The notes beneath the pieces are model-generated. The model did no database searches, was not told the DNA's origin, and saw nothing but the letters and a program-made list of their open reading frames with translations. The position numbers were made by a program, and so were the translations under genes. Positions 1-45,943 of a stretch of DNA of 45,943 nucleotides are shown here, piece by piece (position 1 is the stretch's first letter; each line of letters starts with the position of its first letter). The stretch is taken from assembly GCA_019637095.1 (NCBI GenBank), contig JAHBWG010000077.1, positions 1 to 45,943 on the forward strand, given 5' to 3'. This DNA is from Sandaracinaceae bacterium (GTDB lineage Bacteria > Myxococcota_A > Polyangia > Polyangiales > Sandaracinaceae).

Positions 1-872
1 GGCGGGCGCGGGCTCGCCGCGATCACCGGCGCGACCCACGCCTGCAAGAGCTCGGCGCGCGCCTCGTCGGGCGGCGCGATCGCGCGCAGCCCCGCGGCGA
101 CGTCGGCGGCGCTCGGCCGCGCGCTCGGGTCGGTCGCGAGCATCGCGTGGATCAACGCGCGGAGCGGCGCCGGCGCGGAGGGCGCGCGCTCGTCGAGCGA
201 ATCGTAGGTGCCCATCTGGAGCTTGAGCGTCATCGCGAGCGGGCTCGGCGCCTCGAACGGGAAGGCGCCGGTGAGGAGGCGATAGAGCGTGCTGCCGAGC
301 GCGAAGACGTCGGTCGCCGGACCGGGGGCGCCGCCGGCGAGGTGCTCCGGCGCGAGCGCGATCGCCGCCGTGCCGAGCACCTGCGAGTGGGCCTGCGCGA
401 GCGAGGCGACCAGCTCGCCGATCGCGAAGTCCCCGAGGAGCGCGCGCCCGCCAGCGTCGATCCCGATCGCGCCGAGGCCGACGCCGCCGTGCACGACCGA
501 GGCCGCGTGCGCCGCCGCCAGCGCGGCCGCGACGTCGAGCCCGATGGCCGTCACCCGCGCAGGCTCGAGCGGCGCGGTGGCGAGCGGCCCGAGGCTCGCG
601 CGCTCGCGCCACGCGCTCGCCACGAACGGCAGCGGCCCGCGCGCGTAGCGCTGCGGTGCCTCGAGCGAAGGGTGCGCGAGCGTCGCGGCGGCCGCCGCCG
701 CGCCCTCGAAGCGCGCGAGCGCGTCCGGCTCCGCGCCCGGGATCGCGAGCACGCGCGCGCGAAAGCGCCGTCCGTCGGGGTCGACGGCCTCGACGCAAGG
801 CGCCGCGACGTCGTCCTCCAGGGTCCGCTCGACGCGGAGCTCGCCGAGCTGCTTCGTGAACGGTCGCGTCAT
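1..872 (-). CDS. Kinase-like protein with degenerate active site (3' end outside window)
   Basis: The frame opens at an ATG (872) and runs off the left edge; about 290 residues are visible. The C-lobe fold of a Ser/Thr kinase is recognisable: a catalytic-loop region, an activation segment ending in ALAPEHLAGG, then PATDVFALGSTLYRLLTGAFPF. The key residues are missing: there is no glycine-rich loop, no VAIK lysine (the strand reads FRARVLAIPG), HRD has become HGG (VVHGGVGLGAIGID) and DFG has become DFA. I therefore call it a pseudokinase; family knowledge suggests a binding or scaffold role rather than phosphotransfer. It is divergent from the AraC-type gene starting at 964. A TAGAGT -10-like element lies 19 bases before the ATG. 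Confidence 0.75.
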   Translation of the reverse strand, partial: MTRPFTKQLGELRVERTLEDDVAAPCVEAVDPDGRRFRARVLAIPGAEPDALARFEGAAAAAATLAHPSLEAPQRYARGPLPFVASAWRERASLGPLATAPLEPARVTAIGLDVAAALAAAHAASVVHGGVGLGAIGIDAGGRALLGDFAIGELVASLAQAHSQVLGTAAIALAPEHLAGGAPGPATDVFALGSTLYRLLTGAFPFEAPSPLAMTLKLQMGTYDSLDERAPSAPAPLRALIHAMLATDPSARPSAADVAAGLRAIAPPDEARAELLQAWVAPVIAASPRP

Positions 873-963
873 GACGGGCCCAGGGCCGCGCACTCTACCA
901 CGCGCCTCGCGACACGCCGCCGCGGCGCGCGCGCGCGACTCCGCTATCTTACTTGCCCGCTCC

Positions 964-1941
964 ATGCCCGTGCGCACCTCGACCCGGCTCGCTGCGATGG
1001 TCCTCAACGTCGGGGTCTCCGTCGAGGAGCTTTCGCGCGTGTCGGGCGTGCCCGCGCGGGAGATCCTCGACCCGACGCTCATCTCGTACGACGACGGGCT
1101 CCGCCTCTGGGACGCAGCCGAGGTGCTGACCGGCGATCCGTTCGTGGGTCTCAGCGCGGGGGCGCGCGTCGCGCTCGAGCAGCTCGGCGCGCTCGGCGCG
1201 GCGTTCACCCACGCGGCGGATCTGCGCGAGGCGCTCTCGCATCTGGCGCGGCTGCTCCCGCTCGTGATCGAGGGTGCCTCGGTCGCGCTCGAGCTGGACG
1301 ACGACGAGGGGCGCTTCGTGTATCGATCGCCGAGCACGGCGCGCCACGGCGTCGACGCGATGTTCGCGGCCATCGTCAGCTCGGCGCGGCGGGCCACCGG
1401 CCGCGCGCTCCGCCTGCGCGAGGTCTGGTTCCAGTCGCCGGCGCCCGCGACGTCGACGCCCTACGTCGAGCTGTTCGGCGTGCGGCCGCGCTGGGACGAG
1501 CCGACGAGCCGGCTCGCGTTCGCGCGCGAGGACCTCGACGCGCCGATGCGCGGCGCCGACCCCGGCCTCGCGCGCTTGCTCGAGGCCCACGCGCCCGCGC
1601 TGCTCGGGACCGAGCCCGGCGGCACCGAGCTCGAGCGCCGCGTCGCGCGCGCGATGCGCGAGGCCATCGAGGCGAGCGATCCGTCCGTCGACCGGGTCGC
1701 GCGCGCCCTCGCGCTCAGCGGGCGCTCGCTCCAGCGGCGGCTGCGCGAGGCGGGCACGTCGTTCAGCGAGGTGCGCGACGCGGCCCTGCGCGAGCGCGCC
1801 GAGGCGTTGCTCGCCGACGGCGCGCTCGGGATCGACGCGATCGCCGAGCGCCTCGGCTTCGCGAACCGCACGACGTTCGAGCGCGCGTACCGGCGCTGGT
1901 CCGGGCGCACGCCGGCCGCCGCGCGGCGCCGCGCCCGCTGA
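964..1941 (+). CDS. AraC-family transcriptional regulator
   Basis: A 325-residue regulator. Residues about 10-180 match the N-terminal ligand-sensing region seen in OruR/ArgR-like AraC proteins (Arabinose_bd type). The last 85 residues form the double helix-turn-helix: first helix pair around ALALSGRSLQRRLREAG, second around AIAERLGFANRTTFERAYRRW, the typical AraC signature. The ATG at 964 was chosen because the sensing domain begins directly after it; an upstream in-frame start at 856 would overlap the divergent kinase-like gene and add arginine/alanine-rich residues. A TATCTT element lies about 16 bases upstream. The gene stands alone on its strand, so its target may be a divergent neighbour. 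The ligand is unknown. Confidence 0.85.
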   Translation: MPVRTSTRLAAMVLNVGVSVEELSRVSGVPAREILDPTLISYDDGLRLWDAAEVLTGDPFVGLSAGARVALEQLGALGAAFTHAADLREALSHLARLLPLVIEGASVALELDDDEGRFVYRSPSTARHGVDAMFAAIVSSARRATGRALRLREVWFQSPAPATSTPYVELFGVRPRWDEPTSRLAFAREDLDAPMRGADPGLARLLEAHAPALLGTEPGGTELERRVARAMREAIEASDPSVDRVARALALSGRSLQRRLREAGTSFSEVRDAALRERAEALLADGALGIDAIAERLGFANRTTFERAYRRWSGRTPAAARRRAR

Positions 1942-1963
1942 TCGACCGACCCCGAGCCGCGCC

Positions 1964-2353
1964 TCAGGGAGCCGCGTCGCCGGGTCCGACGCCCGCGTCC
2001 GGCGTCGCGCCGAGCGGCGCGACGACGACGACGAAGGGCTCGGAGGTCGGCAGCTCGACGGCCTCGCAGCCGCGGCCGATCGGCGTGCGGCCGCTCGCGC
2101 GCGTGTGCGCGGTGACCTCGAAGCCCCAGACGCCCGGCGCGAGGGTGGGCAGCTCGGCGCTCGGCGCGCCGCCGAGCGTGGGCACGGTGATCGTGAGGTC
2201 GCGCTCGCCCGTGCAGCCGTCCCGGACGAAGCCGAGCTCGAGCGACTCCGCGACGCCGCGCAGCGCCGGGTCGAGGCGGTAGCTCCACGTGAGCTCGCGT
2301 GGCTCGCAGCCGAGCGCCAACACGGCGAGGAGCGCGAGCCCGGGGCGCCTCAC
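1964..2353 (-). CDS. Small lipoprotein of unknown function
   Basis: A 129-residue protein that starts with GTG inside a GTGA overlap with the stop codon of the upstream gene (2350-3150), so the two are translationally coupled. The N terminus RRPGLALLAVLALGC is a lipoprotein signal peptide with lipobox LALGC. The mature part is predicted beta-rich (for example WSYRLDP and VWGFEVTAHTR), contains two further cysteines (DGC and GRGC) and ends in an Asp/Ala/Gly/Pro tail. No family recognised. It is likely exported and membrane anchored with its TPR-like partner. Confidence 0.7.
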   Translation of the reverse strand: MRRPGLALLAVLALGCEPRELTWSYRLDPALRGVAESLELGFVRDGCTGERDLTITVPTLGGAPSAELPTLAPGVWGFEVTAHTRASGRTPIGRGCEAVELPTSEPFVVVVAPLGATPDAGVGPGDAAP

Positions 2354-3150
2354 GGGCAGCCCTCGCAGCCGGGCGGCAGCACGCGCGTGTCGGGCACCGC
2401 GAGCAGGATCGCGAGCGCGATCGCGACGCCCGCGATCACGGCCGCGGCGCCGGCGCCGATCCCGACGATGAGCGCGGTGTCGTCGCCGCCCTCCTCGGAT
2501 GCGGCGCGGGGCGCGGCGACGCGCGCGGGCTCGGCGCGGAGCTCGCGCGGCGCGCTCGGCGTGCCGGCGGTGGCGAGCACGGCGCCGCCGGGCCCGATCG
2601 CCTCGACCACGTAGCGGAGCGTCCCTTCGCCCGCGATCTCCACGCGCGCGCCCTCGTGCGGCTCGACCGTGTCCTCGCGCAGGGCGAGCACGCGGAGGCG
2701 GCGGACGAGCCCGGCGGGATCGCCGCTCGCGCGGCTCGACACGGTGAAGCCGCCCGCGCTTCGGCTCGCCTCCGCGTCGACGCGGAGCCCGGGTCCGCTC
2801 GACGCGCGCGCCTCCTCGAGCGCTCGCGTGAGCGAGGGCGGCGCCTCCGCGCCGAGCGTCGCGCCCGGCTCGAGCGAGAGCAGCGCCACGAGGTCGGCGC
2901 GCGCCGCGTCGGCGTCTCGCAGCGCGTGCCGCGCGAGGGCGCGCAAGCGCAGGAGCGTGACGAGGGCCGGGCGGTCGAGCCCGTCCGGCGCGGCGGCCGC
3001 GGCGTCGAGCCGCGCCGCCGCCTCGGCGAAGCGCGCCCCGGCCATCTCCGCGCGTGCCGCCTCGAGCGCGCCCGCCGCGTCCTGCGCCGCGGCGGGGAGC
3101 GAGAGCACCAGGGTGAGCCACGCCGCGCTCGTCGCGACCCGCGTCCTCAT
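2350..3150 (-). CDS. Secreted TPR-like protein with C-terminal membrane helix
   Basis: 266 residues. A signal peptide (WLTLVLSLPAAAQD) is followed by an alanine-rich helical region, residues about 25-110, with the spacing of tetratricopeptide-like helices (ARFAEAAARLDAA, ALVTLLRLRALARHAL). A beta-rich stretch comes next, then a hydrophobic segment near the C terminus (ALIVGIGAGAAAVIAGVAIALAI without interruption by charge) and a short tail with the motif PGCEGCP. This layout is common for myxobacterial envelope proteins encoded beside Ser/Thr kinases. It is the first gene of a two-gene unit. A TAGCAT hexamer sits 8 bases before the ATG. It is divergent from the kinase at 3303. Confidence 0.75.
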   Translation of the reverse strand: MRTRVATSAAWLTLVLSLPAAAQDAAGALEAARAEMAGARFAEAAARLDAAAAAPDGLDRPALVTLLRLRALARHALRDADAARADLVALLSLEPGATLGAEAPPSLTRALEEARASSGPGLRVDAEASRSAGGFTVSSRASGDPAGLVRRLRVLALREDTVEPHEGARVEIAGEGTLRYVVEAIGPGGAVLATAGTPSAPRELRAEPARVAAPRAASEEGGDDTALIVGIGAGAAAVIAGVAIALAILLAVPDTRVLPPGCEGCP

Positions 3151-3158
3151 CGGCCTCG

Positions 3159-3164
3159 ATGCTA
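3159..3164 (-). promoter_or_regulatory. -10-like hexamer TAGCAT for the TPR-like gene
   Basis: On the minus strand TAGCAT ends 8 bases before the ATG at 3150, so transcription would begin at or within a few bases of the start codon. No clear -35 box is seen. Inferred from spacing only. Confidence 0.35.
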
Positions 3165-3234
3165 GACCGTCGCTCCCTTCGAATCGACGCCCTTCTCGGG
3201 TTTCCGCGCGCGACCATGGACAGGCCCCCGAGGC

Positions 3235-3282
3235 GCTCGATCTCGCGCTCGATCTCGCGCTCGATCTCGCGCTCGGTCTCGG
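3235..3282 (+). repeat. 12-bp tandem repeat, four copies, upstream of a kinase gene
   Basis: The unit GCTCGATCTCGC occurs three times perfectly (3235-3270) and once with two changes (3271-3282). It ends directly before TGCTAGCCT, a possible -10 region of the kinase gene. If the kinase instead started further upstream (ATG 3216), the repeat would encode a Ser-Ile-Ser-Arg array; I think a non-coding role is more likely. Confidence 0.7.
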
Positions 3283-3302
3283 TGCTAGCCTCTCTGCTCG
3301 GC

Positions 3303-5063
3303 GTGTCGTTCCCCTCCTACCCTTCGGCCGAAGATCCGCGCGCGCCGCGCCCCGCGAGCGAGGGCGCGCTCGGCCGCTATCGCTTGATGTACGAGCTCGC
3401 GAGCGGCGGGATGGGGACGGTGTACCTCGCGCGCGCGGCTGGGCCGGCGGGGTTCGAGAAGCTCGTCGCGCTCAAGCGCATCCACGCGCACCTCGCGAGC
3501 GACGCGCGCTTCGTCTCGATGTTCCTCGACGAGGCGAAGATCGCCGCGCGCATCCAGCACCCGAACGTGTGCAGCGTGATCGACTTCGGCGAGGTGGACG
3601 GCAGCTACTACCTGACCATGCCCTACATCCTCGGCGAGTCGCTCAACCGGGTGCTCGCCGCGATGGCGCGGCGGCGCGACGACCCGCTCGCGCGCGAGCT
3701 GCCGGCGATCGCGGCGCGGCTCGTCGCCGACGCGTGCGAGGGCTTGCACGCGGCGCACGAGCTGCGCGACGAGCGAGGCAACCTGCTCGAGGTCGTGCAC
3801 CGCGACGTCAGCCCGCAGAACCTGATGGTCGGCTACGACGGCGTGCTGCGCGTGCTCGACTTCGGCGTCGCGAGCGCGCGTGACCGGCACTACCAGACGA
3901 GCACCGGCGAGGTGAAGGGCAAGTTCGCCTACCTCGCCCCGGAGCAGATCGAGTCGCAGCCGGTCGATCGGCGCGCGGACGTGTGGGCGCTCGGCGTCGT
4001 GCTGTGGGAGGCGGTGACCGGCAAGCGCCTGTTCGCGCGCGAGAGCATGGCCGCGACGGTGCGGGCGGTCTGCGACATGCCGATCCCCGACGTCCGCGCG
4101 CTGCGGCCCGACGCCCCCGAGGGCTTGCAGGCGGTGATCGAGCGCGCGCTCGCGCGCGATCGCGACGCGCGCTACGCGACCGCGCGCGCGATGGGCAAGG
4201 ACCTCTCCCAGGTGCTCGCGCGCGAGGGGCGGTTCGTCACCGCGCCCGACGTCGCCGAGTGGATGGCGGCGATCCTGCCGGACGGGCTGCGCGCGCAGGA
4301 GCAGCTCGTCGAGCACACGCGGACCGGCGACGGGATCGCGGGCGCGCCGCAGGCCGAGCGGTCCACCGTCCAGCCGCGCGGCGCGCTCGACGCGGTCGAC
4401 GCGACCGTCCTCTCGCAAGGCCCGGCGGCCCCGGTGGTGCCGGGCTGGGCTCCTGGGCGCGCGTTCGTGATCGCGGCAGTGGTGCTCGTGCTCGGGGCGG
4501 GCTCGGGCGGGCTGCTCGCCGCGTTCGCGCTCTTCGGCCGGAGCGCGGCGCCCGACGCCGTCGCCGAGCCCAGCGCGGCCTCGTCCGAGCGCGCGAGCGC
4601 CAGCGAGCCGCGCGCGGTCGAACCGCCCGCCGATGTGCCGCCGCGCCCGCGAGCGTTGGGCGAGCTGGCGGCTGACGCCGTCGAGCCTCCCGCGGCCGCG
4701 ATCGAGCCGCGCGTCGACGATGCCGAGCCGCCGCCGCGCGCGGACGCGATCGACCCGCGCGTCGAGGTCGTGGAGCCCGACGTCATCGCGCCGTCCGCCC
4801 CCGAGCCGGCGGCGGAGCGCGACCGGCCTCGACCGGCGCGCGCGCTCGCGCCGGGGACGGTGACCGTCGCCACCCCCGGCGGCTGGGCGCACGTCTACCT
4901 CGGCGGGCGACTGCTGGGCGAGGCGCCCGGCGTCTTCTCCGTGCCCGCCGGCCGCCAGACGCTCTCCATCGCGCCGTTCGGTCGCGCCGGGTCGCGCCTG
5001 CGGCGCACCGTCGAGGTGCCCGAGGGCGGCGCCGCGCGCGTCTCCGTCCCCGTCGCCCCCTGA
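3303..5063 (+). CDS. Membrane Ser/Thr protein kinase with C-terminal PEGA domain
   Basis: With a GTG start at 3303 the protein has 586 residues. The kinase domain spans about 24-300: GRYRLMYELASGGMGTVY (glycine loop), VALKRI (ATP lysine), VHRDVSPQNL (catalytic loop), LDFGVAS (metal site), YLAPEQI. All catalytic residues are present. A single membrane helix follows at about 386-412 (FVIAAVVLVLGAG). Then comes a Pro/Glu/Ala-rich linker and a PEGA domain at about 518-586 (VTVATPGGWAHVYLGGRLLG), a sensor-type beta domain common on outward-facing kinase tails. ATG 3216 (or an earlier frame start at 3159) is an alternative start; GTG 3303 is preferred because TAGCCT lies 11 bases upstream and the intervening codons are repeats. 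Its signal and substrates cannot be read from sequence. Confidence 0.9.
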   Translation: MSFPSYPSAEDPRAPRPASEGALGRYRLMYELASGGMGTVYLARAAGPAGFEKLVALKRIHAHLASDARFVSMFLDEAKIAARIQHPNVCSVIDFGEVDGSYYLTMPYILGESLNRVLAAMARRRDDPLARELPAIAARLVADACEGLHAAHELRDERGNLLEVVHRDVSPQNLMVGYDGVLRVLDFGVASARDRHYQTSTGEVKGKFAYLAPEQIESQPVDRRADVWALGVVLWEAVTGKRLFARESMAATVRAVCDMPIPDVRALRPDAPEGLQAVIERALARDRDARYATARAMGKDLSQVLAREGRFVTAPDVAEWMAAILPDGLRAQEQLVEHTRTGDGIAGAPQAERSTVQPRGALDAVDATVLSQGPAAPVVPGWAPGRAFVIAAVVLVLGAGSGGLLAAFALFGRSAAPDAVAEPSAASSERASASEPRAVEPPADVPPRPRALGELAADAVEPPAAAIEPRVDDAEPPPRADAIDPRVEVVEPDVIAPSAPEPAAERDRPRPARALAPGTVTVATPGGWAHVYLGGRLLGEAPGVFSVPAGRQTLSIAPFGRAGSRLRRTVEVPEGGAARVSVPVAP

Positions 5064-5070
5064 CCCCGCG

Positions 5071-5097
5071 CCCCGCCGCGGCGCTGCCGCAGCGGGG
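5071..5097. terminator. Hairpin between convergent genes
   Basis: CCCCGC (5071-5076) pairs with GCGGGG (5092-5097); after one C-A mismatch, GCGGC (5078-5082) pairs with GCCGC (5086-5090) around the loop GCT. It sits between the stop codons of the kinase (5063) and the convergent lipoprotein (5105). There is no T-run, so termination by itself is unproven; it could serve both directions. Confidence 0.5.
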
Positions 5098-5104
5098 GGA
5101 GGCT

Positions 5105-6502
5105 TCAGCGCGCGAGGACGCAGGTCGGGAACTCGACGCCCGTGTTGCAGACCACGGCCGGCGCGTCGCAGCACGCCGGCCCGCCGGGCTCGCAGAACTC
5201 GCCCAGGCGCGGTCCGACGCACGGGTCGCACATCGTCGGGTCGCTCGTGCACACTTGCCCGCCGGAGCCGTCGCGCACGCACGCGCACCCGCAGCAGTCG
5301 GCGTCGGTCGAGCACGCGCCGCCGTCGGGGATGCACATCGCGCCGCAGCGCAGGACCCCCGAGCCGTCGGGCGCGCAGATGCCGCCGCAGCAGAGATCGC
5401 TGAAGGCGCACTCGGCGCCGTCGGGCAGGCAGCAGATCTCGCCGCGCGGGGTCCCCGGCGTGCACTCGAGCCCCGGCGGCAGCTCGCAGCACGGATCTCC
5501 CCCGGGCTCGCATGCCGCGCCAGCGAGCACGCACCGCGAGGAGCCGCCGCCGAAGCACCGGCTGAACCCGGCGCCCGTCGGCTCGCAGCCGCGCCTCCCG
5601 CCGCCGGACGGACAGCAGTTCGAGCTCGCGCCGCCGCCGCCGCAGATCTCGCCGGGCGGCAGGCACGAGCCGACGTTCGCGCAGCGCAGGATGGGCCGGC
5701 CGTCGCTCGTCACGCCGCGCGGGCGGCACGCGCCCGAGCAGCAGTCGCCGTCTCGGCGGCACAAGTCGTCTTGCACACGGCAGCCGCCGAGGAACTGGCA
5801 GCGCGCGACGTCCTCTCCGTCGGTCGCGAGGCACACCGTCGAGCAGCACGAGCCGTTGTACCCCTCGGTCCCGCAGGGCTCGCCCGCGGTGCGGCACGAG
5901 CCGCTCTCCGCGCAGCGCCCCATCGCGGCGCCGGTCGCGCGGTCGCAGATGTTGTTGCAGCACTGCGCGTCGCGCTCGCACGGGTCGCCGGACGAGGCGC
6001 ACCCGCTCACCGGCGCGCAGGCGCAGCCCGCCCCGCCCGCGCAGGCCCCGCCGGCCATGTCGGCGCAGTTGCCGCTGCAGCAGTTGTCCGCGGTCAGGCA
6101 GAGCTCCCCGAACGCCGCGCAGATCGAGACGGCGTCGCACGTTCCGTCGGTCCCGCAGGCGTTCGAGCAGCAGTCGCCGTCCGCGTCGCACGCGACGCCC
6201 GAGCCGGCGCAGTCCGCCGGGACGCACGCGCGCCCTTCGCAGCGACCGGAGCAGCACGCGCCCGACACCTCGCACTCCGTGCCGTTCGCGAGGCACGGCC
6301 CGGCGTCGCGGTCCCCCGCGTCCTCACCGGGCACCGTCCCGTCGGGCGCCATGGCGTCGGGCCCCGCGTCGCCGCCGGGCCCGACCATCGCGTCGAGGCC
6401 ACCGCCGTCGTTCGGCGTGTCGCCGTCGCACTCGCACCCGCCTAGCGCGAGCGCGCCGAGCGCCAGGGTGATCACGGTCCGTCGAAGCGTCGTCAGGGTC
6501 AT
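5105..6502 (-). CDS. Cysteine-rich lipoprotein with repeated CC-motifs
   Basis: 465 residues. The ATG at 6502 is preceded by a purine-rich GGAGG stretch about 10 bases upstream. The signal peptide TLALGALALGGC has a lipobox (LGGC). An Asp/Gly/Ala/Pro linker follows, and then, from about residue 85 to the end, many short modules of the form C-x(4-6)-DCCSGxC, for example ACCSGRCEGRAC, DCCSNACGTDGTC, QCCNNICDRATG and LCCGGICAPDGSG. The cysteine pairs should form a chain of small disulfide knots outside the cell. Similar modules are often matched weakly to Dickkopf-type cysteine-rich domains. The frameshifted gene at 25602-27316 carries the same module type. Function unknown; a surface or adhesion role is only a guess. 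Confidence 0.85.
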   Translation of the reverse strand: MTLTTLRRTVITLALGALALGGCECDGDTPNDGGGLDAMVGPGGDAGPDAMAPDGTVPGEDAGDRDAGPCLANGTECEVSGACCSGRCEGRACVPADCAGSGVACDADGDCCSNACGTDGTCDAVSICAAFGELCLTADNCCSGNCADMAGGACAGGAGCACAPVSGCASSGDPCERDAQCCNNICDRATGAAMGRCAESGSCRTAGEPCGTEGYNGSCCSTVCLATDGEDVARCQFLGGCRVQDDLCRRDGDCCSGACRPRGVTSDGRPILRCANVGSCLPPGEICGGGGASSNCCPSGGGRRGCEPTGAGFSRCFGGGSSRCVLAGAACEPGGDPCCELPPGLECTPGTPRGEICCLPDGAECAFSDLCCGGICAPDGSGVLRCGAMCIPDGGACSTDADCCGCACVRDGSGGQVCTSDPTMCDPCVGPRLGEFCEPGGPACCDAPAVVCNTGVEFPTCVLAR

Positions 6503-6591
6503 GGGTCCAACCTCCCCCTCCACCCTACCAGAGCGGCCGCGCGATGGCATCGTTGCGGTCCGGGCCGCGCTGAGGCACCAAGGCGTTGGAG

Positions 6592-8358
6592 ATGAGCGCC
6601 GGACCTCACGATGCCTCCGACCCGCTGCTCGGCGCGGTGCTCGGCGGACGCTATCGCGTCGAGCGCGTGCTCGGCGCGGGCGGCATGGGGACGGTGTACC
6701 GCGGCGTGCAGGAGCCGCTCGGCCGGCCGGTGGCGATCAAGGTGCTGCACGAGGCCTACGGCGTGGACGCGGAGCTGATCGCGCGCTTCCGCCGCGAGGC
6801 CGAGCTCGCCGCCTCGCTCCACCACCCGAACGTCGCGCAGGTCACCGACTTCGGCGTCGACGGCGGCCGCGCGTGGCTCGTGATGGACCTGCTCGAGGGG
6901 ACCTCGCTCCACGGCGCGATCGCGGCGGGCGCCCCGCTCGCGGCCGAGCGCGTGCGCCGCATCGCGACGCAGGTGCTCTCGGCGCTCGAGGCCGCGCACG
7001 CCCGCGGCGTGGTCCACCGCGACCTCAAGCCGGACAACGTGTTCCTCGTCGCGGTCTCCGGCATCGAGCTCGTGAAGCTGCTCGACTTCGGGATCGCGCG
7101 CCTCGCGGACCCGGAGCACGCGATGACGCAGACGGGGCGCGTGCTCGGGACGCCTGCCTACATGGCGCCCGAGCAGGCGCGCGGTCGGCCCGTGGGGCCG
7201 GCGACGGATCTGTTCGCGCTCGGCGTGGTGATGTACGAGGCGCTCGCCGGGCGGCGCCCGTTCGAGGGCGACAACTACCACGCGCTGATGTTCGCCATCG
7301 TGGAGCAGCGGCCCGCGCCGCTCGGCGACGCGGTGCCGCCGGCGCTCGCGGCGATCGTCGAGCGGGCGATGGCGAAGGATCCCGCGGAGCGTTTCGAGAG
7401 CGCGGCGGCGATGCGCGCGGCGCTCGACGCGCTCGGGCCCCTCGAGGAGGCGGCGACCTCGCCGGACGCCGCGCCCATCGAGCTGGCCTCGACGCTGACG
7501 CCCGAGGCGCTCGCGGCGCTCGGCAGCGTGGACGACGCGCTCGAAGCGGGGCGGGCGCGCGAGCGCGGGGGGGTGGACGAGGAGGCCGACGCGGCCGCGT
7601 CGGCGTTCGTCTCGGCGCCGCGCGCGCGCTCGACGGGACGCCGCGCCCTCCTCGTCGCGCTCGCGCTCCTCGCGCTCGCGACCGCGGGTGGCGTCGCCGC
7701 GCATCTGGCGGGGCGCGAGGCGGGGGGCGTCTCCGAGCCGCGCGCGACGTCGACGGCCGCGCTGGACGCGCTCGAGCCGATCGCTCCGCGCCCGCGCGAG
7801 GCGCTCGAGGCGGCCGCGTCCCCGGTGCCGGTCGACGCGCCGGGTGAGGAGCCGCTCGACGCGCCGGGTGAGGAGCCGCTCGACGCGCCGGGTGAGGAGC
7901 CGCTCGACGCGCCGGTCGCGCGCCGCGGGCGCGGCGCGAGCGCGGGATCCCGACCGCCGCGCGCCGCGCGCCGCTCGCCCGCGGGCCGGGTCACGCGCAT
8001 CCTGCCGTGCGCGAACGGTCGAGACATGCGGGAGGCCGGCGTCGTGCGCGCGGGCGAGCGGCTCTCGATCCCGCTCGTCTCGGTGCCCGGTGTGGGCGCG
8101 ACCGTGGTGCCCGAGGTGCGCCGCGTCCTCGCGGACGTGGTCGCGCCGCTGTCCGCGTGCCTCGTCGGGCACGCCGTAGAGGACGGACAGCGCTGGCAGC
8201 TCGACATCGAGCGCGGCGCCGTCACGCGCGCTGCGGCCGGCAGGTACTGTCCGCTCGACGCCGCCGCCGTCGCTTGCGCGGAGCGCGCCCTCGCGCGCCT
8301 CACCTTCCCCGCCGAGCCCGGCGCGTACACCGTGATGTTCTCGACGGCGCACCGCTAG
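6592..8358 (+). CDS. Membrane Ser/Thr protein kinase
   Basis: 588 residues from ATG 6592; a TTG two codons earlier (6586) is possible. The kinase domain spans about 15-280: GRYRVERVLGAGGMGTVYRG, VAIKVL, VVHRDLKPDNVFL, LLDFGIARL and YMAPEQ, with all catalytic residues present. One membrane helix lies at about 350-372 (LLVALALLALATAGGVAA). The linker holds three perfect 24-bp repeats plus part of a fourth (7834-7915), giving DAPGEEPL units. The last 120 residues form a separate domain with cysteines (LPCANGRDM, LSACLVG, GRYCPLD, VACAERAL) resembling the AgmX/TonB-like C-terminal domains found behind other myxobacterial kinases; that comparison is tentative. It is convergent with the GHL10 gene, with only four bases between the stop codons. 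Confidence 0.9.
   Translation: MSAGPHDASDPLLGAVLGGRYRVERVLGAGGMGTVYRGVQEPLGRPVAIKVLHEAYGVDAELIARFRREAELAASLHHPNVAQVTDFGVDGGRAWLVMDLLEGTSLHGAIAAGAPLAAERVRRIATQVLSALEAAHARGVVHRDLKPDNVFLVAVSGIELVKLLDFGIARLADPEHAMTQTGRVLGTPAYMAPEQARGRPVGPATDLFALGVVMYEALAGRRPFEGDNYHALMFAIVEQRPAPLGDAVPPALAAIVERAMAKDPAERFESAAAMRAALDALGPLEEAATSPDAAPIELASTLTPEALAALGSVDDALEAGRARERGGVDEEADAAASAFVSAPRARSTGRRALLVALALLALATAGGVAAHLAGREAGGVSEPRATSTAALDALEPIAPRPREALEAAASPVPVDAPGEEPLDAPGEEPLDAPGEEPLDAPVARRGRGASAGSRPPRAARRSPAGRVTRILPCANGRDMREAGVVRAGERLSIPLVSVPGVGATVVPEVRRVLADVVAPLSACLVGHAVEDGQRWQLDIERGAVTRAAAGRYCPLDAAAVACAERALARLTFPAEPGAYTVMFSTAHR
7834..7915 (+). repeat. 24-bp tandem repeat within kinase gene linker
   Basis: Perfect copies lie at 7834-7857, 7858-7881 and 7882-7905, with a partial copy to 7915. 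Each encodes DAPGEEPL in the extracytoplasmic linker. Perfect identity at DNA level suggests recent slippage, so copy number may differ between strains. Confidence 0.85.
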
Positions 8359-8362
8359 CGCG

Positions 8363-10093
8363 TCACTCGCAGCCGACCGAGCCGCTCTCCTCGACGCAGC
8401 GGCACGCGCCGCAGCCCTCGGTGCGCATCCGCCACGCGCCGTCGCAGCACTGGTAGCTCGCGGAGCACGCGGTGTGCGCGTAGCGCCCTCCGAAGCTGTG
8501 CGTGCACGCCATGCCCTCGGGCGGCGGCTCCCCGCCGTCCGCGATCGTCACGACGACACCCCGACTCTCCGTCCCGTCGCGCGCGATGCGGCTGATCGCC
8601 CAGCGCCCGCGCGAGAGCGTCGCGCTGCTCGCGAAGATCAGCCGCTCGATCCGGAACGCGCCGCCGACCTCGCGGTACGCCGCGAAGCAGCGCCCCTCGC
8701 CCGTCAACGTGACTTGCGATCCTGCGACCGTCACGCCGGGCGGCGAGGGCGCGGGCCCTCGATCGACGAGCGCCGGCGTCGCCGCGGGCGTCGCGTGGTG
8801 CGCGGCGAGCGCCGCGCGCACGCCCATCCGGTCCGTCGTGATCGGCCCGATGTGGTACTGGATGTTGCCGTGCGCGCGCGGCTCGTCGCGCACCAGCCGC
8901 AGCTGCGTGCGGATCTCCTCGAGCGACCAGGCGGCGGAGCTGCCGAGCTGCGCGAGGTAGTTGCCGACGACGAGCGTGCGCCCCGTCGCGTCGGCGCGCT
9001 CCGACCACCACTCGAGCAGGCGCGCGTAGTCCTGCGCGGTCTGCGTGGTCGGCCAGTAGAGCTGCGGCGCGATGTAGTCGACGTGGCCGCCCTCCATCCA
9101 CGCGAGCGGGTCGGCGAAGAGCGCCGCGTACTGATCGAGCCCGCGGATCCCGGGCGGCATGTCCGGCCGGTAGATCCCGAACGGCGAGATCCCGAAGCGC
9201 ACGTCGGGGCGCACCGCGCGCACGAGCTCGTGCACCTCGCGCACCATCGTGTTCACGTTCTGGCGCCGCCAGTCGGGGCGCGAGAGCCCGCCGCCGTACG
9301 CCGCGAACGTCGCGTCGTCGGGGAACGCGACGCCCGACTCGGGGTAGGGGTAGAAGTAGTCGTCGAAGTGCAGGCCGTCGAGGTCGTAGCGCGTGAGCAC
9401 GTCGCGGATCACCGCGAGGACGTGCGCGCGCCCCTCGGGGTTGCCGGGATCCATCCAGTGGAGCGAGCCGTAGCGCACGACGAGGTCCGGCCGCGCGTTG
9501 ACGATGTGCGTCGAGGCGGCCGCGGACGGCTCGCCCGAGACGAGCGCGCGGTACGGGTTCATCCACGCGTGCAGCTCGAGGCCCCGCGCGTGCGCGGCGT
9601 CGACCGCGTACGCGAGCGGGTCCCAGCCGGGGTCGCGCCCGGGCGTGCCGGTCAGGAAGCGGCTCCAGGGCTCGAGCTCCGAGCGGTAGAACGCGTCGCT
9701 CTCCGCGCGCACCTGCAGGAACACCGAGTTCATCCCCGCCGCGCGCGCCGTGTCGAGCAGCCCGTCGAGCTCGGCGCGCTGCGCGGCCGCGTCGAGCCGG
9801 CTCGAGCTCGGCCAGTTGATGTTGTAGACCGTCGCGATCCACACGCCGCGGATCTCGCGCGCGTGCGAGACCTCCACCGTCTCCACGCCGGGCCCCGCGT
9901 CGGGCGGCGCCGCGCCGTCCGGCGGCGCCGCGTCGGTCACCTGCGCGTCGGTCACCTGCGCGTCGGGCCCCGCGTCGCCCGCCGGCGCCGCCGCGTCGAG
10001 CCCTCCGTCGGCCGCGCCCTCGCCGTCACAGGCCGCGAGCGCGAGCGCGAGCGCCGCGAGCGTCCACCGCCTCGGCATCCGCGCAGCCGTCAT
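8363..10093 (-). CDS. Lipoprotein glycoside hydrolase-like protein, GHL10 family
   Basis: 576 residues. The ATG at 10093 overlaps the stop of the upstream hydroxylase gene (ATGA); a second ATG at 10078 would place the signal peptide WTLAALALALAAC at the N terminus. The lipobox is LAAC. A DAQVTDAQVTDA repeat linker follows. From about residue 80 to 400 it matches family-10 glycosyl-hydrolase-like proteins (GHL10/DUF187): EIRGVWIATVYNINWPS, GMNSVFLQVRAESDAFY, GLELHAWMNPYRAL, YDLDGLHFDDYFYPYP. These are TIM-barrel enzymes acting on sugar polymers at the cell surface. A cysteine-rich tail (ASYQCCDGAW, GCGACRCVEE) is an addition to the usual family length. The substrate is unknown. Confidence 0.88.
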   Translation of the reverse strand: MTAARMPRRWTLAALALALAACDGEGAADGGLDAAAPAGDAGPDAQVTDAQVTDAAPPDGAAPPDAGPGVETVEVSHAREIRGVWIATVYNINWPSSSRLDAAAQRAELDGLLDTARAAGMNSVFLQVRAESDAFYRSELEPWSRFLTGTPGRDPGWDPLAYAVDAAHARGLELHAWMNPYRALVSGEPSAAASTHIVNARPDLVVRYGSLHWMDPGNPEGRAHVLAVIRDVLTRYDLDGLHFDDYFYPYPESGVAFPDDATFAAYGGGLSRPDWRRQNVNTMVREVHELVRAVRPDVRFGISPFGIYRPDMPPGIRGLDQYAALFADPLAWMEGGHVDYIAPQLYWPTTQTAQDYARLLEWWSERADATGRTLVVGNYLAQLGSSAAWSLEEIRTQLRLVRDEPRAHGNIQYHIGPITTDRMGVRAALAAHHATPAATPALVDRGPAPSPPGVTVAGSQVTLTGEGRCFAAYREVGGAFRIERLIFASSATLSRGRWAISRIARDGTESRGVVVTIADGGEPPPEGMACTHSFGGRYAHTACSASYQCCDGAWRMRTEGCGACRCVEESGSVGCE

Positions 10094-10848
10094 CGGCGCA
10101 GCACCCCCTCGGGCACCTCGGCGCGCACCTCGCTCGACTCCGGGTCCTTGTACGTCCCGCCGAGCCGATCCCAGAGCGTGAAGAATTGCCCGAAATTGTA
10201 GTTGTCGTACCAGTGATGCACCGTGTGGTGCCCGGTGTAGTTGATCCCCTTCCACCGCACGAACGACACGCGGTCGTGGATCATCACCGCCCACACCGTC
10301 ACGAAGGCCACGAAGAAGAGGTACACCCCGACGTGCACCGGGAACAAGAACACGCAGAGGTGGTGCGCGAGCCCCTGCGCGAACGAGTCGAGCGGGTTGA
10401 ACGCCACGCCCACGAACGACGTCGGCTGCTTGAAGCTGTGGTGCGGCCGGTGGACGTACTTCCAGAGCGGGCCCCAGTGCAGGGCCCGGTGCACCCAGTA
10501 GATCATCGTCTCGGTGACCGCGAGGTAGATCCCGATGCTCGCGAACAGCCACGGCCAGCCGAAGTCCGAGACGTCGTAGTAGACCTCGCTCCACCCGTAC
10601 GCGACGGCGAGGTGGAACGGCGTCGTCAGCACGGCGTTGCCGAGCAGCGAGACGGCGGACCACGAGAGCGCGCTCTTGATCTGGACCGGATCCTCGACGT
10701 AGCGCGGGTGGTAACGCTCCTTGCGCCATCGAAAGAAGTAGAAGTACGACAGCGTCGAGAGCAGCCCGTAGAACGTCAGCCCCCCGACCACCAGGCCGAG
10801 GAACGTCGTGAGGGGGTGGGTCGGGAGACCGAGAAGCTCGGTGAGCAA
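10090..10848 (-). CDS. Fatty acid hydroxylase / sterol desaturase family membrane protein
   Basis: 252 residues, ATG start at 10848. It has several hydrophobic helices and the histidine clusters that bind the di-iron centre of this superfamily: WVHRALH, YVHRPHHSF, AHHLCVF and GHHTVHHWYDNYNFG. The C terminus (FFTLWDRLGGTYKDPE) is typical. These enzymes use oxygen to hydroxylate or desaturate lipid chains or sterol rings in the membrane. It lies 7 bases after the Rieske oxygenase gene and overlaps the GHL10 lipoprotein gene by 4 bases, so all three are probably cotranscribed. Substrate unknown; the Rieske partner makes a sterol or polycyclic lipid worth considering. Confidence 0.9.
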   Translation of the reverse strand: MLTELLGLPTHPLTTFLGLVVGGLTFYGLLSTLSYFYFFRWRKERYHPRYVEDPVQIKSALSWSAVSLLGNAVLTTPFHLAVAYGWSEVYYDVSDFGWPWLFASIGIYLAVTETMIYWVHRALHWGPLWKYVHRPHHSFKQPTSFVGVAFNPLDSFAQGLAHHLCVFLFPVHVGVYLFFVAFVTVWAVMIHDRVSFVRWKGINYTGHHTVHHWYDNYNFGQFFTLWDRLGGTYKDPESSEVRAEVPEGVLRR

Positions 10849-10855
10849 GGCGAGT

Positions 10856-11851
10856 TCACTCCGCGGCGTCGGCGATGGCCAGCTCCGGGTAGAACTGGCG
10901 GGCCCAGCGCCGGTACTTCCCGACGGGGCCGTCCCCCTCGGCCAGCGCGGGCGGGTGGACGTAGCGCTTGTTGGCCCAGATGTCGAAGTCCTGGCTCACG
11001 TCGTTCTCGTAGTTGCGGATCATCGCCGGCCCGACGAGCCGGTCGAGCAGGCGCGCCGGGAGCCGTCGCAGCGCGGAGACGAACCGGAAGCTCATCGCGA
11101 TGCGCAGCGTGATGGTGTCGCCGTCGGTCGGGGTCGCGAAGACGTACTGCCGGGTCTGCATCCCGTGCGAGGGCACGTCGACCTCGACGAACGAGTAGCC
11201 CAGGCCCCACACGTGGATGTGGAAGCGCGCGTCGATCGTGGGCGTCCCGCGCACCAGCGGCCGGCGCGACATGCGATAGCGCGTCGTCAGGTACGGGCCG
11301 TCCGTGTGGAGCGGGTCGATCACGGCCACGTCCTCGTAGCCGTGCACGACGGAGAGGTGTCCGAGGTCGACGCTGTTCTCGGTCGTCTCCTGCGGGTGGC
11401 TGCGCAGGCCCGTCCACGTCTTGGTGCGGAGCGGCGAGAACGCCTCGAGATCGTGCGGCGGGACGTCGAAGCTCGGCGCGCCGGGGCCGCACCACGCGAA
11501 CACGCCGCCGCAGCGCTCGACGACCGGGAACGCCTCGCCCCTGCAGCGCGGGGGCGGGCGCGTCCCGTACCCGGTCGCGACGCACTCGCCCGCCGCGTCG
11601 AACCGGAACGCGTGCATCGGGCAGCGCACGCTCTCGCCCTCGACCGTGCCGCCGTGGCCGAGGTGCGCGCCCATGTGCGGGCAGAACGCGTCGAGCAGCG
11701 CCGGCCTCCCCGAGGCGGAGCGGAACAGCACCGCCTCGCGCCCGAACACCGTGACCGGGCGCACCTCGCCGACGGCGAGCTCGCTCGAGAAGGCGACGCA
11801 GTACCAGCCGGTGGGGAACGGCGAGAAGGGGAAGCGGTTCGGGCCCGTCAT
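10856..11851 (-). CDS. Rieske [2Fe-2S] non-heme iron oxygenase
   Basis: 331 residues from ATG 11851. The Rieske cluster ligands are C57-P-H59 and C77-x2-H80 (FCPHMGAHLGHGG then RCPMHAFRF). A C-terminal catalytic domain carries the iron triad region SVDLGHLSVVHGYEDV: D162, H165, H170. This is the alpha-subunit type of ring-hydroxylating oxygenases, which also includes steroid ketohydroxylases and the cholesterol 7-desaturases DAF-36/Neverland. No ferredoxin or reductase gene is adjacent, so electrons must come from elsewhere. It is followed at 7 bases by the membrane hydroxylase gene, suggesting successive oxidations of one lipid. Confidence 0.9.
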   Translation of the reverse strand: MTGPNRFPFSPFPTGWYCVAFSSELAVGEVRPVTVFGREAVLFRSASGRPALLDAFCPHMGAHLGHGGTVEGESVRCPMHAFRFDAAGECVATGYGTRPPPRCRGEAFPVVERCGGVFAWCGPGAPSFDVPPHDLEAFSPLRTKTWTGLRSHPQETTENSVDLGHLSVVHGYEDVAVIDPLHTDGPYLTTRYRMSRRPLVRGTPTIDARFHIHVWGLGYSFVEVDVPSHGMQTRQYVFATPTDGDTITLRIAMSFRFVSALRRLPARLLDRLVGPAMIRNYENDVSQDFDIWANKRYVHPPALAEGDGPVGKYRRWARQFYPELAIADAAE

Positions 11852-11883
11852 GCTCGGCAGTACGAGAGAGTAGCCGAGCCGGG

Positions 11884-13095
11884 TCACCGACGGAACGCGC
11901 GTCGGAGCGACTCGCTGTTGGCGTTCACGCTGAGCGGCAACCCGAGGGCGCGGGTCCGCTCCACCGCCGGCTCGAACGCGGCGCGCTCCCGCGCGAGCCG
12001 CAGGCTCGGCCGGTTGAACACCACCACCCGCTCGCGCGCGATCGCGGCGCGGTCGAGCTCCTCGAGGAACGCGGGCAGCCGATCCGAGGCGTCCTCGACG
12101 ACCTCGGTCCCCTCTCGGATCGGCCCGCCGACCCACACCCAGACGCGCGGCCCCGTCGAGCCGCGCGGCACGAGCGCCTCGAGCACGGTGACCGCCCGGC
12201 GCCGCTCGCTCGCCTCGCGCAGGTCGTAGCGCTCGAGCGCCAGGTCTCCGTCGGCGAGCCGCCGCGCCAGCACCGCGTCGCGCACCATCGTCAACACGGC
12301 TCGAGAGACCTCGCGGCCCCAGATCGGGAACCCCTTCTGCTCGTCGCGCCGCTCGTGCTCGTTCGGGTTCTCGACCGCGAGCACCACCACGCGCTCGCGC
12401 CGCAGCGCCTCGCCGAAGTACGCGCGGTCGCTCGCCGCGATCCGCTCTGCGCCCGCCTCCGCGACCGCGCGCGCGCCGCGCGGCGCCGCGTCGATCAGGG
12501 CCTGCGCCTCGCGCGCGAGCGCGTGCACGTTGCGCCGCGCGTTGTCCGTCTGCGCGCGCTCGCTCGCGCTCGCGCCGGCGAGCGGGCGCCGCGCGGTCTC
12601 GAAGAGCCGCCTGCTCCCCGGGAAGCTGCCGAACATCGCCGCCTCGCTCGCGAGCGCGGCCCAGGCCGCGTCGTCGTCGAGCGCGGGGCGCGCCACGCCG
12701 CGGAGCGCGATCCCCGCCGCCGCGTCGGCCGCCGCCGCCGTCACCCAGTTCGCCGGCATCATCAGCGCGCAGGCGCGGTGCTCGACCGGGTGGTCCTGCT
12801 GCGAGAACAGCGCGTCGCGCAGCACGAACAGCCCGCGCACCCGCGCCGCGATCGCCCGCTGCCGCCGCGCGTTCTCGCACCCGCTCTCGGGGCGCGGATC
12901 GAACGGGCCGCGCATCGAGCGGTTGTTGCTCTCGTAGTAGAGGTTCGAGAAGAGCCAGCCGCTCCCGCCGCCCGCGCGCGGCACGAGGTGCGCGTAGCGC
13001 TCGGGCGCCACCTGATTGCGCGGCTGCCCGAGCGCGCTCGCGCTCGCGAGCAAGAGGCACGAGACGGTGGCGGCGAAGGATCTCACGGACCGCAT
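11884..13095 (-). CDS. Secreted protein of unknown family
   Basis: 403 residues, ATG 13095. The N terminus AATVSCLLLASASALGQ is a signal peptide. The mature protein contains WLFSNLYYESNNRSM, a pair of cysteines (GCENARR, RACALMM) and several patches typical of an alpha/beta fold (RERVVVLAVENPNEH, GPRVWVWVGGP, RERVVVFNRPSL). I do not recognise the family. It is the first gene of the minus-strand group that continues 32 bases later into the Rieske gene, so it may act with the oxygenase and hydroxylase at the envelope. It is divergent from the M15-like peptidase gene. Confidence 0.7.
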   Translation of the reverse strand: MRSVRSFAATVSCLLLASASALGQPRNQVAPERYAHLVPRAGGGSGWLFSNLYYESNNRSMRGPFDPRPESGCENARRQRAIAARVRGLFVLRDALFSQQDHPVEHRACALMMPANWVTAAAADAAAGIALRGVARPALDDDAAWAALASEAAMFGSFPGSRRLFETARRPLAGASASERAQTDNARRNVHALAREAQALIDAAPRGARAVAEAGAERIAASDRAYFGEALRRERVVVLAVENPNEHERRDEQKGFPIWGREVSRAVLTMVRDAVLARRLADGDLALERYDLREASERRRAVTVLEALVPRGSTGPRVWVWVGGPIREGTEVVEDASDRLPAFLEELDRAAIARERVVVFNRPSLRLARERAAFEPAVERTRALGLPLSVNANSESLRRAFRR

Positions 13096-13135
13096 GATGC
13101 TCCCTTACGGCGCCCGGGACGCGCCGTGTTCCGCC

Positions 13136-13180
13136 GATCTTCGGCGCACCGGTCTTCGGCGTCCCGATCTTCGGCGCCCG
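13136..13180. repeat. 15-bp tandem repeat in divergent intergenic region
   Basis: Three copies of a 15-base unit with consensus GATCTTCGGCGYMCC begin at 13136, 13151 and 13166. They lie in the 283-base gap between divergent genes starting at 13095 (minus) and 13379 (plus). A 15-base spacing places copies at about one and a half helix turns, so a protein array is less obvious than slippage. The rest of this gap shows no gene. Confidence 0.7.
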
Positions 13181-13378
13181 TACGGCGGCGGCGCCACCCC
13201 TCGGAGCGCGGCGCGCGCCGGATCGGGCCCGTCCACGTTCTGTTCGCCGCGTCGTGCCGCATCCGCACGCCCGGGAGCCCTGCGCGAGCGCGCCCCGCCG
13301 GCGGGCTGCGATCTCGAGTCCGCACCGTGCTCCGCGCGCGCGCCCGGCGCGCCGCTTGCGTCACGTGCGCGCACCACG

Positions 13379-14734
13379 ATGTACCGCCCCGCTTCGACCC
13401 TGCTCGCGCTCCTCTGTGCCTCCTGCGTCTGTGCCTCCTGCGTCGCCCCCACGGGCGACGCGAGCGATCTCGCCTCGCACGAGCACGCTCTCGCGCACCC
13501 GGGCCCGTGGGTCATCCCGCCCGACACCCTCGCCGTCGGCGACACGCAGTACGTCTCCTACACCGGCGCCGGCCCGTGGGTCGGCGAGAGCGGCTGTGGC
13601 GGCAACCTCCTCGCGGGCACCGCCCAGGTCCGCGACTGGCTGCGCCTCGCGTTCCCGCAGATCCGCAGCATCGGGGGCTACTCGTGCCGGCCGATCAACG
13701 GCGACAGCTCCACGATGAGCGTCCACGCCACCGGCCGCGCGCTCGACATCATGCTCCCGCTCGACGCGGGCGACGCCGACAACGATCTCGGCGACCCGAT
13801 CGGCAACTACCTCATCGAGCACGCCCAGGAGATGGGCATCCAGTTCATCATCTGGGATCGCTGGACCTGGAGCGCGAGCCGCACGGCCGGCGCCAAGGGT
13901 CGCTCGTACGGCGGCGCGCACCCGCACCACGACCACCTCCACGTCGAGCTGAGCACGGAGGCCGCCGCGATGCGCACGCCCTGGTTCTCGGGCCCGCGCC
14001 CGCTGCCCGACCAGCGCTGCGGCACGCTCGCGGTGGCGGGCGGCGTCGTCGACGACACCGACGACTGCTTCACCGCCTACGGCCCCGCCACCTACTGGCG
14101 CACCGAGCCCGTCGGGCACGGCGGCTCCATGCGCTGGACCAACGCCTACCGCGGCACCAACCCGAGCAACTGGGCGCGCTGGCGCCTCGACCTCGAGGAG
14201 GGCGGCGAGTACGCGGTCGAGGTCTACGCGCAGCCGCCGTTCGCCGTCCACACGGCCACCCGCTACGTCCTCGCGCACGGCGACGTCGAGCACCAGATCC
14301 TCGTCGACCTCACCGGCGCCGAGGGGTGGGTGCGCCTGGGCACGTTCTCCTTCGCGCCCGGCGCGGGGCAGCACCTCAGCGTCTACGACAACAGCCCCGC
14401 CGACGTCGCCTCGAACCAGCACATCCCCGCGGACGCGGTCCGCCTCGTCCGCGTCGATCGCGGCGCGCCGACCGACCCGACGGAGCCGACCGACCCGACC
14501 GACCCGACCGACCCGACGGATCCCGGCCCGCGCGTGATCGACGTGCGCGAGCTCCCGCTGCGCCCCCTCGCCCCGATCTTCGGCGGCGATCCCGCGATCG
14601 ACGACGACCCGATGGAGCCGCGCGGGCCCGGCGGCACGCTCACCGGCACGTGCGCCGCGAGCCCCGGCGCGCGCGCGCTCCCGGCGCCGCTCTTCGCGCT
14701 GCTCGCGCTGGCCCTCGTCGCGCGCCGCCGTTGA
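13379..14734 (+). CDS. Secreted M15-like peptidase with golvesin-like domain and MYXO-CTERM tail
   Basis: 451 residues. The signal peptide STLLALLCASCVCASCV carries a possible lipobox. Residues about 40-200 hold a zinc-peptidase pattern of the M15/D,D-carboxypeptidase kind: STMSVHATGRALDIM (His and Asp ligands) and HHDHLHVEL (third ligand). Residues about 220-360 resemble the golvesin C-terminal-like beta domain (TEPVGHGGSMRWTNAYRG, VYAQPPFAVHTATRYVL). A (TDP)n linker from an imperfect repeat follows (about 14470-14520). The C terminus GTCAASPGARALPAP plus a hydrophobic helix and RRR is a MYXO-CTERM sorting tail, indicating processing and surface display. It probably cuts or remodels peptidoglycan peptides. 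Upstream of the plus-strand FadL gene. Confidence 0.85.
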   Translation: MYRPASTLLALLCASCVCASCVAPTGDASDLASHEHALAHPGPWVIPPDTLAVGDTQYVSYTGAGPWVGESGCGGNLLAGTAQVRDWLRLAFPQIRSIGGYSCRPINGDSSTMSVHATGRALDIMLPLDAGDADNDLGDPIGNYLIEHAQEMGIQFIIWDRWTWSASRTAGAKGRSYGGAHPHHDHLHVELSTEAAAMRTPWFSGPRPLPDQRCGTLAVAGGVVDDTDDCFTAYGPATYWRTEPVGHGGSMRWTNAYRGTNPSNWARWRLDLEEGGEYAVEVYAQPPFAVHTATRYVLAHGDVEHQILVDLTGAEGWVRLGTFSFAPGAGQHLSVYDNSPADVASNQHIPADAVRLVRVDRGAPTDPTEPTDPTDPTDPTDPGPRVIDVRELPLRPLAPIFGGDPAIDDDPMEPRGPGGTLTGTCAASPGARALPAPLFALLALALVARRR

Positions 14735-14799
14735 GTCCGCGACCGCGCGCGGCGCCGCCTCGCGTGGCAGATCGCGCACGTGCGTGACACCGTCGGGCC

Positions 14800-16116
14800 G
14801 TGCGCCGCGTCCTCGCTCTGGTGATCGCGCTCCTCGCCGTCCCCGCGGCGGCGCGCGCGGGCAACGACGACGGCGTGCTGCTCGGCAACCAGGCGGCGAT
14901 GACCGGCGGCGCCGTCGCGGCGACGATCACCGACGGAACGGCCATCTGGTACAACCCCGCCGGCCTCGCGGGGATGCGCCGCGACGCCGTGGACGTCGGC
15001 GGCAACGCCTTCCAGGTCCGCGCGGCGGAGGAGGGCGGCCTGATCTCGTCGACGACCGGCGAGTCGAACGACGGCGGCTACCTCGAGCTCTTGTCGATCC
15101 CCACCGCGTCGACCATCGCGCGCCGGCTCGAGCCCGGCCTCGTCCTCGCGTTCGGCGTGTTCGCCTCGCGCTTCTCGCAGCACACGACCCGCACCGGCCT
15201 CGACGCCGGTGACGACCCGCACACCGCGCGCTGGTCGCTCAGCGCCACCGAGTTCAGCGCGACCTACCACGCGGGCGGCGGCCTCGGCATCCGCCTCGAC
15301 GATCACGTGCGCATCGGCGTCTCGCTCTTCGGCGTCTACCGCGAGCGCTCCGACACGTTCCAGAGCGCCGGCGCGTTCTCGCTCGCCGACCGCACCCGCT
15401 TGCAGGCCCGCGGCGGCATCTTCCAGCTCCGCAGCCTGGGGACCGAGCTCGGCGTCGGCGTCCAGTGGCAGCCGCACGACGACTTCGTCCTCGGCCTCAC
15501 CTTCCGCAGCCCGAGCTTCGAGATCTTCACGCAGGTCCGCTCGACCACGACCGCGATCGACGTCACCGTCGAAGGCACCGACCCGGGCACGTTCACCTTC
15601 GTCCCCGAAGACACCGAGAGCCTCGCCCCCGGCTTCGCCGTCCTCACCGGCGGGCGCTTCAACATCGCGCTCGCGCACCGCTTCGAGCGCGGGTGGATCG
15701 CGCTCGAGGTCGACCTCCAGCCCGCGCTGCAGCTCGACGGCGTCCTCTCTCGCCGCTTCGTGTGGAACGTCCGCGCCGGTGGTCGCTTCGAGGTCGACGA
15801 CAACCTCGGGATCGGCTTCGGCGCGTTCACCGATCACTCCGAGCTCCACCCGATCGACGAGCTCGGCCAGACCCGCGTCGACTTCTACGGGCTGAGCGCG
15901 GGCCTCGAGTACCGGAGCGGACACCGGCTCGCGGACAACGAGCGCTCGAGCAACCTCGTGTTCAGCACCACCGTGGGCCTGCGCTACGCGGTCGGGTTCG
16001 GCGAGGTCGGCGGGCTCTTGTTCGATCCGCGCGGCGGGGTGACGCGCGACACGGTCGCGGTCGACACGACGATCCACGAGCTCGGCCTCCACATCGGATC
16101 GGGCCTGTATTTCTGA
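14800..16116 (+). CDS. Outer-membrane protein, FadL/OMPP1-like transport family
   Basis: 438 residues from GTG 14800. The signal peptide VLALVIALLAVPAAARA leads to the family's N-terminal hatch region (TDGTAIWYNPAGLAGM, close to the classic NPAxL motif of FadL/TodX). The rest alternates polar and hydrophobic residues as in a beta barrel (GLVLAFGVFASRFSQ, FVLGLTFRSPSF, LGIGFGAFTDHSEL) and ends in an aromatic residue (GSGLYF), as outer-membrane barrels do. These proteins let hydrophobic molecules such as fatty acids enter. It lies 65 bases after the peptidase gene. Cargo unknown. Confidence 0.85.
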   Translation: MRRVLALVIALLAVPAAARAGNDDGVLLGNQAAMTGGAVAATITDGTAIWYNPAGLAGMRRDAVDVGGNAFQVRAAEEGGLISSTTGESNDGGYLELLSIPTASTIARRLEPGLVLAFGVFASRFSQHTTRTGLDAGDDPHTARWSLSATEFSATYHAGGGLGIRLDDHVRIGVSLFGVYRERSDTFQSAGAFSLADRTRLQARGGIFQLRSLGTELGVGVQWQPHDDFVLGLTFRSPSFEIFTQVRSTTTAIDVTVEGTDPGTFTFVPEDTESLAPGFAVLTGGRFNIALAHRFERGWIALEVDLQPALQLDGVLSRRFVWNVRAGGRFEVDDNLGIGFGAFTDHSELHPIDELGQTRVDFYGLSAGLEYRSGHRLADNERSSNLVFSTTVGLRYAVGFGEVGGLLFDPRGGVTRDTVAVDTTIHELGLHIGSGLYF

Positions 16117-16197
16117 CGAGGACGCGCTCCGTGCGCGGACGTTGACCCCGATCGAGCGCGGGAGGACAATCCGCGGCACCTACCTGGGAGATCTTCG

Positions 16198-16728
16198 ATG
16201 CGTACCCTCGTCGCCGGTGTCGTCGCGTGCTCGCTGAGCTTGGTCGGTTGTCTCAATGGGAGCCCGAGCGACGTGAGCGCGTCGACGTGGAACATCTGCT
16301 GTGGCGCGAATTGCTGCTGCATCCCGGGCGCGGGGCCGCTCCGCACGGGTGATCTGAATCCGGCGAACCCGTGCGAGCGCTGCGACCCGAGCCGCACGCC
16401 GCGCGAGTGGACCGCGGTGCCCGACTGCGACGCCGGGATGCCCGGCGAGACCGACGCGGGCAGCGTCGAGGAGGACGCGGGGACGCCGGGCGCCGACGCC
16501 GGCGGGCCGCCGATGATGACGGACGGCGGCGCGCCGCCGGTCGGGACGGACGCGGGCACGCCGCCGGTCGGGACGGACGCGGGCACGCCGCCCGTCGGGA
16601 CGGACGCGGGCACCGGCGACGGCGGCGGTGACGGCTGCCGCGCGGCGCCGGGCGCGCCGGCGGGCCCGGTCGGGCTCGCCCTGTTCGCGGCGGCGGCGGC
16701 GCTCTTCGCCGCGCGTCGCCGGCGCTGA
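16198..16728 (+). CDS. Small lipoprotein with a C-terminal MYXO-CTERM-like tail
   Basis: 176 residues from ATG 16198, with GGGAG seven bases upstream. The N terminus LVAGVVACSLSLVGC has a lipobox (LVGC). A short cysteine cluster follows (WNICCGANCCC, CERCDPS), and then a Gly/Asp/Ala/Pro linker including three 27-bp repeats (16534-16614) coding for PPVGTDAGT. The C terminus is GCRAAPGAPAGPVG followed by a hydrophobic helix and RRRR, which fits MYXO-CTERM. Having both an N-terminal lipid anchor and a C-terminal sorting tail is unusual. No function can be assigned. Confidence 0.75.
   Translation: MRTLVAGVVACSLSLVGCLNGSPSDVSASTWNICCGANCCCIPGAGPLRTGDLNPANPCERCDPSRTPREWTAVPDCDAGMPGETDAGSVEEDAGTPGADAGGPPMMTDGGAPPVGTDAGTPPVGTDAGTPPVGTDAGTGDGGGDGCRAAPGAPAGPVGLALFAAAAALFAARRRR
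16534..16614 (+). repeat. 27-bp tandem repeat, three copies, in lipoprotein linker
   Basis: Copies begin at 16534, 16561 and 16588 with only one or two substitutions. Each adds nine residues (PPVGTDAGT) to the linker. It is probably prone to slippage. Confidence 0.85.
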
Positions 16729-16748
16729 GCGGGCGACGCGCTCGCTCA
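16726..16748. terminator. Hairpin spanning both stop codons of convergent genes
   Basis: TGAGCGGGCG (16726-16735) pairs with CGCTCGCTCA (16739-16748) with one mismatch around the loop ACG. The first arm begins with the stop codon of the plus-strand lipoprotein and the second arm ends with the stop codon of the minus-strand lipase. There is no T-run. Confidence 0.5.
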
Positions 16749-18677
16749 CCGCGGGCCGACGATGGTCGGCGCGCCGTCCTCGAGGAACGTGCGGAAGAAC
16801 TCCACGTAGCGGCGGCGCGCGTCCTCGTTGCGGTAGATCGCGAAGTGCCCGTCCATCGGGAACTGCAAGAGGCCCAAGGTCACCGGCGCGCCTCCCGCGC
16901 TCAGCCCGTTGTCGCGCACGGGCGCGCGCACGCGGGGCGAGCCGGCGAGCTCGAGCGGCAGGCCCATCCGCGCGACCGGCTCGACCACGGGCAGCCCGAT
17001 CGAGACGGCGAGCGCCTCCGTCCCGCGCGGCGGCGTGTAGGTGTCGAGCAGCCCCTCGGTCACCGCGAGCGAGACCGGCTCCCAGTCGGTCGGCCGCTCG
17101 CGCACGAAGCGGTGCGCGAACGCGACGGGATCGGCCGGGTCGAGCATCGGCTGCACGATCTGCGTGAGCACCGGGTGGTCCTCGGTGATCGCCGCGCAGT
17201 CCTCCATGATGATGCCCGCGAGCAGGCAGGCGATCGTCGTGCCCGGGCGCAGCTCGCGATCGACCACCGAGATCAGGCCCGACTCGCCCGCCGCCGACAG
17301 GAACGCCGCGCGGATCGACGGCTCGATCGCGAGCAGCACGCCGCCCTCCTGCGAGCCCTGGCTGTGGCCCATGTAGCTCATGCGCTCGACGTCGAACGGG
17401 ACCTCGTCGGCGCCCGTCACCGACGCCGGGATCGCGAAGCGGCCGGCGCGCAGCATCCGGTACATGACGAGCATGTCGATGACCGTCTGGCGCACGATCT
17501 CGCGCGCCGCGACGGGGTTCGAGACCAGCAGCGACTCGACGTCGAAGCCCGCGGGGTTGCGCTGGCCGTGCAGCGCTGCCTCGAGCCCGATCGTCGCGAG
17601 CCCGATCGGCCCGAGGTGCGAGCCCTCGTCGCGCAGGTGCGAGGCGTGGTCGCCGCCGGTGCCGTGCCCGTAGAGCACGATCGGGTAGCCGCCCTCCGGT
17701 CGCGGCGTCGTGGGCACCGAGATCCCGACGCGCACCGCGCGCCGCCGCACCACGCGCGGGCTGCCCTCGGCGTCGAAGCGGATGAGCCCGCTGCCGAACT
17801 CCATGTACGGCGGCTCGCCGTCCATCAGCTCGTAGGTGTCGAACGTCGCCTCGTACGTCGCGAGGCGCGGCGAGACGCCGAGCAGGCGCCAGCCGCGCAC
17901 CTCGGGCAGCTCCTGCGCGGCGACGAACTCGCGCGCGAGGTCCATGTCGCGCGCGGGATCGCTCGTCGTGACCTGGCTCGCGACGAGCACGTCGGCGCGC
18001 GCGACGCCGACCGCCTCGAGCGCGTCGAAGAGCGCCGCGTGGTGCGCGTCGCTCCCGCCCTTGAGCGCTTCGAACGCGTCGGAGCGCGTGACGGGCGAGC
18101 CGTCGCTGGCGCGCAGTCCGTCGAGCACCACCGCGGCGTACGTGCGCGCGACGTGCATCTCGAAGCCGGCGACCGGCTGCACGGTGAGCGTGTTGGCCGG
18201 CCAGAACGCGGAGGGCTCCGCGCGGAAGCGGACGTGCGCGGGCAGGCGGCGGCCGCGCTCCGGGCTCTCGGGGTCGATGTCGATCAGCACGACGCGGCTC
18301 GCCCCCTCGCGCGTGTCGGCCGGCGAGGGCAGGGCGCTCGCGTCGAGCGCGCCGGTGAAGCGGAAGTAGACGGCGGTGAGCGGGCTGAAGCCCGGCCGCT
18401 CGTCGGCGACGAGGGCGACGCCGCTCGCGACGAGGCCGCGCGCGCGCGGGAAGCCCGTGAGGTCCGGGTGTCCGCGCGAGTCGGTGCGCCCATCGCTCGG
18501 GAACGGCGTGTCGAAGAACTCGCCGGACGGGTCGTAGAGCACGGCGGCGGGCCCGGGCGGCGGGCCGGCGTCGTCGATCCCGGGGCCGGCGTCGGTGCCG
18601 ATCGGGCCGGCGTCGGTGCCGACGACGACCCCATCGCACCCGAACAGGAGCAAGAGAGACCAAGCGATGCGCTTCAT
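16746..18677 (-). CDS. Lipoprotein alpha/beta hydrolase, VolA-like lipase
   Basis: 643 residues. The N terminus RIAWSLLLLFGC is a lipoprotein signal (LFGC), followed by an Asp-Ala-Gly linker. The hydrolase domain shows an oxyanion motif IVLYGHGTGGDHA, a nucleophile elbow SYMGHSQGSQEG (serine at about residue 435), a likely acid residue in TEGLLDTYTPP and a late histidine in FPMDGHFAIY. The N-terminal half, with TPFPSDGRTD, has the layout of bacterial surface lipases/lysophospholipases such as VolA. It is likely an outer-membrane-anchored esterase or lipase. It is the last gene of a minus-strand group, 21 bases after the acetyltransferase gene. Confidence 0.82.
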   Translation of the reverse strand: MKRIAWSLLLLFGCDGVVVGTDAGPIGTDAGPGIDDAGPPPGPAAVLYDPSGEFFDTPFPSDGRTDSRGHPDLTGFPRARGLVASGVALVADERPGFSPLTAVYFRFTGALDASALPSPADTREGASRVVLIDIDPESPERGRRLPAHVRFRAEPSAFWPANTLTVQPVAGFEMHVARTYAAVVLDGLRASDGSPVTRSDAFEALKGGSDAHHAALFDALEAVGVARADVLVASQVTTSDPARDMDLAREFVAAQELPEVRGWRLLGVSPRLATYEATFDTYELMDGEPPYMEFGSGLIRFDAEGSPRVVRRRAVRVGISVPTTPRPEGGYPIVLYGHGTGGDHASHLRDEGSHLGPIGLATIGLEAALHGQRNPAGFDVESLLVSNPVAAREIVRQTVIDMLVMYRMLRAGRFAIPASVTGADEVPFDVERMSYMGHSQGSQEGGVLLAIEPSIRAAFLSAAGESGLISVVDRELRPGTTIACLLAGIIMEDCAAITEDHPVLTQIVQPMLDPADPVAFAHRFVRERPTDWEPVSLAVTEGLLDTYTPPRGTEALAVSIGLPVVEPVARMGLPLELAGSPRVRAPVRDNGLSAGGAPVTLGLLQFPMDGHFAIYRNEDARRRYVEFFRTFLEDGAPTIVGPR

Positions 18678-18698
18678 CGTGTTCCAGCGAAGAGAGGG

Positions 18699-19268
18699 TC
18701 AGCCGATGCGCGAGCGCGCGCGCAGCGCGTCGAAGTCGAAGACCGGGTTGATCGCCTTCGCGTAGCGCACGACGGGCACCGCGCGATCACCGAATGGATC
18801 CCAGCGGCGCGCGCCGTCGAGGCGCATGCCGGCGCGCTCGTAGAAGCGGCGGGCGGGCTCGTTCTTCGCGAGCACCCAGACGACGACCCAGTGGCAGCGC
18901 GCGCGCGCGAGATCCTCGAACGCGCACTCGAGCAGGCGCTGGCCCAAGCCGCGGCCGACGAGCGAGGGCGCGAGGTAGAGCATGTAGATCTCGCCCGCGT
19001 AGCCGAGCCAGCTCGGGTCGTCGACGCGCGGGCCGAACGAGACGAAGCCGCCGACCTCGTCCTCGTGCTCGAGCACGAGCACCGCCTCGTCGAGCGCGCC
19101 CGCGCTGAGGCGGCGCCACCACTTCGCGGCGAGGTCGTCCTGGCGCATGTGGCGCAAGTAGCGATCGGGCAAGAGGCCGCGGTACGCCCACCGCCAGCTC
19201 TCGAGGTGCACCGCCGCCAACGCGTCCGCGTCCGCCGAGTCGGCCGTCCTCACCCTCACGTCCACCAC
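18699..19268 (-). CDS. GNAT-family N-acetyltransferase
   Basis: 189 residues from GTG 19268 (a second GTG follows at 19265). The acetyl-CoA binding motif is LVGRGLGQRLLECAFEDL; the usual preceding strand (GEIYMLYLAPSL) and the C-terminal NEPARRFYERAGM are also present. The family transfers acetyl groups to small-molecule or protein amines; the acceptor cannot be read from sequence. It lies between tcdA, 51 bases upstream, and the lipase gene, in the same orientation. Confidence 0.88.
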   Translation of the reverse strand: MVDVRVRTADSADADALAAVHLESWRWAYRGLLPDRYLRHMRQDDLAAKWWRRLSAGALDEAVLVLEHEDEVGGFVSFGPRVDDPSWLGYAGEIYMLYLAPSLVGRGLGQRLLECAFEDLARARCHWVVVWVLAKNEPARRFYERAGMRLDGARRWDPFGDRAVPVVRYAKAINPVFDFDALRARSRIG

Positions 19269-19319
19269 GCCGAACAGCCTGGCACGACTCCGACGTCGCG
19301 AACAGGGCACCCCCCGCGT

Positions 19320-20165
19320 TCAGACGCCGGCGATCGCGCGCGCGACGACGCCGGCCGCGGCGAGGCCGAACGCGCCGGTGACGAACGCGGCCGAGCCGTC
19401 GATGCGCGCGCGGTGCTCGCACGTGTGCTTGCCGTTGTCCTTGCCGGGGCAGACGCACACGAACCCCGTGCCCTCGTCGTACGAGATCGGCGCCGGCGCG
19501 CGCGGGGGCTCCTCGCTGTACACGGCGCTCACCCCGATCGGCGTGCCGTGCGTGATCGCGAGGCCGTGCTCGCGCCGCAGGATCTTGCGCAGCGCGCGCG
19601 CGAACGGGTCGCGGTGCGTCGCGGCGAGATCGGCGACGCGGACCTTCGTCGGATCGAGCCGCGCCGCCGCGCCCATCGACGAGACGATCGGGATGCCGCG
19701 CGAGAGGCAGGTGGCCACGAGGTGCGCCTTGGCCGTGAGGTTGTCGATCGCGTCGAGCACGTAGTCCACGCGCCCCGCGAGCAGCTCCTCGCTCGTGTCG
19801 GCCTCGTAGAAGCGCGCGACGGGCGTCACCGTGCTCGCCGGGCTGATCAGGCGCAGCCGCTCGGCCATCACCTCGACCTTGGGCTTGCCGATGTTGCCGC
19901 GCAGCGCGTGGAGCTGGCGGTTCGCGTTGGTCACGCAGACGTCGTCGAAGTCGACGAGCACGAGCTCGCCGACCGCGGTGCGCGCGAGCGCCTCGGCGGC
20001 GAACGAGCCGACGCCGCCCATCCCGATCACGAGCACGCGCGCGCGCATCAGCGCGTGCAGCCCCGGCTCGGTGACGAGGCGCGCGGCGCGGTCGAAGCGA
20101 CGGTGCGTGCGCAGCGCCGGCTCGGGCTCGGGCGCGCGGGGGGATCCGATCATCGGCAGCGGCAT
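19320..20165 (-). CDS. tcdA: tRNA threonylcarbamoyladenosine dehydratase
   Basis: 281 residues, close to the 268 of E. coli TcdA (CsdL). This E1-like enzyme uses ATP to cyclise t6A37 of tRNA into ct6A. The nucleotide-binding motif is VLVIGMGGVGSFAAEAL. DFDDVCVTNANRQ and VDYVLDAIDNLTAKAHL are typical of the E1/ThiF fold, and SMGAAARLDPTKV is characteristic of TcdA. A short Cys/His insertion near the C terminus (VCVCPGKDNGKHTCEH) is worth noting as a possible metal site. The gene lies 36 bases downstream of the GDPD-oxidoreductase gene. Confidence 0.92.
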   Translation of the reverse strand: MPLPMIGSPRAPEPEPALRTHRRFDRAARLVTEPGLHALMRARVLVIGMGGVGSFAAEALARTAVGELVLVDFDDVCVTNANRQLHALRGNIGKPKVEVMAERLRLISPASTVTPVARFYEADTSEELLAGRVDYVLDAIDNLTAKAHLVATCLSRGIPIVSSMGAAARLDPTKVRVADLAATHRDPFARALRKILRREHGLAITHGTPIGVSAVYSEEPPRAPAPISYDEGTGFVCVCPGKDNGKHTCEHRARIDGSAAFVTGAFGLAAAGVVARAIAGV

Positions 20166-20201
20166 GAAGAGCCTCGGTGTAGCACCGCGACGCGCGGCGC
20201 T

Positions 20202-22058
20202 CTACGGGACGAGCACGAGCTTGCCCACCGTCTGGCCCGACTCGAGGTCGGCGTGCGCGCGGGCGACGTCCGCGAGCCGGTAGCGCGTCACCGGCGGCCG
20301 CGAGATGCGGCCCTGCGCGAGCCAGCCGAGGATCTTCGCCATCCCCTCCTCGAGCAGCTCGGCGCGGTCGAACAGGTAGCTGAGGTTGAACGCCATGACG
20401 CTCACGCTCTCGTTCGTCATCGAGAGCGGGTCGAAGCGCGGCGTGCGGAGCCAGTCGAGCGCGAGCCGCGCGTAGCTCGGCTTGCCGCCCTGCCGCGGCA
20501 TCATCGTGTGGAACCCGTAGACGACGAGCTTGCCGGCCGGGCGCACGTGCCGGTAGCTCGCGCGCAGCGTCTCGACGCCGTTGGCGTCGAAGATCGCGTC
20601 GTAGCCGCCCGGCGCGTGGCGCGCCGCGGTCGGCCAGAGCGGCTCGCGCGACTTGTCGATCACGACGTCCGCGCCGCGCGCGCGCGCCGCCTCCACCTTG
20701 TGCGGCGCGCCGACGACCGCGACGACCTCGGCGCCGGCGATCTTCGACAGCTCCACGAGGTAGCCCCCGACGCCGCCCGCCGCGGAGTGGACCAGCACCT
20801 TCGCGCCCGGCCGCGGGTGCGCGAGCTCGAAGATGGCGAAGTACGCGGTCATCGTCACCGCGGGCAGGGCCGCCGCCTCCTCGAGCGAGAGGCCGTCGGG
20901 CACGCGGAAGACCTGGTGGCGGGGCGCGACGAGCTCGGTCGCGTAACCATCGAAGCGCGTGACCGCGAAGACGCGCTCGCCCGGCGCCAGGTCCGTCACG
21001 CCCGGGCCGAGCGCGCGCACCGTGCCCGCCACCTCGAAGCCCGGCGTGATCGGCCAGCCGACGTACTCCTTGGCCGAGGCGTAGAGCCCCATGCGCACGA
21101 TGCAGTCGGCGTAGTTCACGCCGATCGCCGCGACGTCGATCGCGACCTCGCCCGCGCCCGGCGCGCGCGAGGGCCCTGCCTCGAGGGTGAGCCGGTCGTA
21201 GCTGCCGGGCCGCGCCACGACGACCTTCGTCATGGTGCGTCGCGCGCGCTCGGGGCCCGGATCGAGCGGCAGGCCGCGCTCGGCGAACACCTCTCCGAGG
21301 AGCGCGGGCTCGTCGGTCATGATCCCGTCGACGCCCAGATCGAGCAGGCGCCGCATCTCGTCGGGATCGTCGATGGTCCAGCAGTGGACGTGGATCCCGC
21401 ACGCGTGCGCCGCCTCGACGAAGCGGTGATCGACGACGGTGATCCCCTCGTGCATCGGCGGCACCTGCAGCGCGGCGAACGGCCAGCGCACGTAGCGCGC
21501 GAGCCCGGCGCGGCTCGCCGCCCAGAACTGGATCGCGCCGCGGATACCCGGCGACGTCGGCACCGCGCGCGAGGCGATCTCGCGGAAGCGGTGGACGAGC
21601 GGGTCGTGCGCCGCCGCGACGAGGACGCGATCGTGCGCGCGCAGCCGCTCGATCTCACGCCACAAGAGCGCCTCCATCGCGGGCGCGCGCTGCTTCATCT
21701 CGACGTTGAGCTTCACCTCGGGGTGGAGCGCGAGCGCCTCCTCGAAGGTCGGCAGCGTCACGCCCTGGCCGCGGAAGGGGTACGTCCGGCCGCCGTCGCG
21801 CGTGAAGCGGTAGCCGTGGTCGAGCGCGCGCAGCTCCGCGAGCGTGAGGTGCTTGATCGGGCCCGCGCCGTTCGTCGTGCGGTCGAGCGTCTCGTCGTGG
21901 AAGCACACGATCACGCCGTCGCGCGTGACGTGCAGATCCGTCTCGAGGTAGCGGTAGCCGAGCGCGATCGCGCCCTCGAAGGACGTGAGCGTGTTCTCCG
22001 GCCACACCGCGGCGCCGCCGCGGTGCGCGATCGCGATGGGCGTGCGCAGGTAGCTCAC
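20202..22058 (-). CDS. Fusion of glycerophosphodiester phosphodiesterase and quinone-oxidoreductase-like dehydrogenase
   Basis: A single open frame of 618 residues. Residues 1-about 270 are a GDPD TIM barrel: AIAHRGGAAVWPENTLTSF (catalytic His-Arg and Glu), YLETDLHVTRDG (metal ligands), CFHDETLDRTTNG (second His) and a C-terminal GIHVHCWTIDDPDEM. Residues about 276-618 are a medium-chain dehydrogenase of the zinc-free quinone oxidoreductase type: GVNYADCIVRMGLY, PGFEVAGTV, HSAAGGVGGYLVEL (NAD(P)H site) and a final QTVGKLVLVP. An internal ATG at 21233 opens the second half and could be an independent start. Normally these are separate enzymes, so this is either a true bifunctional protein or two genes joined by loss of a stop. 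Confidence 0.85.
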   Translation of the reverse strand: MSYLRTPIAIAHRGGAAVWPENTLTSFEGAIALGYRYLETDLHVTRDGVIVCFHDETLDRTTNGAGPIKHLTLAELRALDHGYRFTRDGGRTYPFRGQGVTLPTFEEALALHPEVKLNVEMKQRAPAMEALLWREIERLRAHDRVLVAAAHDPLVHRFREIASRAVPTSPGIRGAIQFWAASRAGLARYVRWPFAALQVPPMHEGITVVDHRFVEAAHACGIHVHCWTIDDPDEMRRLLDLGVDGIMTDEPALLGEVFAERGLPLDPGPERARRTMTKVVVARPGSYDRLTLEAGPSRAPGAGEVAIDVAAIGVNYADCIVRMGLYASAKEYVGWPITPGFEVAGTVRALGPGVTDLAPGERVFAVTRFDGYATELVAPRHQVFRVPDGLSLEEAAALPAVTMTAYFAIFELAHPRPGAKVLVHSAAGGVGGYLVELSKIAGAEVVAVVGAPHKVEAARARGADVVIDKSREPLWPTAARHAPGGYDAIFDANGVETLRASYRHVRPAGKLVVYGFHTMMPRQGGKPSYARLALDWLRTPRFDPLSMTNESVSVMAFNLSYLFDRAELLEEGMAKILGWLAQGRISRPPVTRYRLADVARAHADLESGQTVGKLVLVP

Positions 22059-22098
22059 GGCGCCGGAGCGTGAGCGACGCGAGCGCGCGGGGCAACGC

Positions 22099-22461
22099 TC
22101 AACGGTACGGCCCGCGCGGGTCGTCCGGGGGCGGCTCGATCCGCGTGAGGCCGGCGCGCGCGGCGAGCGCCGGGTCGATGGGCTTGGCGTGCCATTCCAC
22201 GAGCCCGCAGCGCGTGCACGCGTACGCCTCGAAGTCGCCGGTCGTCTGCGCGCGGCCGACGGCGCGCGCGCGCACGCCGAGCGCGAACGGGATGCCTGCG
22301 AAGAGCTGCGCGACGAGCTGCGGGGCGAAGTAGAGCTCCGTCCCGCCGCAGCTCGGGCAGCGCCGCCGCTCCTTCATGGTGGCGCGCTCGGGGGGCCGTC
22401 GCTCCACCGCGTCGAGCCGCGCCTCGAGCGCCGCGATCCGCTCCTCGAGCTCCTTCGACAT
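22099..22461 (-). CDS. Small zinc-ribbon protein with N-terminal coiled coil
   Basis: 120 residues. Residues 1-22 (KELEERIAALEARLDAVE) form heptads of a short coiled coil. Two CxxC pairs (CPSCGG and CTRCG) about 45 residues apart should bind one zinc. No catalytic motif is seen. It begins 81 bases from the divergent glycosylase gene and ends 40 bases before the GDPD fusion gene. TACCCT lies 6 bases before the ATG. Confidence 0.7.
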   Translation of the reverse strand: MSKELEERIAALEARLDAVERRPPERATMKERRRCPSCGGTELYFAPQLVAQLFAGIPFALGVRARAVGRAQTTGDFEAYACTRCGLVEWHAKPIDPALAARAGLTRIEPPPDDPRGPYR

Positions 22462-22527
22462 CTCGAGAGGGTACCCGCGCGCGGGCGCGGTTCGCTAGCG
22501 GCGCCGATCCACGGGACTGCGCTCTCC

Positions 22528-22533
22528 TATAGA
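22528..22533 (+). promoter_or_regulatory. -10-like TATAGA before the glycosylase gene
   Basis: TATAGA ends 9 bases before the ATG at 22543, within the 81-base divergent gap. Such spacing implies a transcript beginning at or just before the start codon. No Shine-Dalgarno sequence is seen. Confidence 0.4.
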
Positions 22534-22542
22534 GTCCGGGCC

Positions 22543-23175
22543 ATGTCGACCGAAGGGCTGCGCGCGCACGCGGACGGAGCGTTGCGCTGCTGGTGGTGCG
22601 GGGACGATCCCGGCTACGTCGCCTACCACGACGAGGAGTGGGGCCGGCCCGTCGCCGACGACGTGCGGCTCTACGAGAAGCTCTGCCTCGAGGGCTTCCA
22701 GTCCGGGCTGAGCTGGCTGACGATCCTGCGCAAGCGCGAGGCGTTCCGGCGCGCGTTCGCCGGGTTCGATCCGGCGAAGGTCGCGCGCTTCGGCGCCCGC
22801 GACGTCGAGCGGCTGCTCGGCGACGCGTCGATCGTGCGGCACCGCGGCAAGATCGAGGCGGCGATCCACAACGCGGGGCGCGTCCTCGAGCTCGTGGAAG
22901 AGCACGGCTCGTTGTCGGCGTTCGTGTGGCGCTTCGAGCCGCCCGCGAGCGAGCGGCCGCGCGAGCTCTCGTTCGCGGCGCTCTCGAAGATGGGCCAGAC
23001 GCCGGCGAGCGCGCGGCTCTCGAAGGCCCTGCGCGCGCGTGGCTTCCGCTTCGTGGGCCCGACCACCGCGTACGCGTTCATGCAGGCGATGGGGCTCGTC
23101 GACGATCACCTCGGCGGGTGTAGCGTGCGCCCCGAGGTCGAGGCGGCGCGCGCCGCCTTCGCGCGGCCGCGATGA
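22543..23175 (+). CDS. tag: DNA-3-methyladenine glycosylase I
   Basis: 210 residues, somewhat longer than E. coli Tag (187). It removes 3-methyladenine from alkylated DNA in base-excision repair. Matching landmarks: RCWWCGDDPGYVAYHDEEWG (zinc Cys and His, start of fold), LCLEGFQSGLSWLTILRKRE (lesion-binding Glu and Trp), IVRHRGKIEAAIHNA, and the C-terminal FRFVGPTTAYAFMQAMGLV followed by DDHLGGC with the remaining zinc ligands. ATG 22543 is chosen because the family begins a few residues before the first Cys. The gene overlaps the sulfotransferase gene by four bases (ATGA). Confidence 0.95.
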   Translation: MSTEGLRAHADGALRCWWCGDDPGYVAYHDEEWGRPVADDVRLYEKLCLEGFQSGLSWLTILRKREAFRRAFAGFDPAKVARFGARDVERLLGDASIVRHRGKIEAAIHNAGRVLELVEEHGSLSAFVWRFEPPASERPRELSFAALSKMGQTPASARLSKALRARGFRFVGPTTAYAFMQAMGLVDDHLGGCSVRPEVEAARAAFARPR

Positions 23176-24074
23176 GCGCGGCTCGGCTCGTGCTCGTCGG
23201 CGAGCAGCGCAGCGGCACGACGCTGCTCGCGCGGATGCTCGACGCGCAGCCCGGCGTGCGCGTGCGCGTCGCCGCGCTCACTTTCGCGCTGCGCTTCGCG
23301 GCCGACCGCGGGCTCGCCCCCCGCGCGCCCCTCGGCGCCCTCGCGCGCGAGGCGCTCGCCCGCGAGCTCACCCGCGGGCTCGCCGCGGCCGGCGTCGGCG
23401 CGCGGCTCGCGCCGGCCGACTTCGCGACCTTCGCCGAGGCCGCGCAGCGCGCGATCGACGCGATCGGCGCGGACGGATCCGGCGATCGCGCGCGCGTCGC
23501 GGGGAGCAAGGAGCACGCGCCCGCCGCGATGATCGCGCCGCTGCTCCGCGACGCCGGCGTGCACGTCCTCTACCTCGTGCGCGACCCGCGCGACGTCGTC
23601 CGCTCGCGCGCGCGGCGCGGCGAGGGCGAGCTCGCGCGCAAGCTCGTGAGCTGGCGCGAGTCGGTCGGCGCCGCGCTCGCGCTCGACCACCCGCGCCTGT
23701 GCGTGGTGCGCTACGAAGATCTCGCGCGCGACCCGGCGGGCGCGTTCGCGAGGATCGAGGCGGCGTTCGGTTGGGGCCTCGATCCCGTCCTCGCGGCGGC
23801 GTGGCGGCCGCTCGCCGGGCAGCCCACGAACACGAGCTTCGGGGTCGAGCTCGACGCCGTCGACGCGCGCCCGGTCGAGCGCTGGCGCGAGGCGCCGCGC
23901 GAGCCGTGGGTGCGCTTCGCGGGCGCCTACTGCGCGCCGGAGCTCGCGCGCCTCGGCTACGCGCCGGGGCCGCCGCTCGCCGCGTGGGAGGCGCGCTCGC
24001 ACCGCGCGCTCGGCGCCGCCGTCGCGTGGCGCCGCCGCGCGGGCGCGCTCCTGCGCCACCTGCGCGCGCGCTGA
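23172..24074 (+). CDS. Sulfotransferase family protein
   Basis: 300 residues. The 5'-phosphosulfate-binding loop is VGEQRSGTTLLARML. The 3'-phosphate region is VLYLVRDPRDVVRSRARRG, and the later VVRYEDLARDPAGAFARI is the usual PAPS-sulfotransferase signature. It would move sulfate from PAPS onto a hydroxyl or amine of a small molecule, lipid or sugar; the acceptor is unknown. Its start lies within the stop of tag (ATGA), so the two are cotranslated although no pathway link is obvious. The Arg/Ala-rich C-terminal tail has no recognised role. Confidence 0.88.
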   Translation: MSAARLVLVGEQRSGTTLLARMLDAQPGVRVRVAALTFALRFAADRGLAPRAPLGALAREALARELTRGLAAAGVGARLAPADFATFAEAAQRAIDAIGADGSGDRARVAGSKEHAPAAMIAPLLRDAGVHVLYLVRDPRDVVRSRARRGEGELARKLVSWRESVGAALALDHPRLCVVRYEDLARDPAGAFARIEAAFGWGLDPVLAAAWRPLAGQPTNTSFGVELDAVDARPVERWREAPREPWVRFAGAYCAPELARLGYAPGPPLAAWEARSHRALGAAVAWRRRAGALLRHLRAR

Positions 24075-24173
24075 GGACCCCGCTGGAGTCTCGAGTCGGT
24101 GCCAACCGCCCAGCCGCCGTGCTCGCCCACGACGAGGAGCCGCAGCGGCGTCTGCCTCGAGCTGGACGCACCC

Positions 24174-25373
24174 CTACAGCTGCCACGCGGACTGGCCCGT
24201 CGCCGGATCGATCGCGCGCAGCTCACGGCCGAGGCTCACCACCACGAAGCGGCCGTTCGAGAAGACGTCGCGGACGCTGCCCATGCGGTCGCCCGCGAGA
24301 TCCGTGCGCCAGCGCTCGGCGCCGTTCTGCTCCGCGAGGCCGACGGCGACGACGCCGCTGCCGCGGCTGCCCTCGCGCTGCGAGCCGAGGACGACGACCG
24401 TGCTGGGCAACGCCGCGCCCGCGAAGCACCCGATCGCGGTGCCACCGACGGGCACGAGGTCGAGCGGGCGATCCCAGAGGTCGCGCCCCCCCCGCCGCGC
24501 GGTCACCTGCAAGAGCTCCGTGCCGCGGGGCCGGACGTGGATCTGGTAGTCGACGTCGCCGGCCGACACCGTGCGACCGCGGCGCGTCATGCTGATGATC
24601 CCGCAGGTCGTCGAGTCGGTGACGTTTGGCTGCGACAGATCGCCACCCACCGAACAGCTCGACGCGGTGCCGTCGCCGAGCGAGAAGCTCGGGCGGTTTC
24701 CGTCCTCCAGTCGAAGATCGATGCAACGTTCGTCGACACCGTAACGGTCGACCTCGTCGGTGAGGCTGTGCACGAGCGGGCTCTCGGGCGATGTGATCGG
24801 GTGGAGGCGCAGCTCGAAGGCCTCGTTGTCGAGCACCGCCAGCCAGTCGGGGCCCGCGCAGAGCAGCCGCAGATCACGGCTCTGGCCGAGCGGCTCGCCG
24901 ACGAAGCGAATCTCGCCGGTCGCGCCGTCCAGGATGGCCGGGCGCTTCGTGCGGTCGCGCCCGCGCGAGACGAGCGCGCCGATCTCGGCGGCCCCGTCTC
25001 CGTCCACGTCGTTGAGCAGACAGATCCACGACTCGTTGTGGAGCGGTGGCGGAGGCGCCTCGGGCTCCGGCGTACCGACCACCGGCGGGGCCCCCTCGCG
25101 CGCCGCCGTGAACATCGCGATCGAGCTGAGCACCCCCAGCCCGACGAGGCAGAACGGGACGAGGATGGTCAGCGCGGCGACCCCGACGACGACCCAGAGG
25201 ACCACGTTCGACGAGCTCCGCTGGGGGGGCGCGTGCATCATCGGCGGCGGGGCGCCGTAGCCTCCGAGCGGAGGGGTCAGCACGGACTGGAACCCGCACT
25301 GCGGACAGCGCAGCGCGTGACCCGGCCCACCGACCATCGTCGCCCGGCACTGCGGACAGGGAGAGGGCTGCAT
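24174..25373 (-). CDS. Zinc-ribbon membrane protein with beta-propeller-like C-terminal domain
   Basis: 399 residues. Two CPQC motifs at residues about 6-26 form an N-terminal zinc ribbon. A Pro/Met-rich linker and a strong membrane helix (VVLWVVVGVAALTILVPFCLVGLG) follow at about 55-85. The remaining 300 residues contain repeated strands in the PQQ/FG-GAP style (NDVDGDGAAEIGALVSRGRD, AILDGATGEIRFVG, LRAIDPATGQSAW), consistent with a beta propeller outside or inside the membrane. It may be a receptor or assembly factor; no enzyme motif is visible. It is convergent with the sulfotransferase gene; the 99-base gap holds nothing I recognise. Confidence 0.8.
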   Translation of the reverse strand: MQPSPCPQCRATMVGGPGHALRCPQCGFQSVLTPPLGGYGAPPPMMHAPPQRSSSNVVLWVVVGVAALTILVPFCLVGLGVLSSIAMFTAAREGAPPVVGTPEPEAPPPPLHNESWICLLNDVDGDGAAEIGALVSRGRDRTKRPAILDGATGEIRFVGEPLGQSRDLRLLCAGPDWLAVLDNEAFELRLHPITSPESPLVHSLTDEVDRYGVDERCIDLRLEDGNRPSFSLGDGTASSCSVGGDLSQPNVTDSTTCGIISMTRRGRTVSAGDVDYQIHVRPRGTELLQVTARRGGRDLWDRPLDLVPVGGTAIGCFAGAALPSTVVVLGSQREGSRGSGVVAVGLAEQNGAERWRTDLAGDRMGSVRDVFSNGRFVVVSLGRELRAIDPATGQSAWQL

Positions 25374-25385
25374 CGCGCCCGAGCG

Positions 25386-25460
25386 TCAGGCCGTCGCGGC
25401 CGGGTCGATGTCGACGACGAGGTTGGCGTCGGCCAGCGCGCAAGCGCAGAGGAGCTTCAT
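25386..25460 (-). CDS. Possible 24-residue peptide
   Basis: A short frame ATG (25460) to TGA encodes 24 residues: MKLLCACALADANLVV then DIDPAATA. GAGAGG lies about 10 bases upstream of the ATG, one of the better ribosome-binding sites in this window. It precedes the zinc-ribbon gene by 12 bases in the same direction. It could be a leader peptide, a small membrane-associated peptide or chance. The 228-base gap 25374-25601 holds nothing else I can name. Confidence 0.3.
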   Translation of the reverse strand: MKLLCACALADANLVVDIDPAATA

Positions 25461-25601
25461 GGCGGGGTGACCTCTCGAGGGTGGGTGACGCGAGCGCGCC
25501 CGACCCTGCCACACGCCCGCCGTCGCGCCAGTCGACTACGACCCGATGCCGCCGCCGCCGGTCCGCGCGCGCCTCGCGCTCCGGTTCGCTCCTCGACGCG
25601 C

Positions 25602-27316
25602 TCAAGGGAAGACGTGCTGGCTGCAGCTGCAGGTGTTCGCGTAGCCCACGACGTCGGCCGGACAGCAGATCGGCCGCTCGCCATCGGTCGGATCGGGATC
25701 GCAGCAGCCGAGACCGGCGGCCGGCCCGCACAGTCCGCCGGCAGGCGCGCACTCGGTGTCGCAGGCGCTCGTCGACCCGAGGCACGTGCCCACTCCATCG
25801 ACGCTCGCGCAGCAGTAGGTGTCGTCGCTCGGCTCCACGCGCCGGCAGTCACGCCAGTCGGTGCACGGGACGCCGCAGAAGTCCCAACCACGCGCGGTCT
25901 CCTGGCAGACGGTCCCGCTCGGGCATGCGCCGGGGCAGCTGCCGCCGCAGCCGTCGGGCGCCCCGCACGCGCCGCCCGGCTCGCAGCGGCAGTGGCTGAG
26001 GTCTACGCACCGGCCGTCCGCGCAGTCGCCGCGGCAGCAGCCCGCGCGACTGGCGCAGCCGTCACCCGCCGTCCCGCAGCGCTCCGGATCGCGTACGCGG
26101 CACGTGCCCTCCGCACAGTGGCCGCTGCAGCAGCCGGACGAGCGATGGCACGCCGCGCCGTCCGCTCCGCACGCGTCGCTCGCGCACACGCCACCGCTGC
26201 ACGTGCCCGAGCAGCAGTCAGCGCCGGCGCAGGCGTCGCCCGCGAGCCCGCACTCCAGCACCGACGAGCGCCCGCGGTAGAGCGCCGCCCGCGTCATCGC
26301 GTAGACGACGCCGCGCAGCGACGTGAGCCGATGGACGGCGTCGGCGGCGCCGGTCGGCAGGCCCTCCGACGCAGACACGAAGGTGGCGCCGTCCTCGGTG
26401 ATGTAGACCTGCGCGGGATCCGAGGCGGCGACCAAGACGACGCCCGCCGGACGCTCGAGGAAGTCGCGCACGCGGGTCGAGACGCCCTCGCGGATCGGCA
26501 GGTGCGTGTACGGACCCGTGGCGCCATGGCGATCGGTGCGGAAGATGTCGCGCTCGGTGCCGATCCAGATCGCCCCGTAGTGGTGGAGCTCGCGCGCCGC
26601 GAAGACGAATGGCGCCGTGTGCGAAGGGCCGAGATCCACGCGAGCCACCGCGCCGGAGGGCACGGCGACGGTCCAGAACGACGTGTGACCGCTCGCCGAG
26701 ATCGCGAGGTAGTAGGGTAGCTGCGTCAGCGTAATCGCCGACGAAGGCCCATCGATGGTGGCGAAGGGCACCCAGCGGCCGTCGGCCGGGCTCCACTCGC
26801 GCAGGTAGAGCGATGAGCCGCCAGCGCCGAAGAGCGAGCCGACCAGGAAGGCGTTGCCGGGGGGGTTCGTCGTGATGCGGTCGACGCGGGCGGGCTGTCC
26901 CGCGCCGCTTCGATGCGCGCGTCGAGGCGCTCCCACGGTGCGAAGGGATCCGCGGCGCGCGTCCACACCTGCACGAACGCGTGCGTCGCCGGCAGGGTGA
27001 GCTCGACCGTGGCCGGCACGGCGAAGCGCAGCCCGTGCGGCGTGAGCGCGAGCACCTCACCGACGACGGGGCGCCCCGGCGGGCCCGGCTCGCTCGCGGG
27101 CTCCACGCCGATCGCGGCGGGCGAGCTCAGCGCGCCGCTCGGCACGATCACCCGGGCGTTCGCGCGCTCCACGCTCCCACCCTCCGGGCCGATGGTGTGG
27201 CCCGGGTCGGGCGCGTCCGTCGCCGCGTCGGGAGGACGATCCGCGGGCGGCGCGGGTCGAGGACAGCCGCTGGTCGAGAGCGCGAGCGCCACGGCGGCGA
27301 GACGGGCGGAGATCAT
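25602..27316 (-). pseudogene. Cysteine-rich lipoprotein gene broken by one frameshift
   Basis: Two frames must be joined. The first (ATG 27316, open to 26726) gives a lipoprotein signal (AAVALALSTSGC) and a ZU5-like region (GGSVERANARVIVPSGALS), continuing to APWERLDARIEAA. The protein then continues in another frame from about 26905 (ARVDRITTNPPGNAFLVG) to the stop at 25602, covering a beta-propeller-like part and a cysteine-rich tail with modules such as DCCSGTCSGGVC, GCCSGHCAEGTC and GCCRGDCADGRC. One base is missing, or two extra, around 26890-26910 in a GC-rich stretch. A sequencing error would make it an intact gene of about 570 residues; otherwise it is a recent pseudogene. The tail is related in style to 5105-6502. 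Confidence 0.75.
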
Positions 27317-27322
27317 CCGCGC

Positions 27323-27328
27323 AGTCTA
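27323..27328 (-). promoter_or_regulatory. -10-like TAGACT, leaderless spacing
   Basis: On the minus strand TAGACT is followed by six bases and then ATG (27316). The same hexamer and spacing precede the gene starting at 44093, which supports a real promoter element. Confidence 0.5.
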
Positions 27329-27332
27329 CCGG

Positions 27333-27367
27333 GCCGCCGCACGGCGGCGTCATCGTCCGAACGGACG
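27333..27367. promoter_or_regulatory. Two palindromes upstream of the frameshifted lipoprotein gene
   Basis: GCCGCC-GCAC-GGCGGC (27333-27348) lies directly upstream of the TAGACT element. CGTCCG-AA-CGGACG (27354-27367) lies where a -35 region would be. Either could bind a dimeric regulator; no regulator gene is adjacent. Confidence 0.35.
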
Positions 27368-27560
27368 GGGTCAGCGCAGCCGCGGCGCGCGCGAAGCGTC
27401 AAAACGGCTTGCGATGCGTCGAGGACGCGCGCGTCGGCGCCGTCCCTTGGACTGCGCGCCGTCGGCGCTCGTCGTCCTCCGTAGGCGAGGTCCAGTGAGC
27501 TGGACTTCGTCTACTCTGGAACATCCAGCGCAGCGACCGCGCGCTCCGCCTCGACGTCCC

Positions 27561-27584
27561 GCTCGCATGGCTTGCCATGCGAGC
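27561..27584. terminator. Perfect 11-bp inverted repeat near the 3' end of vapC
   Basis: GCTCGCATGGC (27561-27571) and GCCATGCGAGC (27574-27584) are separated by TT. As RNA it forms a 10-bp stem with the tetraloop CTTG. It lies 26 bases past the stop of the PIN toxin gene. There is no T-run. It may terminate the toxin-antitoxin transcript or be a protein-binding or recombination site. The rest of the gap 27368-27610 shows no gene. Confidence 0.5.
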
Positions 27585-27610
27585 CATGAGCATCGCCGCA
27601 CCCATCGCGC

Positions 27611-28045
27611 TCAGGCGATGAGTGGGTTGCGCGTGACGAGCGCGGGGAAGCGTCCGAAGTCGCGGTCGGCGGTCCACAGCTCGCGTACGCCGTGGATCCG
27701 ACAGAGGGCGGCGATCCGCGCGTCGTGCACGCGCGGCCCGGAGACCTTCGCGGCACGCAGGACGTCGGTCAGCGCCGGCCAATAGAGGCCCTCCTCCGCG
27801 AGCAGCGCCAAGCTCGGCGACGCCATCCACGCCTCGAGCTGGTCGATCGCCTGGGCAGCGGTGCTCGGTGGATCGTAGATCCGCGGGTGCGTGGCGATCG
27901 ACAGGAACTCGTGGACGCAGGGCCACGGAATGGCCCACGTCGAGCTTCCCGTGGCGAGCTCGGCCAGCGCGGCGTACGCGCGCTCGTTCCACTCGCTGTC
28001 CCCGCGGTGTGCGTAGACGAGGAGGTTCGTGTCGACGGCGATCAC
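27611..28045 (-). CDS. vapC: PIN-domain ribonuclease toxin, VapC type
   Basis: 144 residues from a GTG that sits in a GTGA overlap with the antitoxin stop. PIN-domain acidic residues are visible: IAVDTNLLVYAH (first Asp), CVHEFLSIATHP (Glu), VHDARIAALCRIHG (Asp) and LWTADRDFGRFPAL (Asp pair). VapC toxins cleave tRNA or rRNA when the antitoxin is lost. The start was set at the GTG because the PIN fold begins there; a longer frame reaching back to 28087 overlaps the antitoxin gene. Confidence 0.9.
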   Translation of the reverse strand: MIAVDTNLLVYAHRGDSEWNERAYAALAELATGSSTWAIPWPCVHEFLSIATHPRIYDPPSTAAQAIDQLEAWMASPSLALLAEEGLYWPALTDVLRAAKVSGPRVHDARIAALCRIHGVRELWTADRDFGRFPALVTRNPLIA

Positions 28046-28287
28046 CCGCCGCGTCCCTCGTACGCGAGCGCTCGAATGGCCTCCCATCCCTGCCCGCGAA
28101 GCTCGGGCTGCAGCCCACGGCCTGAGACTCGGGCGTCGCGGAGCTCGAAGGGCCCCTTGGTCGCGCGCTCTGCGAGGACCCGCCGGAGCCCCGACTCGAC
28201 GAGGTCGCGGAGGGTCGTTCCCTCGCGAGCGGCGACCCGCTTGGCCTGCTCGAGGAGGGCGTCGGGGAGCTCGACGGTGGTCTTCAT
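28042..28287 (-). CDS. vapB: VapB-type antitoxin, ribbon-helix-helix
   Basis: 81 residues from ATG 28287. The N terminus MKTTVELPDALLEQAKRVAA and the following REGTTLRDLVESGLRRVL form a ribbon-helix-helix DNA-binding domain. The C-terminal 35 residues (including GPFELRDARVSGRGL) would wrap the toxin. It is encoded immediately before vapC with a four-base overlap, the usual order. It probably represses its own promoter through the palindrome at 28298-28311. Confidence 0.88.
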   Translation of the reverse strand: MKTTVELPDALLEQAKRVAAREGTTLRDLVESGLRRVLAERATKGPFELRDARVSGRGLQPELRGQGWEAIRALAYEGRGG

Positions 28288-28294
28288 ACCCAGA

Positions 28295-28323
28295 CCGATA
28301 CCCTGCGGTATGGGAGTACGCAA
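28295..28323 (-). promoter_or_regulatory. vapBC promoter with embedded operator palindrome
   Basis: On the minus strand TTGCGT (28318-28323) and TATCGG (28295-28300) are separated by 17 bases, and the -10 box ends 7 bases before the vapB ATG. The palindrome ATACC-CTGC-GGTAT (28298-28311) overlaps the -10 box, as expected for autorepression by a ribbon-helix-helix antitoxin. Confidence 0.6.
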
Positions 28324-28429
28324 GTCACGACCCATACAGATGGTTGACGCGGCGTCCTGGTGCCCGCCGCGCCAGCACGCTCCTGCGCGTGCCCACCGAG
28401 CCTCGTCAAGGAGACTTGCGAGCGCGATC

Positions 28430-28804
28430 TCACGGGATCCGGGTCAGCGCGGCGCGGAGCAGCGCGCGCGCGGCGCGGGCGAGCTCGCGCGGTCGCGGCC
28501 AGCGGCGCGCGATCGGCACCGGGCGTCCGTCGCGCTCGACCGCGACGACGCGGCCGATCACCTCGCCGCCGACGCCCGGCGCGGCCCCGGGAGCGTCGCC
28601 GAGGTGCACGAGGCGCACGCCCCGGCGCCACGGGACGAGCAGGACCACGCGGTGGCAGATCGGCGCGCCGCGCGACGCGATGACCACCACGTCGCCGACG
28701 CGCGCGCGCGCGCCCTCGCGCACGAGCGCCACGTCGCCGACCTCGAGCGTGGGCGCCATCGAGCCGCCGCCGATCAGCACGCGCCGGAGCGCGCCGTCGC
28801 TCAC
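28430..28804 (-). CDS. Small S24/S26-type peptidase-like protein
   Basis: 124 residues from a GTG overlapping the deformylase stop (GTGA). The nucleophile box is LIGGGSMAPTLEVGDVALV, as in type I signal peptidases and LexA-like proteases. GDVVVIASRG and ICHRVVLLVP correspond to the later boxes; the His-Arg at this place fits the Ser-His type (archaeal/Sec11-like) rather than the bacterial Ser-Lys dyad. No clear membrane helix is present, which is unusual for a signal peptidase. It is the last gene of the aminopeptidase-phosphatase-deformylase operon. It may trim leader peptides or specific precursors. The 142-base gap to vapB holds only the TA promoter. Confidence 0.75.
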   Translation of the reverse strand: MSDGALRRVLIGGGSMAPTLEVGDVALVREGARARVGDVVVIASRGAPICHRVVLLVPWRRGVRLVHLGDAPGAAPGVGGEVIGRVVAVERDGRPVPIARRWPRPRELARAARALLRAALTRIP

Positions 28805-29376
28805 GAGCCGAAGCGCGCGACGACGTCGCGCACCGTCGCCTTGAAGGCCTCCTCGCGGTGGCGCGCGAACTCCTTCCAGGTGCAGAGCGTCGTCGGATCG
28901 GTGACGCGGTCGACGAAGAGCACGCCGTCGAGGTGGTCGCACTCGTGCTGGTAGGTCCCCGCGGTGATCCCGCGCGCGACGAGCGCGATCGGCGCGCCGC
29001 GCCGGTCGAGCGCGTCGACGCGCAGCTCCGCGTGTCGCCGCACGACGCCGCGCAGGTCCGGGACGCTCAGGCAGCCCTCGTAGTTCTCGAACGTCGTGTC
29101 CCCGATCGGGGTGAGCACCGGGTTGACGAGGATCGTCAGCGGGATGTTCGGCTTGTACGGGTAGCGCGGGTTGTCCTTCACCTCGAGCACGCAGATGCGC
29201 ACGGAGGCGTGGACCTGCGGGGCGGCGAGGCCGGCGCCGTTCGCGTCGCGCATCGTCTCGACGAGGTCGTCGATCAGCGCCTGCGTCGCGGGGCTCGCGA
29301 GCTCCTCGGGGCTCAGCTCGCGCGCGCGCTGGCGCAGGACGGGGTGGCCGATCTGGGCGATCTTGCGCAGCGTCAT
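28801..29376 (-). CDS. def: Peptide deformylase
   Basis: 191 residues from ATG 29376, which overlaps the stop of the phosphatase gene (ATGA). It removes the formyl group from the N-terminal methionine of new proteins. The three family motifs are present: GAGLAAPQVH, YEGCLSVPDLRG (metal Cys) and YQHECDHLDGVLF (metal His pair and catalytic Glu). The length is at the upper end for the family. Not accompanied by fmt, the usual neighbour; instead it sits with an aminopeptidase P, a phosphatase and an S26-like protease, so it may be an additional copy rather than the housekeeping gene. Confidence 0.95.
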   Translation of the reverse strand: MTLRKIAQIGHPVLRQRARELSPEELASPATQALIDDLVETMRDANGAGLAAPQVHASVRICVLEVKDNPRYPYKPNIPLTILVNPVLTPIGDTTFENYEGCLSVPDLRGVVRRHAELRVDALDRRGAPIALVARGITAGTYQHECDHLDGVLFVDRVTDPTTLCTWKEFARHREEAFKATVRDVVARFGS

Positions 29377-30056
29377 GACTCTCCCTCGGGGCGCTTGAGC
29401 ACCGCGCGGAGCGCGCGGCGCTGGACGTCGTGCAGGTAGACGAGCGGGCGCGCCTCCGTCATGCGGCGGATCGCGTCGTCGGCGTCCGCGGCGTGGCCGC
29501 GGCGCACCATGAGGCCGCCCGCGACGGTGGCCGAGCGGCCGTGCCCCATCGCGCAGTGGACGAAGATGGGGCCCTCCTCGTGCTCGAGCCGCGCGAGCAG
29601 CGCGCGGAACGACGCGAGGTCCGGCGCGTCGGTGTCGAGCGTGGGCAGGCACTCGTAGCGCGCGACCGCGCGCGTCGTCGGGCTGCGCGGGAACTCGCTC
29701 GTGAGGTCGACCACCAGGCGCGCGTCCGCCGGCATCTCCGCCGCGTCGAGCGGGCGGCGCCCGACGAGGATCCCCGGCGCGACCTCGTCGTACGGGCGCT
29801 CGTCGCGCACGCGGCTCTTGATCTGCCAGAGCCCCCACGCGACCGCGTAGTACGGCCAGAGCAAGGCGACGTGCGCGATGCTCAGCCGCCCGTCGGCCCG
29901 CTTGCCGAACACGCGCGGCCCGTAGCCGAGGTACGCCGCGCCGACGATCGCGACCGACAGCGCGGGCCACGCGAGCAGCCACGCCGGGCCGCCGAGCGAG
30001 GCCGCGAGCGCGCCCAGGGCGATCCCGAGCGCGATCTGCGTCAGGCCGAAACGCAT
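29373..30056 (-). CDS. Membrane dual-specificity protein phosphatase
   Basis: 227 residues from ATG 30056, overlapping the aminopeptidase gene by 16 bases. Three hydrophobic segments fill residues 1-about 90 (GLTQIALGIALGALAASLGG, AWLLAWPALSVAIVGAAYLG, HVALLWPYYAVAWGLW). The catalytic domain follows: VVDLTSEFP, LPTLDTDAPDL (general acid region) and the phosphate loop FVHCAMGHGRSATVAG with Cys and Arg of the CX5R signature. It may remove phosphate from proteins or phospholipids at the membrane; the small DSPs with this loop include inositol-lipid phosphatases. It is in the same transcript as peptide deformylase. Confidence 0.88.
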   Translation of the reverse strand: MRFGLTQIALGIALGALAASLGGPAWLLAWPALSVAIVGAAYLGYGPRVFGKRADGRLSIAHVALLWPYYAVAWGLWQIKSRVRDERPYDEVAPGILVGRRPLDAAEMPADARLVVDLTSEFPRSPTTRAVARYECLPTLDTDAPDLASFRALLARLEHEEGPIFVHCAMGHGRSATVAGGLMVRRGHAADADDAIRRMTEARPLVYLHDVQRRALRAVLKRPEGES

Positions 30057-31399
30057 GCCTCCACGTCGGCCGCGGCCTTCGGGAGCGCGGCGGTGAGCAC
30101 CTCCGAGCCTGCGTCGGTGACCAGCACGTCGTCCTCGATGCGGATCCCGCGCACGTCCGAGAAGCGCGCGAGCGCCGCGCGGTCGAGCCGGTCCCCCGCG
30201 ACCCGCGCGAGGTGGGGGTCGCGAAGGATCGCGTCGACCTGGTAGAGGCCGGGCTCGATCGTCACGGCCATCCCCGGCACGAGGTCGCGATCGAGGCGCA
30301 GGTACGACAAGCCGAATTGCGTGCTCCGAGCGCGGCCCGGCGCGTAGCCCGCGCGGTCGCCGAGGTCCTCCATGTCGTGCACGTCGAGCCCGAGCAGGTG
30401 CCCGACGCCGTGCGGGAACAGGAGGGCGTGCACGCCGTCGGCGACGAGCTCCTCCGGGTCGCCGCGCAGCACGCCGAGCGCGACGAGCCCCTCCGCGAGC
30501 GCGTGGCTCGCCGCGAGGTGGACGTCCCGGTAGCGCGCGCCCGGGCGCACGGCGGCGATCGCCCGCGCCTGCGCGTCGAGCACCACCTCGTAGAAGGCGC
30601 GCTGCGTGGGGCTGAACGCGCCGCTCACCGGCCACGTGCGCGTCACGTCGCCGGCCCAGCCGCCGCGGGACTCCGCGCCGACGTCCGCCAGCAAGAGGTC
30701 GCCGGCGCCGAGCACGTGATGGTGCGCGTGGTTGTGGAGGACCTCGCCGTGCACCGTCACGATCGAGCCGTAGGCGGTGCTCATCGCGCGCTCGAGGATC
30801 GCCGCCTCCATCGCGGCGCGCACGTGGTGCTCGCGGCGCCCCGGCCGCGTCGCGGCCATCCCGGCGAGGTGGGCGGCGACGGTGGCCTCGGCTGCCTCGC
30901 GCAGCCCCGCGATCGCCGCCTCGTCGTGCACGAGGCGCAGCGCGATCACCGCGTCGGCGAGCGCCTCGTCGCCGCGGCTCGGCGGGTCGACGGGGCGGCC
31001 GAGCGCCGCCTCCTGGCGCGCGCGCGTCGCGGGGTCGATCGCGGCGAGCGTCGCGGCGCCCGCGCCGGCGAGCTCGGCGAGCGGGCGCACCGGGCAGCCG
31101 ACGGCTGCTTCGATCGCGTCGAGGCTCGGCGCCGGGCCGTGCCAGAGCGCGTCGTCCGGCGCGGGCGGCTCGAGGTAGAGCGCGTGATCGTCGCCCTCGA
31201 TCGACAGCACCGCGCGCTCGAACGGCAGGCCGACGAAGTAGAGGAAGTGGCTCGACGCGCGGAACGGGTAGGGCGCGCCGGCGTAGTTGCGCGGCGGCGC
31301 CGCACCCGCGAACAAGAGCGCGCGCGACTCGCCGAGGGCGCGCGCGAGCTCCGCGCGGCGCGCGCGCGCGGCGTCCGGGAGGGCGAGATCGAGGTCCAT
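30041..31399 (-). CDS. pepP: Xaa-Pro aminopeptidase (M24B, aminopeptidase P)
   Basis: 452 residues from ATG 31399. The N-terminal creatinase-like domain includes RNYAGAPYPFRASSHFLYFV. The C-terminal pita-bread domain carries the two-metal site: LLLADVGAESRGGWAGDVTR (two Asp), FPHGVGHLLGLDVHDM (His), VTIEPGLY (Glu) and IRIEDDVLV (Glu). It removes a first residue that is followed by proline. It is the first gene of a four-gene operon; TATGGT ends 8 bases before the ATG. Part of this gene and its upstream region is repeated, in decayed form, at 36608-36770. Confidence 0.93.
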   Translation of the reverse strand: MDLDLALPDAARARRAELARALGESRALLFAGAAPPRNYAGAPYPFRASSHFLYFVGLPFERAVLSIEGDDHALYLEPPAPDDALWHGPAPSLDAIEAAVGCPVRPLAELAGAGAATLAAIDPATRARQEAALGRPVDPPSRGDEALADAVIALRLVHDEAAIAGLREAAEATVAAHLAGMAATRPGRREHHVRAAMEAAILERAMSTAYGSIVTVHGEVLHNHAHHHVLGAGDLLLADVGAESRGGWAGDVTRTWPVSGAFSPTQRAFYEVVLDAQARAIAAVRPGARYRDVHLAASHALAEGLVALGVLRGDPEELVADGVHALLFPHGVGHLLGLDVHDMEDLGDRAGYAPGRARSTQFGLSYLRLDRDLVPGMAVTIEPGLYQVDAILRDPHLARVAGDRLDRAALARFSDVRGIRIEDDVLVTDAGSEVLTAALPKAAADVEACVSA

Positions 31400-31699
31400 C
31401 GGCTCGGACCATAGCCAGCGATGGGGCGCGGAGCACGGCGGCGCCGTGGCGCGTCGCGACGCCATCGACGGGGCATGAGGCGCCGCGCGACGTGCGACGT
31501 GTCGACTCCTTCTCGCGGTAGGAGATGCGCACGTCACGCGAGGACCCGGGCGCGCGTGAGCGAGAACGCCGGGCGCACGCCATACCGGAGAGGCCACGCT
31601 CGCGACTGGCGTCCATCACGTCCTCGACGCAGCCGTGCTGCGCGGCGCGCCTGGCGAGCGCTCGCGAGGGCGCGCGCCGAACACGGGTGACCGGCGCGA
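31400..31699. other. 300-base gap without a recognised gene
   Basis: It lies between the stop of the Hsp70 gene (31700) and the start of pepP (31399). It holds the TATGGT element (31408-31413) and a 29-base stretch at 31418-31446 that recurs with one mismatch at 36742-36770. I see no RNA gene, clear hairpin or protein-coding frame with family features in the rest. Confidence 0.6.
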
Positions 31700-33451
31700 T
31701 CAGTACGCCTCGTAGAGCGCCTCGGTCAGGGCCTCGACCGCGTCGCCGAGGTCGCCGACGCCCTCGATGGCCGCGCACACCGCGGCGCGCGCGCTGCTGA
31801 GCCGCTCGCGCAGCGCCGCGTCGAGCTCACCCTCGAGCGAGCGCTCGGCGCGGCGCACCAGCGAGCGCGCGAGGCGCTCCTCGCCGGGGTCGAGCGTCGC
31901 GCTCCCCGCCGCGGGCTCGGGCGGCGCGACCTCGACGGCGCGCAGCGCCTCGATCCGCGCGCGCGCGACCTCCCGGCGCTGCGCGGTGAGGCGGCTCGGG
32001 CCGTTGCGGATGGTGGTGGTCGCCGACTGACCCGAGGGCCGATGTGTCGCGGTGACGTGCAGCACCCCCGAGAGGTCGAGCCGGAAGGTGACGTCCACGG
32101 GGCTCTGCGCGGGCGAGGGCGGCAGGTCCTCGATGGACACCGCGCCGAGCGGCTGGTTGTCCTCGAGCCGCTCCGCCTCGCCTTGCGCGATCGGGACGTC
32201 GACTGTGGGTTGGTTCTCGAACATCGTGGCGTAGGTCGAGGTGCGCTCGACGGGGACGACCGTCCCGCGCGGGATCACCGGCGCCGCGGTGAGCGACGAC
32301 CCGAACAGCCCGCGGTCATCGTCGTCGACCACCCCCGCGGCCAGCGTGAACGGCGTGATGTCGACGAGCACCTCGTCCACCGCGGCGCCTGCGGCGCGCC
32401 CTGCCAGTAGCGCGGCGCCGTGCGCCACCGTGCGGTCGGGCTCGTCGGCGAGCTGCGCCGGCACGTCGAGGTGCGCCGCGACCATCTCGGCGACGAGCCG
32501 CATCCGGCTCGCGCCGCCGACGAGCACCACGCGGTCGAGGTCGGCCGCGGTCACGCGCGCGTCGCGGAGCGCGGTGTCGATGCACGTGAGCGTGCGCTCG
32601 ACCCACGGGCGCGCGATCTCGTCGAGATCGCCATGCCGGATCACCAAGTCCAAGTTGACGGCGCTCGCGCCCTCGCCGGTCAGGTACGGCTCGTGGATGC
32701 GCACCTCGTCGCGCGCGCTCAGCGCGATCTTCGCGCGCTCCACGGCCTCGGCGAGTCGCGCCATGGCGTGCGCGTCGGCGCGCACGGCGGCGGCCTCGCG
32801 CTCGGCGAGCCGCAAGAGGACGTGCTCGGCGAGCGCCGCGTCGATGTCGTCACCGCCCAAGCGGGTGTCGCCCTGGCTCGCGCGGACCTCCATGAACCCC
32901 TCGTCGCGCTCGAGGATGGACACGTCGAACGTACCGCCGCCCAAGTCGTAGACGAGCACGAGCGCCTCTTGGCCGGTGGTGTGCGCGACGGCGGCGGCGG
33001 TCGGCTCGTTGACGAGGCGCTCGACCGCGCAGCCGGCGAGCTCGGCGGCGTCGAGCGTCGCCTGGCGCTGGTGGTCGGCGAACCACGCGGGCACCGTGAT
33101 GACGGCGCGCGCCGGCCGCGCCCCGAGGTCGCGCTCGGCGGCGTCGAGGAGCGCGCCCAGGATGAGCGCGGAGACCTCCGGCGGTGTCATCGCCGTGCTC
33201 CCGACGTGCACGCGGACGTCCTCGCCCATGCGGCGCTTGATCGAGCGTACGGTGCCGGCCGGGTCGAGCAGGCGGCGGTTGCGTGCCTTGCGCCCGACGA
33301 GCACCCGGCCGTCGGGCCCGACCCCGACGACGGATGGCAAGAGCAGGTCCCCGTCGGCCGTCGCCACGAGGTGCACCCGCCCCTCGCGCACCGTGCCGAC
33401 GAGCGAGTTCGTGGTGCCCAGATCGATGCCGACGACCAGCTCCGTCCCCAT
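31700..33451 (-). CDS. Hsp70/DnaK-family chaperone
   Basis: 583 residues from ATG 33451 (GGACGGAG lies just upstream); ATG 33469 is an alternative. The nucleotide-binding domain is complete: VVGIDLGTTNSLVG, ITVPAWFADHQRQAT, LVYDLGGGTFDVSIL and DRVVLVGGASRMRL. The substrate-binding beta domain is present (ITPFTLAAGV, VIPRGTVVPVERT, FRLDLSGVLHVTA). The helical lid is short and the protein lacks a DnaK-like C-terminal tail, making it about 50 residues shorter than E. coli DnaK (638). It is encoded with its own GrpE-like and J-like partners and a TPR protein, so it is likely a specialised chaperone rather than the housekeeping DnaK. Confidence 0.92.
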   Translation of the reverse strand: MGTELVVGIDLGTTNSLVGTVREGRVHLVATADGDLLLPSVVGVGPDGRVLVGRKARNRRLLDPAGTVRSIKRRMGEDVRVHVGSTAMTPPEVSALILGALLDAAERDLGARPARAVITVPAWFADHQRQATLDAAELAGCAVERLVNEPTAAAVAHTTGQEALVLVYDLGGGTFDVSILERDEGFMEVRASQGDTRLGGDDIDAALAEHVLLRLAEREAAAVRADAHAMARLAEAVERAKIALSARDEVRIHEPYLTGEGASAVNLDLVIRHGDLDEIARPWVERTLTCIDTALRDARVTAADLDRVVLVGGASRMRLVAEMVAAHLDVPAQLADEPDRTVAHGAALLAGRAAGAAVDEVLVDITPFTLAAGVVDDDDRGLFGSSLTAAPVIPRGTVVPVERTSTYATMFENQPTVDVPIAQGEAERLEDNQPLGAVSIEDLPPSPAQSPVDVTFRLDLSGVLHVTATHRPSGQSATTTIRNGPSRLTAQRREVARARIEALRAVEVAPPEPAAGSATLDPGEERLARSLVRRAERSLEGELDAALRERLSSARAAVCAAIEGVGDLGDAVEALTEALYEAY

Positions 33452-33475
33452 GCGCTCCGTCCCTTCCATGCGCGT

Positions 33476-34045
33476 CTATGCGGGCCGCTCCGGCGCAGGT
33501 CGCTCGCCCCGCGCGGCCTCGCGCGTCGCCACGACGTCCGCCTCGCGCACGATCCGCCCGCCGTAGAGGTAGCCCGGCCGGACCACGCGACCGACGATCC
33601 CATCGCGCTCGCCCGGCGCCGGCGGCCGGGTCTCGACGACGCGGTGGAGCGCGGGGTCGACCTCGCGTCCGACCGCGCGCTCGATCGTGACCCCCGCGCC
33701 CTCGAGCGCGCCTTCGAGCTGCGCCTCGAGGATCGTCACCGCCGCGCGCAGCGCGCGCAGCTCGTCCCAGCCACCCCGCAACCGCGCGAGCCACCCGCGC
33801 GGCGGCTCCGCGCGCCGCGCGCCGTCGGCCATGCGGCCGAGCGCGTCGGCCACCGGGAGGAGCGCCTCGAGGAGCTGCCTCGCGTCGTCGCGTGGAGCAT
33901 CCGTGGACGCGTGGGCGAGCCGCTCGACGGTCTCCTCGCACGACTGCGCCGCCGCCTGTGCTGCCACCGCGGCGCGCCCGACGCGCCGTAGCTCCTCGAG
34001 CAGCGCGCCATAGGCCCGCGCCTCGCCTCCGGGCTCATCGGCCAT
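33476..34045 (-). CDS. GrpE-family nucleotide exchange factor
   Basis: 189 residues from ATG 34045. A helical N-terminal region (GALLEELRRVGRAAVAAQAA) is followed by the GrpE core: LLEALLPVADALGRM, AAVTILEAQLEGALEGAGV and the beta-wing region VDPALHRVVETRPP with VGRVVRPGYLYGGRIVREADVVV-like ending (the exact last strand reads ADVVATREAA). It releases ADP from Hsp70. The gene overlaps the J-protein gene by 11 bases and precedes the Hsp70 gene by 24 bases, which supports a private exchange factor. Confidence 0.88.
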   Translation of the reverse strand: MADEPGGEARAYGALLEELRRVGRAAVAAQAAAQSCEETVERLAHASTDAPRDDARQLLEALLPVADALGRMADGARRAEPPRGWLARLRGGWDELRALRAAVTILEAQLEGALEGAGVTIERAVGREVDPALHRVVETRPPAPGERDGIVGRVVRPGYLYGGRIVREADVVATREAARGERPAPERPA

Positions 34046-34388
34046 CGCCGTCGTCTCCGAGCAGGGCGCGCGCATCGAGCTGCGTCGCGAGGTGGCGCAG
34101 CGCCGCGAGCGGCAGCGCCCTCGCGAGATCGACCGCGGGCGGAGCGAGCAGCGCGGGCGCCGGCACCGTCGGCCGCGTCGACACGAGGAGGCGGAGCACA
34201 TCCTCGGGGGCGCTCAGGAGCTCGTACGCCTCACGCACGCGCCGGAAGCCCTCCGCGTCGCGGTCGGGCGGGTGCGCGGTCACGGCGCGCCGGTACGCGC
34301 GCTTGAGCTCGGCGGCGTCGAGCGGCGGCGCGACCCCCAGCGTCTCGAACGCGCGCGCGTAGCGGGCGGACGGCGGCGTCTCGTTCAT
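34035..34388 (-). CDS. Short J-domain protein with HPPD motif
   Basis: 117 residues. Residues about 8-60 fit a J domain: RAFETLGVAPPLDAAELKRA, YRRAVTAHPPDRDAEGFRRV and REAYELLSAP. The usual HPD signature is present as HPPD, with an extra proline. A proline/alanine-rich region follows (STRPTVPAPALLAPPA); there are no zinc-finger or substrate-binding domains of full DnaJ. It would stimulate the neighbouring Hsp70 ATPase. Its start overlaps the stop of the TPR gene (ATGA). Confidence 0.85.
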   Translation of the reverse strand: MNETPPSARYARAFETLGVAPPLDAAELKRAYRRAVTAHPPDRDAEGFRRVREAYELLSAPEDVLRLLVSTRPTVPAPALLAPPAVDLARALPLAALRHLATQLDARALLGDDGDGR

Positions 34389-36559
34389 CGGCGGCGTCCC
34401 TTCTTGCGCTTGCGCGGCTGGCTCGGCCTCGCGAGCTCCTCGACGGGGACACCGAGCAGCTCGGCGACGGCGCCATCCACCGACGCCTGCGTGGGCTCGC
34501 TCGCCAGGAGCCGGTCGATGAACGTCTGCCTCGCCGCGGGGGTGATCCGCTCGCGAATCGACGCCGGGAGCCCGAGCGTGTCGAGCACGTGCGTGAGGAG
34601 CGCGTCGACGAACGCCGGATCCGGGGCCCCCTCGTGCTCGGGGCCCTCACCGACGAAGACGAGCTCGTCCCGATCGGAGTCGGCCAGAACCTCGAGGCAG
34701 ATCTCGGGGTGCAAGGCGTCGTGCGCCTTCTCGAAGACGTCGTCGACCGTGCGCCTCGCGTGAGGCCGGTGGCGCATCGAGCGCTCGGCGCGCTCGATCT
34801 GCCTGCGGGCGAGCCGCGGCGAGAGTCGTCCGAGCAAGACCCCGCCGAGCGCCGCCCCTCGCATCGCCCCCGCGATCGCGGCGACCCCCGCGAGCATCTC
34901 GAGGTCGGCCTCCGGCGGTGGCGTCTCGAAGTGCGCGCGAAGCACCTCGTCGAGCTCGAGGTCGATCGCCGTCAGGAGGATCGCCCGGTTCGACCCGTCG
35001 TTCGCCGCGAGCCGCCGGGCGGCGTACCGCGCGGCGGCCTCGCGCTCGCCCCGCTCGCTCAGCACGTGCAGCACCCCGACGTCGACCGCCTCGCGCTCGT
35101 CGAGCAGGGCCGGGAGGTCGTCGAGGAGCTGCGTCGCCGCGACGGCTGGCGCCTCGGACCGTGCGACTGCCTGGACCCGCTCGCCCGCGCTCCTCGGTTT
35201 GGGCGCGAACTGCGGGCTGCGCGTCGCCGCGAACGCACGGGCCCGATAGCTCTGCAGCGCGTGGCTGGGCACGACCGCGATCACCCGCGCCCACGTCTCG
35301 GGATCGCTCGGCGCGGTCGCGATCACGCGCTCGAGGTGCGCGTCGGCTGCCGCGAGATCGCCCTCCCCGAACCGCGCGTGCGCCCGGTGGAGGTCGAGCG
35401 ACACTCGGAACGGCGTGGTGTCCGCCCACGTCCCCTCGACCGCCGCGAGCGCGCTCGTGAGGAACGTGTCCGCGCGCCCTGGCTCGACGTGTGTCGCCCC
35501 CGCGAGATCGATCAGGACCGCCGCGCGCAGCGCCACGTGCCGCGGGTCCTTCGCGAGCGCGCGCGCGTAGGTCTCGCCCGCGCGCACCAACGTCGACCGA
35601 TGGCGGGGATGCATCGTGGCCCCGCACCGCCCACGCGCCGCCAGCCAGCGGCCGCGCAGACACTCGAGCAGATCGGCGCCGCGCTCGAGCGCGCCGTCGA
35701 ACGCCGCCTCGGCGTCGTCGAACGCGTCCGCGTCGAGGAGCTGGAGGCCGCGCCACCAGAGCGCGTCTGCCGGCCGCTCGAACGCCTCGGGCCCGAGCTC
35801 GGCGAGGCCGAGCCGGAGTCGCTCGCCGTCGCCCATCGACCGCCCCATCGCGGCGAGCGCGTACGGCGCCACCTCGCGCCACCGCTGCGAGAGCGCCCAG
35901 CGCGGCATCGCCTGCGCCATCGCGACGCGCGCGAGCCGCGTCAGCTCCGGCGAGAGCTCGCGGCCGAGCGCCGCGAAGTCTCTCGCGACTGCCTTGGGCC
36001 CGGCGAGCCGCGTCGCGGCGAGCACGAACGCCCGCGCGTCCTTCGCGCCGATCGTCTTGGCGGTGCGCGCGGCCGTGGCGTGGTCGCCCGCCCGGCTCGC
36101 GGTGAGCGCCCGCGCCGCGGTGTACAGGTCGGCGGTGGCCGCGCTGGTGCCGCGCGGCTTGCGGAGCGCCGGCGCGTCCTCCGCCGCGGCGCTGAGCGGC
36201 GCGAGGATGGGCGCGAGCGCGGTGTGGACGGCGGCGAGCTCGGCCACTCGCGCGTCGTCCCCGGCGGCGAACGCCGCGAGCGCCTCCTCGAGCGCCGCGC
36301 GCCGCGAGCGAGGCGCCGACGGAGCCACGAGCCGGCGCGCCTGGTCGAGGTGGCCGGCGCGGCGCAACGCGCCTGCGACCTCCGCGGCCAGATCGTCGAG
36401 CTCGGCAGCCGGCGCGTGCAGCGCGCCTTCTCCGCGCCGCGCGCGCTCGATCGCCTTGGCGGCCTCGCGCGGGTCGCGCGCGGCGAGCGCCCGCAGCGCC
36501 TCCGGCGTGCGGACCGGCGCGGCTTGCAGCGCGCGCTTGCGTCGGTTGCGACGGCTCAC
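34385..36559 (-). CDS. Large TPR-like helical repeat protein of the chaperone operon
   Basis: 724 residues from GTG 36559. It begins with a basic stretch (RRNRRKRALQ) and ends with another (RKRKKGRRR). Between them are many helix pairs with tetratricopeptide-like spacing, for example AFDDAEAAFDGALERGADLL, ETYARALAKDPRHVALRAAV and GDLAAADAHLERVIATAPSD. No enzyme motif is seen. It is first in the operon with J, GrpE and Hsp70, so it may recruit clients or scaffold the complex; that is inference. The two basic ends could bind nucleic acid or ribosomes. A TTATCA element lies 10 bases before the GTG. Confidence 0.8.
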   Translation of the reverse strand: MSRRNRRKRALQAAPVRTPEALRALAARDPREAAKAIERARRGEGALHAPAAELDDLAAEVAGALRRAGHLDQARRLVAPSAPRSRRAALEEALAAFAAGDDARVAELAAVHTALAPILAPLSAAAEDAPALRKPRGTSAATADLYTAARALTASRAGDHATAARTAKTIGAKDARAFVLAATRLAGPKAVARDFAALGRELSPELTRLARVAMAQAMPRWALSQRWREVAPYALAAMGRSMGDGERLRLGLAELGPEAFERPADALWWRGLQLLDADAFDDAEAAFDGALERGADLLECLRGRWLAARGRCGATMHPRHRSTLVRAGETYARALAKDPRHVALRAAVLIDLAGATHVEPGRADTFLTSALAAVEGTWADTTPFRVSLDLHRAHARFGEGDLAAADAHLERVIATAPSDPETWARVIAVVPSHALQSYRARAFAATRSPQFAPKPRSAGERVQAVARSEAPAVAATQLLDDLPALLDEREAVDVGVLHVLSERGEREAAARYAARRLAANDGSNRAILLTAIDLELDEVLRAHFETPPPEADLEMLAGVAAIAGAMRGAALGGVLLGRLSPRLARRQIERAERSMRHRPHARRTVDDVFEKAHDALHPEICLEVLADSDRDELVFVGEGPEHEGAPDPAFVDALLTHVLDTLGLPASIRERITPAARQTFIDRLLASEPTQASVDGAVAELLGVPVEELARPSQPRKRKKGRRR

Positions 36560-36607
36560 GATCGCATGCTGATAATCCGGTCAGCCGTCCCGGCGCAAGC
36601 CTCACGT

Positions 36608-36770
36608 GACGGCGAGCGCCTCGTCGCCGGGCTCGGCGGGTCGACCGGGCGGCCGAGCGCCGCCTCCTGGCGCGCGTCGCGGCATCGATCGCGGCGAGCG
36701 TCGCGGCGCCCGCGCCGGCGCGCGCGGCGAGCGGGCGCCCCGCGATTGGGCGCGGAGCACGGCGGCGCCG
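36608..36770 (-). pseudogene. Decayed partial copy of the pepP locus
   Basis: Bases 36608-36740 align with 30955-31090 inside pepP with only about seven substitutions and gaps of 1 and 4 bases. Bases 36742-36770 align with 31418-31446, just upstream of pepP, with one mismatch. About 330 bases between the two parts are missing. The gaps break the reading frame, though a trace such as GAGAATLAAIDAATRAR can still be read on the minus strand. It is therefore a deleted duplicate of the aminopeptidase locus, now forming most of the spacer between the TPR gene and the next kinase. Confidence 0.85.
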
Positions 36771-36773
36771 GGC

Positions 36774-36779
36774 TATGAT
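36774..36779 (+). promoter_or_regulatory. -10-like TATGAT before the kinase gene
   Basis: TATGAT ends nine bases before the ATG at 36789, just after the pepP remnant. It matches the -10 consensus (TATAAT) at five of six places. There is no Shine-Dalgarno sequence between it and the ATG. Confidence 0.5.
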
Positions 36780-36788
36780 GGCCCCGCG

Positions 36789-38468
36789 ATGAGCGGCCCG
36801 GTCAGCAGAGTCCAGCACGGCGAGGACCCGATGATCGGGCGCGTCATCGACGAGCGCTACCGCGTCCTGCGCCAGCTCGGCGAGGGCGGGATCGGCCGCG
36901 TCTACGTCGCGCAGCACCTGCGGCTCGGGCGCGAGGTCGCGATCAAGACGCTCCTCACGCGCTACGAGAGCATCCCCGTCCTCAAGGAGCGCTTCACGCG
37001 CGAGGCCGCCGCGCTCGCGTCGCTGAACCACCCGAACATCGTCACCGTCACCGACTTCGGCGTCGACGACGGGACGCCCTACCTCGTGATGGAGCTGCTC
37101 GCGGGCGAGGACCTCGCGGCGCTGATCGAGCGGGGCGAGCCGCTCGCGCCGCAGCGCGTGATGCGCATCGTCCGCCAGATGGTCCGCGCGCTCGCGTACG
37201 CGCACGAGCAGAAGCTCGTCCACCGTGATCTCAAGCCGCACAACGTGTTCGTGCGCGCGCTCGGCCCGTACGACGATCACGTCGAGGTGCTCGACTTCGG
37301 GCTCGCGCGCTTCCTCTCCGACGCGTGGAAGAGCGCGCCCAAGCTCACGGCGCAAGGCGCCTTGATCGGGACACCTGCGTACATGGCCCCCGAGCAGGCG
37401 TCGGGGCAGGACGTCGACGCGACGGCGGACATCTACGCGTCGGGGTGCGTGCTCTTCGAGGCGCTCACCGGACGCCGCGTGTTCGAGGGCAAGACCCAGG
37501 CGGACATCATGCGCGCGCACATGCTCACCGACGCGCCCACGCTGCGCGAGGCGGATCCGGGCCTCGCGCCGAGCCCCGCGCTCGACGCGCTCGTCGCGCG
37601 CTGCCTCGAGAAGAGCCCCTCGCGCCGGTACCCGAACGGCCGCGCGCTGCTCGAGGCGCTCGACGCGCTCGGCTGGGATCCCGTCCAGCGCGTCGGACCG
37701 CGCCCGCGCCACGAGGGCGTCGCCCCCTCTGCGATCGCGCCGACGCAGACGTCCACGCGTCCGTCCGGGCCGCTGCCCGCGCAGCCGCACGCGTCCGCCG
37801 GCGCGCCCGCGAACAGCGCGCCGATCGAGCTGCCGACGCGGCGGCTGCCGTGGATCCTCGGCGCGTCGGTCGCCGCCGTGCTGCTCGTCGGGCTCGGCGC
37901 GGGCGGCGTCTACGTGGCGCTCCGCGTCGTCGCGCCTCCCCACCCCCACGCGGTGCCGCTCCCCGCGCCGGTCCAGCTCCCCGTGCCCGACCTGCCGAGC
38001 GTCCCGCCACCCGTCGAGCGGCCGCCCGCGCGCGAGCCGTTCGCCGTCGCGGCGGAGGTCCCCGAGGCGCTGCGCCCGGTCCTCGCCGAGCTCGACGCGG
38101 GCCGCGGGACCTGGCGCGCGCAGATCTCGACGATCAGCCGCTACCAGAGCGCGCACCGCGACGATCCGCTCCCTGCGCTGCTGCTGGGTCGCATCTACAC
38201 GCAGGAAGGGCTCTTCGACCCCGCGCTCACGCAGTACGACGCCGCGTACACGCTCGATGCGTCGGTGCGCGGCGATCCGTCGATGCGCCGCGACCTGATC
38301 CGCATCGCGCGCGACGAGGCGCAGCACGGCAAGGCGGGCGCGCTCATCCGCGACGCGTGGGGCCGCGAGGCGGTCGGCGAGATCGACGCCCAGCTCAGGT
38401 CCGCGGCGATGGGCGCCGACGAGCGCGCGCGGCTCACCGAGCTGCGCGAGTACCTCGCGACGCGCTGA
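36789..38468 (+). CDS. Membrane Ser/Thr protein kinase
   Basis: 559 residues from ATG 36789. The kinase domain spans about 18-290: DERYRVLRQLGEGGIGRVYV, VAIKTLL, KLVHRDLKPHNVFV, EVLDFGLARFL and YMAPEQASGQD; catalytic residues intact. A Pro/Ala linker leads to one membrane helix at about 354-378 (ILGASVAAVLLVGLGAGGVY) and a second Pro-rich linker. The last 140 residues are helical (QISTISRYQSAHRDDPLPAL, YTQEGLFDPALTQYDAAYTL) and look like a TPR-type domain placed outside the cytoplasm. It is divergent from the Hsp70 operon; control of that operon is possible but not shown. Confidence 0.92.
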   Translation: MSGPVSRVQHGEDPMIGRVIDERYRVLRQLGEGGIGRVYVAQHLRLGREVAIKTLLTRYESIPVLKERFTREAAALASLNHPNIVTVTDFGVDDGTPYLVMELLAGEDLAALIERGEPLAPQRVMRIVRQMVRALAYAHEQKLVHRDLKPHNVFVRALGPYDDHVEVLDFGLARFLSDAWKSAPKLTAQGALIGTPAYMAPEQASGQDVDATADIYASGCVLFEALTGRRVFEGKTQADIMRAHMLTDAPTLREADPGLAPSPALDALVARCLEKSPSRRYPNGRALLEALDALGWDPVQRVGPRPRHEGVAPSAIAPTQTSTRPSGPLPAQPHASAGAPANSAPIELPTRRLPWILGASVAAVLLVGLGAGGVYVALRVVAPPHPHAVPLPAPVQLPVPDLPSVPPPVERPPAREPFAVAAEVPEALRPVLAELDAGRGTWRAQISTISRYQSAHRDDPLPALLLGRIYTQEGLFDPALTQYDAAYTLDASVRGDPSMRRDLIRIARDEAQHGKAGALIRDAWGREAVGEIDAQLRSAAMGADERARLTELREYLATR

Positions 38469-38503
38469 GCTGGCGGAGGAGCACCTTCCAGCGTTCCGAC
38501 CTC

Positions 38504-38535
38504 CTCGTCTCCCGTGACGAACGGGAGGTGACGAG
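38504..38535. terminator. Hairpin downstream of the kinase gene
   Basis: CTCGTC and TCCCGT (38504-38515) pair with ACGGGA and GACGAG in 38521-38535, leaving a three-base bulge and the loop GACGA. It begins 35 bases after the kinase stop. There is no T-run. The right arm is nearly repeated at 38749-38764 (AACGGGAGGCGACGAG). Confidence 0.5.
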
Positions 38536-38560
38536 CCCCGGCGTCCACGTCGCCGTTCAC

Positions 38561-38608
38561 GACCACGTCAACGACCACGTCAACGACCACGTCAACGACC
38601 ACGTCAAC
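38561..38608. repeat. 12-bp tandem repeat, four perfect copies
   Basis: The unit GACCACGTCAAC is repeated without error from 38561 to 38608 in the gap between the kinase and the next minus-strand gene. No gene reads through it convincingly. Confidence 0.9.
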
Positions 38609-38640
38609 GCGGCGCCCTCCCGCCGCGCCGCCTCGCGATC

Positions 38641-38712
38641 GTCGCCGTGATCGCGATCGTCGACGTGATCGTGATCGTCGACGTGATCGTGGTCGGCGAC
38701 GTGATCGTGGTC
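38641..38712. repeat. 18-bp tandem repeat, four copies
   Basis: Copies start at 38641, 38659, 38677 and 38695 (for example GTCGACGTGATCGTGATC). The core GACGTGATCGT is nearly the reverse complement of the core ACGACCACGTC of the repeat at 38561-38608, so the two blocks face each other. Apart from these blocks and the hairpin, the gap 38469-38874 holds nothing I can name. Confidence 0.85.
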
Positions 38713-38874
38713 GGCGACGGCTCTGAGGACACCCCCCAGCTGGAAAACGGGAGGCGACGAGTGCGCCTTCGCGCCGGGGGGAAGGCCTCGGCGCAGACGC
38801 CTCGACGGCCGCTCGACCGCGTGGGCGCTCGATCAATCGACAGTCTGCGAGCTCCCGAGGCCCCGAGGCGCGGA

Positions 38875-39705
38875 TCACGGCGCGAGCTCGTAGCGGATCA
38901 GCACGCCGGCGAGGAGCGCGAAGTCCCCGGCGCGCCGCTCGTGCGCGAGGAAGGCGCCCGCGCGCGCGAACGCGAGCACCTCGCCGACCTCGGGCACCGG
39001 CCGCTCGGCGGCGAGCATCACCGCGCCGCCGAGCTGGTGCGACGACCACTCGGAGCGCGGCACGAAGCGCACGTCGTCGTACGCTCCGGCGCGCAGCGCG
39101 AGGCCCGCGGCGAGCGGGATCTCGAGCAGCGCCATCGCCCAGTTACCGAGCACCCAGTCGCTCTGCGCGAGCACGGCGTCGTGGCGCGCGCTGTAGTGGT
39201 AGGGGGCCTCGCCGAGGCGCAGGTGCTCGAGCGACAGCTCGCTCCAGAGGATCGCGCGCAGCGGACCGAGGGGCACCGCGCCCTGGAGCACCGCGCTGAA
39301 CGTCGCCGACCACCCGTGCGCGAGCCCGCCGAGCGCGCCGTCGAGCGGCGGAAGCGACGGAACGTGCGACGCGAAGTAGCCCGCGCCGTCCTGCCCGATC
39401 GGCCACACCACGGCGGCGAGGAGCGCCGCGCGCAGCACGAGGAACGCGAACGGGCTGACCGCGAGGTAGCCGCCGGACATCGAGTAGATCGGCGACGTGT
39501 GGTTGATCAGGCCGGCCTCCGCGTGCGCGCCTGTGAAGAGCAGCTCGCGCGGGTCGCCGAGGTCGGCGCGCGCGGCCACCGCGATCGCGTGCTCCGCGCC
39601 CGTCGGGCCGAGCTGCCCGACGAGGCGCTGCTGGACGACCGGGCGCGCCTGCGCCGCGCCCGCGGCCGGGACGAGGAGGATGAGGAGCGTGAGGCACGAG
39701 CGCAT
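38875..39705 (-). CDS. Exported envelope protein of unknown family
   Basis: 276 residues from ATG 39705. The signal peptide is CLTLLILLVPAAGAAQA. The mature protein has hydrophobic patches (FAFLVLRAALLAAVVWPIG) and alternating stretches (SGGYLAVSPF, GWSATFSAVLQGAVPLG, WSSHQLGGAVMLAAERPVP) that would suit a small outer-membrane barrel. I do not recognise the family. It is divergent from the START-domain gene, whose leader is a mirror image of its own, which suggests shared control. Confidence 0.7.
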   Translation of the reverse strand: MRSCLTLLILLVPAAGAAQARPVVQQRLVGQLGPTGAEHAIAVAARADLGDPRELLFTGAHAEAGLINHTSPIYSMSGGYLAVSPFAFLVLRAALLAAVVWPIGQDGAGYFASHVPSLPPLDGALGGLAHGWSATFSAVLQGAVPLGPLRAILWSELSLEHLRLGEAPYHYSARHDAVLAQSDWVLGNWAMALLEIPLAAGLALRAGAYDDVRFVPRSEWSSHQLGGAVMLAAERPVPEVGEVLAFARAGAFLAHERRAGDFALLAGVLIRYELAP

Positions 39706-39707
39706 GC

Positions 39708-39776
39708 GGCGGGGATGCGCGGACGCGGCGTCGCGGCTCGCCGTGAGCCGCCGCACGCGGCTCGCGCATCCCCGCC
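39708..39776. promoter_or_regulatory. 14-bp perfect inverted repeat forming the leaders of two divergent genes
   Basis: GGCGGGGATGCGCG (39708-39721) is the reverse complement of CGCGCATCCCCGCC (39763-39776). Each arm ends two bases before a start codon (39705 minus, 39779 plus), so both transcripts share the leader CGCGCATCCCCGCC-NN-ATG. A further short hairpin CGGCTC-GCCGT-GAGCCG (39734-39750) sits between the arms. Confidence 0.7.
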
Positions 39777-39778
39777 TC

Positions 39779-40393
39779 ATGACACGTCGACGCAGCGCGC
39801 TCGCCGCGCTCCTGTTCTCCCTCTCGCTCGGCGCCTCCGCGCTCGCCCAGCCGTCGAGCGCGTTCAGCGACGCCGAGCGGCGCAGCCTCCTCGCGGGCGA
39901 GCTCGTGCGGCGCGACCAGGCGCGCACCGAGGGGCGCTACCAGCTCTTCGGCGGCGCGAGCTGGATCCGCATCCGCGCGCCGATCGATCGCGTCTGGGCC
40001 ACGGTGCGCGATCCGAACATCTACCCCCGGCTGATCCCGTCGCTCGCGCGCGTGCGCGTCGTCGAGCGCGACGGTGACGAGGTCGTGCTGCTGATGCACC
40101 ACGAGTACGCGATCGCCGCGACCGACTACCACGCGCGCATGACCTTCGACGAGGCGGAGCACACGGTGCGCTTCGAGCTCGACCGGCGGCGCCCTTCGGA
40201 GGTGCGCGCAGGGCGCGGCTTCCTCTCGCTGAGCGCGTACCGCGGCGACACGATCGTGGCGTGGGGGATGCTCGCGGACGTGGGTGCCGGCGCGATCCAG
40301 CAGGTCTTCGGGCCGTTCCTCAACGACTGGCTGCTCAAGCCGCCGCGCTGTCTGCGCGACGAGGTGGAGCCGGGGAGGGTCAACGAGTGTTGA
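39779..40393 (+). CDS. Exported START/SRPBCC-domain protein
   Basis: 204 residues from ATG 39779. Signal peptide AALLFSLSLGASALAQ. The mature part fits the START/polyketide-cyclase-like fold that binds hydrophobic ligands: IRIRAPIDRVWATVRDPNIY (typical opening), YPRLIPSLARVRVVE, HEYAIAATDYHARMTFD and AWGMLADVGAGAIQQVFGPF. Probably a periplasmic lipid- or small-molecule-binding protein. Its stop overlaps the next start by one base (TGATG). Confidence 0.82.
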   Translation: MTRRRSALAALLFSLSLGASALAQPSSAFSDAERRSLLAGELVRRDQARTEGRYQLFGGASWIRIRAPIDRVWATVRDPNIYPRLIPSLARVRVVERDGDEVVLLMHHEYAIAATDYHARMTFDEAEHTVRFELDRRRPSEVRAGRGFLSLSAYRGDTIVAWGMLADVGAGAIQQVFGPFLNDWLLKPPRCLRDEVEPGRVNEC

Positions 40394-40932
40394 TGCGTGC
40401 GATCCGTCGCCCCGGCCCGTGGCTGGTGCTCGCGTTCCTCGTCGGCGCCTTCGCGCTCGAGCGCTGGGTGCGCTCGATCGGCGGGCCGGAGGCGCTCGTC
40501 GAGCGGTTCGGCCTCGGCGCGCCCGCCGTGATGATCGTCATCCAGGCGGCGCTGAGCGCGGCGCCGTTCCCGAGCGAGCTCTTCGCGCTCGTCAGCGCGG
40601 CGAGCTACGGCTGGCTCGCGGGCAGCGTGATGACGTGGGCGGGCTGGACGCTCGGCTCGATGATCCAGTACGCGCTCGCGCGGCGCGGCGCCGCCGACGT
40701 CTCGCTCGACGAGCGGCTCGCGCGCGTGCCCGGCTGGCTGCGGCGGCTTCCGGTCACGCACCCGGCGTTCCTCGTGTGCGTGCGCTGGCTGCCGATGGGC
40801 TTCCACCTCGCGAACCTCGCGGCGGGCGCGCGCGGGGTCCCGGCGCGCCGCCAGCTCTGGATCGCCGCGGTCGGCTCCGTGCCCGGCGCGGTCCTCTGGG
40901 CCGGCATCGGCGCGGGCGTGAGGCTCCTGTGA
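40393..40932 (+). CDS. DedA/VTT-like (TVP38/TMEM64) membrane protein
   Basis: 179 residues from ATG 40393. There are four or five hydrophobic segments. SAAPFPSELFALVSAASYGW and TWAGWTLGSMIQYALARRGA correspond to the re-entrant regions of the VTT family, and CVRWLPMGFHLANLAAGA carries the conserved arginine and glycine region. Members flip or move lipids across membranes. It is coupled to the START gene upstream and to the SDR gene downstream (GTGA overlap). Confidence 0.85.
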   Translation: MRAIRRPGPWLVLAFLVGAFALERWVRSIGGPEALVERFGLGAPAVMIVIQAALSAAPFPSELFALVSAASYGWLAGSVMTWAGWTLGSMIQYALARRGAADVSLDERLARVPGWLRRLPVTHPAFLVCVRWLPMGFHLANLAAGARGVPARRQLWIAAVGSVPGAVLWAGIGAGVRLL

Positions 40933-41759
40933 GCCTGGCCGGCAAGCGCGTCGCGGTGACCGGCGCGAACACCGGCGTCGGCCGCGCCACCGCCGAGGCG
41001 CTCGCGGCGGAGGGAGCCGAGGTCGTGCTCGTGTGCCGCAGCGCCGCGCGCGCCCGAGCCGCGCTCGACGCGGTCGGCGCGCGCGGCTCGCTCGTGGTCG
41101 CGGATCTCGCGTCGCTCGAGAGCGTGCGCGAGGCGGCGCGGGTGCTCTCGGCGCGCCCGCTCGACGCGCTCGTCCTCAACGCCGCGGTCGCGGGGGCGCG
41201 CGGGCTGACCGCGGACGGCTTCGAGCTCGCGTTCGGCACCAACCACCTCGGCCACTTCCTGCTCGCGCGCCTGCTCGAGCCGGCGCTCGCCTTGGACGCG
41301 CGCGTCGTGCACCTCGGCTCGGGCGCCCACGAGCGCGTGCGCGCGCTCGACCTCGACGCGCTCGCGCGCCCGACCCGCTCGCGCACCGGCGTCGCCGAGT
41401 ACGCGGTGAGCAAGCTCTGCGTCATGCTCTTCCACCAAGAGCTCGCGCGGCGCTTCGAGGGCACCGGCCGCCGCAGCGTCGCCGCCGATCCCGGCGACGT
41501 CGCGTCGGAGGCGTACCGCAACGTCCCTTGCCTCGTGCGTTGGCTCGTCACGGCGCGCATGAAGCCGCCCTCCGAGGGCGCGCGCCCGACGCGCTTCTGC
41601 CTCGGCTCGGAGCGCGCCCAGAACGGCCGCCTCTACGACGCGAACGGCGAGCGCGCCCCGAGCCTCCTCGCGCGCGACGCGGCGCTCGCCGCCGCGCTGT
41701 GGGCGCGCAGCGAGGCGTGGACCGGCCTGCGCGCGCTCGGGCCCCTCATGGAGGCCTGA
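40929..41759 (+). CDS. Short-chain dehydrogenase/reductase (retinol dehydrogenase-like)
   Basis: 276 residues from a GTG at 40929 that overlaps the preceding stop. Cofactor motif VAVTGANTGVGRATAEAL; VLNAAVA in place of NNAG; FGTNHLGHFLLARLL; and the catalytic YAVSK. The later DPGDVASEAYRN is typical of the WW-oxidoreductase/retinol-dehydrogenase-like branch. It should oxidise or reduce a hydroxyl/ketone of a lipid-like substrate, consistent with the START and VTT partners. Convergent with the repeat lipoprotein gene, 20 bases away. Confidence 0.9.
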   Translation: MSLAGKRVAVTGANTGVGRATAEALAAEGAEVVLVCRSAARARAALDAVGARGSLVVADLASLESVREAARVLSARPLDALVLNAAVAGARGLTADGFELAFGTNHLGHFLLARLLEPALALDARVVHLGSGAHERVRALDLDALARPTRSRTGVAEYAVSKLCVMLFHQELARRFEGTGRRSVAADPGDVASEAYRNVPCLVRWLVTARMKPPSEGARPTRFCLGSERAQNGRLYDANGERAPSLLARDAALAAALWARSEAWTGLRALGPLMEA

Positions 41760-41779
41760 GCGCGCGTCAGGTGCTCACG

Positions 41780-43342
41780 TCAGCCGCAGTAGCCGCCGCC
41801 GCAGCGCAGGCCCTCGGGGCACGCGAGCCGCTCGCCGCCGCACGCGATCGGCGCGCACTCGGCGAACGGGACGCACGGGCCCCAGCAGTGGTCGATCACC
41901 GACGGAACCTCGCCGGCCGAGCACGTGGGCGGGAGCGCGCGGCACCAGACCTCGTTCGGATCGCAGCTCGTCGCGCCCGCGCTCGGGCAGTGCGCGCGCG
42001 CGGCGCGGCACTCTCGCTCGCTCGCGTAGAGCGCGTCGCACGAGGCGCCGTCGCACGAGCAGCGGACCACCTCCTCGCACGCGCCGCCGGTCCAGCGCCA
42101 GCCGTACGAGCGCGTCGGGCCGCGGCAGTCGCCGAGCGGGAGCTCCTGCTCGGCGCAGCTCGCGCAGCCGGCGTAGGCCCGCGCGCACGCCTCGACGCTC
42201 TCGAACAGCGCGCCGCAGTCGGCGCCGACGCACTCGCAGCCGCCGAGCGAGACGCACTGCGTGCCGTCCCACGCCGCGCCGAGGTAGAGGCGGCAGAGCC
42301 CGTCGCCGCGCGCGTCCTGCGGCTCGCACCCACCCGGCTCGGGCGTGACGCACGCGCCGTAGGTGCGCAGGCAGGCGTCCTCGGTCTCGAAGAGCGCGTC
42401 GCAGTCGGCGCCGAGGCACTCGCAGCCGCTCGCGACGGCGCAGCGCGCGCCGTCGAAGACCCAGCCGAGCGCGAGGCGGCAGAGCCCGTCGCCGCGCGCG
42501 TCCTGCGGCTCGCACGCGCCGGGCTCGGGCGTGACGCACGCGCCGTAGGCGCGCAGGCAGGCGTCCTCGGTCTCGAAGAGCGCGTCGCAGTCGGCGCCGA
42601 GGCACTCGCAGCCGCTCGCGACGGTGCAGTGCGCGCCGTCGAAGACCCAGCCGAGCGCGAGGCGGCAGAGCCCGTCGCCGCGCGCGTCCTGCGGCTCGCA
42701 GGCGCCGGGGCTCGGCGCGAGGCACTCGGCGTAGCGCAGCTCGCAGTCCTCGATGGACTCGAAGAGCGAGCTGCACGCCGTGCCCACGCACTCGCAGCCG
42801 CCGACGGTGACGCAGCGCGCTCCGTCCCACGCGACGCCGAGGAGGCGTCGGCAGGCGCCCTCACCGCGCGCGTCCTGCGCGTCGCACGGCGCCGGTGTCG
42901 GCGCCGGCGTCACGCACGCGGCGTACGTCTGCGCGCACGCGGTCTCGCTCGAGAAGACCGCGTCGCAGTCGGCGCCGAGGCACTCGCAGCCGCCGAGCGT
43001 CACGCACGCCTCTCCGTCGAACGCCCACCCGAGGAGCAGGCGACAGAGCCCGTCGCCGCGCGCGTCCTGCGCCACGCACTCGCCTGGCGGCGGCGTGAGG
43101 CATTCGGCGTAGCCGGCCTCGCAGCGCTCGACCGACTCGAAGAGCGCAGCGCAGTCCGCGCCCGCGCACTCGCAGCCGGAGATCGCGACGCAGGCGGCGC
43201 CGTCCCAGGCGACGCCGATCACCGCGCGGCACGCGCCTTCGCCGCGAGCGTCCTGGGGCGCGCACGGGCGCGGATCGGGGCTCGCCTGGTAGCAGCCGGC
43301 GAGGATCGTGGGGGCGAGCAGAAGCAAGAGCGTGGGTCGCAT
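41780..43342 (-). CDS. Lipoprotein with seven tandem Kunitz-like cysteine domains
   Basis: 520 residues from ATG 43342; GGAGGGAG is just upstream. Signal LLLLLAPTILAGC (lipobox LAGC). Seven units of about 60 residues follow, with the pattern C-x-xQDARGxGxC, WDGxxC, GCECxGADC, LFExxxxC, YxxC. Spacing and the aromatic/Asp position recall Kunitz inhibitors, with an extra CxC pair; this is tentative. Six units are close copies; the seventh has diverged (EQELPLGDCRGPT). Units 4 and 5 are almost identical at DNA level. A cysteine-rich C-terminal module follows (CGGERLACPEGLRCGGGYC). Likely displayed on the surface; protease inhibition is a hypothesis. Confidence 0.85.
   Translation of the reverse strand: MRPTLLLLLAPTILAGCYQASPDPRPCAPQDARGEGACRAVIGVAWDGAACVAISGCECAGADCAALFESVERCEAGYAECLTPPPGECVAQDARGDGLCRLLLGWAFDGEACVTLGGCECLGADCDAVFSSETACAQTYAACVTPAPTPAPCDAQDARGEGACRRLLGVAWDGARCVTVGGCECVGTACSSLFESIEDCELRYAECLAPSPGACEPQDARGDGLCRLALGWVFDGAHCTVASGCECLGADCDALFETEDACLRAYGACVTPEPGACEPQDARGDGLCRLALGWVFDGARCAVASGCECLGADCDALFETEDACLRTYGACVTPEPGGCEPQDARGDGLCRLYLGAAWDGTQCVSLGGCECVGADCGALFESVEACARAYAGCASCAEQELPLGDCRGPTRSYGWRWTGGACEEVVRCSCDGASCDALYASERECRAARAHCPSAGATSCDPNEVWCRALPPTCSAGEVPSVIDHCWGPCVPFAECAPIACGGERLACPEGLRCGGGYCG
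42325..42696 (-). repeat. 186-bp tandem repeat within the Kunitz-like lipoprotein gene
   Basis: Positions 42325-42510 and 42511-42696 differ by only a handful of bases; flanking units share the same 186-base phase with more changes. Each unit equals 62 codons. A recent in-frame duplication is the simplest explanation. Confidence 0.85.
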
Positions 43343-43352
43343 GTCTCCCTCC

Positions 43353-43372
43353 GTGCGGGCACGCGCCCGCGC
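43353..43372. terminator. Hairpin between two minus-strand lipoprotein genes
   Basis: GCGGGC (43355-43360) pairs with GCCCGC (43365-43370) around the loop ACGC; one wobble and one G-C pair can extend the stem to 43353-43372. It lies downstream of the gene ending at 43425 and upstream of the one starting at 43342. There is no T-run. Confidence 0.4.
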
Positions 43373-43424
43373 GTCGTGTGGTGGGTGGTGGCCGAAAAGC
43401 GAGACGAAGGGGCCCGCGCGCGCC

Positions 43425-44093
43425 TCAGCGCGTGCCGGCCCCGAACAGGGTGACGAAGCGCTGCTCGAGCGCGCCCTCGCGCACGTCGAGCCGCAAGACC
43501 TCTTCCTCGATGCGATCGGCGTCCGGCGCGAAGCGCACCCGCACGCTCGCGACCGCGCCAGGCGCGATGCGGGCCGGGGCGTCGAGCACCTCGAAGCGCG
43601 ACGGACCGCGCAGGAGCGCCTGCTCGATCAGGACCTCGCCCGCGCAGTCGTTCGCGAGCTCGACGCTCGCCTCGCCGGTCGCGCCGATCGGCGTGTCCGG
43701 CAGGCCCTGCTCGAGCGGCGCGCGCAGGCACGCCGGGCGCGGCGCGAGGACCACGAGCCCGGCGTCGAGCGTGATGTCGACGATCGGCCCGCGCGCGCCG
43801 TCGAGCTGCGGCTGCAGCCGGTGCCGCCCCCACTCGAGCGCGACCTCGAAGCTCCCGTCGGCGCGCGGCGTCACGAGCACCGGATCGCGCGTCGCGTCGA
43901 GCGGGGTGATCCGCAGCGTCGCCTCCGGCGGATCGATCGCGCCGACGCCGCCGACGAGATCGTTGAACGAGCCGCGCGTGGTGCCGCTCGCGAGCCGATC
44001 GGGGTCGAGCAGCGGCGGGTTCGGCTGCGGCGTCGCGACGCACGCGGGCAGCGCGAGCAGCGCGGCGAACGAGAGTGAGCGGAGGAAGCGCAC
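43425..44093 (-). CDS. Lipoprotein with Ig-like domain (HYDIN/ASPM type)
   Basis: 222 residues from GTG 44093. Signal SLSFAALLALPAC (lipobox LPAC). The C-terminal 100 residues show a beta-sandwich of the kind found in ASPM/SPD-2/HYDIN-like domains: EASVELANDCAGEVLIEQAL, PARIAPGAVASVRVRFAPD and LEQRFVTLFGAG. Two cysteines (PACLRAP and ANDCAGE) may pair. Probably an envelope structural or binding protein. A TAGACT element lies six bases before the start codon. It is divergent from the kinase-ATPase gene. Confidence 0.78.
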   Translation of the reverse strand: MRFLRSLSFAALLALPACVATPQPNPPLLDPDRLASGTTRGSFNDLVGGVGAIDPPEATLRITPLDATRDPVLVTPRADGSFEVALEWGRHRLQPQLDGARGPIVDITLDAGLVVLAPRPACLRAPLEQGLPDTPIGATGEASVELANDCAGEVLIEQALLRGPSRFEVLDAPARIAPGAVASVRVRFAPDADRIEEEVLRLDVREGALEQRFVTLFGAGTR

Positions 44094-44099
44094 GACCTG

Positions 44100-44105
44100 A
44101 GTCTA
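44100..44105 (-). promoter_or_regulatory. -10-like TAGACT, leaderless spacing
   Basis: On the minus strand TAGACT is followed by six bases and then the GTG start at 44093, exactly the arrangement found before the gene starting at 27316. Confidence 0.5.
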
Positions 44106-44164
44106 CGCAAGGCCCGGGCCGCGGCGAGCCGAGCGGCCGGAGCGCGCGGAGGCGGCGCGAGATT

Positions 44165-44201
44165 GTACCGCATGGTACGGTTGTGGTGTACCAGTGGTAC
44201 A
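44165..44201. promoter_or_regulatory. Twin GTACC...GGTAC palindromes over a kinase start codon
   Basis: GTACC-GCAT-GGTAC (44165-44178) and TGTACC-AGT-GGTACA (44187-44201) have centres about 22 bases apart, roughly two helix turns. The second covers the GTG start codon at 44194. The stretch is richer in A and T than its surroundings. Such paired sites are typical of operators for dimeric repressors; the protein is unknown. Confidence 0.6.
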
Positions 44202-45943
44202 TATCGATCCGGAGCTCGTCGCCGGCCGTTACCGGCCGCTCCGCCCGCTGGGCGAGGGGGGCGCGGGGGACGTCTGCGCCGCGCTCGACGAGCTCGCGGG
44301 CGGCGAGGTCGCGCTCAAGCGCGTGCCCCTCGACGCGCCGGACCTTCGCGCCGCGTTCCGCGCGGAGCTCGGCGCGCTGCGCGGCCTCGCGCACCCGCAC
44401 CTCGCGCGGCTCCTCGACGCGGGCGTCGAGGGCGCGCGCGGCTGGATGGTGGCGCCGCTCCTCGACGGCGCGGAGCTCTCGGCCTGCGCCCGCTCGTGGG
44501 AGCGCGCCGCGCCCGCGCTCGCCGACGCGCTCGCGGCTCTGCACTGCCTGCACCGCAACGGCATCTTGCACGGCGACTTCAAGCCGGCGAACGTCCTCGT
44601 CGGCGCCGGCCGCGCCACGCTCATCGACCTGAGCTGCGCGCGCTCGATCGATCCGCGCACGCGCGCGGCGCCGGCCGCGCCGCCGCGCGGGACGATCGGC
44701 TTCGTCGCCCCCGAGGTGCTGCGCGGCGAGCCCGCGGACGTGCGCGCCGACCTCTACGGCGTCGGCCGTACGATCGAGGCGCTCGGGCTGCGCCTGCCGG
44801 CGCGCGTGCGGCGGCTCGTCGAGCGGCTCGTGGCGCGCGCGCCGCACGCGCGGCCGGCGGACGTCCTCGAGGTCTTCGACGTGTGTGACTGGCCGCCGCC
44901 GACGCACGGTCCCGCCGACGCGGCGCCGACCCTCGGGCGCGAGGCGCTCCTGTGCGCGCTCGACGACGCGGCCGCGCGGCTGGCGCGCGCAGAGCCGGGC
45001 CCGCGCGTGATCACGCTCCGAGGCCCACCCGGCGCCGGGCGGACGCGCCTGCTCGACGAGCTGCGCTGGGGCGCGCCGGTGCGCGTCGAGCCGGTCGTCG
45101 CGGGCGACGTGCGCCGCGCGCTGCGCCGCCTCGCGGGCGCGCCGGTCGAGGACGAGCCCGCGGTGATCGCGTTCGTCCGCGCGCTCCGCGCGGGCGGTGC
45201 GCACGGTGCGCCGCGCGTGCTCGCGATCGACGACCTGCACCTCGCCGGCGCGCGCGAGCGCGCGCTCGTCGCCGCGCTCGCCGCGCTGCTCGAGCCGACC
45301 GACCCGCTGCTCCTCGCCGCCACGCTCGTCGACGGCGCGCCGGGGCTCGACGCGGCGCGCGAGCTCCGGGTCGAGCCGCTCGACGAGCGCGCCGCGCGCG
45401 CGTGGCTCGAGGGGCGCGTGCCCGCGGCCGAGCTCGCCCGCGTGCTGCGTGAGACCCGCGGCCTCCCGGGCGAGATCGCGGCGGCCCTGCGCGGCGCGAG
45501 CGAGCACCGCGCGGGCGACCTGGCCGACCTGTCCGACGCGGCGCGGGCGCGGCTCGCGCGCCTCGTCGCGGGCGGGGAGGTGGTCCCCGACGAAGCGAGC
45601 GCCGCGCTCGAGGCGCGCGGCCTCGCGCGCTTCGAGCAAGGGAACTTGCGCCTCGCGCGCCGCGCCGACGCCGCCTGGCTCCGCGAGGCGCTCGGCCCGC
45701 ACGCGCTGCGCGAGGCCCACGCCGAGCTCGCTCGCGAGGTGGCTCCGTCGCGTCGCGTCGCGCACTGGCTCGGCGCGGGCGAGCGCGCCTCGGCGGAGGC
45801 CGCCGTGCTCGAGGGCGCGCTCGACCCGGACGAAGGCGACGCGGCCGCGGCGGTCGCCGCGATCACGGAGCGCTGGGACGTCGCGCTCGCCTGCGCGCGC
45901 GCGCTGTCCGACGCGGGGAGGCCCGCCGACGCGCTGCGCGCGC
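44194..45943 (+). CDS. Ser/Thr kinase fused to an AAA-type ATPase (3' end outside window)
   Basis: 583 codons are visible from GTG 44194. The kinase domain spans about 10-240: GRYRPLRPLGEGGAGDVCAA, VALKRVPLD, ILHGDFKPANVLV and TLIDLSCARS, then GTIGFVAPEVLRG. The catalytic Asp, Asn and ATP lysine remain, but HRD reads HGD and DFG reads DLS. Residues about 270 onward hold an ATPase of the AAA_16/Orc-like kind with Walker A (LRGPPGAGRTRLLDEL) and Walker B (RVLAIDDLHLAG). This kinase-ATPase build is known from large myxobacterial signalling proteins that usually end in TPRs, and helical repeats appear to begin near the edge. Its start lies within the twin palindromes. Confidence 0.85.
   Translation, partial: MVHIDPELVAGRYRPLRPLGEGGAGDVCAALDELAGGEVALKRVPLDAPDLRAAFRAELGALRGLAHPHLARLLDAGVEGARGWMVAPLLDGAELSACARSWERAAPALADALAALHCLHRNGILHGDFKPANVLVGAGRATLIDLSCARSIDPRTRAAPAAPPRGTIGFVAPEVLRGEPADVRADLYGVGRTIEALGLRLPARVRRLVERLVARAPHARPADVLEVFDVCDWPPPTHGPADAAPTLGREALLCALDDAAARLARAEPGPRVITLRGPPGAGRTRLLDELRWGAPVRVEPVVAGDVRRALRRLAGAPVEDEPAVIAFVRALRAGGAHGAPRVLAIDDLHLAGARERALVAALAALLEPTDPLLLAATLVDGAPGLDAARELRVEPLDERAARAWLEGRVPAAELARVLRETRGLPGEIAAALRGASEHRAGDLADLSDAARARLARLVAGGEVVPDEASAALEARGLARFEQGNLRLARRADAAWLREALGPHALREAHAELAREVAPSRRVAHWLGAGERASAEAAVLEGALDPDEGDAAAAVAAITERWDVALACARALSDAGRPADALRA

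Follow-up and report, generated by a model that had tools for sequence, protein, structure and literature searches.

The locus raises two questions: why two near-identical palindromes lie at the very start of a kinase gene, one of them over the initiation codon, and which protein reads them. The window, that is, the whole stretch of 45,943 nucleotides analyzed here, is an entire contig (C173) of a Sandaracinaceae genome, and the kinase gene runs off the contig end.

The palindrome pair at the kinase start codon

The following two sites were read directly from the DNA and recovered by a pattern scan that was compared with shuffles:

44164..44179: palindrome 1, TGTACCGCATGGTACG, with the core GTACC GCAT GGTAC at 44165-44178
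44187..44201: palindrome 2, TGTACCAGTGGTACA, with the core GTACC-N3-GGTAC at 44188-44200

The outermost base pair of palindrome 1 is mismatched, and palindrome 2 is perfect over 15 bp, its centre at 44194 coinciding with the G of the kinase GTG. With the centres at 44171.5 and 44194, the distance between the sites is 22.5 bp, or about two helix turns. An earlier note had described paired near-identical palindromes about two turns apart, one over the GTG, and both the coordinates and the centres were confirmed.

The pattern GTACC-N0-14-GGTAC occurred in the window at these two sites only, while 100 dinucleotide shuffles of the window contained 0.07 matches on average and none contained two. In the 9.25-Mb genome to which the window belongs (G000), the single sites (N3-4) numbered 9, as against 14 for a backwards control pattern, and the other seven all lay within long reading frames. 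Single sites are at chance level in this genome, and it is the pair that stands out. The exact pair was found once in this genome and in none of the 95 other relatives (96 genomes searched). The genome search for the same pair, proposed in the earlier note as the way to a regulon, thus gave none in the genome itself, and the idea of a genome-wide regulon of the palindrome was dropped there, the single sites being inside genes and no more frequent than expected.

The kinase gene and its probable missing half

The gene that begins within palindrome 2 is as follows:

44194..45943, plus strand: N-terminal part of a predicted kinase-fused sigma-54 activator, with Pkinase at aa 14-194 and an AAA_16-like region at aa 247-374, truncated at the end of the contig

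The frame has no start codon ahead of the GTG at 44194, and the N-terminus aligns with those of relatives to within about one residue. The Pfam match to Pkinase had an E value of 7.4e-24, and the match to AAA_16 was just below the cut-off (31.3 vs. 32.6 bits). The former label of kinase-ATPase therefore suits the visible part of the protein, but the protein is larger than the contig end allows one to see. Five full-length relatives were scanned with Pfam, including the closest one, a 55% identical orthologue in genome G001. Pkinase, GAF, Sigma54_activat with its lid, and HTH_8 were present in 5/5, AAA_16 was above the cut-off in four, and the TPR matches were weak to moderate. An N-terminal receiver domain, which is an NtrC-type trait, was absent from the matches listed for these five proteins (the first 25 for three of them), in which the kinase, AAA_16/TPR, and GAF parts occupy its place. 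The GAFTGA motif was kept in 40 of the 42 C-termini of related activators.

A second contig of the same genome, C88 (4021 bases), carries an open 529-aa fragment that also runs off the contig end (G000:C88:2431-4020, minus strand). It is 64% identical to aa 994-1530 of the G001 orthologue and contains GAF, Sigma54_activat (E 2.6e-67), and HTH_8 (E 4.2e-9). This fragment is the probable C-terminal half of the window kinase, which would leave about 390 aa between C173 and C88 absent. The full domain order was accordingly taken from Pfam for the relatives, and for the window protein it comprises the first two domains on the contig and the rest as predicted from C88. The features of a bEBP, namely the AAA+ activator domain with the GAFTGA loop and the C-terminal Fis-type HTH, were both present in the C88 fragment and the relatives, and Sigma54_activat and HTH_8 would belong to the window gene itself through the inferred link between C173 and C88. 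The genome also has one rpoN match, on C123, and a -24/-12 type promoter lies near the putative UAS, at 44107-44121.

The catalytic letters of the window kinase are present, but HGD replaces HRD and DLS replaces DFG, which is also the case in most relatives. HGD was found in all 43 kinase ORFs caught by the pattern (54 in all, window included, of which 11 escaped it). Of the 42 caught for the other motif, 41 have DLS or DLG. As judged by these letters, the related kinase ORFs are a distinct kinase subgroup. The AAA_16 Walker A motif GPPGAGRT (window 45022-45045) has Arg where Lys is usual; among the 48 kinase ORFs in which the pattern for this motif gave a match, Arg stands there in 27, window included. 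Two further kinase-like ORFs are located in the window, at 36606-38468, within which C173:36843-37472 matches the kinase, and at 6586-8358, which starts with the motif GGRYRVERVLGAGGMGTVY.

The divergent lipoprotein operon and its predicted sigma-54 promoter

On the other side of the palindromes, three features are found on the opposite strand:

44107..44121, minus strand: proposed sigma-54 promoter of the lipoprotein gene, CGGCCCGGGCCTTGC, GG-N10-GC, 9/11 consensus positions
43425..44093, minus strand: lipoprotein gene, the proposed target, 222 aa, with the lipobox-like ACVATPQPNPP
41780..43342, minus strand: gene for a tandem-repeat, Cys-rich putative lipoprotein, which follows on the same strand

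The lipoprotein gene is separated from the kinase GTG by a gap of 100 bp. No Pfam or NCBIfam family matched its product. Within the order, a profile built from 15 such proteins found matches in 67 of 183 genomes (E<=1e-6). Sixty related regions were fetched and examined together with the window. The kinase and the lipoprotein were on opposite strands in 53 of these 61 regions, on one strand in 1, and the pair was absent in 7. They were close and head-to-head in 42 regions, and in the other 11 opposite-strand regions the lipoprotein was more distant or its start was badly placed. The Cys-rich protein, which has tandem DARGxGxCR...GCECxGxDC repeats and no Pfam match, is probably encoded in the same operon as the lipoprotein; a similar Cys-rich gene also follows the lipoprotein in locus L076.

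Promoter candidates were scored against the sigma-54 consensus. The proposed promoter ends 13 nt ahead of the lipoprotein GTG, and its match is modest when taken alone, since 10 of 500 shuffles were as good, or 5 of 100 when GG/GC was not demanded. Among the first 16 divergent modules, 15 had GG-N10-GC at >=8/11 in the lipoprotein orientation, and 1 had it on the other strand. When one fixed 150-nt slice of all 42 modules was scanned with GG or GC not required, a promoter at >=9/11 was found in the lipoprotein orientation in 32 modules and on the other strand in 1 (4.2% of shuffles), being absent from the remaining 10; at >=8/11 these values were 41, 9, and 31.5%, respectively. The consensus used agrees with that in the consulted part of PMC4641369. 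For the kinase gene, a search for a sigma-70-like promoter gave none. In a related group of loci (L153, L155, L157, L161, and L162), the -12 element is TTGA instead of the usual TTGC.

Half-sites in related modules

The earlier note had made its proposal depend on conservation of the motif in relatives with the same gene, and such conservation was found. The G001 orthologue has TGCACCACTTGGTACA and TGTACCATTTGGTACA at the same place, with centres 22 bp apart, and its counterpart of palindrome 2 touches the GTG at the edge. The relative on G002:C447 has TGCACCACCTGGTACA plus one more half-site. Across the relatives, the same slice contains repeated TGTNNCA half-sites with letters that differ by clade, and more distant modules have TGTTCC, TGTCTC, or TGTATC half-sites instead, and these are often repeated in direct orientation every 10 bp or so. 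In 31 non-redundant modules (clusters), there were 95 TGTNTC/TGTNCC half-sites in the slice at the kinase start, compared with 7, 2, 4, 3, and 4 in five control slices. Clear half-sites were not seen in L176, L186, and L187. Two modules in one genome can differ in half-site type, each matching its own clade, as in G116, G181, and G174-G178. Therefore, one genome-wide factor does not explain them.

The half-sites were also in helical phase with the -24 element. In 22 non-redundant modules with intergenic DNA that is not alignable and a promoter at >=9/11, R was 0.57 at 10.5 bp, and none of 5000 random-phase draws was as high. When periods of 10.0-11.0 were tried, p was 0.0016 at 10.0 and 0/5000 draws reached the observed value at the others. 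The phase relative to the kinase start was weaker (R 0.33, p 0.02). A phase of this sort is expected of sites that act on a promoter through looping, and no other observation speaks as strongly for a role of the half-sites at the lipoprotein promoter; common ancestry of the distances may contribute to it.

The letters of the half-sites varied with those of the recognition helix. In a table clustered at 90%, with 5 of the 31 clusters left out, Ala at the variable helix position went with TGTNTC in 12 of 13 cases, and Thr, Met, or Asn with TGTNCC in 12 of 13 (Fisher 3.3e-5). On a tree built without the HTH, each character changes just three times, and two independent pairs of changes fall on supported branches. 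A single clade (support 97) unites the window with G001 and G002:C447, all with RMTLYRR and TGTACC. The association thus holds at the clade level only and is consistent with self-recognition. A residue-level recognition code as independent proof was given up, being strong as a table but not independent on the tree.

Proposed mechanism

From the domain content, promoter match, site conservation, and phasing, we infer binding and activation by a single protein, and from the position of palindrome 2 its autorepression. Our preferred explanation, to which we assign a probability of roughly 0.78, is that the pair is the UAS of the activator encoded by the same gene, which would drive the divergent lipoprotein operon and is predicted to repress its own gene. 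One polypeptide would combine a Ser/Thr kinase, an AAA_16-type ATPase, TPR repeats, GAF, a sigma-54 AAA+ activator, and a Fis-type HTH. Dimers of this HTH would occupy both palindromes, and the bound oligomer would loop about 45-75 bp to sigma-54 RNA polymerase at 44107-44121. Signals received via the kinase, ATPase/TPR, and GAF parts would release the AAA+ motor, upon which the activator would open the promoter of the lipoprotein and Cys-rich operon, as the promoter match and helical phasing suggest. Because palindrome 2 covers the GTG, an activator bound there would block the activator gene and limit its own synthesis, so that the position of the site points to negative autoregulation.

The earlier note had proposed a dimeric repressor on one face of the DNA. 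A dimer-type site on one face at the kinase start, conserved in relatives, agrees with our observations, but repression as the sole role does not. That note spoke of an unknown factor; we consider the C-terminal Fis HTH of the polypeptide that the gene itself encodes, a predicted sigma-54 enhancer-binding protein, to be the likeliest one.

Alternative explanations

The main rival assigns the pair to a TetR-family repressor whose gene lies elsewhere in the genome and which would bind it as an operator to repress the kinase gene; the earlier note had already named TetR among the candidate types. TetR-family operators of the form TGTACC-N4-GGTACA are nearly identical DNA, with two 16-bp palindromes about 23 bp apart in their commonest form among the matches listed. 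In G001, two such palindromes lie between the genes for a TetR and an SDR, and in G006 one exact and one diverged copy adjoin such a gene pair. A scan of genome contigs found at least 115 stretches with a close pair, many of them in Streptomyces; among the matches listed, the 37-bp form was present in 37 of the 79 loci read, and TetR_N in 11 of 19 nearby ORFs chosen by size and place (10 above the cut-off), the others of these 19 being cyclases, thioesterases, and the like. Since the same pair stands beside TetR genes in many bacteria, the motif alone cannot separate a TetR operator from an activator site. The window and the same-type loci L071, L076, and L155 contained no TetR-like ORF in a scan that detected its positive controls. 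An orthologue of the TetR of G001 and G006 is missing from the genome, where the best match reaches 30% identity, and none of the other exact sites there is intergenic. At this locus a sigma-54 promoter and an EBP gene accompany the sites, and related modules have TGTCTC, TGTTCC, or TGTATC in the same slot, in phase with a sigma-54 promoter. We consider a TetR operator unlikely. In G001, where both TetR-type and activator-type systems exist, cross-binding is possible.

The sites might also be a UAS for another activator with a similar Fis HTH rather than for the adjacent protein. At least one more such module is present in the genome (C13), and Fis-type HTHs can resemble one another. However, the sites adjoin the same activator clade in G000, G001, and G002, each module has one half-site type in genomes with two modules, and the genome holds no second copy of the pair, which makes this reading very improbable.

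Slightly less probable still is an effect at the RNA level, in which hairpins formed by the palindromes in the mRNA would mask the GTG and so govern translation. For the 78-nt RNA, a folding energy of -31.3 kcal/mol was computed (z -1.98; 6/200 shuffles as good), and the G001 RNA behaves alike (z -1.99; 9/200). This excess of stability is slight, however, and any DNA palindrome would yield it; the half-sites of many relatives are direct repeats, unable to pair with each other, and the phasing with the sigma-54 promoter would be left unexplained. Hairpin control of the kinase start was consequently regarded as weak. A ParB/parS-like reading of TGTnnCA-nn-TGnnACA was discarded because many relatives have the half-sites in direct repeat and because the half-site type goes with the module.

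Relation to known systems

NtrC sites have the form TGCACC-N5-GGTGCA, with paired palindromes read by a dimer of the C-terminal Fis-type HTH, and NtrC is autoregulated. The self-encoded activator proposed here resembles NtrC in the paired palindromes, the Fis-type HTH, the similar half-site letters, and the autoregulation, the last as predicted. It differs in the spacing of N3-N4 and in its apparent one-component design, with no receiver among the matches listed.

The closest arrangement is that of DVU3142/ohc in Desulfovibrio vulgaris, where, according to the part of PMC4641369 consulted, the EBP gene is divergent from its target operon. Both systems have a head-to-head EBP and target, a UAS and a sigma-54 promoter predicted comparatively, and a Fis-type HTH. 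In the system described here, a Ser/Thr kinase, ATPase, and TPR block would stand before the predicted GAF, sigma-54, and HTH parts, and the proposed target is a lipoprotein operon. The same part of that paper states that the largest share of promoters lies within 100 nt of the nearest EBP site. A divergent EBP and target with a shared UAS is thus a known design (PMC4641369, as far as consulted), which is found here with an unusual sensor and is widespread in the order. The consulted part of Francke et al. (PMC3162934) lists the EBP sensor types and links sigma-54 to the outside of the bacterial cell, with lipoproteins as one example, in agreement with the lipoprotein target. No description of kinase-fused EBPs in myxobacteria was found in the open papers searched, and they are not mentioned in the consulted parts of PMC12316311, PMC3162934, PMC4641369, PMC8538405, and PMC9138534.

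We give about even odds to a broader reading, namely that this is a widespread and apparently undescribed family in which one polypeptide (kinase, ATPase/TPR, GAF, sigma-54 motor, HTH) would switch one divergent surface-lipoprotein operon via its own start-codon UAS, and which would have diversified into paralogues with separate DNA codes that prevent cross-talk between parallel switches in one genome. The order has many kinases and activators whose wiring lacks an assignment. If the reading is true, a cis-site, a promoter, and a target operon would be assigned, from sequence alone, to a whole class of kinase-fused activators. The paralogue sets in single genomes (TGTACC, TGTTCC, TGTCTC, and TGTATC) would then expose the DNA code of the Fis-type HTH and its insulation, and the family would offer a direct test case for a Ser/Thr kinase domain that controls a sigma-54 motor in the same chain.

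Palindromes of the same sequence were also observed elsewhere. Divergent TetR and SDR genes surround them at G001:C1:5609718-5609782 (L103) and G006:C1:1917329 (L104). Paired GTACC/GGTAC sites were present on several contigs of single MAGs (L188, L189, L192, L209, L218, L222, L245, and L249); the genomes with such multi-contig palindromes include one Omnitrophota and one Bacteroidales isolate, and the sites are perhaps a repeat or a regulon.
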